Positions 1-33,393 of a stretch of DNA of 33,393 nt are shown piece by piece. Each line of letters starts with the position of its first letter. Within the stretch, counting starts at the first letter, position 1. The DNA comes from a virus. The notes beneath the pieces are model-generated. The model saw only the letters and a list, made by a program, of their open reading frames with translations. It ran no database searches and was not told the DNA's origin. Position numbers and translations under genes: made by a program. Location of the stretch: positions 1 to 33,393 of IMG/VR virus record IMGVR_UViG_3300035701_000161. One strand, written 5' to 3'.

Positions 1-1
1 G

Positions 2-121
2 TCGCTCGGTCTGGCCGTCGTGGGGATTCGCTTCTATCCGCGCACGAAAAAACCCGCCACCGTACAAGACCGACCCACTGTGACAATGTACGGAAGGCGG
101 CGATACACGGAGGAGGACTGA
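2..121 (+). CDS. Hypothetical protein, C-terminal fragment
   Basis: An open frame enters from the left edge and ends at TGA 119-121, leaving the last 39 residues of a protein. The visible part starts with a short hydrophobic stretch (SLGLAVVGIRFYP) and ends in a charged tail (YGRRRYTEED). The next gene's GTG follows the stop with no gap, and a GGAGGAGG ribosome-binding site for it (about 109-116) lies inside this tail. That tight coupling is the main reason to believe this frame is coding. No function can be assigned. In phages of this layout a terminase or another packaging gene would be expected just upstream, but this fragment shows no terminase motif. Confidence 0.45.
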   Translation, partial: SLGLAVVGIRFYPRTKKPATVQDRPTVTMYGRRRYTEED

Positions 122-676
122 GTGGCGGCACGGAGGCGGGAACCGGCTGGACTCGCGTTAGCCAAATCGCTGGCGAGTTGTACGTCATGTCACGGTCTGG
201 GACGCAGCGAAAAACGGGGCGTCACGTGCCGTTGCGTTTACCGCAACATCTCCTCGGAGTGCTTGGAACGGTACCTGAACCTGGTTGAGGGCGAAGCCGA
301 GGGGCGCGACTGTTTCATGGAGATTTCGCAGCACGGGCACTTGATGGCAACCATGAAGGCGAGTGAGTACATCGCCGACTTCGACATGGCGGCGCGGCGG
401 GCATTGGATGAAACCGAGAAGAAGGTCCTCGAGTTGTACTTCCTTAAAGACTTGATCTGGAGACAATGCGCGCTGCGGCTGCAAATCGACCGAGGCACGT
501 TCTTTCACGCGGTCTACCGAACCATGGAGCGCCTCGGGCGCGAGCTGGCGCTCGCCGAAATCTGGCCGCTCGACGCCTACTTCGGCGCGCGGCGCGTAAA
601 GATGCGGATGGGGGCCGGGGGAGCGGGCGCGCCCGAAGTCCCGAATTTCCGCCGCTCGGCGCTGGCGGCGGCCTGA
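122..676 (+). CDS. Zinc-knuckle plus helix-turn-helix phage protein, possible regulator or packaging factor
   Basis: A 184-residue protein with a GTG start directly after the previous stop; GGAGGAGG a few bases upstream supports the start. Residues 20-38 hold a C-x2-C ... C-x-C cluster (C20, C23, C36, C38) that looks like a small zinc site. Residues about 95-140 (LDETEKKVLELYFLKD, then a second helix pair ending RTMERLGREL) resemble the sigma-70 region 4-like helix-turn-helix found in phage late regulators and some small terminase subunits. The C-terminus is Gly/Ala/Arg-rich and probably disordered. It lies two genes upstream of the portal, where a small terminase or a late-operon activator would fit. 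The HTH reading is from pattern only. A regulator is the preferred call, with small terminase as the alternative. Confidence 0.55.
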   Translation: MAARRREPAGLALAKSLASCTSCHGLGRSEKRGVTCRCVYRNISSECLERYLNLVEGEAEGRDCFMEISQHGHLMATMKASEYIADFDMAARRALDETEKKVLELYFLKDLIWRQCALRLQIDRGTFFHAVYRTMERLGRELALAEIWPLDAYFGARRVKMRMGAGGAGAPEVPNFRRSALAAA

Positions 677-680
677 TCGT

Positions 681-1103
681 ATGAAACTCAAGCTCCCAAC
701 CAACTACCGCCAGGTGATCGACGAGTTCGGTTGCCTCCAGGAGAAGATCGAGAGCGCCGCCGTCAGGATGAAGCCGGTGCGCGACCGCGAGAAAGAATTG
801 CGCGAGCGGATCCTCGGCTGGGCGGAGAACCTGCCGGACGACCAGAGTTGTTCGGTCGAGGGCGGGCACTACGCCGTCGCGGTGAGCGAACGGCGGATCG
901 AGCGAACGATCAAGTCGATGCGGGGCGTCTTAGCGGCGCTCGGGGAAACGACGTTCCTGAAGTCCTGCTCGTTTTCGTTCAAAGCGCTTAAGGAACACCT
1001 GCTCCCCGATGAGATGGCCAGGCTGCTGACGGAGTCACCGACCGGCCCGCGCGAGGTGACCGCGACCCCGCGAGTAGCGCTTATGAAGCGGAAGGCGGCC
1101 TAG
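681..1103 (+). CDS. Small conserved phage protein, helical N-terminus (unknown function)
   Basis: 140 residues, ATG start 4 nt after the previous stop. The N-terminal third is predicted helical and charged (QEKIESAAVRMKPVRDREKELRE in part). It is followed by a segment with beta character (VEGGHYAVAVSERRIERTI) and a further helical region. The order (helix, then a 'V-E-G-x-Y-x-V-x-V' strand, then a basic helix) is loosely reminiscent of phage Gam/Gp157-type DNA-associated proteins. I cannot confirm that, and the position directly before the portal argues for a packaging or structural role. Its stop codon TAG (1101-1103) shares its last base with the GTG start of the portal gene, so the two are translationally coupled. 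Confidence 0.55.
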   Translation: MKLKLPTNYRQVIDEFGCLQEKIESAAVRMKPVRDREKELRERILGWAENLPDDQSCSVEGGHYAVAVSERRIERTIKSMRGVLAALGETTFLKSCSFSFKALKEHLLPDEMARLLTESPTGPREVTATPRVALMKRKAA

Positions 1104-3283
1104 TGCAGCTCGATCTCTCCAGAAACGAACTAGGCCGACTTGGCCGGCGCATCCAGGAAGACTACGACGCCGCGATCGGCGACCACGAGCGCCGGATGGA
1201 GCGGTTCCGTAGTTACTACCAGCGGTGGCGCAACCGGGTGGATCCGCCGGCGCGCGGCGAAGAGCACGAACCGAACTTCTCGGTTCCGCTAGTCCAGTGG
1301 AACGTCGCCCAGAAGTGGGCCGACGACATGAGCAAACTGCTCGGCGCCGACGCCGAGATCGTGGCGAAACCCGTCGGACCCGCCGACCAGAAGCTCGCGG
1401 CGAAGGTCGGCCGATACGAGACCTGGCGAGTGTTCCAGTCGATGCGCCTGGTCAATTCCTTCGCCACCTTCTGTTTCCGGAAGACGCTCTTCGGCCGATC
1501 CCACGCCTACGCACCTTGGCTACGTCAGACGTTTCCGGTTCGAGATCCGCGCACGCGCGCGGTGACCGAGAAACTCGCATACGAAGGGCCCGGCTTCTTT
1601 CCCCTGTGGCCTGACGATTTGATCGTTCCGGCGGAGGACGCGGTCAGCATCCACGACTTCAGTTACTGTATCCGGCGCTACCGGGTGCGGGTCGACGACC
1701 TGGTGAAAGGCGAAAAGCAAGGCCTCTATCAAGGGATCTCCGAGCGTTACGAGAAACTCGTCGAGGCCGCGCGAAACACCGAAAAGCGCGAAGCGGAGGG
1801 CGAAGAGGTCAAACGGGAGAAGGACGAAGCCGAAGGCGTGGTTTTCGAGGGTGGCCTCTCCCCCCGCGGCGAACTGACCGTCCTGGACTGGTACGGCTGG
1901 TGGCGCAAACTGAAGGGGCGGCGCGACGCGCGCGAAGAGAACCTCCGCGATCGCGAGCGCTACGAGAGCGAACTGGTCGGCAGCTACATCCCCGACCTCG
2001 ACCTCGTCATCGGGGCCCAGGATCTGCTCGATCTTTACCCGACGAAGCGCCTACGACGCCCGATCGTCGAAACATCCCTGCTGAAGGACGGGAGCTACTG
2101 GTCCCCTGGTTTCGGCGAGATTCTCGAGTCCATTGAAGACGAAAGCACCGTCAACCACCGCCTTTTCACTAAAGCTGGGATGCTCGCGGTCGGGCCACTG
2201 ATCTTTTACAAACCCTCGGCTGGCTTCGATCCGGGGACGTTCTTCGTCGCGCCGGGAATGGCCGTTCCGACCGAAGATCCAGCCAGCGTCAACGTGGTGC
2301 GGATGACGGCGGACCTTCAGTATCCGATCCTCCAGGGCCAGGCCCTCAATCGCTACGCGGAGCGAACGACGGGCCTGACCGACATGTCCGGCGGGCGCGC
2401 AAGCGACCAGCCGAATCAGCCTCGGACAGCGAGAGGAACCCTCGCGCTCCTCGAGCAGGGAAACATCAGGGCGAACCTCGACACGCTCGTCTTGCGCGAA
2501 GACATGAGCGAGGTGGTGCGCCATTTCTGGACCCTGGAACAGCAGTTTCCGGGGACCGAGAAGACGTTCTTCCGGGTCACCGAGGAAGAGGCGAAGGGGC
2601 TGTTCCCAACCTCGAAGGGCGGCGCCGAGATGAAGCCGGAGGAGATGCTCGGCGACTACGACTTCGATCTGAAGTTCGCCACGTCGGCGTGGTCGAGGGA
2701 GGCCGAGAAGGATCGCGCCATTCAAGTTTTCGGGCTCGACCTGCAAAATCCCCTGATTCTGAACAATCCCCGTGCTTTGTGGGTTGCAACCAACCGCCTG
2801 CACAAGGCGCTTGGCGACGACAACCTCGGGGACATCCTGCCCGAGCCGGCGGACTTGGCGCGGCCGCGCACTCCGATCGAGGAATGGAACCTGGCCTTGC
2901 AAGGCGAGGATCTTCTCGTCCATCCGGACGATCACGACGAGTTGCACGAACGCGAGCACCTGGGGCAGATTCAACGCGAGCGGGAGGACCCGGAACGCGC
3001 CGACTTGCAGGCGATTCGGGCGATGATCGAACACACCAAGGACCACCGTAAGCAGGCGAGCGAGAAACTGCTGCGCCAGGCGCTGGTCCAAGAGACGGTG
3101 AAGATGTTCGCCGGCAACCTGGCCAGCGGGCAGGGTCTGCAACCGCCGGGCCAGCCGACCGGCGTCAACCAGTTGCAGGCGTTACTCGGGGAACTCGCGG
3201 GACCGGGAGGGGGCGCGCCGGCGCCGCCGGGGCCAGGGGTCCCTGCAGCCGGTCAAGGGGAAACGCCGCCGCCGGTCACGTGA
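1103..3283 (+). CDS. Portal protein (P22-sized, podovirus type)
   Basis: 726 residues, essentially the length of the P22 gp1-type portal. The portal is the dodecameric ring at the capsid vertex through which DNA is packaged and ejected. Supporting features: an N-terminal helical, Arg/Tyr-rich segment (ERFRSYYQRWRNRVDPP); the motif NFSVPLVQWNVAQKWADDM; a long central alpha/beta region; the segment QPNQPRTARGTLALLEQGN typical of this class; and a long helical, glutamine-rich C-terminus after about residue 600 ending in a Gly/Pro/Ala tail, as expected for a barrel region. The GTG start overlaps the previous stop by one base. It is followed by small conserved proteins, a scaffold candidate and a capsid protein, the usual portal-to-capsid order. 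No frameshift is visible. Family assignment rests on size, motif flavour and context. Confidence 0.75.
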   Translation: MQLDLSRNELGRLGRRIQEDYDAAIGDHERRMERFRSYYQRWRNRVDPPARGEEHEPNFSVPLVQWNVAQKWADDMSKLLGADAEIVAKPVGPADQKLAAKVGRYETWRVFQSMRLVNSFATFCFRKTLFGRSHAYAPWLRQTFPVRDPRTRAVTEKLAYEGPGFFPLWPDDLIVPAEDAVSIHDFSYCIRRYRVRVDDLVKGEKQGLYQGISERYEKLVEAARNTEKREAEGEEVKREKDEAEGVVFEGGLSPRGELTVLDWYGWWRKLKGRRDAREENLRDRERYESELVGSYIPDLDLVIGAQDLLDLYPTKRLRRPIVETSLLKDGSYWSPGFGEILESIEDESTVNHRLFTKAGMLAVGPLIFYKPSAGFDPGTFFVAPGMAVPTEDPASVNVVRMTADLQYPILQGQALNRYAERTTGLTDMSGGRASDQPNQPRTARGTLALLEQGNIRANLDTLVLREDMSEVVRHFWTLEQQFPGTEKTFFRVTEEEAKGLFPTSKGGAEMKPEEMLGDYDFDLKFATSAWSREAEKDRAIQVFGLDLQNPLILNNPRALWVATNRLHKALGDDNLGDILPEPADLARPRTPIEEWNLALQGEDLLVHPDDHDELHEREHLGQIQREREDPERADLQAIRAMIEHTKDHRKQASEKLLRQALVQETVKMFAGNLASGQGLQPPGQPTGVNQLQALLGELAGPGGGAPAPPGPGVPAAGQGETPPPVT

Positions 3284-3292
3284 GGAGTCACG

Positions 3293-3466
3293 ATGCCCTG
3301 GAAACCAAAGGACGCCCCGCACAAGACGAAGAAGGCCTCGACGCCAAAGAAGAAGGAACTTTGGAGTGAGATCGCTAACAGGTTGCTCAAGGGTGGCGCG
3401 AGTGACGAGAGCGCCATCCGCCAAGCGAACGCGGTCGTCGGCGGGACGGCGAAGCATAAGCGGTGA
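3293..3466 (+). CDS. Small basic conserved phage protein (57 aa)
   Basis: A 57-residue gene (ATG 3293, TGA 3464-3466). GAGGAG at 3282-3287 serves as ribosome-binding site. The sequence starts MPWKPKDAPHKTKKASTPKK and continues KELWSEIANRLLKGG, ending in AIRQANAVVGG and a basic tail. This pattern (M-P-W-x-P-x-D-A-x-x-x-T-K-K-A, then a W-x-x-I-A-N helix and A-I-R-x-A-N-A) is a recurrent small protein in phage structural operons, so it is a real gene although its function is not established. It overlaps the following GTG by 4 nt. Confidence 0.75.
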   Translation: MPWKPKDAPHKTKKASTPKKKELWSEIANRLLKGGASDESAIRQANAVVGGTAKHKR

Positions 3467-3720
3467 GGAACTACAGCCACGACGACCTCGACGAACTGGA
3501 AATGACCCTCCAGAGTCCGGGTTACCGTCTGATTCGAGAACGTCTTGCGCTCGTGATCGCGGCGAAGTTGCGCGAGCTGGTTCGGCCTCTGGCGATGGAC
3601 AAAACCGCGCAACTGCGCGGAGAAATCGACGGTCTCGAGGGCGCGATCGCCACGGCGCACCTCCTACGGCGCGAGATCAGGGAGAAGTTGAAAAAAGCGC
3701 CTCCGGCCAAGGACGAATGA
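3463..3720 (+). CDS. Small helical phage protein (85 aa), unknown function
   Basis: 85 residues, GTG start overlapping the previous stop in a GTGA. The protein is strongly helical and charged. An N-terminal acidic segment (SHDDLDELEM) precedes a central amphipathic helix and a C-terminal helix rich in Arg/Lys and Glu (HLLRREIREKLKKAPPAKDE), consistent with a short coiled coil. Similar small helical proteins between portal and scaffold genes are common in podovirus-like genomes, but I recognise no functional family. It overlaps the next gene by ATGA. Confidence 0.6.
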   Translation: MRNYSHDDLDELEMTLQSPGYRLIRERLALVIAAKLRELVRPLAMDKTAQLRGEIDGLEGAIATAHLLRREIREKLKKAPPAKDE

Positions 3721-4067
3721 ACCTGGTCTTCGCAGTCCGTTGCCATTACTGCTCGAAGGCCCGTCCGCCCAGCGAGGTAATGGCGATCGGCACCGGCGGC
3801 GCCATCATGTGCTGGCACTGCCTGGAATGGCACGAGAGGGCCAAGGCGCTGTTCGCCGGACACCCTCCGCCGGGTTGCCAGGTGTGCGGGGTGAGCTTTG
3901 CGGCGTTGTGCGAACGGCAACCTGACGGCGATATCCGTATGTACATCCACGCGAAGGACCGGGTCTACCAGGTCCTGTGCCCGGCGTGCAGCGATATTTA
4001 CATTCGGAAGCGCGTTGACCTCTACGGGGCCACCGCTTTCGGGCACTCCCGGAAACTGGCCGGCTAG
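3717..4067 (+). CDS. Double zinc-ribbon phage protein
   Basis: 116 residues starting at ATG 3717, inside an ATGA overlap with the previous stop. Four C-x2-C pairs are visible: C9/C12, C32/C35, C54/C57 and C88/C91. These should form two zinc-binding sites (first with second pair, third with fourth). The linker MCWHCLEWHERA and the tail DLYGATAFGHSRK are conserved-looking elements of a small family in phage head operons. The fold suggests nucleic-acid or protein contact, but no biochemical role is known to me. It is the last of three short overlapping genes between portal and scaffold. An upstream in-frame extension (back to 3366) exists but is unused, because it would cover the two preceding real genes. 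Confidence 0.7.
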   Translation: MNLVFAVRCHYCSKARPPSEVMAIGTGGAIMCWHCLEWHERAKALFAGHPPPGCQVCGVSFAALCERQPDGDIRMYIHAKDRVYQVLCPACSDIYIRKRVDLYGATAFGHSRKLAG

Positions 4068-4074
4068 ACCGGCC
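4058..4074 (+). other. Small GC hairpin at gene end
   Basis: A 6-bp perfect stem, GGCCGG (4058-4063) with CCGGCC (4069-4074), and a 5-nt loop containing the stop codon of the zinc-ribbon gene. There is no U-tract, so it is not an intrinsic terminator. It could act in RNA processing or be incidental GC-rich sequence. Confidence 0.3.
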
Positions 4075-4091
4075 GTGGCGAGAGAGACTGA

Positions 4092-4958
4092 ATGGACAAC
4101 GAAGTACAAACACAGGTCGCAGTTCCCGATCCGAGCCTGACGCCATCCGAGGTCGTTGCCGACCCGGAAACGGGAGACAAGGGCGACAAGACCACCGACA
4201 AAGGCGAAACCGCCGAACTGCGGAAACAGGTCGCGGACCAAAAAAAGCGACTCGACGAACTGGCGGCCAGCGAACGCTACTGGGCGGACAAGGCCAAGGG
4301 CGGGGCGGATGCCGGCGGCGATCCGGAAGATCCTGGAGAGGGGGCGGACGACGACGACGGGGGCGAGGCGCCGGAAACGCCAATTTCACCCGACGACTTT
4401 CTCGACGAACTGAGTAAGACCGGGCCGGCCGCCATCGAGAAGGCGCTCGGCAAACGCGGTTTCGTTCGGAAAGAGGACGTCGTCAAACTGGCGACCGAGA
4501 TCGCGAACAACGTGGTCGCGCGCGAACGCGGCAAGATCACTAGCGATGCGAGACTGGTCAGCGAGTACCCGGAGTTGCGCGATGAAAAGTCGGAACTCTT
4601 CATTGAAACCGGCAAGGTCTACCGGGAGCTCGTCGCGGCGGATCCGAAACTCCACAAGTCGCCGGCGACGTTGCTCCTGGCGGCGAAGTACGCCAAACAG
4701 GAGTTGAAGTTGCGCGATATGCGACCCAAGGCCAGGGACGCCGATGAGCAACCGCCCGACTATCGGGAAACCGAGGACGACGATCGGACGAATCGGCTCA
4801 AGGGCCAAATGGGAACCACCGGACGCGGCCACGGGGCGCCAAGGGAAGACGACGATGAAATCGGCCCGCAGGCTCGCGCGGTGATTGAGGCGATGGGGCG
4901 ATACGGCGTGGACGAGAAAGCCTTCCGTGCCCAACGCGCCAAGGAGCGGAGGCGATAA
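4092..4958 (+). CDS. Capsid scaffolding protein candidate
   Basis: 288 residues. Composition and layout fit a phage scaffold. There is a disordered acidic N-terminus; a charged helical segment at about 40-65 (ELRKQVADQKKRLDELAASE) likely to be coiled coil; an extremely acidic Gly/Asp linker (DPGEGADDDDGGEAPETP); a helical core with FLDELSKTGPAAIEKALGKRG; and a basic C-terminus ending in an Arg-rich tail (FRAQRAKERRR). Basic C-terminal helices typically bind the capsid shell during procapsid assembly. Position between portal and major capsid protein is the standard place. No serine-protease motif is visible, so a protease-scaffold fusion is not supported. Its TAA shares a base with the next ATG (TAATG). 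Confidence 0.65.
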   Translation: MDNEVQTQVAVPDPSLTPSEVVADPETGDKGDKTTDKGETAELRKQVADQKKRLDELAASERYWADKAKGGADAGGDPEDPGEGADDDDGGEAPETPISPDDFLDELSKTGPAAIEKALGKRGFVRKEDVVKLATEIANNVVARERGKITSDARLVSEYPELRDEKSELFIETGKVYRELVAADPKLHKSPATLLLAAKYAKQELKLRDMRPKARDADEQPPDYRETEDDDRTNRLKGQMGTTGRGHGAPREDDDEIGPQARAVIEAMGRYGVDEKAFRAQRAKERRR

Positions 4959-5650
4959 TGCCCGCAAAACCAGCCAAGAAGATCATGGTTCAGGGAACTG
5001 GACCGTCTCGCCTGAATCGCGATCCGCGCGCATCGAACGATCCTTACGCGGTACTCGCCGGGTTGCACGTCAACGGCAAGCCTGTCGAGGACCTGCCTTA
5101 CGCCCAGGTCGGCAAACTGAGGTACTACGACACCGACGAGGCGATCGAGAAGCGCAACGTGGGCAAGACCGGCCACGGGATCAAGATCGCATCCGGCGGG
5201 CGGGCGCGGGTGACGGCAACCGATCCAGCCAAAGCCATCGAAGAGCGCCGGGACTTTCGTAGCGAGCAGTCGGTGGAGATATTCGACGCTCCCGACCCCA
5301 TGCGAGAGATCGCCGACGCCCACGTCGGGCCGGGGATGTCCCCGAAGTTTCTCTCGCCAGCGCGCGTCGCGCGCAGCGGCACCCGCGGGTTCGAGATAGT
5401 CAACGACAAGCACGGCGATCCGGTAAAACTCGGCGAGATGGTTCTCGCCCAGATGCCGGTCGAGCGAGTAAAAGCGCGCAATCGTACCTTTCAACGTAAA
5501 GGCCAGGCGCGCGTGCAAGAGATTCGCGAACGATTTGAAGAGGGGCAACAGCGCATCAACCGTGACGCCCGCGCAGGGCGCCCGTCCGCGCTGGCCGAAG
5601 ACGAAATTCCCGGCTTCGGCGATGGTCTCCACTCCGACGGGGAAGACTGA
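4958..5650 (+). CDS. Phage head-region protein of unknown function
   Basis: 230 residues, ATG overlapping the previous stop by one base. N-terminal portion KPAKKIMVQGTG is basic. The middle contains a likely alpha/beta segment with FEIVNDKHGDPVKLGEMVLA, and the C-terminal third is a charged helix (RKGQARVQEIRERFEEGQQR) followed by an acidic tail. Proteins with this look (a small 'D-x-x-G-x-P-V-x-L-G-E' segment followed by an Arg/Glu helix) recur between scaffold and capsid genes in podovirus-like genomes, where they may be minor head or assembly factors. I cannot assign a specific activity. Confidence 0.5.
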   Translation: MPAKPAKKIMVQGTGPSRLNRDPRASNDPYAVLAGLHVNGKPVEDLPYAQVGKLRYYDTDEAIEKRNVGKTGHGIKIASGGRARVTATDPAKAIEERRDFRSEQSVEIFDAPDPMREIADAHVGPGMSPKFLSPARVARSGTRGFEIVNDKHGDPVKLGEMVLAQMPVERVKARNRTFQRKGQARVQEIRERFEEGQQRINRDARAGRPSALAEDEIPGFGDGLHSDGED

Positions 5651-5666
5651 AAACTAAGGAGTGGCT

Positions 5667-6191
5667 ATGGCCAATAGAGACAACCCGCATGGGCTGGCGC
5701 CCTTGCTACGTACCCTCGGTGGTGGACCTCCCAGCGTGCAGCAGTACGTGAAGGATGCTGCGGAGAATGCCATCATCTGTATCAACGACCTCGTCGGGAT
5801 GGCGACCGATGGGGGCCTGATCCTGGCCGCGAATCCGGGCAACGTCTTCTACATCGGCGTCGCCCTGAATCACGCCCTGGCGTACACCCTTTCAACCCAC
5901 CTGGTGGTCGATTCTCCGGACGCCGTTTTCGAGGCGCAGGACAACGCCGTCAGTGCGGGAGTGGTAGCCGCCGACATCGGCGCGGCCGCCAACATCGAGG
6001 TCAACGCCGGCAGCACGAAGAGTCTGGTCTCGGGACACGAGATCAACGAAACCGGCATTCACGCGACGAGCATCCTCGACGTGAAACTGCTCCGGCTGAT
6101 GAACACGCCGGATAACGCTTTCGGTCCGCACGCCCGGATCGAAGTGCGCATCTCGCGCCACATGCTGGCGCCTGGCGTGGTGGGGATCTAA
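5667..6191 (+). CDS. Capsid decoration-type protein upstream of major capsid
   Basis: 174 residues from ATG 5667. The start is fixed by TAAGGA at 5655-5660, six bases upstream; an in-frame GTG at 5661 is too close to that site. The protein begins ANRDNPHGLAPLLRTLGGG and contains YIGVALNHALAYTLSTHLVV and DSPDAVFEAQDN. These are beta-rich signatures of small proteins commonly encoded directly before a gpT-like or HK97-fold capsid gene. Size, beta character and position suggest a head decoration or stabilisation protein exposed on the capsid surface. It is followed after 40 nt by the major capsid gene, which has its own GAGGAG site. Function is inferred from context. Confidence 0.6.
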   Translation: MANRDNPHGLAPLLRTLGGGPPSVQQYVKDAAENAIICINDLVGMATDGGLILAANPGNVFYIGVALNHALAYTLSTHLVVDSPDAVFEAQDNAVSAGVVAADIGAAANIEVNAGSTKSLVSGHEINETGIHATSILDVKLLRLMNTPDNAFGPHARIEVRISRHMLAPGVVGI

Positions 6192-6231
6192 GCGTCCCAA
6201 CCGGACGGAAATCTGATCTGAGGAGAAAACC

Positions 6232-7158
6232 ATGTTAGTCACACGACAAGCGTTCAAGGATTTCTACTTGGTTACGATGCTCCCCGCCCTGGAACTGGTG
6301 ATTTGGAACCGGTACAAGCGGTTCCCCCAGCAGTGGACGAGGATCTTCGCCCAGGAATCGACCAAGCGAGGCATCTTCCAGAGCTCGCAGGTCACCGGAG
6401 TCGGCCTCATGCGCGGCATCACCGAAGGCGCGCCGGTCGGCTACGACAAACCCCTTCAGGGGTTCAACAAGACGTTCATCCCGGTTCGCTTCGGGCTCGG
6501 CATCCAGTGCACGGTCGACGTGATGGAAGACGACTCGAAGCTGGGCATCGAAGCCAAGAAATCGGTGATGCTCGCGAACTCCTGCAAGGAAACCATGGAG
6601 GTCATGTTCGCCTCCGCGATCAACAACGGCTTCGATCCCGCCTTCCCCGGTCCCGACGGCGCCGCTCTGTTCTCGGCCTCGCATCCGTTGGTCAAGGCGG
6701 GAGGGTTCCAGAACAACCTGCTCCCGGTCGCCGCGGATCTCGACCAGACGAGTTTGCAACTCGCTCTCACCGACTACGAGACGATGCTCAACGCCGAGGG
6801 CGCGCGCATGTCGCTGCCGCTTCCGCGCCTGGTTGTCACTCCGGCTAACCGTTGGAGCGCGGCCGAGATCATCGAATCCAAAATGCGGTCGAACACCGCG
6901 AACAACGCAATCAATCCGCTACAGTTCGCCAACGGCGGGCTGCCGGACTGGTTCGTCTGGAACTACCTGACCGACCCGGACGCCTGGTTCCTCTGCGCAT
7001 CGCCCGAGGACACCGGCCTTCTGGTGGTCTTCCAGCGGAAACCGTATACCCGGTACTGGGTCGACGACGAGACCGAGACCGGGGTGCAGGCGATGAGGTT
7101 CAAGGCGGACTACGGGGTCGCCGATTTCTACGGCACCTACGGGACGCCGGGGGCCTGA
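6232..7158 (+). CDS. Major capsid protein (HK97 fold, gpT-like)
   Basis: 308 residues, ATG with GAGGAG 7 bases upstream. The sequence matches the pattern of the Mu gpT-like/HK97-fold major head subunit. N-terminal helix with TRQAFKDFYLVTMLPALE; a RGIF...GVGLMRGITEGAPV segment; an E-loop/P-domain region; the hallmark GPDGAALFSASHPLV at about residues 141-155; and a C-terminal beta segment with ARMSLPLPRLVVTPANRW and DWFVWNYLTDPDAWFLC. It is shorter than P22 gp5 (about 430 aa), lacking an extra insertion domain. It follows scaffold and decoration candidates. A strong hairpin lies 20 bases after the stop, perhaps tuning its expression relative to downstream genes. Confidence 0.8.
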   Translation: MLVTRQAFKDFYLVTMLPALELVIWNRYKRFPQQWTRIFAQESTKRGIFQSSQVTGVGLMRGITEGAPVGYDKPLQGFNKTFIPVRFGLGIQCTVDVMEDDSKLGIEAKKSVMLANSCKETMEVMFASAINNGFDPAFPGPDGAALFSASHPLVKAGGFQNNLLPVAADLDQTSLQLALTDYETMLNAEGARMSLPLPRLVVTPANRWSAAEIIESKMRSNTANNAINPLQFANGGLPDWFVWNYLTDPDAWFLCASPEDTGLLVVFQRKPYTRYWVDDETETGVQAMRFKADYGVADFYGTYGTPGA

Positions 7159-7178
7159 CACCGGCCTGGCGGAGTAAA

Positions 7179-7200
7179 GGGGCCGCCGACCGGCGGCCCT
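7179..7200 (+). terminator. Strong GC hairpin downstream of the capsid gene
   Basis: GGGCCGCC (7180-7187) pairs perfectly with GGCGGCCC (7192-7199) around a 4-nt GACC loop; a G-U pair extends the base. No run of T follows (ACTCTTCGCG), so it would be at most a partial terminator. An RNA-stability or processing element protecting capsid mRNA is equally likely. Confidence 0.5.
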
Positions 7201-7225
7201 ACTCTTCGCGGGAAAGGAAACCACC

Positions 7226-8209
7226 ATGGGAGTCAGCAATTTCGACGTACTACAAGCAAACGCCTACATTGGCGCGAATTTCGACACGCAAGGGAACCGC
7301 ATTTTCGTGCGGCCATATCTGGGGACGGGACAAGGCGACTCGCCCAAATCGGCTTTGAAGACGCTAGCGGGTGCGCTGGCGAAATGCACGGCCAACCGAA
7401 ACGACGTGGTGAGCATGCTGGCGGATCACAGCACGATGGATTACACCACGGATCTGCAGAGCGCGACGTTGGACTGGAACCTGAGTGGCACGCACCTGAT
7501 CGGGTCGCCCCCAGGCAGCATTTTTGGTTCGCGGTGCCGGATCGCCTTCACCGATGCCTACGACGCGGCCAGCAACTTGTTCACGTTGAGTGGCCACGGC
7601 TGCATTCTTCGGAACCTGCTGCTGTTCGCCGGAGTTGCCGGGACCCTACCGACAGGGTGCATGAAGGTCACGGGGAACCGGAACCTGGTCGAGAACTGCC
7701 AGATCAGTGGAATCGGCCACGACAACAACGACATCGCCAACGCCTACTCGCTGTACTTGAGCGGCAGCGAGAACACATTCCGCCACTGCGTGATCGGGTT
7801 GGATACGATCAGCCGTGGGACGGGCGACAACGCGGAGTTGGTGTTCGCCGGCGGAGCTACGCGGAACCTGTTCGAAGACTGCATCTTCCTCACATTTGCC
7901 GCGGCGAACACGCATCAGTTTGTGAAGCGGGCGGTCTCGGCCACGGACCGATCGAACATCTTCAAGCGGTGCCAGTTCATCAACTTCGACTGGACCGCCG
8001 GTGGCGGCGTGACAATGCTGGAGGTATTCGATGTGACGGCCAGCGGCTCGCCGGCCGGCTTCATCGACCTCTTCGGCTGCTCCTTCGCCGGCGCGGCGGC
8101 TTGGGAGGCCTCTACTGGGGCGTCTGGGATCGTTCGGGCGGACAACGTTTCCGCGGCGGCGGGAAGTGCCACTACCGGTGGGCGTGCATTAGCTGTGACC
8201 GGGGCATAG
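7226..8209 (+). CDS. Right-handed beta-helix virion protein
   Basis: 327 residues, ATG preceded by GGAAAGGAAA. After an N-terminal segment (NRIFVRPYLGTGQGDSPKSA) reminiscent of pectate-lyase-like proteins ('G-x-x-x-x-S-P-x-x-A-x-x-T-L'), the body shows recurring short strands with N/C/F turns: NRNLVENCQISG, ENTFRHCVIG, TRNLFEDCIFL, SNIFKRCQFINF. Spacing of about 25-35 residues between such rungs is typical of a parallel beta-helix. Such proteins next to a capsid gene may be head fibres or surface proteins. Enzymatic activity is not supported by a visible catalytic set. The gene is bracketed by two strong hairpins, so it may behave as a separable cassette in the operon. Confidence 0.6.
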   Translation: MGVSNFDVLQANAYIGANFDTQGNRIFVRPYLGTGQGDSPKSALKTLAGALAKCTANRNDVVSMLADHSTMDYTTDLQSATLDWNLSGTHLIGSPPGSIFGSRCRIAFTDAYDAASNLFTLSGHGCILRNLLLFAGVAGTLPTGCMKVTGNRNLVENCQISGIGHDNNDIANAYSLYLSGSENTFRHCVIGLDTISRGTGDNAELVFAGGATRNLFEDCIFLTFAAANTHQFVKRAVSATDRSNIFKRCQFINFDWTAGGGVTMLEVFDVTASGSPAGFIDLFGCSFAGAAAWEASTGASGIVRADNVSAAAGSATTGGRALAVTGA

Positions 8210-8233
8210 TAGAACCCGGAACTCGGCGCAACT

Positions 8234-8257
8234 GGCGGCCGACGCGGGTCGGCCGCC
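8234..8257 (+). terminator. Strong GC hairpin downstream of the beta-helix gene
   Basis: GGCGGCCGAC (8234-8243) and GTCGGCCGCC (8248-8257) form a perfect 10-bp stem with a GCGG loop. No T-tract follows. Stem and loop composition closely resemble the hairpin at 7179-7200 on the other side of the beta-helix gene. Partial terminator or mRNA-stabilising element. Confidence 0.5.
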
Positions 8258-8280
8258 CTGGACTTGAGGAGTAAACCGTC

Positions 8281-8769
8281 ATGCGCGTGATACCGCACAG
8301 ATTCAAGCTCCAACCCGCGGCAGTGAAGGGCGAGTCGTTTTCCTTCGCTCCGGTCGAGCAGCAACTTGGGGACTACCGCGAACTGGTCGTCACTCTCGAG
8401 ATCACCGCGGCCGAGTGCGGCAATGAGGACGAAACCTACGACTTCTACATCGTCACCGAGAACCGCGCCGAGGCGCGCTGGGACCTCGTCCACTTCGCCC
8501 AGATCGTCTCCGACGAGGCCTATTCGCTCGTGGCGCGCATTCATAAGGATTTGTTGCCTCAGCAGGTCACGACCGCGGGTCCCGGCGCCGCCTACGTCGA
8601 GAGCGGCACCCTGGCAGTGGCCACCGGTCAGTTAAACGCCATCAAAAGCCTGGCCGCGGGCCGGGTGCGTCACGGTCCATGGGGCGACAAGATCGGTTAC
8701 GAACTCGTCGTCGCCGGCGCAGTGGCGCCTTCGATCGCGTATTCGATTTCAGTCGAGGCGAGGTATTAA
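8281..8769 (+). CDS. Small beta-rich virion-type protein, copy A of tandem pair
   Basis: 162 residues, ATG with TTGAGGAG about 10 bases upstream. Contains RELVVTLEITAAE, DETYDFYIVTENRAEARWDLVHF and HGPWGDKIGYELVVAG, the last two strongly shared with the gene directly downstream. Alternating hydrophobic residues suggest an all-beta fold of about 150 residues. Together with its paralogue it sits between the capsid/beta-helix genes and a LamG-type protein, so a capsid-surface or tail-associated structural role is likely. I do not recognise a named family. Confidence 0.55.
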   Translation: MRVIPHRFKLQPAAVKGESFSFAPVEQQLGDYRELVVTLEITAAECGNEDETYDFYIVTENRAEARWDLVHFAQIVSDEAYSLVARIHKDLLPQQVTTAGPGAAYVESGTLAVATGQLNAIKSLAAGRVRHGPWGDKIGYELVVAGAVAPSIAYSISVEARY

Positions 8770-8770
8770 A

Positions 8771-9265
8771 GTGCAGGAAACCAAACAGCGATCGCGGTTC
8801 GTTCTCGAACCCGCCGTCACGCGCAAGGTGAACTACTCGGTCGCTCCCGTCAATCAGGGACTCGGCCGTTTCGCTGAACTCGTGCTCACCCTCAGAGTCA
8901 CCGCCGCGGAACGCGACACTGGTGATGAAACCTACGACATCTACATCACTACGGAAAACCGCGCGGGAGAGAAGTGGGACCTGGTTCACTTCCCGCAAGT
9001 CGCCGCAACTGGCGCGAAGACGTTTGTCGCCCGGCTGCGGTCGGATCTCCTTGCACAACAGGTGACGACGGCAGTACCGGGCGTAGCCTCGAACGAATCG
9101 GCTACGCTGCGCACCGAGACCGGCGGCGCGAATCAGGGAACGAAGACGCTCGGCGCTGGGGTGGCGCGTCACGGTCCATGGGGCGACAAGATCGGGTACG
9201 AGCTCGTCGTGGCGGGGACGTTGGCGACGGGCATTGGGTACTCGATCCACGGAGAAGCGAGGTAG
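8771..9265 (+). CDS. Small beta-rich virion-type protein, copy B of tandem pair
   Basis: 164 residues, GTG start one base after the previous stop. It aligns with the preceding protein along its whole length (for example ELVLTLRVTAAE, DETYDIYITTENRAGEKWDLVHF, HGPWGDKIGYELVVAG). A 30-base stretch is still identical at the DNA level (8667-8696 and 9166-9195). The pair is therefore a tandem duplication that has diverged. Differences concentrate in the middle (residues about 75-125). The product probably occupies the same or an adjacent position in the virion as copy A; a heteromeric surface protein is one possibility. Confidence 0.55.
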   Translation: MQETKQRSRFVLEPAVTRKVNYSVAPVNQGLGRFAELVLTLRVTAAERDTGDETYDIYITTENRAGEKWDLVHFPQVAATGAKTFVARLRSDLLAQQVTTAVPGVASNESATLRTETGGANQGTKTLGAGVARHGPWGDKIGYELVVAGTLATGIGYSIHGEAR

Positions 9266-9272
9266 GGGGCCC

Positions 9273-10061
9273 GTGGGCCTGACCGACAATCTCGTTTCGT
9301 ACTGGAAACTCGACGAGGCTTCCGACGGGAGCGGCGCGGTCACTCGCGTCGACTCGAAGGCATCCAACAACCTCACCGACAACAACACTACAGCGAGCGC
9401 GGCGGGTGTCATCGGCAACGGGGCCGACTTTGAGGCGAGCAACAGTGAAAGCCTGAGCATTGCGGATGCTGCGCAGACCGGATTGGAGCCTGGTAGTGGC
9501 GATTTCTCGATTTCTTTTTGGTTCAAGCCCGAGAGCCAGCCGCCGATATGGAGCGAGTATCAGCTCTTTAGCAAATGGGACAACCCCAGCGAAGCGAGAT
9601 CGTTTTATCTTTCTTATAACTGGGCAAATGGAGGGACAGACAAACGACTAAATCTGTCGGTGTCCGCAGATGGCAGCGGCAGTACTAACAACCACAGTTT
9701 GGCTCAAACTCTCGTCAATGGGACGATGTACCACATTGTGTTTGCCTGGGATGCTTCCCTTCACTCACTCGAAATTTTCGTGAATGGCTCGTCTATCGGT
9801 ACAGACGCTTCCGGGACGCTGACATCTATTTACAACGGCACAGCGCCCGTTGTCATTGGTGGACCGGGGGCGGATGGAATAGTAGACGAGGTTGGTTACT
9901 GGTCCCGACTTCTGACGAGCGCTGAGGTCACGAGTTTGTACAACAGCGGCGCGGGATTGGCGTATCCGTTCGGCGCTGCCGCCTATGTGGAGACCTACGG
10001 GGGTCCGTTGAGCGGAATGCTCAGGGGCGAACTGCGCGGAATGATGAAGAGGGTAGCGTGA
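9273..10061 (+). CDS. LamG/concanavalin-fold surface protein
   Basis: 262 residues from GTG 9273, preceded by AGGTAGGGGG. An in-frame ATG at 9234 exists but would overlap the previous gene by 32 nt, so the GTG is preferred. The N-terminus LTDNLVSYWKLDEASDGSGA is the classic entry into a LamG_3-type jelly-roll ('L-V-x-Y-W-x-L-D-E'). It continues through DFSISFWFKPESQ, YHIVFAWDAS, LEIFVNGSSIGTDASG and GIVDEVGYWSRLLTSAEV, all canonical elements of that family. This fold binds carbohydrate or caps phage fibres. A short basic tail follows (GMLRGELRGMMKRVA). It overlaps the glycosyltransferase gene by GTGA. Likely a virion surface or host-glycan-binding protein. The segment from about 9,500 to 9,850 looks slightly less GC-rich than its surroundings by eye. 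Confidence 0.75.
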   Translation: MGLTDNLVSYWKLDEASDGSGAVTRVDSKASNNLTDNNTTASAAGVIGNGADFEASNSESLSIADAAQTGLEPGSGDFSISFWFKPESQPPIWSEYQLFSKWDNPSEARSFYLSYNWANGGTDKRLNLSVSADGSGSTNNHSLAQTLVNGTMYHIVFAWDASLHSLEIFVNGSSIGTDASGTLTSIYNGTAPVVIGGPGADGIVDEVGYWSRLLTSAEVTSLYNSGAGLAYPFGAAAYVETYGGPLSGMLRGELRGMMKRVA

Positions 10062-10990
10062 AGATCCAGCACCTCATGAACAAGGAGCCCAGCGGGTTGT
10101 CCACGACCACACTGGAGCTCGCCAAGTACGAGGAATTGGCTGGCCATAGCGTCGTGGTGCGGCAACCTGGCGGGGGCCTGCTCTACGGTCACGGAAACGG
10201 CTACGACGTGACGGCCGCGCATCACCAACTGGACCAGACCCAGTATCACGACGGCAAGCCGAAATTCCTCTGGACACATGGGGAACCGCTCAGTAGTGTC
10301 GGCAACGGGATCTCGATGCGGGCCACGGTCGAGATGGCGCCGATATGCTCCGGGTTCATTTCGATGCGGAAGGAAGAGATCCCGCTTTGGAAGGCGGTGC
10401 ATCCGAACACCTACCTCGTCACCAAGGGGATCGACCTCGACGTCTATAAACCGTTGGCCGGGATCACGGAGCGCCTCAGTGGTGAGCCGGCCGTCCTCTA
10501 TTACGAGAACATCCGGGCACAGCGCAACCCGCTCTATTGGCTCGTCGCCATGCAGAAGGTCCATGCGAAATTCCCCAACGCCCGCTTCCACCTCTACAAC
10601 GTCTCCGACAAAAAGATGGTCGAGACGTTTCAGGCGTTGAACACGCACGCGCATTGGTGGCCGTTCCTGCGGACGATCAGCGGCCCGGTGGCAACGCCGG
10701 AGGAAGTCAACCTCTTGCTGAACCGCGTGGACATCGTAGTGAGTGCGTTGCACCCCCTGTATGCCCGTAGCATCGAAGCCTTCGGCGCGGGTAAGGCGTT
10801 TATCTCGCCAGGGTACAGGGAGTTCGAGTATCCGTGGACATGCGAGTACGACGTGGATTCGATGGCAGAAGTCTTGATTCGGTGCTTCGAGAACTACGAC
10901 AAGATCAACTACCGGAAGTGGTCCGAAGAGCACCATGACGTTCGGAACACTGTGGCGGAGTCGGTGGCCATCTATCAGAGGTTCTTATGA
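10058..10990 (+). CDS. GT-B fold glycosyltransferase (GT4-like)
   Basis: 310 residues, GTG overlapping the LamG gene stop by 4 nt. The N-terminal Rossmann-like half begins KIQHLMNKEPSGLSTTTLEL and includes ELAGHSVVV, the usual acceptor-side start of GT-B enzymes ('S-G-x-x-x-x-x-x-E-L...G-H-x-V'). The second half carries PAVLYYENIRAQRNPLYWL, NARFHLYNVSD and, near residue 235-250, YARSIEAFGAGKAFISPG, matching the GT4 donor-site pattern (E-A-x-G-x-P/K-x-I-x). It would transfer a sugar from a nucleotide donor. It is the first gene of a three-gene modification cassette embedded between virion genes, suggesting modification of a virion component rather than of host lipopolysaccharide. Confidence 0.7.
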   Translation: MKIQHLMNKEPSGLSTTTLELAKYEELAGHSVVVRQPGGGLLYGHGNGYDVTAAHHQLDQTQYHDGKPKFLWTHGEPLSSVGNGISMRATVEMAPICSGFISMRKEEIPLWKAVHPNTYLVTKGIDLDVYKPLAGITERLSGEPAVLYYENIRAQRNPLYWLVAMQKVHAKFPNARFHLYNVSDKKMVETFQALNTHAHWWPFLRTISGPVATPEEVNLLLNRVDIVVSALHPLYARSIEAFGAGKAFISPGYREFEYPWTCEYDVDSMAEVLIRCFENYDKINYRKWSEEHHDVRNTVAESVAIYQRFL

Positions 10991-11562
10991 ACATCTGCGT
11001 GGCGGCCTGGTACTACCACAAGTCCCTGATGCAGACGCTTCAGAACTGTTATCCGGTGTGTTGGGTCTGCCATCGTCCACCGCCAGCGGCAGAAATAGAT
11101 TTATTTGACCACAGTTTTAACAACATCCCCAACGTCGGCCTGGAGTTCGGGTGCTACGACTGGTATTTGAAGAACCGCTGGAACGGCGGGTCCGTCCTGT
11201 TCACCCATGACGACAACGAAATCACCGAAGAGGCCCTGGATCAAATCGCCCTGATCCCGCACGACCAGTGCTTTCTTTTCCCGAGTTTGGAGGTTGCGGA
11301 AGCCAACGGCAAGGCACATGGGCGCGCGTTCTTCTGCTCGGAGAAGTTGCTGCGCCGATTGAAGGGCGATGGAGGATTCTGGTACAACGAAGCCCCTGAG
11401 ACGAGCGTAGCGATTCCGGCGACGAGTGCAGAGGCTCCCAACTACCACAATGCGGGCATCCTGACGTTCCTCGCCTGGCTGAAGTCTTTGCCGGCGGAGT
11501 TCACAGCAAATCAAGTTGCCGTCGTGCCTGGCCTAAAGACGGGGTATCGAGGGAGGTTATGA
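10987..11562 (+). CDS. Glycosyltransferase-like protein (GT-A type candidate)
   Basis: 191 residues, in ATGA overlap with the GT-B gene. Features: an N-terminal strand (NICVAAWYYHKSLMQTL), a W-x-x-H/C-rich segment, and the stretch NVGLEFGCYDWYLKNRW followed by VLFTHDDNEITEEALDQ. The D-D-N after a hydrophobic strand looks like the metal-binding D-x-D of GT-A glycosyltransferases, and the 'E-F-G-x-Y-x-W-Y' arrangement resembles rhamnan-synthesis-type transferases. Length is shorter than typical GT-A enzymes (about 230-280 aa), so it may be a compact or incomplete version. The call leans on this motif and on its place between a GT-B enzyme and a methyltransferase. Confidence 0.45.
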   Translation: MNICVAAWYYHKSLMQTLQNCYPVCWVCHRPPPAAEIDLFDHSFNNIPNVGLEFGCYDWYLKNRWNGGSVLFTHDDNEITEEALDQIALIPHDQCFLFPSLEVAEANGKAHGRAFFCSEKLLRRLKGDGGFWYNEAPETSVAIPATSAEAPNYHNAGILTFLAWLKSLPAEFTANQVAVVPGLKTGYRGRL

Positions 11563-12071
11563 CACGGCTCAATCTTTGTTGCGGCCCGAGTATCATCGAG
11601 GGTTTCGTGAACATCGACGCCTGGCCAGGCCCCGGCGTGGACGTGGTGAGCGATGTCCGTGAACTCCAGTACCCCCAGGCCTCCGTGGATGAAGTCGTGA
11701 TGTTCCACTGCATCGAGCACTTCACATTGGACGACGCCTGCGCCCTGATCCGCAAGGTGTTCGGCTGGCTGAAACCCGGCGGACACCTGATCGTGGAGGG
11801 GCCGGACGTGTTCAAGGCAGTGAAGAACACCACGACCGGCGAGTTCGAAGCGATCCGCGGGATCTTTGGCGACATCGTTGAACTGCGGAACGGCAAGGGC
11901 AACTACCAGCATCTGTGGGGCTGGACGGGCTCGCTCATGCAACAGGAAATGACCTCCGCGGGCTACAATGTCGGCCCGGTAGAGGACGGGCTGTCACACG
12001 CAGACAAGGGCTGGCGGGACTACCGAGTAGTGGGATTCAAGCCGGAGAAGGAGGCGGTTCATGGCGTTTAA
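11559..12071 (+). CDS. Class I SAM-dependent methyltransferase
   Basis: 170 residues, ATGA overlap with the previous gene. Motif I is LNLCCGPSIIEGFVNID (residues 4-20), followed by the acidic strand DVVSDVRELQYP, the post-II element VDEVVMFHCIEHF and the motif-III region LIRKVFGWLKPGGHLIVEGPD. This order matches small methyltransferase_11/COG4627-like enzymes ('L-N-L-G-C-G ... G-F-V-N-V-D ... H-V-L-E-H ... L-K-P-G-G'). The usual 'L-G-C-G' is L-C-C-G here. Substrate is unknown. After two glycosyltransferase-type genes a sugar O-methyltransferase capping a glycan is a reasonable inference. Its end overlaps the fibre gene by 11 nt. Confidence 0.75.
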   Translation: MTRLNLCCGPSIIEGFVNIDAWPGPGVDVVSDVRELQYPQASVDEVVMFHCIEHFTLDDACALIRKVFGWLKPGGHLIVEGPDVFKAVKNTTTGEFEAIRGIFGDIVELRNGKGNYQHLWGWTGSLMQQEMTSAGYNVGPVEDGLSHADKGWRDYRVVGFKPEKEAVHGV

Positions 12072-14574
12072 GAAGAACACCGGGAACCAGATCCTCTTCA
12101 TTCTCACCAAAAGCGGCGACAACTCGCACGCCGCGGGCGCCACAGTGTCGCAGATCACGGCGGCCGGCCCGAGTTACGTTGGAGTGAACAACGGTTCCGC
12201 GGCCGTCGCCACCAAAGGGACGATTTCGCGGGCGGCGTCGTTGGTGAAGGCCGGTGTGTTTCGCCAATCATTGAAGGCCGCAGAGTGCAACTTCGACATG
12301 GGCATGTATATGTTCACGGCCACCAGTTGCACTCTCCAGTTGATCCCGATCACGTTTGAAGGGAACACGCCGGGCGAGACGTATTCCCGAACGCTTCTGA
12401 CTGCTTCGCTGGCCTCGGACGCTCAGTCCATGGCGGCAGCCGCGTATTCTCGGGCGTTCCTCGCCGCCAGTGCCGCCAGGCAGGGGAGTTCGAGAGCCAT
12501 CCTGACGCAATCACTCGCTTCCGATGCCGTCTCGCAGGCGATCTTGGCCACTAGCGCCGCCAGGGCGGCAAACTCCCGTGTTCTACTTACCGCCTCACTC
12601 GCCTCGGATGCCGTCTCTCAGTGCATTCTTGCAACCTCAGCCGCGCGTGCAGGCCACTCACATGCTGCGATTGCCGATACTCAGTCCACGAAAGCCTATT
12701 CTCGGGCCTTGTTGACCGCCTCGCTCGCTAGCGATACATGGTCGCTGGTTTCGGATGTCCACAGCCTCGTGGTGTCCACGAAATCGCAGGCTACTCTTGG
12801 GACCTCAGCGGCGCGTGCCGGGCATTCGCACGCGACCATTGGTGACAGTGCCGCGCGCGCAGCCAATTCCCGGGTTCTCCTAACGGCTTCCTTGGCCTCG
12901 GATACTCACAGTCTGGCGGTCCAGATTCGCAGTGCCGCCAGAAGCGCCGCCGCCTATGCGCTTCTTACACAATCGTTGGCCTCTGACGCCCATTCCCAGG
13001 CGGCCAGGGCCTACTCTCGTGCGCTTCTGACGGCTTCCCTCGCTTCTGACGCGCAGTCGATGGCGGTGCAAACGTACAGCCGCGTTCTTCTGAACGCTTC
13101 CCTTGCCTCCGATGCACAGTCAATGGCTGCGGCTGCGTATTCTCGGGCCTTCCTGGCGCACAGCGCGGCAAAACAGGGCAATTCCCGCGCCATCCTTACG
13201 CAGTCGCTCGCCTCGGATGCCGTCTCTCAGTGCGTCCTAGCGACGTCCGCCGCTAGACAGGCGAACTCTCGGGCGTTACTCGTCCAGTCCCTTGCCAGCG
13301 ACGCAGTCAGTCAAGCGATTCTGGCGACCTCAGCCGCCAGGCAAGCCAACTCCCGGGCCCTTGTTGTGCAATCCCTGGCGAGTGACGCGCAGTCTCAGGC
13401 GGCTAGGGCCTACTCCGCAGCCAAGGTTGCCGGAGGTGTGACCGCTTCTCAGGTCTGGTACCACGTGCGCGGGACGGCAACCCTCAGCGCAGCAGAACAG
13501 GCAAACTCCAGGGCGCTTGTGATTCAGTCGCTTGCTTCGGATACCCACTCACAAGCCGCGCGTACCTATTCTCATGTGCTCTTGAATCAGTCTCTCGCCT
13601 CCGACGCGCAAAGCGCCGCGGCCGCTGCTTACTCTCGGGCCTTCCTTGCGGCCAGTGCAGCCCGAGAAGCCAGCTCAAGGGCGCTTGCAGTTCAATCGCT
13701 TGCGTCTGATGCCCAGAGCCAGGCGGCATTGGCCACCTCCGCCGCGCGCCAAGCGAACTCGCGAGCGCTGCTCGTCCAATCTCTTGCCAGTGACGCCCAC
13801 AGCCAAGCTGCACGGACGTACTCCGCGGTAAAGTCAGCAGCCGCTGGTGTGACCGCTTCTCAGGTCTGGTACCACGTGCGCGGGACGGCAACCCTCAGCG
13901 CAGCAGAACAGGCAAACTCCAGGGCGCTTGTGATTCAGTCGCTTGCTTCGGATACCCACTCACAAGCCGCGCGTACCTATTCTCATGTGCTCTTGAATCA
14001 GTCTCTCGCCTCCGACGCGCAAAGCGCCGCGGCCGCTGCTTACTCTCGGGCCTTCCTTGCGGCCAGTGCAGCCCGAGAAGCCAGCTCAAGGGCGCTTGCA
14101 GTTCAATCGCTTGCGTCTGATGCCCAGAGCCAGGCGGCATTGGCCACCTCCGCCGCGCGCCAAGCGAACTCGCGAGCGCTGCTCGTCCAATCTCTTGCCA
14201 GTGACGCCCACAGCCAAGCTGCACGGACCTACTCGGCGGTGGACCTGGTGGCGGGTTACGTCGATACGGAAGTGGCCGCAATCAAGGCCAAGACCGACCG
14301 CTTGCCGGCAGCCCCGGCGGCGACGGGCGATATTCCTACGGCTGCCGAGATCGCCGCGGCGGTCGGATCGCGGGTGCCGGGTCTGGAGTCCTACGCCCCG
14401 CTGGGCCAAATTCCGACTTACGACCAGTTCCTGTTCATGATTTGGGCCGCCCTGGCCCAGTACGGCGTCAGGGGAACTTCCCTGGTGGCACAGAAACTCG
14501 ACGGCGCTACCGAGGCGATGCAGTTCCGCCTGGACGACGACCAGACACCGACATCGAGGGTGAGGAGCGCATGA
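12061..14574 (+). CDS. Giant serine-heptad fibre protein
   Basis: 837 residues; ATG with AAGGAGG seven bases upstream. Residues 1-108 form a beta-rich N-terminal domain (FKKNTGNQILFILTKSG; LKAAECNFDMGMYMFTATS) of the type that attaches fibres to virions. From Ser109 to residue 458 the protein is 50 consecutive 7-residue units, nearly all starting with Ser, such as SRALLTQ, SLASDAV, SQAILAT and SAARQAN. Positions 3 and 6 are mostly Ala/Val/Thr, so an Ala-core coiled coil with an outward-facing Ser is plausible. A 24-residue insert (GVTASQVWYHVRG...) then interrupts the heptads, and a 137-residue block is exactly duplicated. The C-terminus (about 740-837) is non-repetitive and ends LDDDQTPTSRVRSA, like trimerisation tips of other fibres. 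Probably a long tail or head fibre shaft. Confidence 0.75.
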   Translation: MAFKKNTGNQILFILTKSGDNSHAAGATVSQITAAGPSYVGVNNGSAAVATKGTISRAASLVKAGVFRQSLKAAECNFDMGMYMFTATSCTLQLIPITFEGNTPGETYSRTLLTASLASDAQSMAAAAYSRAFLAASAARQGSSRAILTQSLASDAVSQAILATSAARAANSRVLLTASLASDAVSQCILATSAARAGHSHAAIADTQSTKAYSRALLTASLASDTWSLVSDVHSLVVSTKSQATLGTSAARAGHSHATIGDSAARAANSRVLLTASLASDTHSLAVQIRSAARSAAAYALLTQSLASDAHSQAARAYSRALLTASLASDAQSMAVQTYSRVLLNASLASDAQSMAAAAYSRAFLAHSAAKQGNSRAILTQSLASDAVSQCVLATSAARQANSRALLVQSLASDAVSQAILATSAARQANSRALVVQSLASDAQSQAARAYSAAKVAGGVTASQVWYHVRGTATLSAAEQANSRALVIQSLASDTHSQAARTYSHVLLNQSLASDAQSAAAAAYSRAFLAASAAREASSRALAVQSLASDAQSQAALATSAARQANSRALLVQSLASDAHSQAARTYSAVKSAAAGVTASQVWYHVRGTATLSAAEQANSRALVIQSLASDTHSQAARTYSHVLLNQSLASDAQSAAAAAYSRAFLAASAAREASSRALAVQSLASDAQSQAALATSAARQANSRALLVQSLASDAHSQAARTYSAVDLVAGYVDTEVAAIKAKTDRLPAAPAATGDIPTAAEIAAAVGSRVPGLESYAPLGQIPTYDQFLFMIWAALAQYGVRGTSLVAQKLDGATEAMQFRLDDDQTPTSRVRSA
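12385..13434 (+). repeat. Fifty uninterrupted serine-led heptads
   Basis: Codons for residues 109-458 of the fibre are exactly 350 residues, i.e. 50 units of 21 bases without a single phase slip. Forty-eight of 50 units start with a Ser codon; the exceptions are TQSTKAY (unit 15) and AYALLTQ (unit 28). Units fall into four recurrent types that often cycle in the order SRALLxx, SLASDAx, SQAILAT, SAARQAN, giving a 28-residue higher-order repeat. DNA copies have diverged in codon choice, so selection appears to act on the protein. Confidence 0.9.
13435..13817. repeat. Direct repeat copy 1 in fibre gene (383 bp exact)
   Basis: Identical base for base to 13846-14228, offset 411 bp (137 codons, in frame). 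It encodes the 24-residue insert GVTASQVWYHVRGTATL... plus most of the following heptads. Identity ends abruptly on both sides. Confidence 0.95.
13846..14228. repeat. Direct repeat copy 2 in fibre gene (383 bp exact)
   Basis: Second exact copy of 13435-13817. Perfect identity, compared with the diverged codons of the upstream heptads, marks it as a very recent duplication (or gene conversion) lengthening the shaft by 137 residues. Confidence 0.95.
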
Positions 14575-14855
14575 TCGGTCCCCTGATCACCCGAGGCCTC
14601 GGTTATGCGGTGGCCTACCTGCTCACGGGAGGCCTGTTTCCGGCCGCGCAGGCCATCCCGCATGACGTCCCCGGCGTGTTCAGGGCCACTTCGGCCGGAA
14701 TGGCCCGCATCCTGGCCACGGCGGCGAGCGGAACGCCCCGCCTGGTCATAGGCATGGATACGGCGCAACCGCGCACTTTCGAGACGTGTGCCGGCGCCCC
14801 GGCGCGTGTTTTCGGTTCGGCGTCGACGTCTGCCACACCGAGGATCCTAAAATGA
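14571..14855 (+). CDS. Small hypothetical protein (94 aa)
   Basis: 94 residues, ATGA overlap with the fibre gene and GAGGAG just upstream. The N-terminus (LITRGLGYAVAYLLTGGLFP) is hydrophobic and could be a membrane or hydrophobic-core segment. The remainder is Ala/Thr/Ser-rich, ending FGSASTSATPRILK. It overlaps the next gene by ATGA. Coding status rests on the tight overlaps at both ends and the ribosome-binding site. Function unknown; a small virion or assembly protein is likely from context. Confidence 0.5.
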   Translation: MIGPLITRGLGYAVAYLLTGGLFPAAQAIPHDVPGVFRATSAGMARILATAASGTPRLVIGMDTAQPRTFETCAGAPARVFGSASTSATPRILK

Positions 14856-15733
14856 GTGCAACCTACCTCACCTTCGGGGAAATCCGGTTCCAATGCCGCA
14901 AGCGTTTCGGCGGAGTAGATCCGGATATCCTCGACTCGCTGATCAACGAACGTTACAGGCGAGTACTTCGCCGGGGGGACTGGCAGCGGTTGCGGGTCCA
15001 GGCGGTCCTCCAGACCGTTGCACCGTACGAGACGGGCACGGTGGCCGTCGTGGCGGGCAGTCAAAATTTGACACTCGCCGATGGCGCCTGGACCGGCGCC
15101 ATGACGGGCCGCGCCATCCGAATCGCCCTCCGCGAGGAGTACTACCAGTTCACGTTTCTGACGGAGTTGACCGGGCAACTCGACCGGCCCTACGAGGGCG
15201 AGGACGACGCCGCGGCCGCCTACTCGATCTGGCAGAGCGTCTACGTGCTGCCGGCGGATCTGTTCCAGCTTCACTCGATGCGGGTCCTCGGATCGCCCGA
15301 GGATCTCGACCAGGTCACTCAGGAGGCCCTGGACGAGCGCGACGCGAACCGCAGCGCCAGCGGGCAACCTTTCTGTTACGCGCCTCACATGGACAACGCC
15401 TCTACCCCGCCCCGCGAACAGGTGGAGCTGTGGCCGGTTCCGGACGAGGTCCTGGCGATACCCTTCTGGCACACGCAAGACCCGGAATTGTTTTCGGCTT
15501 CCGCAACGTCCAATTTCATCGCGCCCTGGCTCAGTCCGGCGGCCATCTACGACGGCGTCGAGGCGGACGTGCGCCGGCTGGATGGGAAACTGGCCGGGGC
15601 GCAGGCGGCTGAGGCGATGTTCCTTACGCACTTGAGCGAGATGTTCGGGGCCGAAGCGCGGCGCAGGGGTCCGCAGCCGATCAAGATGCACCCGATATAC
15701 ACCCGGCACAACCGGCGGAGGTGGCAAAGATGA
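14852..15733 (+). CDS. Head-tail adaptor-like protein (first of three)
   Basis: 293 residues from ATG 14852 (ATGA overlap); an upstream in-frame extension is not needed. N-terminal helices with DILDSLINERYRRVLRRGDW match the opening of podovirus adaptor or tail-completion proteins, in which a helical bundle docks on the portal. A beta-rich middle (ETGTVAVVAGSQNLTLADGAW) follows, then a WQSVYVLPADLFQLHSMRVL segment and a C-terminal basic helix (AEARRRGPQPIKM). The same general pattern ('...Y-x-L-P-x-D-...') is shared in weaker form with 17751-18554 and 18544-19164. Likely a portal-ring adaptor or fibre-anchoring protein. Placement after the fibre and before the spike supports a tail-assembly role. 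Confidence 0.5.
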   Translation: MSATYLTFGEIRFQCRKRFGGVDPDILDSLINERYRRVLRRGDWQRLRVQAVLQTVAPYETGTVAVVAGSQNLTLADGAWTGAMTGRAIRIALREEYYQFTFLTELTGQLDRPYEGEDDAAAAYSIWQSVYVLPADLFQLHSMRVLGSPEDLDQVTQEALDERDANRSASGQPFCYAPHMDNASTPPREQVELWPVPDEVLAIPFWHTQDPELFSASATSNFIAPWLSPAAIYDGVEADVRRLDGKLAGAQAAEAMFLTHLSEMFGAEARRRGPQPIKMHPIYTRHNRRRWQR

Positions 15734-17754
15734 GGATTAGAATGCGATTCCTGTTGGGTCTCTTGGCGGCGGTGGCGGCCTGGGGCCAAAACACAGCGAA
15801 GTTTCCGGCCGCGGTGCCGACCTACAGCGACCTGGGCGTGGTCGCGAACCGCGCCGCGACGACGCTGTTGACGGGCGTGAGCGCGTCGGCGACTTCGCTG
15901 CCCGTGGCTTCGGGCACACAGTTCGGCGCGCCGGGCTTCGTCACGATCGACAACGAAGTCATCGCGATCTGCGCCAAGGCGGGAAACGCGCTGACGGTGG
16001 GGTACAAGGCCTGCCCGAACATCGACGGCCGCGGCTGGGACGCGAGTTCGGCCCTCTCGCACCTGGCCGGCCGACCCGTCCAGCAGAGAATTGTGGCCTG
16101 GACGCCGAACCAGTTGGCGGCGGAGGTAATCGCGATCGCCACCAAACTGCACAACGAAATGGTGAGTGTAACAGACTTCGGGGCGGACCCAACTGACGAT
16201 GAGGACGACACAGAGGCCTTTCAAGCGGCGCTGGACCTGGGCAACTACTACGCCGTGAATGTTCCCTGTACGGGAACCGGACGTTTTCTCATTACTGAGA
16301 CCCTCCGCGTGTCCGGCACTGGAGTCAAGGTCCTCGGACAGGGCCAAAGGTGCGCCTTCATCGAGTGGGCACCTGACGAGGCGGGCAAGCCGCTGTTTCT
16401 CATCCAGTCGCTCTATAGCAATCAGATCGGGCAGAACAAGATCTCCGGTCTATCAATTAGAGGTTCGGGTGACTTGGTCAAGCTCGGCATCAGCATGGTG
16501 GACGCGGCCGAGATAGAGGTCACGGATATCGCCCTGAGCGGAATCACCGACTCAACCAAAGGCTCAACGGGGATTCGGGTGGCTGGCAGGCAGAGCATCA
16601 ACATCCATGACGTGCTAGTGGACGCCGACAAGCCGATGGTGATTGGGGAAGATCCAAACACCCCCGGTTGGGGCGCAGACCACATGCACGTCTGGAACTG
16701 GTATTCGATCGCCAACGGCAATCCCCACTTGACGGTGGAAGACGGAACGGCCATCAGTAATATGACGTGGGACGGGTACCAAGCATGGGCCAAGGGCACC
16801 TACGGGGTATATTGGGTGACCCCCAACACCTACTACGCGTCCCTCATGATCGCGTTCCATAATGTGCGATTTGAACAGGTAGAGACCACTGCCGGATGGA
16901 TTGCGTACTTTGCGCCGAACAGTATACAGGACCTACTCATAGACGGGATGTACGGCGGGATCACCGGCGACCCGGTGCCGGGGCTAAGCAGCAACGGATA
17001 CTACTTCAGAAACATCACCAACGGTGTGATGATCCGGTCCTGTTACGCCGGATACCCAACCTTCGGGGGAAGTTATGTTGCGATCAACGCTGACGGATCC
17101 GCGGCGATGATGCTAATTGCTATGGCATGGACCCGCGAAGTCACGAAGACCCTCACGGGGTTCACGGGCCTTGAACTCAGCGCTGACGGTTCCATTATTT
17201 GGCATACGCCAACTGTCTCCATTGGGAACGACGAGGCCGGCATGAACCTGCACACGTACCACTTGAAAATTGGACACGACGTTGCCTCTTCCCACTTCAT
17301 GTCAATCCCGAACAACCATATATTGGCTGCCGTAAACGGTGCGGGAGACGAGACTGTCGGCATAGTGTCTCTGGGTACTGATGACGTCGTGACGATTGCC
17401 CCGACTGGAGCTCGCGTACGATTCGGTACACTTTCGACGGTTCAATTTGGCTACGACCAGTACGTCGCGCCAATCTCCGCATACAACTCCAAGACCGCCA
17501 GCCTGAACGCGTCGGCCCCTGCATCCGTGCCCGGATGTTCCGGCGACCTGGGGGTCTCGATCGATTCGGCCGTTGGAGACGTGGCCACCGTCGCGGCTCC
17601 GGTCGCTCTTCCCGCCGGGTTCAGTCTTTCGGTCTATGTCGGCGCGGCGAACTCCGCCTTCATTCGCTGGTGCCAACTCTCGGGAGAACCGGCAGATCCA
17701 GACGGCGCCGGCGGAGATTATCGCGTTACGGTTGTACGGCACCCAACGGAATGA
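15730..17754 (+). CDS. Tail spike with pectate-lyase-type beta-helix and secretion-like N-terminus
   Basis: 674 residues from ATG 15730, in ATGA overlap; GTG 15721 is an in-frame alternative. Residues 1-20 (MRIRMRFLLGLLAAVAAWGQ) look exactly like a Sec signal peptide: basic n-region, Leu/Ala core, A-W-G-Q end. Residues about 25-140 (SASATSLPVASGTQFGAPGF, IDNEVIAI, LTVGYKACPNIDGRGWDASS) form a short beta-domain common at the base of phage spikes. At about 150 VSVTDFGADPTDDEDDTEAF opens a pectate-lyase_3-like right-handed beta-helix, which continues with rung-like strands to about 520. The C-terminal about 90 residues are beta-rich (SGDLGVSIDSAVGDVATVAA). Probably binds or degrades a host polysaccharide. 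Catalytic residues cannot be identified by eye. Confidence 0.7.
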   Translation: MRIRMRFLLGLLAAVAAWGQNTAKFPAAVPTYSDLGVVANRAATTLLTGVSASATSLPVASGTQFGAPGFVTIDNEVIAICAKAGNALTVGYKACPNIDGRGWDASSALSHLAGRPVQQRIVAWTPNQLAAEVIAIATKLHNEMVSVTDFGADPTDDEDDTEAFQAALDLGNYYAVNVPCTGTGRFLITETLRVSGTGVKVLGQGQRCAFIEWAPDEAGKPLFLIQSLYSNQIGQNKISGLSIRGSGDLVKLGISMVDAAEIEVTDIALSGITDSTKGSTGIRVAGRQSINIHDVLVDADKPMVIGEDPNTPGWGADHMHVWNWYSIANGNPHLTVEDGTAISNMTWDGYQAWAKGTYGVYWVTPNTYYASLMIAFHNVRFEQVETTAGWIAYFAPNSIQDLLIDGMYGGITGDPVPGLSSNGYYFRNITNGVMIRSCYAGYPTFGGSYVAINADGSAAMMLIAMAWTREVTKTLTGFTGLELSADGSIIWHTPTVSIGNDEAGMNLHTYHLKIGHDVASSHFMSIPNNHILAAVNGAGDETVGIVSLGTDDVVTIAPTGARVRFGTLSTVQFGYDQYVAPISAYNSKTASLNASAPASVPGCSGDLGVSIDSAVGDVATVAAPVALPAGFSLSVYVGAANSAFIRWCQLSGEPADPDGAGGDYRVTVVRHPTE

Positions 17755-18554
17755 CCTTTTCAAATCTCCAGCAACGCTTGGCGGCCCGCCTCGGAGAAGG
17801 CCCTGGCGCTCTGGTGTACTACTCTGCGGCAAATCAAGGCGAGGCGTTGAATGAGATCCAACGCCTCTTCGTCCTTCTGACCTTATGCCTGGAGTCGATC
17901 CGGACCTTGATCCTGAGCCCAGGGAACCGCTTCTACCACATGCTCGAATGGCCCGACTGGCTGCTTCCCTTGCGCGTGAGTCTCTCCCAGGACACCACTG
18001 CAGGCCAGACCGCCCTCTATGACGCTGTGCTGTACGACACCGCCATGTACAACGAGGAAGCCTATCCCGGCCTGGTGGCATCCACGGCGCCCAAACTGCG
18101 CCCGGCGAGCCTTGCCGAACTGTCGGCGTTGAATGCGGCTTGGCTCTCGGCGACCGGCAATCCCGAGCGGTACGGCTTGCTTGGTTTGGATCTCCTCTTC
18201 CTCGACCGAGCGCCGATAGTGCCTGGCACAAAACTCCTCATCACCTACGCGCGATCGCCGGTCGCGATGTCCGGTGACAACGACGTCCCGGAGATCCCCG
18301 AAGGTGATCATCTGGCGCTGATCGACGGCGCCGAGGTCCTCCTGCGCCTGACCGAGGGTGGACAGGAGCTGGCTGACGCCATGCCGGCGTTCGACCGGTT
18401 TCTCGCGGCGGTGAAACTACGCGCAGACGATGTCCGCAAGAGAAGCGTGGCCCGCGGTTACGACCACTCGCCTCCCGAGTTGACTCTTCCTGAGTTTGCC
18501 GGCTTGCTTCGCAAGCGAAGTCCAAAGCGAATGGAGGGCCAGGATGCCGGTTGA
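17751..18554 (+). CDS. Head-tail adaptor-like protein (second of three)
   Basis: 267 residues from ATG 17751 (ATGA overlap with the spike). It carries LRPASLAELSALNAAWLSATG, then a short beta region (GTKLLITYARSP), then EIPEGDHLALIDGAEVLLRLTEGGQE and a C-terminal helix ending in KRMEGQDAG. This succession ('R-P-A-S-L-x-E-L-...-W', 'I-P-x-x-x-H-x-A-L-I-D-x-A', 'G-G-Q-E') is a recurrent signature of tail-connector proteins in podovirus-like genomes. The next gene shows the same architecture in shorter form, so the two are probably paralogues forming successive rings under the portal. It overlaps that gene by 11 nt. Confidence 0.55.
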   Translation: MTFSNLQQRLAARLGEGPGALVYYSAANQGEALNEIQRLFVLLTLCLESIRTLILSPGNRFYHMLEWPDWLLPLRVSLSQDTTAGQTALYDAVLYDTAMYNEEAYPGLVASTAPKLRPASLAELSALNAAWLSATGNPERYGLLGLDLLFLDRAPIVPGTKLLITYARSPVAMSGDNDVPEIPEGDHLALIDGAEVLLRLTEGGQELADAMPAFDRFLAAVKLRADDVRKRSVARGYDHSPPELTLPEFAGLLRKRSPKRMEGQDAG

Positions 18555-19164
18555 CCTCAGCAAGCGGATTCCGGTCTTGTGCGCGCGTCTGAACGCCGCC
18601 GGCACCGGCGACCTGGTCTTCTGGACCGAACCCGAACTCTACCAGCGCATGGCGGAGGCCTTGACGCGCCTGGCGCGGCGCGACCGGATCTTCTGGACCG
18701 TGGGCGAGACGATCGCCGTCGAGATCCCGCAAGCCGTGTATCTCCTGCCGAACAACGCAGGGATTGCGCTGGCGGCGCTCGATGCGGCTGAACTGCGGCC
18801 GGCCAGCGTGGGCGAACTCGAGGCCCGGGACTCGAACTGGGAGCAGACGGTTTGTGTTGAAGGCGAGATCCCCACGCACTGGATCGGGGACTATCTCGGG
18901 GCTGGATTCATAAGACTGTACCCCTCTCCGATCGCGACCGGGGAACTGTTGATCTTATCGGCCAAGTTGCCGGATGAACCAACAGCGGAGGCGCCGCAAG
19001 CGCGTATTCCGGCGCCTGTAGCCGACTACCTGGCGCTGGCGGCGCTCCAGGAGGCGCGCGACAAGGAAGGCGACGCCAGGATGCCGGAGGTCGCACAGGT
19101 TTGCGCGTCGATTGCCGCGCTCTACGAACAGACGTTCGCGGCGTACTGGGGGACACCGTCATGA
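18544..19164 (+). CDS. Head-tail adaptor-like protein (third, shorter paralogue)
   Basis: 206 residues; ATG 18544 with GGAGG at 18533-18537 decides the start. N-terminal helices (YQRMAEALTRLARRDRIFW) precede a beta region. LRPASVGELEARDSNWEQT parallels the LRPASLAELSA segment of the upstream gene, followed by the strand pair FIRLYPSPIATGELLILSAKLP and the C-terminal helix bundle DYLALAALQEARDKEGDARM. Shared order of elements with 17751-18554 supports paralogy. A role in sealing or extending the portal channel is inferred. It ends in an ATGA overlap with the peptidase gene. Confidence 0.55.
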   Translation: MPVDLSKRIPVLCARLNAAGTGDLVFWTEPELYQRMAEALTRLARRDRIFWTVGETIAVEIPQAVYLLPNNAGIALAALDAAELRPASVGELEARDSNWEQTVCVEGEIPTHWIGDYLGAGFIRLYPSPIATGELLILSAKLPDEPTAEAPQARIPAPVADYLALAALQEARDKEGDARMPEVAQVCASIAALYEQTFAAYWGTPS

Positions 19165-19481
19165 TTCGACTCAAAGCAGGGTCCACCGGGGCGCGGATCG
19201 CGGGTCTCCGGACGGAGGCGCTGGCTGGCATCATGGTCGCGGCTTCGGTTTACGCGGACCACGGGCAGCCCTTCGTGTGGACCGCGGGAGTGGATTCGAA
19301 GCACATGCCTGGGTCGCTGCACTACGTCGGGTTGGCGGTAGACATAGGACCGCCAGCCACCAACGTCAAAACCGTACTTCTGGCCGATCTGCGCCTGGCC
19401 CTGGGCGACGACTTCGACGTCGTCGAGGAAGGCGATCACGTTCACATCGAATTTCAACCGAAGCGTGGGATGAACCTCTAG
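19161..19481 (+). CDS. M15-type peptidoglycan peptidase (virion or lysis enzyme)
   Basis: 106 residues, ATGA overlap. The segment SKHMPGSLHYVGLAVDIGPP matches the zinc-binding signature S-x-H-x-x-G-x-A-x-D of the M15/Hedgehog-type peptidases (H54, D61), and EEGDHVHIEF near the end supplies the last ligand (H95) and the acidic partner (D92). The fold is compact and complete. Such enzymes cut peptide cross-links of the cell wall. Placement between adaptor and nozzle genes, not in a lysis block, suggests a tail-associated wall-opening enzyme used on entry; use as the endolysin is also possible because no other endolysin is present here. No signal peptide or binding domain is attached. Confidence 0.7.
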   Translation: MIRLKAGSTGARIAGLRTEALAGIMVAASVYADHGQPFVWTAGVDSKHMPGSLHYVGLAVDIGPPATNVKTVLLADLRLALGDDFDVVEEGDHVHIEFQPKRGMNL

Positions 19482-21974
19482 ATGCAGCTCCAGACCCAGA
19501 AGGTCCTCGCCGGCAGCCTGAATTTCGTTGCGCCGGGGGATCTTCTGACGGAACCGGATGCGCTGATCCTGGAGAACTGGCGGGCGGACCAGGTCGGGGC
19601 CCTGCGATCGCGCAACGGGCATGGCGCGGCCCTGTTCACGGGTCCGCGCCCCATCCGTTCGATCGCGACGGATGGAGGCAGCCGCCGGTATTTCGCCTCC
19701 GGGGGGAAAGTTTACCGCGGCACCAGCCCGATCGCGACCGGATTTGAGGACGCACCGATTGGGGTGGCCACCCTCAACGGTTGGTCCTGGGCCATGAATC
19801 GCGGCAATCAGGTCAAGGACGATGGGGGGAACACGTATGCGTGGACCCCGCCGCCGCCGGCGGCCGCCCCAACTCAGCAAGCGGGGTCCGGAAGCCTCAA
19901 CGGAGACGTCAGTTACTGGGTGACCTGGGACACGGAGGCGTTCCACGAATCCAACCCGTCGCCCGAGTTGGCCCTCACGGGTCTGGTCGACGATAGCGCC
20001 ACCATTACCCGGCCGACGACGCCGGCGGATCCGCAAGTCACGCACTGGAACCTCTACCGGCAGGATACCTACCTGCCTCAGCCCTACAAGGTCAATACCG
20101 AGCCCATTCCGATCGCGACGGAGATCTACGAAGATGACGGCGCCGCGCCGAATCACTCCTCGGCCGACCTGGCGGGACGGGGCGAAGCCCTGGCGTTCGA
20201 TCACGATCCGGCGCCGGCGGCGCGAGGTTGCGTGACCTACCTGAACCGGATTCTGGCGTGGAGCTCGGCCGCGCACCGGGCGAGGCTGTGGTGGAGCGCC
20301 ACGGATCACCCGTGGTATTTTCCCGGCTCCGACGACGAACAGGAGGGCAACTGGGTCGATGTCGGGCAAGACGGAGAGGACCTGCTGGCGGTGGTCGAGT
20401 ACCCGCGCATGGTCGTTCTGCTCAAGGACTCGAGCATCTACAGGTTAGTGGGGGATCCGGACGAAACCTGGGCCGAGATCGAGCGCACCAACGCCGAAGT
20501 CGGTTTGATGGGCGAGAAGGCCTGGGCGCGCGGGGCGGGCGGCTCGATGTACCTCCAAGGCAAGGAAGGCATTTACCGGTTCAACGGCGACACCGCCGTG
20601 AAGGTCTCGCCGAAAGTCGACCCGATTTTCAAGGGCGACACCGCCTGGCTGAACGGAAAGCCCGCGAGGCCCATAAATCCTGACCCGGCTGTGCGCGCCT
20701 TGGCCGTGATGGAGTACGTCAACGGGCGGCTCTATTTCAGTTACGCGGACGATCTCAGCAGCACGAACAACGCCACGCTCGTTTATGACGAGGCGGGTGA
20801 TCGCTGGTACTCGGACTCGCGCGCCTTCGAGGCGCTGCTCAACGAGGGTCAGGATGGACTGTTTCTCGGGGCCCGGGTTAGGAGTGTTTATCAGCTCGAG
20901 AGCGGCACGACCGACGACGCCACTGCGATCGCGCTCACCTACCAGAGCGGCTACTCGAACCAGGGCGCACTCGACAACGACAAGGTTTACGCTGATCTTG
21001 TCGTCGAGCACAACACGCGCGGCCGCACGTTCACCGTTTACGCTTATATCGACAACGGGGCGACGGTCCTGACGCTGGGAACCGTGACTTCCAGCTCTCG
21101 CACCGAGACTCCGCTGAGTTTGACTCCGGTGAGTTTCCATGACGATGAGGGGCTGCGGGGGCGAGACGTCTCGATACGTCTCTTCTCGGACGATGAAGGG
21201 GCCGGCCCCGCGGAAATCTACGGCATATTCCTGCACTACTACCTGTTGCCGCGGGAAGGACTGACCTGGGACAGCGGGAAGATCACCCTCGATGCGCACA
21301 AAGTGGCGCAACTTGATGGCCTGGCCTTCGACGTCGAAATCGCCGCGTCCGGATCTCTCGCCTGGAAACTGTGGACCGATCTGCCTGGCGAACAGTTCAC
21401 GATTCGCGAGCAAGGATCGGCCACCGAGGACGCAACCGGGACCCTGCGCCGCTTTACCTTTGACTTCGGGCGTATCCTCGAGGCGCGGTGGCTGCGGATA
21501 TTACTCACCTCGATGAGCCGTTTCTCTGTCCGAGGGGTGCTGGTCCACGCGCGCGCCATCGGGGTATGTCTTGACGGCGACGTCTACCGCACGGACCAGA
21601 TCGTCCTGCGCAACGGCCGCCTCAACCTGTGCAAGCAAGTCCGCGCGTACTGCGACAGCGATGCCGCGCTGGAGGCGAGTTTCTTCACGGACGTGCCGAG
21701 CGACCGGATGACGAGCCGCGCATCCGGTTCGATGGACACGAGCGCACAAACCTCGGGCGCCGTCTGGCGCATGTTGAGGCTACCTTCGACGACGCGCGCA
21801 CGCGCGGCGAAAATCGAACTTCGAGCCTCCGGAGTTGCCCGCATCTACGAGCTGCAGATCCGGGCCAAGGTCCTCGGGGAAGGCCCCAGCGCCTGGCAGT
21901 GGGTGGATGTTCCCGTTCCTCGTACCCCGCCCGGGTTCGAATGGATCCCGGTAACGCAGCAGGGGGCGCTTTGA
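19482..21974 (+). CDS. Large tail nozzle/hub protein (gp12/gp10-like candidate)
   Basis: 830 residues, ATG immediately after the peptidase stop. The opening (LENWRADQVGALRSRNGHG) and repeated short beta segments (SIATDGGSRRYFASGGKVYRG, DLLAVVEYPRMVVLLKDSSIY, SMYLQGKEGIYRFNGDTAVKV, MEYVNGRLYFSYADD, ATLVYDEAGDRWYSD) look like blades of a beta-propeller, as in T7 gp12 and P22 gp10 nozzle proteins. The second half has jelly-roll-like beta domains (VEHNTRGRTFTVYAYID, ARAAKIELRASGVARIYELQI). It should form the distal tube of a short tail. Length fits the T7 gp12 class (about 790 aa). It is coupled to the next gene by a TTGA overlap. Confidence 0.6.
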   Translation: MQLQTQKVLAGSLNFVAPGDLLTEPDALILENWRADQVGALRSRNGHGAALFTGPRPIRSIATDGGSRRYFASGGKVYRGTSPIATGFEDAPIGVATLNGWSWAMNRGNQVKDDGGNTYAWTPPPPAAAPTQQAGSGSLNGDVSYWVTWDTEAFHESNPSPELALTGLVDDSATITRPTTPADPQVTHWNLYRQDTYLPQPYKVNTEPIPIATEIYEDDGAAPNHSSADLAGRGEALAFDHDPAPAARGCVTYLNRILAWSSAAHRARLWWSATDHPWYFPGSDDEQEGNWVDVGQDGEDLLAVVEYPRMVVLLKDSSIYRLVGDPDETWAEIERTNAEVGLMGEKAWARGAGGSMYLQGKEGIYRFNGDTAVKVSPKVDPIFKGDTAWLNGKPARPINPDPAVRALAVMEYVNGRLYFSYADDLSSTNNATLVYDEAGDRWYSDSRAFEALLNEGQDGLFLGARVRSVYQLESGTTDDATAIALTYQSGYSNQGALDNDKVYADLVVEHNTRGRTFTVYAYIDNGATVLTLGTVTSSSRTETPLSLTPVSFHDDEGLRGRDVSIRLFSDDEGAGPAEIYGIFLHYYLLPREGLTWDSGKITLDAHKVAQLDGLAFDVEIAASGSLAWKLWTDLPGEQFTIREQGSATEDATGTLRRFTFDFGRILEARWLRILLTSMSRFSVRGVLVHARAIGVCLDGDVYRTDQIVLRNGRLNLCKQVRAYCDSDAALEASFFTDVPSDRMTSRASGSMDTSAQTSGAVWRMLRLPSTTRARAAKIELRASGVARIYELQIRAKVLGEGPSAWQWVDVPVPRTPPGFEWIPVTQQGAL

Positions 21975-23536
21975 TCAAGGACCTCTACCTCGAGCTGCCC
22001 GAGAATGCCGGCGACGACCTGGTCCGGTTGCTGAACGATCGGATGCGCCGCTTGGGAACGCGGTTGCAGCAATGCGGAACGGCGATCGAAGACGCGGGCA
22101 TGCTGATCAGTTGCACCCATCTAGAGCGGCAGCAGAATCGTCCCGCCAGCGCCTACACCGAGGACACACTGCTGTGGGAGACGGATCGCGGGCCGGTTTG
22201 GGCAGTCCAACTCGTCGGGCGCACGCACGTCTGGAAATATCTGACGGGTCTGGCGGAGTTGCCCTACGCCCAGCGCTTCACCGACCTGGGCGTCGATGAC
22301 GCCGGTTTCCCATTTCGCGCCAGCGACTGGAAGGTGAAATGGCGCTGGAGCGGAACGGCCTGGGTCTACATCGAGGGCGTTTACGAAAACACGTTTGCCA
22401 ACCGCCCCGGCGGTCTGGCCGTCGCCGATGCCGGACTTCTCTTCCGCGCCAGCGACTGGAAGGTGAAATGGCGCTGGAATGGAACCGACTGGGCGTATCG
22501 CGAGGGCGTCTACGAAAACACCCTGGCGAACCAACCGACAGCTCTCGGAGCAGCGGACGAGGGTTTTCTTTACCACCTCACGACAGGGACCGCCGAAGTC
22601 GAGTACTACCACACGTTGATGTGGAACGGAACGGGGTGGGAACCAGCCGAGAGAGAGCGCATGGGCGGCTTCTTCGAAGACTCGATGAAAGTGCCCACGG
22701 ACAAGGGCTGGAAACTGTGCGATGGGAGCGACACGAAGTACCTCGAGATCACGGAAGGCGAACTCGAGGAGATCGCGATCAGTTTGCCCGACATGACGAC
22801 CGGCGTCCAACGGGTGAGCGGTTCAAGTTACAGTGGCCAGGTGTCCAACATTGGGGACACCGGCATCGCAATCGCGTTGCCCGCCGTACACAACCTTGTA
22901 CCGTACAGTGAGGAATTCGACCAATGGTGGAAGGAAAACAAACCGGGCGAGAACCCCTTTCCGCCCATCAACGTTACACCAGACGATGCCCTGAACCCAG
23001 CCGCAACGGAGATGACGGCCGACAAAGTGGACTTTACGGTTTACCCGTCTCCGGCGCTTGCTCAGTATTACATCAGCCGGGGGTTTCGGGTCACGCGGGG
23101 AATGGCCGTGGTTTTTTCGGTGTGGTTGAAGACGCCCAACCCAACCGAAACGTTCAAGCTCCAGCTCTCCATTTTCGAGCCGGAGCCCGGAGGATACTGG
23201 AGCGCAAACTCGGTTTCCTCGGGCGAATTGACAATCACCGATACCTGGGCGCAGTACACCGTCTCGCTTGTAACGCCGCTGACCGGTCCCACGGATTACT
23301 ACTTCAAGGTGGCCATCGGCGGATGTCTTGAGCCGGCATATAACCTGCCCGCTTCCGGTGCGGTTCATGCCTGGGGCGCGCAGGTCAACGCTGGCAGTTC
23401 AATCGGTGATTACGTCAAGACCGGCCCGAAGGCCGAAGTGGGGAACTGGTTCCCGGATCCGGGCGATTCGGAAGGAACGGTCCCGGTGGGCGAGGAAAAG
23501 AAGACGCTGACGACCTTGCCGTACTTCAGGCAATAG
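21971..23536 (+). CDS. Receptor-binding fibre with tandem W-rich repeats and carbohydrate-binding-like C-terminus
   Basis: 521 residues from TTG 21971, forming a TTGA overlap with the nozzle stop; no better in-frame start preserves the conserved N-terminus (IKDLYLELPENAGDDLVRLL). After a coiled segment, residues about 110-230 contain tandem units with FRASDWKVKWRWxGTxW and GVYENTxANxP; two are near identical and a third is degenerate (LMWNGTGWEP). Next is a collar-like stretch (GWKLCDGSDTKYLEI, ISLPDMTTGVQRVSG), then a jelly-roll-like domain beginning HNLVPYSEEFDQWW and ending AVHAWGAQVNAGSSIGDYVKT, a common sugar-binding module at fibre tips. Likely a second receptor-binding protein besides the spike. 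Confidence 0.65.
   Translation: MIKDLYLELPENAGDDLVRLLNDRMRRLGTRLQQCGTAIEDAGMLISCTHLERQQNRPASAYTEDTLLWETDRGPVWAVQLVGRTHVWKYLTGLAELPYAQRFTDLGVDDAGFPFRASDWKVKWRWSGTAWVYIEGVYENTFANRPGGLAVADAGLLFRASDWKVKWRWNGTDWAYREGVYENTLANQPTALGAADEGFLYHLTTGTAEVEYYHTLMWNGTGWEPAERERMGGFFEDSMKVPTDKGWKLCDGSDTKYLEITEGELEEIAISLPDMTTGVQRVSGSSYSGQVSNIGDTGIAIALPAVHNLVPYSEEFDQWWKENKPGENPFPPINVTPDDALNPAATEMTADKVDFTVYPSPALAQYYISRGFRVTRGMAVVFSVWLKTPNPTETFKLQLSIFEPEPGGYWSANSVSSGELTITDTWAQYTVSLVTPLTGPTDYYFKVAIGGCLEPAYNLPASGAVHAWGAQVNAGSSIGDYVKTGPKAEVGNWFPDPGDSEGTVPVGEEKKTLTTLPYFRQ
22316..22478 (+). repeat. Tandem 129-bp (43-aa) repeats in the fibre gene
   Basis: 34 bases are identical at 22316-22349 and 22445-22478, offset 129 bp (43 codons), encoding the ASDWKVKWRW core of the W-rich repeat. 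A third, diverged unit follows at about 22560-22660. Confidence 0.8.
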
Positions 23537-23538
23537 AC

Positions 23539-24198
23539 ATGGCCTGCGCCTTACCGCTCAAAGTGGCGATTCCCCCGGCAGGAGCCGACGGGTTCCGTCT
23601 GGAGAGTCCATTTCCCGAGTACGCGCTGCCGCGCGTCTGGACGTGGATCGGGGCTTTTCGCGACCGCGTCGCCGATGACTACTCGCCGAAAACGCTCGAC
23701 GAGTTCATGGCGCAATGGGAAGAGCGAAGGTCAATCCGGCGAACCTGGGGCGTCTGGCGCCGTGACGATCTGGGCGGTCTGGTGATATTCGAGGCCTGGC
23801 AACCCGGCGTCGGCACTTCGCACGCGGTCTTCAAACGTAGTTTTTGGGGCCGGGCCACGACCAGGCGAGCCCTGATGCTGGTCTACCGCGAGATCTTTGA
23901 CAGCGGCGTCCGCAAGGTGTGCAGCTTCCCCTTTAAGGGCAATAATGCCATCATCGCGCTGGGGAAAAGTCTGGGGGCCAAGACCGAAGGCATTCTACGC
24001 GGCCAAACCCTGCGCCACGGGCAACCCGTGGACCTGGTTATATTGAGTCTGTTCAAGGAGGATTTCGATGCCGTTTATAGTCCCGTTTCTCCCGGCGCTG
24101 ATAGGGGCGGGGTCCTCGATGGCGAGCGGGGCGCTGTCCAACCGGGGGTCGAGCACCGCCCCGACGCTGAGCCCCGAGTTACAGCCATTACAGACTGA
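23539..24198 (+). CDS. GNAT-family acetyltransferase-like phage protein
   Basis: 219 residues, ATG two bases after the fibre stop. The core (about residues 70-176) has the GNAT order: GLVIFEAWQPG (strand), HAVFKRSFWGRATTRRALML (loop and helix that bind acetyl-CoA), VRKVCSFPFKGNNAIIALGK and LGAKTEGILRG, ending in PVDLVILSLFKEDF. 'N-x-x-x-I-x-x-x-x-x-L-G-A-x-x-E-G' is characteristic. The usual end of such proteins is near KEDF; the last 43 residues instead run through the start of the next gene in another frame and look unrelated to the family. Phage GNATs near tail genes are common, with target unknown. Over-extension at the 3' end suggests loss of an original stop. Confidence 0.65.
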   Translation: MACALPLKVAIPPAGADGFRLESPFPEYALPRVWTWIGAFRDRVADDYSPKTLDEFMAQWEERRSIRRTWGVWRRDDLGGLVIFEAWQPGVGTSHAVFKRSFWGRATTRRALMLVYREIFDSGVRKVCSFPFKGNNAIIALGKSLGAKTEGILRGQTLRHGQPVDLVILSLFKEDFDAVYSPVSPGADRGGVLDGERGAVQPGVEHRPDAEPRVTAITD

Positions 24199-24637
24199 CC
24201 TACTCTCGCGCATCCAGGCCAGGATGGCGGACCCGAGTCAAGGCACCGAACCTCTGCGTATCGCCGGCAGGGCCAAGATCAATACTCTCTACAGCGGCGC
24301 CCCGGATATGATCTCCCGCCAACTAAATGCCCGCGGATTTGGCAACAGCGGCAAGAAGGGCAAGGCGTTGATCATGACTGACCTAGCGCGCCGCGGCCAG
24401 ATGGCGGGTTTCGAGGGCAACCTGGCGGAAAACATCCTCAATCGCCAGGACACGACTATGGATCTGGCTAATCGCCTCTTGGCGGCCGGGCGCGGCGTCT
24501 CGACCAGCGGCAACATGCTGGGTGGAGCGGTAAGCGCGGGGAGCGAAACGTTGAGCACGATGCTCTTGTTGCAAAAACTGCTGGGTAGCGGCGTCGGCGG
24601 GTTCAACCCGGCGAGTTACGAGGGAGTCATGGGTTAG
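24068..24637 (+). CDS. Small internal/ejection-type virion protein
   Basis: 189 residues. Start set by AAGGAGGA at 24055-24062 upstream of ATG 24068, although this lies 131 nt inside the GNAT frame. The N-terminus (PFIVPFLPALIGAGSSMAS) is hydrophobic and Gly/Ser-rich, followed by helical, Ala/Leu/Gln-rich sequence (LQPLQTDLLSRIQARM; AENILNRQDTTMDLANRLLA). Hydrophobic N-terminus plus helical body is typical of the smallest podovirus ejection proteins, expelled into the cell ahead of the DNA. It is the first of three consecutive genes of that character. Confidence 0.5.
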   Translation: MPFIVPFLPALIGAGSSMASGALSNRGSSTAPTLSPELQPLQTDLLSRIQARMADPSQGTEPLRIAGRAKINTLYSGAPDMISRQLNARGFGNSGKKGKALIMTDLARRGQMAGFEGNLAENILNRQDTTMDLANRLLAAGRGVSTSGNMLGGAVSAGSETLSTMLLLQKLLGSGVGGFNPASYEGVMG

Positions 24638-24653
24638 GAAGGCAGAAACCGAT

Positions 24654-25709
24654 ATGCCGATCGACCATTACAATCCGGTTCTGAGCGGGATGATGACGGC
24701 CTACGACCTGGCCGACCGCATCCGCACGCGCGCGATGCAAGAGGCGCAGTTCAAGCGCTTGCAGCAGGCCGACGTGGAGCAAGCCCAGCAGCGCGCCGAC
24801 GAGCGCCAGCGGCAACAGCAGACGGATCAACTGGCCGATTTCAAGAACCGTTTGGCGCTGGTCGAGGGCGGGATGCGCCAAGCCACGCCCACGGACATCG
24901 CCGAATCGACGGCCCAGCGGTTCCAACTGGATGAGAGCGGCAATCTGACGCCCACGGGGCAGATCGGGACCGACATCGTGAATCGGATGGTTCCCTACGG
25001 AGGGAAGACCTATGTCGCGCCGTCGATGGAAGAGCGGTTGCAGCAGGCCAAGGTTTTGAGCGATGCGGAGACTATGGCCAAGGTGAACCAGACGCAGAAA
25101 CTCTCCGACCTGACGGCGATGGAACTGCCGCCGGCGTTGAGTGAAAAACTGGGGTTGCCGGCGGGCATGAAGGTAGGGCCGTCGGTCCAGGACGACATCA
25201 TTCGCGCGATCGTGGGGCTGGCCAAGCCGGCCGCCCAGACCGCTCCGCACTACACCACCGACGACACAGGGACCGTATGGCGGATCAACGGCGACGGAAC
25301 GAAGCAGAATCTGGGCAAAGTCGGCAAGAGCAAGACGGTGGCGGCGGCAGGAACGGCGGGGGGAGAAGGCTCGGTAAGTCTGCAGCGCCTGAAATTGGCG
25401 CAACAGAAACAGCGAACTGACGAACTGACGGACCTGGAGGCGCGCGAAGACAAAGCCGCGAAGAGCGTCACGGCCTTGCGCACGAAGATCATCCAGGAGA
25501 AGGACACCAAGGTCAAGGTTGCCTACGCCGCTCAACTCGTGCGAGCCGAAGCGGCCCTTCAACGGATCCGCCAACAGAAGGTCGATCAGGGATTTACCAC
25601 CGCCGAGGACGCCGGAGTGGCGGGCGCGACCGCGACGACTCCGGCTGCGACAGTGCCGCCTGAACCCAAGACCTGGGAAGAGTACAAACGCGCCAAGGGC
25701 GGAGGGTGA
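24654..25709 (+). CDS. Coiled-coil internal virion protein
   Basis: 351 residues, ATG 16 nt after the previous stop with GGAAGG upstream. Residues about 15-60 form a Gln/Arg/Ala-rich helix (RIRTRAMQEAQFKRLQQADV; RADERQRQQQTDQL), and a second coiled-coil stretch lies at about 240-310 (LQRLKLAQQKQRTDELTDLE). A short beta motif (TTDDTGTVWRINGDGTKQNL) lies between them. The C-terminus is disordered and Pro/Ala-rich. This composition is typical of the middle-sized ejection/internal core protein of short-tailed phages, lying between a small hydrophobic one and the giant one. No enzymatic motif seen. Confidence 0.55.
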   Translation: MPIDHYNPVLSGMMTAYDLADRIRTRAMQEAQFKRLQQADVEQAQQRADERQRQQQTDQLADFKNRLALVEGGMRQATPTDIAESTAQRFQLDESGNLTPTGQIGTDIVNRMVPYGGKTYVAPSMEERLQQAKVLSDAETMAKVNQTQKLSDLTAMELPPALSEKLGLPAGMKVGPSVQDDIIRAIVGLAKPAAQTAPHYTTDDTGTVWRINGDGTKQNLGKVGKSKTVAAAGTAGGEGSVSLQRLKLAQQKQRTDELTDLEAREDKAAKSVTALRTKIIQEKDTKVKVAYAAQLVRAEAALQRIRQQKVDQGFTTAEDAGVAGATATTPAATVPPEPKTWEEYKRAKGGG

Positions 25710-25712
25710 TGA

Positions 25713-28700
25713 GTGGCCGACGCCATCCAACTTCTGGGCGATCCGGAATTCCGGGGACTGCCTAAGGGTGAACAGGTCAAGGGACTTCGGGAGATGGATC
25801 CGGAGTTCGGCAAGTTGCCGTACTCCGAACAACTGAAAGCCCTCACTGACCAGACGGTCGTCCCGACTGCCGAACCGGGTCTCCTGGAACGACTCGGCAA
25901 CGTGGGCAGATCGGGCGCGAAGAATCTCCAGGGCAGTCTGCTCGAGACACTCCTCAAGGTCACGCCTGGGATGCCCCAACCGACCGGGCCGCGGGTAGGC
26001 GAGGCGCCGAGCGATAAACCCCTTCTTCCGATCTCCGAATTGATCCCGCCCGCACCTGGCGATAGCGGTTTCGTGAACTTCACCCGCGGCGCGGTCAAGA
26101 TCGCCGAGGGAATGACCAGCATGAAGAGTCTGGCGCTCATAGCCACCCTCGGAGCCGCAGGAAGGATGCTCGCCCTGGCTCGGACGGCCTACGGACGAAC
26201 CGCCGCGCGACTCCTCGATTTAGGCGTGGACGCTTACTTCGCCACCGCCGCCGGCAAGGGACTCCTTGAATCCGCACCCAGACTCCGGAAGGCCTATGAA
26301 GAGCGGGATTATCCAACGTTGTTCACCGAACTCGGCCAAGACGCCGTTCAGGCGCTCTTCGGGACCTATTTCGGCGTGCGGGGCGGAAAGAAGGGGATCC
26401 AACTCGGCAAGGCGGCCAAGGCAGCCTACGACTACGTGAAGACCGGGCGACCGGGCGAAGAGGTGGTTGTGCCGGAACCCGCCCGTCTAGGTCCTGGTAC
26501 CGAGGGTCCAGCGGGGGGAATTCCTAGTCAATTAGGAAATCCGCCGGGGGGACGTCCCGGACCTCCGCCAAATGCCCCAAGACTACAGCCGGTCACCCCC
26601 ACGCCTGAGGTTTCTGGCGCACCGATGAGTGGCCGACAACGGGCGGAGATTTTCGCCCGGCGCAACCAGATCGGTTTGGGCGAGGACGCTTTTGCTGCCG
26701 CGGTGAAAGAAGTGACGGGCCAGGAGTCCACTCAGAAGTTGACCGGCCAGCAGGCGACCGAGGTCCTCGAGGCCCTGAGGAAAATGCAGCCGGCGGCTGC
26801 AACTCCCGCAGCCACGCCCCAACAGATCGACCGCGCGGCCGCTCTCTTGCCCGGCCGGAAGCGCATCAACATCACCGCCATTGAGCAGGAATTGAACGTC
26901 ACCCGAGACGAGGCGCGAGGTGTCTTCCGAGGATTACTCGTAACAGGTTCGATCGACCGGACGGGCCGCATCCTGGAAGCCGAGGCCCCGGTCGGGCCTG
27001 GTGGACAGACCCGCCTGCCTCTGATTGCCGGTCTCCCGCCACAGACCCAGCCAACCGCGCAGGCTGCCCCGCCATTAGCGCCCGGCGGCCTGGGTGAGGG
27101 TCTAACGCCCCCCGGCGCTCCAGAGGCTCCACCGGCCCCGCCAGCGCCATCGTTGCACGATCGGGCTGTCGAGCTGGCCTCTAAGTTCGGCAAGGTCACC
27201 CGAAGCGGTCTGCGCATCCACCTGGGCATTGGCCCGCGCCAGGCCGACGCCCTCCTGACCAAAATGTCCCAGGCTGGCGAGATCAATCCGCTGAACGGGA
27301 AATGGCTCGGAGGAACCGGCATCCTGAAGCCGAAGCAAGTCCCGCTCCAGGTCAGTCCGATGCCAGAGAGGCCTCCACCGACCGCTAGCCGCGAAGGTCC
27401 ACCGGTTGTCGCCCCCGTCGCCGTTCCCCAGCCGCCCGTGGTGAGGCCGGAGGAAGCCCCGGCACCGGAAGTCCCGCCGGTCCCATCGGAGGTCACAGCG
27501 CCCGCCCCCGTCGCCGCCACTGAACTTACGCCCGCGCCGCGGGCGACAACGCCAACCCTGCCGACCGCGCTGGCGGGCGCGAAACCCCGCTACAGTTTCG
27601 GCCCCAAGCAATTCGATCTGGACTTCGCGAGCGATGTGGACAAGGCCGCCTACATCGCGGCCCAAACCAAACCTTCGAAGGCGGACGCGCAGTATGTCGC
27701 CTTCGCCGCTCAACACACCGGGATGACGCCGGGGGGCGTGCGGATGGCCGGCGTGCGGGTGCGGTCGGCGATCAAGGCCCTGGCGCGCGATGCGGAGCCG
27801 GGAATGTTGCGAGTGCCTCAGGTTCTGGATCTGAAACCGGCCGCTGACCCTGACGCGCCTCAGCTCGAGGACGCCGCCGGGCGAGCCCGTGAACGCCTTG
27901 ACGATCTATTCTTCGACGAGTCCGGAACCTTCAACGCCTCCGCGCTGCGCGACGCCGCGACCGTCGGAGCCCAGAAGATCGCGAGCGGATTTGAGAAGTA
28001 CTCCGCCTGGTCGAAGGAAATGCTTCGCGAGTTGGGGCAGGGCGCGCGCCGGCACCTCATGCGGATCTGGACGGCGGCGCGTAATCTCCTTGCGCGGTAC
28101 CGCAGCAGCCGTCTGGGCAGCGAGCGCGGGTCGCTGTCGCTTTTCGGGGAGGATGCCGAGGCGGCATCCCGGAAGGAAGCCAAAGCGGACGCGGCCAAGT
28201 TAGAGGCGGACCGGGTGACCGCCGAGTTCAAGAGTCCGCTCAACCGAAACAACCTCCGTAAGAAACTGAAGCCGGGCGAAAAGCCCCGGCAGGGCGACCT
28301 TTTCGGCGGGATCCCGGAGGAGCCGCCGCAGGGCGGATTGTTCGGCTCCCAGCGCGGGTCGATCAGCCTCCGGGCGAAGGCGCCGGCGATCCCGGACTAC
28401 CGGCCGAGACGAAAATCCACATCCCTCATGGGCGACGTGATCGACTTGATGCGGCCGGCTGGCAGCGTCGTGGAACGCCAGGGCGAGGCAGGGAAGGCGC
28501 TGAAGCACTTCGTCGACGAGGCGGCGGACGCGGGCGACGTCGAAGCGGGCAAACGGTTGGAACGGTTACAGCAGTCCGGCGTCACGAAGTTGAACAAACC
28601 GGATCGTCTGAAACTCGTCGATGTCCTGCGCGGGGTGGAACCGGGTACTCCCGAGCTCCAGCAGGCCGCGGCGCAGATCCATGGGCTCACCGATGAGATC

Positions 28701-30377
28701 GCCACCAAAGCCGAAACCCTTGGCGTCGAAATGCTGGCGGGTGGCCGCAAAGTGCCGTTCGTCCGACTGGCGAACTACTTCCCGCAGGTGATGCGGAGCG
28801 TGGAGCAACTCAGTTCGGGTGAGATCCGCGCCGACGTGGTCCAGAACCTGGTCCACCTCGACGCCAAACGCGACATCGCCAGTGCGCGGACCTTTCTCGA
28901 CGACTACCTGGCCTGGGTTGAGACCGGCGGCCGGCGCGACAGTCTGATCGAGCACCTCATCCAAAGCAACCAGGCGAAAACCAAATCCGAAGCGATCGCC
29001 TTGTTGAATCGCACCCGAAAGAATCAACCGCTGCGGCACGGGTCACTCGAATTCGCCCGTGAGATCGACCTCCCGTTCTGGGACCCCGATCCGGCCCGCG
29101 TCTTGCCGCACTGGGTCGCGGCGGTCTCGCAACGCCTCGAAAGCATTCGGGTGTTCGGTCAGAAAGGCGCCAAGGGCGACCTGGTCCAGGGCCTTGTCGA
29201 GTATATCCGCGAGGCCGGCGGCGACGTGCAGTTCGTCGAAAAAGCTGTCGATCGGATGCTCGGCAAAATCAACGATCTCGAGAAGGGCCGGCGCGTGAGC
29301 GCTTTCGTGCGCACGGTCCAGGGGTTCAAACTGGGTCTGGCCTCAATCCCGAACTCCACACAGGGAGCTCTCAATTCCCTGTTGTACGGCGATCTGCGGG
29401 CGGTCGGCGCGGGGTTCAAGGGCATGTTGACGAAGAGTGGCCGAGAATTCGGGATGCGTTCGGGCGCCGCGATCGACACGGTCCTCAATGAAATGACCCG
29501 CGACATCGGTTCCGACTGGCATCCCCTCGGCGTGTTCTTGAAGGCGACCGGATTCACTGGCAGCGAACGACTGAATCGCATCTTCGCGGCAAACGCCGGC
29601 GCGAGCTGGGCGGGCCGCATGGCGCGCCGGTTGCGGATCAACCCGCATGACAGTTTCGCGCGTCAGGCGCTCGAAGAGTTGGGCGTCGATCCTGGGACCG
29701 TCAAAGACGGTCAACTCACAGGCACCCAGATACTGAGGGCCGCGAAAAAGTTTTCCGACATCACTCAGTTCCGCGCGCGTCCCCAAGACCTGCCCTTCTG
29801 GGCAAGTCATCCGACCGGGAAAATATTCTTCCAGTTCAAGAGCTTTGTTTATGGGCAAGCGCGCTTGGTTGGCCGCACGACGATCGAAGAGGCCAGACGC
29901 GGAAACTACGGCCGGGCTGCTCGTAACTTTCTGATCCTGGCCACCGTGTTTCCGCTCGCTGGTGAGGCGATCGCTGATCTACGTTCGTTGCTCACCGGCC
30001 GCGAACGCACCGCCAAGGGTTGGAAGCGGTACCTCGAGGACATTGGACAGGCGGGAGCGCTGGGGATGCTTAGCGACATATTCGAGTCGGCGAAATATGC
30101 CGGCGGACTGCTCAAGTGGATCGCCGGCCCCACCTTGAGCCAGATTGGGGAAATCGGCGATGCAGCCCTCAGGATTCCGCTGGCCAAGGATCCCTGGAAA
30201 GCCGCCGGCAACTTCGGGAAAGTGCTGATAAAACAGGTTCCTCTCGTTGGTCAGTTGCGCCAACGGATTGGCCAGGGGGCGGAGGCTGTCGGATTACCAA
30301 ACCTCTTTCCACCGGCGGGCAAGACCAGTACCAAGAGTCCAGAATTGCGGCGCCTGGCCGCTGCGGAGGGCGAATGA
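25713..30377 (+). CDS. Giant ejection/internal virion protein with winged-helix-like segments
   Basis: 1,554 residues, GTG with GGAGG at 25701-25705. N-terminus: LGDPEFRGLPKGEQVKGLRE (repeat-like short helices), hydrophobic helices near 135-160 (SLALIATLGAAGRMLALA), then a Pro/Gly linker. Residues about 380-420 (RINITAIEQELNVTRDEARG) and about 481-536 (RAVELASKFGKVTRSGLRIH, IGPRQADALLTKMSQAG) look like winged-helix modules, the second like the FtsK gamma domain. A very Pro/Ala-rich linker leads to PRYSFGPKQFDLDFASDVDK (about 625), a signature I associate with phage polyvalent-type proteins. From about 960 the rest is helical, with FWASHPTGKIFFQFKSFVYG and LILATVFPLAGEAIADL near the end. Probable DNA-ejection protein crossing the envelope. 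Confidence 0.65.
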   Translation: MADAIQLLGDPEFRGLPKGEQVKGLREMDPEFGKLPYSEQLKALTDQTVVPTAEPGLLERLGNVGRSGAKNLQGSLLETLLKVTPGMPQPTGPRVGEAPSDKPLLPISELIPPAPGDSGFVNFTRGAVKIAEGMTSMKSLALIATLGAAGRMLALARTAYGRTAARLLDLGVDAYFATAAGKGLLESAPRLRKAYEERDYPTLFTELGQDAVQALFGTYFGVRGGKKGIQLGKAAKAAYDYVKTGRPGEEVVVPEPARLGPGTEGPAGGIPSQLGNPPGGRPGPPPNAPRLQPVTPTPEVSGAPMSGRQRAEIFARRNQIGLGEDAFAAAVKEVTGQESTQKLTGQQATEVLEALRKMQPAAATPAATPQQIDRAAALLPGRKRINITAIEQELNVTRDEARGVFRGLLVTGSIDRTGRILEAEAPVGPGGQTRLPLIAGLPPQTQPTAQAAPPLAPGGLGEGLTPPGAPEAPPAPPAPSLHDRAVELASKFGKVTRSGLRIHLGIGPRQADALLTKMSQAGEINPLNGKWLGGTGILKPKQVPLQVSPMPERPPPTASREGPPVVAPVAVPQPPVVRPEEAPAPEVPPVPSEVTAPAPVAATELTPAPRATTPTLPTALAGAKPRYSFGPKQFDLDFASDVDKAAYIAAQTKPSKADAQYVAFAAQHTGMTPGGVRMAGVRVRSAIKALARDAEPGMLRVPQVLDLKPAADPDAPQLEDAAGRARERLDDLFFDESGTFNASALRDAATVGAQKIASGFEKYSAWSKEMLRELGQGARRHLMRIWTAARNLLARYRSSRLGSERGSLSLFGEDAEAASRKEAKADAAKLEADRVTAEFKSPLNRNNLRKKLKPGEKPRQGDLFGGIPEEPPQGGLFGSQRGSISLRAKAPAIPDYRPRRKSTSLMGDVIDLMRPAGSVVERQGEAGKALKHFVDEAADAGDVEAGKRLERLQQSGVTKLNKPDRLKLVDVLRGVEPGTPELQQAAAQIHGLTDEIATKAETLGVEMLAGGRKVPFVRLANYFPQVMRSVEQLSSGEIRADVVQNLVHLDAKRDIASARTFLDDYLAWVETGGRRDSLIEHLIQSNQAKTKSEAIALLNRTRKNQPLRHGSLEFAREIDLPFWDPDPARVLPHWVAAVSQRLESIRVFGQKGAKGDLVQGLVEYIREAGGDVQFVEKAVDRMLGKINDLEKGRRVSAFVRTVQGFKLGLASIPNSTQGALNSLLYGDLRAVGAGFKGMLTKSGREFGMRSGAAIDTVLNEMTRDIGSDWHPLGVFLKATGFTGSERLNRIFAANAGASWAGRMARRLRINPHDSFARQALEELGVDPGTVKDGQLTGTQILRAAKKFSDITQFRARPQDLPFWASHPTGKIFFQFKSFVYGQARLVGRTTIEEARRGNYGRAARNFLILATVFPLAGEAIADLRSLLTGRERTAKGWKRYLEDIGQAGALGMLSDIFESAKYAGGLLKWIAGPTLSQIGEIGDAALRIPLAKDPWKAAGNFGKVLIKQVPLVGQLRQRIGQGAEAVGLPNLFPPAGKTSTKSPELRRLAAAEGE

Positions 30378-30583
30378 CCGAAGGCAGCATCGTCGCGATC
30401 GCGGTCGCGGGCGTGGGCCTGGCCGGCCAGGTGGTCAACGTCTTTTTGCACCTGCGCATCCGCAACGCGATCCTGGAACAGGCATTATCAGCCGACGAGA
30501 AATTCGACAAAAAACTCCAGGATTACGTCCTCGAAAAGACCTGCCAGGCGACGCACCGGCTGGAGGCGCGACAACGCTATTGA
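30374..30583 (+). CDS. Small single-pass membrane protein, holin or spanin candidate
   Basis: 69 residues, ATGA overlap with the giant protein. One clear transmembrane segment (IVAIAVAGVGLAGQVVNVFLH) is followed by a basic patch (LRIRN) and a helical charged tail (DEKFDKKLQDYVLEK). This size and layout are typical of holin-like or inner-membrane spanin-like lysis proteins at the end of late operons, but an i-spanin/o-spanin pair is not visible. It is the last gene of the long + operon. Confidence 0.5.
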   Translation: MTEGSIVAIAVAGVGLAGQVVNVFLHLRIRNAILEQALSADEKFDKKLQDYVLEKTCQATHRLEARQRY

Positions 30584-30667
30584 TAACCTCTCCGATGGAA
30601 CAAAAAGCGAAATGCCCGGTTCCGGTACGTTCTTTAGTAAGTACTAGGTCAATTCTGCCTTAGATTC

Positions 30668-30696
30668 TTGCCTTGTTAGCGACTTGCGCTTACAAT
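30668..30696 (+). promoter_or_regulatory. Sigma70-type promoter for the 30725 gene
   Basis: TTGCCT at 30668-30673, a 17-base spacer, and TACAAT at 30691-30696: near-consensus -35 and -10 elements with ideal spacing. Initiation would fall near 30703, about 22 bases before ATG 30725. It lies in the first non-coding gap (30584-30724) after the structural operon. Confidence 0.65.
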
Positions 30697-30724
30697 ACCT
30701 GCACGGCCACTGTGTATATGCATC

Positions 30725-31261
30725 ATGGGCGCGATCCGTGTCGAAGTCGCCGGCCCCGGCCGGTGTCTTGTGCGCCTGCCCCGCAGCGCCACCCGGCGCG
30801 GGGCGGTCGCTTACTGTAAACTCTTGCGGACCGTGAAACCTGATCGAATCTGGGGCGGCTGGGCCTTTGAAGGCGAGCTGCTTTCACCAGGTGGAACGGT
30901 CCCCGAAGCGGAAATAGGGGAGGCTGGCCTCCTCTTGGAGTGCGCCGGCGCGCAGCCGGGCGGCCGCGGACACATCCGGGCGCCGACCCTGTATATTCTC
31001 TGGCGCTACGACCGAGCAGGCGGCCGGTGGCGGGAGCTGGCGCGGACGGCGGCGGCGAACCGGGACTGGACGGTGGACCTGGGGCCGATCGCCAGGCGCG
31101 AGCTCGAGCCGCCGCGGCCAGTGCTGGTGTATCCGGAGGGTGTAGCCGACCGGGTCCTCGCGACCTTGGATAAGGAGCTGGGGCTCCTCAGGCGGGAGGC
31201 GCAGTGTCTGGTGGTGCGCGCGGTGTACGATCGGTTCGCGGCGCGGATGGCGGCGGGGTGA
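30725..31261 (+). CDS. Hypothetical accessory protein (178 aa)
   Basis: 178 residues from ATG 30725. No clear ribosome-binding site precedes it, but a good promoter lies about 30 bases upstream. The sequence is Arg/Gly/Ala-rich with beta-like segments (IRVEVAGPGRCLVRLP, IWGGWAFEGELLSP, APTLYILWRYDRAGGRW) and a C-terminal helix (LATLDKELGLLRREAQ). I do not recognise a family. It has its own promoter, stands outside the structural operon and faces minus-strand genes, which fits an independently expressed accessory ('moron'-like) gene. The 163 bases that follow, 31262-31424, hold no gene I can support and no clear terminator. Confidence 0.5.
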   Translation: MGAIRVEVAGPGRCLVRLPRSATRRGAVAYCKLLRTVKPDRIWGGWAFEGELLSPGGTVPEAEIGEAGLLLECAGAQPGGRGHIRAPTLYILWRYDRAGGRWRELARTAAANRDWTVDLGPIARRELEPPRPVLVYPEGVADRVLATLDKELGLLRREAQCLVVRAVYDRFAARMAAG

Positions 31262-31424
31262 GACATACGCCTGGGATGGCATTGGGATCCCCGAAAAAGA
31301 CGCAATCCGTAAACACCAGACCCGCCGTCTTTACCACGAGACAGGGAAACGGGGGGCTCCCGTTAAACACACAGTTGGTGAAGAGTGTCGCAGCTTCGTA
31401 TCGTCTCTCGTCATTCATCGCGGT

Positions 31425-32006
31425 TCAGCGGGGGGCGGAGGACACCACCGCGAGGCGCGCGGGCGCTTCAGTTTGGATCGTCCGGCGCAACGCTTCGGCG
31501 AGGATCAAATCCGGTTCTTTCTCGGCGAACGGCTGCACCTTCTCCGCCAGACTGCGCAGGTCGGCGACGACGCGCTGGTCTGTCTCCAAATGGCTCTCAT
31601 ACCATTGTTTGTAGCCCAGAAACTGGGTTAGGGTGATCTTTCCGAACGCGAGCGACTGACGGTTTAGTCGGACCCGTTTGGGCAGGAACTCGAAGCCTGG
31701 AAGAGAGAGCTGGGCCGGATCCTCGGAGGAGAACTCGCGCCCCCGCACAATGCAAAGGCGCATGCGCTCAATTCCGGCCCTGGCGAACAGCGCCTGTACT
31801 TGCCTCCAGGCGTGCCTTTTGCGCATTTTCCGGTGGACCGAGTTGTATACAAAAAAGGACGCTTTAAGTACCCCAAAAGGGGCATTTTCGGCACCCTTTG
31901 AAGGACACTTAAAATGCCCTTTTTGGTAGCGTGCATCGGCCGCAAGGACGGCTACTCGGAGTATCTCCTTGAGTTCGGTGTCGCTGGTCCGCTTCCTTTT
32001 TCTCAT
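31425..32006 (-). CDS. Hypothetical protein (193 aa), minus strand
   Basis: 193 residues. The start at 32006 is chosen because AAGGAGG (32022-32016) lies nine bases upstream of that ATG; an in-frame ATG at 32036 has no such site. The N-terminus is very basic (MRKRKRTSDTELKEIL). The middle has SVHRKMRKRHAWRQVQALFA and QLSLPGFEFLPKRVRLNRQS, and the C-terminal half is helical and acidic (LRSLAEKVQPFAEKEPDLIL). A basic N-terminus with helical body suggests nucleic-acid binding, but no domain is recognised. It is the last gene of the minus-strand group and contains a local inverted repeat (31873-31926). Confidence 0.55.
   Translation of the reverse strand: MRKRKRTSDTELKEILRVAVLAADARYQKGHFKCPSKGAENAPFGVLKASFFVYNSVHRKMRKRHAWRQVQALFARAGIERMRLCIVRGREFSSEDPAQLSLPGFEFLPKRVRLNRQSLAFGKITLTQFLGYKQWYESHLETDQRVVADLRSLAEKVQPFAEKEPDLILAEALRRTIQTEAPARLAVVSSAPR
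31873..31926. repeat. Inverted repeat inside the 193-aa gene
   Basis: CCAAAAGGGGCATTTT (31873-31888) and AAAATGCCCTTTTTGG (31911-31926) are complementary at 15 of 16 positions with a 22-nt loop, in an AT-richer stretch than the surroundings. It falls within coding sequence (K-G-H-F-K-C-P ... A-P-F-G-V-L-K). Confidence 0.7.
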
Positions 32007-32129
32007 GCGCTCATGCCTCCTTGTCGCGTGCATCATCGTCAGATCCTCGTCTAATACCCCACCCAGAAGGCGAGTGGTCAGGTCTTGGGGGGGCCATTAG
32101 AAGCCGTCCCCGTACCCTTGGATGGAGCC

Positions 32130-32179
32130 CCCCCCCCCACCTTGGCGCTTTCGGCGATTTTCACTTAGGTGGGGGGGGG
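32130..32179 (-). terminator. Homopolymer G/C stem-loop at the end of the DUF6804-like gene
   Basis: Nine C plus ACCT (32130-32142) pair with AGGT plus nine G (32167-32179), a 13-bp stem with a 24-nt loop, overlapping the stop of the 32165-32566 gene. There is no T-tract, so termination is uncertain. Together with a further G-run at 32083-32089 this is the most homopolymer-rich part of the window. The remaining 32037-32129 region has no gene. Confidence 0.45.
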
Positions 32180-32566
32180 CGGCGGACGCTTTGGTCTCCA
32201 GTGCCCGTGTTCGTCTTCTTCAATTTCCCCAAGCGCCTTCCACCACAGTTTCAGGAACGTCCACGGCGGCAAAAAGAAAATCGACGCGAAAAACACCATT
32301 GCCGTCGCCACGTCGATGGGGCCCCAGATTCCCCTGTTCAGGTAAACCGGGGCTAAGGGGTTGAAAAGCAGGGCCACGGCGCCAAAACCCCACACCCATC
32401 CTTGCTGATTTGACAGCCGGTACGCCAAGTAGGCCGTGTGGACCGAAATGGCGCAAACAGCCAAACGGAGAAACTGGAAGTAGCCGCGTGGCAACTGGCC
32501 CAAGGCGAGAAGCAAAAGGCCGACGGTTGCCAACCTGACGAGGCGACTCCAGGTTGTACCACTCAC
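32165..32566 (-). CDS. Four-helix membrane protein, DUF6804-like
   Basis: 133 residues, GTG start (complement of 32564-32566), two bases after the stop of the 50-aa gene, with AAGAAGG upstream. Four hydrophobic segments: LVRLATVGLLLLALGQLP, FLRLAVCAISVHTAYLAY, WVWGFGAVALLFNPLAPVYL and IDVATAMVFFASIFFLPPW. The pattern 'L-R-x-x-V-C-x-x-x-x-x-T-A-Y-L-A-Y ... A-x-L-F-N-P-L-x-P-x-x-L' fits the small DUF6804 membrane family, found in many bacteria and without known function. The C-terminus ends in a Pro run encoded by the G/C tract, so its exact end could be sensitive to sequencing or replication slippage. Confidence 0.65.
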   Translation of the reverse strand: MSGTTWSRLVRLATVGLLLLALGQLPRGYFQFLRLAVCAISVHTAYLAYRLSNQQGWVWGFGAVALLFNPLAPVYLNRGIWGPIDVATAMVFFASIFFLPPWTFLKLWWKALGEIEEDEHGHWRPKRPPPPPT

Positions 32567-32568
32567 GG

Positions 32569-32721
32569 TTAGGCCTTCTTCTTCTCCCGGCGTGCAGCCC
32601 CGCCCTTCGCCCCAACGGCCCGCAGGCGTTCGGGGTCCATCATGGCAAAACCCTTTGCAACCTTCTTCCTGCCGCCCAACTTGCCAAGAGCTACAGCCGC
32701 CGGATTTTTTCGCTTTGCCAT
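32569..32721 (-). CDS. Small basic K/R/A-rich protein (50 aa), minus partner of module 1
   Basis: 50 residues. ATG 32721 preferred: it gives the common family start AKRKNPAAVALGKLGGRKK, followed by DPERLRAVGAKGGAARREKK. This RKNPAAVALGxLGG pattern recurs in short proteins of bacteria and phages; their function is not established, although the strong positive charge suggests nucleic-acid contact. A TTGCGC-17-TATGCT promoter ends 7 bases before the ATG, so the transcript may be leaderless. AGGAG is only two bases upstream of ATG. It heads the minus-strand operon (50-aa, DUF6804-like, probably 193-aa) and is divergent to 32832-32996. Confidence 0.65.
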   Translation of the reverse strand: MAKRKNPAAVALGKLGGRKKVAKGFAMMDPERLRAVGAKGGAARREKKKA

Positions 32722-32727
32722 CGCTCC

Positions 32728-32789
32728 TAGCATAAGCGGTTTCAAAAAAAAGCGCAAGAGCCTATTGACAAGGATAATCGCTTATGCTA
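32728..32789. promoter_or_regulatory. 11-bp inverted repeat joining the two divergent promoters of module 1
   Basis: TAGCATAAGCG (32728-32738) and CGCTTATGCTA (32779-32789) are perfect reverse complements separated by 40 bases. The left arm contains the minus -10 hexamer; the right arm touches the plus -10 region. A regulator binding both arms could control both directions at once. Confidence 0.6.
32729..32757 (-). promoter_or_regulatory. Minus-strand promoter of module 1
   Basis: On the minus strand TTGCGC (32757-32752), 17-base spacer containing a run of eight T, then TATGCT (32734-32729), which ends seven bases before ATG 32721. It implies a start of transcription at or very near the start codon. 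Confidence 0.5.
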
Positions 32790-32793
32790 CGCT
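32765..32793 (+). promoter_or_regulatory. Plus-strand promoter of module 1
   Basis: Perfect -35 TTGACA (32765-32770), 17-base spacer, weak -10 TACGCT (32788-32793); an overlapping TATGCT at 32783 has too short a spacing. It drives the 54-aa gene at 32832. Confidence 0.5.
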
Positions 32794-32814
32794 GGAGCTG
32801 CAATCGATCTTTCG

Positions 32815-32967
32815 GAAAGGAGACAACCACAGTGGCCGACCAAAGAAACTACCGCGAGGAAGCCGAAGCGCTGCGCCGCGCGGAAGTCCATCAACTGCGG
32901 GCGCTGCTGCTCGCCTTCGACGTCGTGGACAACGCCGTCCGGGCGACCAGCGCCATTCTCGAGCCGC
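32815..32967. repeat. Direct repeat copy 1 (153 bp)
   Basis: Matches 33241-33393 at 152 of 153 bases, offset 426 bp. The only difference is C32840 versus T33266, synonymous in the GAC/GAT Asp codon. Identity begins at the ribosome-binding site and does not include the promoters. Confidence 0.95.
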
Positions 32968-32996
32968 TGCGCCGGCCCAAGGCGCAGGAGGAATAG
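32832..32996 (+). CDS. Small helical protein (54 aa), plus partner of module 1
   Basis: 54 residues from GTG 32832, with AAAGGAG at 32816-32822. The sequence is almost entirely helical and charged (ADQRNYREEAEALRRAEVHQ, then LRALLLAFDVVDNAVRATSA and a Pro/Lys end). The middle is amphipathic, compatible with a small coiled-coil dimer. No family recognised. A nearly identical second copy starts at 33258, one synonymous change apart over the visible length. Its stop lies 8 nt from the convergent 43-aa gene. Confidence 0.65.
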   Translation: MADQRNYREEAEALRRAEVHQLRALLLAFDVVDNAVRATSAILEPLRRPKAQEE

Positions 32997-33004
32997 TCGA
33001 TGAA

Positions 33005-33136
33005 TCACGCCCTCTTCCCCCATCTCGCTTTCGCTGCCTTGCGCGCGATCTCTTGTCGGCGTTCTGGCGATAGTTTGCGCATCCGCATCCGGACCATCGC
33101 CATAGCGGCGGCGTTTTTGCGCCTCTTTTCTGCCAT
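33005..33136 (-). CDS. Small basic K/R/A-rich protein (43 aa), minus partner of module 2
   Basis: 43 residues, too short for most gene callers. ATG 33136 to TGA (complement of 33005-33007). The sequence AEKRRKNAAAMAMVRMRMRK followed by LSPERRQEIARKAAKARW is the well-known 'S-P-E-R-R-x-E-I-A-x-K-A-A-x-A-R-W' tail common in tiny bacterial and phage proteins of unknown function. It shares the R-K-N-x-A-A start and P-E-R core with the 50-aa protein of module 1, so it is its diverged counterpart. A TTGCGC-17-TAACGT promoter ends 6 bases before the ATG, again suggesting a leaderless transcript. A + strand frame at 33000-33146 over the same region lacks family features. Confidence 0.65.
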   Translation of the reverse strand: MAEKRRKNAAAMAMVRMRMRKLSPERRQEIARKAAKARWGKRA

Positions 33137-33142
33137 GTCCTG

Positions 33143-33171
33143 ACGTTAGCAGAAAAAAAGTGAAGGCGCAA
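33143..33171 (-). promoter_or_regulatory. Minus-strand promoter of module 2
   Basis: Minus strand TTGCGC (33171-33166), 17-base spacer with a seven-T run, then TAACGT (33148-33143) preceded by TGC (extended -10). Layout matches module 1 in the -35 sequence, spacer length and T-run. Confidence 0.5.
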
Positions 33172-33182
33172 GCATTTTTCTC

Positions 33183-33211
33183 TTGACATGCTCACGTGCG
33201 TATTGTATTCT
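33183..33211 (+). promoter_or_regulatory. Strong plus-strand promoter of module 2
   Basis: TTGACA (33183-33188), exactly 17 bases, TATTCT (33206-33211): near-consensus sigma70 promoter. Leader of about 40 bases to GTG 33258. Confidence 0.75.
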
Positions 33212-33231
33212 GAGTATGCACACGTGAGTAT
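33188..33231. promoter_or_regulatory. Operator-like inverted repeat straddling the -10 of module 2
   Basis: Two 16-base arms, 33188-33203 and 33216-33231, are reverse complements at 13 of 16 positions, with the perfect core CTCACGTG/CACGTGAG (33191-33198 and 33221-33228). They flank the -10 hexamer, with core centres 30 bp apart (about three helical turns). TGAGTAT also occurs twice (33211 and 33225). Confidence 0.65.
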
Positions 33232-33240
33232 ACATTCCCA

Positions 33241-33393
33241 GAAAGGAGACAACCACAGTGGCCGATCAAAGAAACTACCGCGAGGAAGCCGAAGCGCTGC
33301 GCCGCGCGGAAGTCCATCAACTGCGGGCGCTGCTGCTCGCCTTCGACGTCGTGGACAACGCCGTCCGGGCGACCAGCGCCATTCTCGAGCCGC
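33241..33393. repeat. Direct repeat copy 2 (153 bp, open at window end)
   Basis: Second copy of 32815-32967; identity may continue beyond the window. Different upstream sequences exclude a simple assembly echo of the same locus, but a contig end inside a repeat should be treated with care. Confidence 0.9.
33258..33393 (+). CDS. Small helical protein, plus partner of module 2 (truncated by window end)
   Basis: GTG 33258 with AAAGGAG upstream. The 45 visible codons encode the same protein as 32832-32996 (ADQRNYREEAEALRRAEVHQ...), identical in amino acids. The gene runs off the window. Unlike copy 1 it is driven by a near-consensus promoter with an operator over the -10, so it is probably under different control. 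Confidence 0.65.
   Translation, partial: MADQRNYREEAEALRRAEVHQLRALLLAFDVVDNAVRATSAILEP

Follow-up and report, generated by a model that had tools for sequence, protein, structure and literature searches.

Conserved linkage of a serine-heptad fibre gene with glycosyltransferase and methyltransferase genes in uncultured phages

Introduction

An Ala-rich-core coiled coil is found in honeybee silk, an insect heterotetramer for which we know of no glycosyltransferase and no fixed Ser at every seventh residue. As far as the silk is known to us, the phage fibre described here is similar to it in its predicted coiled coil with an Ala-rich core.

Among phage proteins, the PCoil domains of collagen-like prophage fibres consist of Ala/Ser heptads and are trimeric and alpha-helical: PCoil fragments were helical by CD, their lengths vary in multiples of seven, and the trimer was shown for an EHEC prophage example (PMC3368898). 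Phage lambda orf-401 (Stf) carries 16 Ser/Ala heptad units. Our fibre resembles PCoil and lambda Stf in that long Ser-led heptads with an Ala-rich core, predicted to be helical, follow an N-terminal domain.

Regularly spaced serines are also known as acceptors of sugars. One study reports that the staphylococcal GT-B enzymes SdgA and SdgB are encoded beside their targets and O-glycosylate the serines of Ser-Asp repeats, and SdgB binds its acceptor, a long Ser-Asp repeat stalk, via an inserted domain (PMC8561734). Like SdgA/SdgB with ClfA and SdrC-E, the locus studied here places a GT-B enzyme gene beside a protein with many regular serines. Finally, another paper proposes that mycobacteriophage virions are glycosylated by phage-encoded glycosyltransferases, e.g. 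on the Maravista capsid (PMC11256854), and a phage-encoded glycosyltransferase is likewise suggested here to modify a virion protein.

Results

The fibre gene and its heptad array

The window analysed is the whole virus record IMGVR_UViG_3300035701_000161 (33 kb), whose ORFs weakly match families of portal, major head and internal virion proteins. The features of the locus are listed in Table 1.

Table 1. Features of the fibre locus, with positions in the window.
Feature	Position	Strand	Evidence
Glycosyltransferase P0003, GT-B fold (predicted), GT4-like, 310 aa	10058..10990	+	AF2 model, Foldseek, VIA
P0004, 191 aa, no family assigned	10987..11562	+	Invariant FGxYDxYLK and HDD
SAM-dependent methyltransferase P0005, 170 aa	11559..12071	+	Pfam Methyltransf_11, 1.4e-7
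Ser-heptad fibre protein, 837 aa	12061..14574	+	Translation; N-terminal domain matches L002, L004
N-terminal domain, residues 1-108	12061..12384	+	37% identity to N-terminal domain of SD-type relative L138
First block: 50 unbroken heptads, 48 led by Ser (residues 109-458)	12385..13434	+	Translation
Register-breaking insert GVTASQVWYHVRGTATL	13435..13485	+	Equivalents: 6 places in L002, 3 in L004
Second block: 17 heptads, all Ser-led (residues 476-594)	13486..13842	+	Translation
Insert GVTASQVWYHVRGTATL, second copy	13843..13896	+	Translation
Third block: 17 heptads, all Ser-led (residues 613-731)	13897..14253	+	Translation
Tandem duplication, 411 bp, 99% identity	13435..14240	+	Sequence comparison of copies
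Fibre C-terminal part	14254..14571	+	GYVDTEVAAIKAKTD..LPA segment common to UOF79503.1

The 50 heptads in register claimed in a preliminary description of this DNA were recovered exactly, T207 and A298 being the two units not led by Ser. The Ser count by heptad phase over residues 109-458 was 48, 0, 1, 12, 2, 0 and 1, and the best single phase never exceeded 22 Ser in 20,000 shuffles of the same residues. Positions 3 and 6 were occupied by small residues, as had also been claimed: within the 50 units, position 3 is Ala in 82%, and position 6 is Ala in 54%, Thr in 24% and Gly in 12%. The composition of position 5 in the window fibre was L34 D24 A12 Q12. Codons for the same residue differed in 65-69% of cases between heptads of the same class, which bears out the synonymous divergence reported earlier, and both types of Ser codon were used (39 TCN and 9 AGY); thus, this old 50-heptad array is held at the protein level.

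The array continues past position 13434, where the preliminary description had ended it, in the two further 17-heptad blocks, and comprises 82 Ser-led heptads in runs of at least four per fibre chain. The insert is 17-18 residues long and changes the heptad phase after residue 458. The third block together with its insert is the 411-bp tandem copy of the second, the first 383 of 383 bases being identical; this may be an artefact of assembly, or else the fibre has recently grown in frame by 137 residues. The N-terminal domain is probably the virion anchor. At the other end, the fibre has a C-terminal segment of a kind known from phage fibres, and phage MW202621 has the GYVDTEVAAIKAKTD..LPA stretch of it in its hypothetical protein UOF79503.1.

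Relatives of the fibre

Searches of the fibre against Pfam, PHROGs, NCBIfam and PDB sequences returned nothing useful, and its N-terminal domain had no above-threshold Pfam match. A match of the fibre to VasI (0.0084) was rejected, as it lay under its cut-off and probably arose from composition. A tape-measure role was also rejected: it was suggested by a weak PHROG match (0.008) for one relative only, and both the C-terminal segment and the adjoining pectate-lyase-like spike count against it. The whole fibre as query yielded no relatives in the sequence collections, whereas single cycles of the repeat, a query proposed in the preliminary description, did, as did the N-terminal domain and alignments. 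We found no confirmed relatives of either the repeat cycle or the glycosyltransferase in the GTDB genomes; in the phage collection, the fibre was matched only over 35-42 C-terminal residues and the glycosyltransferase had no match.

The close relatives were on two contigs, L002 (1148 aa) and L004 (605 aa). Their N-terminal domains are 82-86% identical to that of the window fibre over the same 108 residues and are followed by Ser-led heptads in differing numbers, among which the insert occurs 3-6 times. Repeats of the pattern S-x-Phi-S-D-Phi-x, hereafter SD-type, were found in a broader set (L008, L130-L139 and L163), and SD dipeptides are common to this fibre family and the SdgA/SdgB targets.

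Register, core and predicted fold of the shaft

We calculated the mean hydrophobic moment with Ser set to position 1 and a helical turn of 3.5 residues, and compared it with within-heptad shuffles. The moment pointed to 170 degrees in the window fibre (82 heptads), to 179 degrees in L002 and L004 together (142 heptads) and to 201 degrees in the SD-type relatives (306 heptads, after removal of one duplicate and one partial contig), i.e. roughly opposite Ser, and exceeded the shuffles in all three sets (p about 0.0015 or less). Positions 3 and 6 of the window fibre carried no charged residue (0 of 164), compared with 70 of 328 at its remaining variable positions (Fisher 3e-14). In the SD-type relatives, L, I, V, M or F occupied 71% of positions 3 and 55% of positions 6, and these repeats appear to have a canonical a/d core at 3/6 with Ser at f. 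The placement of Ser at f and of the core at 3/6, which the preliminary description had proposed, is therefore supported by homologues. The window fibre differs from them mainly in its Ala/Thr core.

A single-chain AlphaFold2 model of the fibre, built without an alignment, had all its long elements helical, with a pLDDT of 40; the structure prediction suggested earlier thus gave a helix, as anticipated, at low confidence. Its quality was too poor for a fold search, and we dropped it as a query. Taking the heptad pattern together with the published relatives, the shaft is very likely alpha-helical and probably a trimer, and it is likely that the Ser row faces outward.

Comparison with lambda-type arrays

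We scanned viral contigs with a TC/WS pattern for long stretches with Ser at every seventh residue and obtained at least 120 matches. Many of these were Ser tracts of low complexity or probably antisense frames; at least about a dozen were lambda-type SATAAATSATNAATSETNAA arrays, with up to 50 units among the matches listed, and arrays of 43-50 units were present among them. In particular, L055, L086, L016, L049, L051 and L122 carried lambda-type Ser-Ala arrays of 18-50 units with a near-invariant Ala5. Ser/Ala heptad arrays as a class are thus not very unusual in viral contigs. The existence of the lambda-type arrays reduces the novelty of the repeat by itself, and the preliminary description went too far in calling Ser-rich shafts of small-residue heptads unusual, although other parts of its structural reading, namely the heptad periodicity, the 3/6 core and the opposite Ser, found support.

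Ser-led heptads in long register are common to PCoil and the window fibre (48 of 50 units). However, Ser1 and Ala5 are both near-invariant in lambda-type arrays (Ala5 at 90-100% in most, 78% at the lowest), while the window fibre has no fixed Ala5 and carries its small residues at positions 3 and 6 instead. Ser1 lies on the core side in lambda-type arrays, with a moment of 74-109 degrees, and opposite the core in the window family. Moreover, no member of the window's glycosyltransferase family was found in any of eight lambda-type Ser-heptad records, several of them short. The two are distinct Ser-heptad shaft designs with different registers.

Genes upstream of the fibre

The frames between 10058 and 12071 overlap and the fibre starts at 12061, which suggests joint expression. 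An ORF at 9234-10061 that overlaps the start of the glycosyltransferase gene encodes a LamG-like lectin domain (Laminin_G_3, 5.7e-16). On the 3' side of the fibre, the ORF at 15721-17754 is a pectate-lyase-like tailspike candidate (PF12708 at 2.8e-5, just under cut-off; PHROG pre-neck appendage at 3e-8).

The P0003 family is 51-91% identical among members found beside these Ser-heptad fibres. Its Pfam signal was weak (best Glyco_transf_4, 0.0026, in one relative), and we built an AF2 model on an alignment of ten relatives (pLDDT 64.7, pTM 0.66). This model matched GT-B glycosyltransferases over its full length in Foldseek (PimA, E 1.4e-8, probability 1.00), and BshA with a Z of 17.8 and an rmsd of 3.7 over 276 aligned residues in VIA; SdgB, TarM and GtfA were lower in the lists of fold matches, in which the T4 alpha-glucosyltransferase was also present. 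The model thus points to a GT-B fold glycosyltransferase of GT4-like type. The EX7E motif of GT4 is incomplete in this family, the second Glu being invariant and the first replaced by H, Y, F or D (20 sequences). Since the first Glu is lacking, enzymatic activity is likely but not assured. We found no Pfam match to DUF1975 in the P0003 family, and its 310 aa leave little room for that domain.

P0005 matched Methyltransf_11 with 32.4 bits (cut-off 21.2), and 14 of 15 aligned methyltransferases, including that of the window, matched Methyltransf_23 at E 0.01 or better, some of them under the cut-off. For P0004, which lies between the glycosyltransferase and the methyltransferase in the window group, no family match was obtained and a PDB profile search for a second glycosyltransferase gave no usable match; that it is a second transferase is a guess. 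A P0004-like protein adjoins the fibre in L157 (11605-12327), where both methyltransferase types, this protein and the glycosyltransferase precede the fibre (9001-15515), and this locus is possibly a link between two gene arrangements. Finally, an ORF in the structural region (23539-24198) is Acyl-CoA N-acyltransferase-like (PHROG 4470, 6.4e-6), and its product might acetylate a sugar.

Linkage of fibre, glycosyltransferase and methyltransferase

The glycosyltransferase-linked Ser-heptad fibre family comprised L002, L004, L130-L158 and L163. Starting from the fibre, we found the glycosyltransferase upstream in all loci retrieved by fibre searches in which that side of the gene is covered, and it was present as well on a contig (G016) found by the fibre motif DFQSRVPK alone. 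Starting from the glycosyltransferase, a same-strand Ser-heptad ORF was located 0.56-2.4 kb downstream in all 19 loci with downstream sequence; these loci and the window make 14 groups at 90% identity. Nine of the contigs (6 groups) were new to the fibre searches, so for them the test is not circular. The weakest linked fibres (L143/L144 and L157) had 10-12 heptads in runs of at least four, and none of 183 other ORFs longer than 250 aa in the glycosyltransferase loci had 8 or more such heptads. A methyltransferase lay between the glycosyltransferase and the fibre in 15 out of 15 loci read. The linkage of these three genes is conserved.

The portal and major head proteins of the window were matched in 1 of 15 records (25-30% identity), its internal virion protein weakly in 1 of 16, and Terminase_6N was matched in 5 of 16; several records are short or fragments, which makes absent head-gene matches weak evidence, but six of the 16 exceed 50 kb. 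From these comparisons, the three-gene set appears to be common to unlike phage backbones. We found no paper on this linkage among open-licence papers, and it is the linkage that constitutes the new point.

Discussion

The preliminary description assigned no function to the Ser row, and it overlooked the adjoining glycosyltransferase-methyltransferase pair. We propose that the fibre is alpha-helical, probably trimeric, and that its exposed Ser row accepts phage-encoded O-glycosylation, a reading that we regard as evenly poised; for the narrower claim that the fibre is the acceptor of this glycosyltransferase, we lean slightly in favour. The shaft would be a long left-handed alpha-helical coiled coil with Ala/Thr at core positions 3/6, and its outward f position would be Ser in nearly every heptad. 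The GT-B glycosyltransferase of the same overlapping gene set would put sugars on the Ser row and the methyltransferase would cap them by methylation, resulting in a rod whose heptads almost all bear a glycan (82 sites per chain). At 0.15 nm per residue, some 350 helical residues would span about 52 nm, with one Ser per about 1.05 nm along each chain. We infer glycosylation, its acceptor site and a benefit, which would perhaps be stiffness, protease resistance, or masking or binding at the host surface. More tentatively, a mobile cassette could be common to diverse uncultured phages, its dedicated GT-B enzyme and methyltransferase O-glycosylating the f positions of a coiled coil with methylated sugars at steps of about 1 nm.

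The nearest working parallel to this proposal is the SdgA/SdgB system, which differs from it in several respects. Its targets are Ser-Asp dipeptide repeat proteins of the bacterial surface, while an ordered coiled coil is predicted for the fibre. The SdgB-type enzyme has about 500 aa, including a DUF1975 acceptor domain, compared with the 310 aa of P0003. Its acceptor is proven (PMC8561734) and no methyltransferase is known to us there, whereas our acceptor is proposed and a methyltransferase adjoins. For Maravista, a capsid protein is the suggested target, and the abstract mentions no Ser-heptad fibre (PMC11256854).

A GT-B fold alone does not tell the acceptor, the methyltransferase could have another substrate, and the linkage may stem from joint transfer of a host-range cassette. 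The shaft might be a plain coil of the PCoil kind, in which Ser and Ala are kept for solubility, for packing of the helices and for changing length by seven residues at a time, and the sugar enzymes act elsewhere. PCoil itself, with trimeric helical Ala/Ser heptads and lengths differing by multiples of seven, is a precedent (PMC3368898), and Ser-led heptads are frequent in viral contigs; however, the register of the window family is unlike the lambda type (170-201 vs 74-109 degrees), and it would be left unexplained why Ser is invariant at f and why the fibre and one glycosyltransferase family are reciprocally linked, and we consider a plain coil unlikely.

It is still more doubtful that the enzymes modify host surface polysaccharide or phage DNA, and that they accompany the fibre in a cassette for host range or superinfection exclusion. 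GT-B enzymes do all these things, the T4 alpha-glucosyltransferase is in the fold list, and the region also codes for a LamG protein and a pectate-lyase-like spike. Nevertheless, the enzyme genes overlap inside the virion structural region, and the factor common to the unlike phages, among the genes compared, is the Ser-heptad fibre. Finally, a disordered stalk, a beta fold or a side-by-side two-faced helix with Ser as packing residue would agree with the small residues on both helix faces (position 1 vs 3/6) and with the low-confidence model, yet is very improbable given the helical long elements of that model, the canonical hydrophobic 3/6 core of the SD-type relatives and the helical PCoil fragments seen by CD (PMC3368898).

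The outward positions of coiled coils are normally among the most variable. Glycosylation of the Ser row, if true, would explain why Ser is kept at such a position over hundreds of heptads, and would join phage fibre architecture to phage-encoded sugar chemistry. It would place Ser-repeat glycosylation on an ordered, virion-borne coiled coil instead of a flexible stalk, and glycosylated shafts could alter adsorption, stability in soil or water, and lectin recognition. The glycosyltransferase, methyltransferase and fibre form a compact, testable gene set, and even without the sugar link, register separates two classes of Ser-heptad shafts that are otherwise easily lumped.
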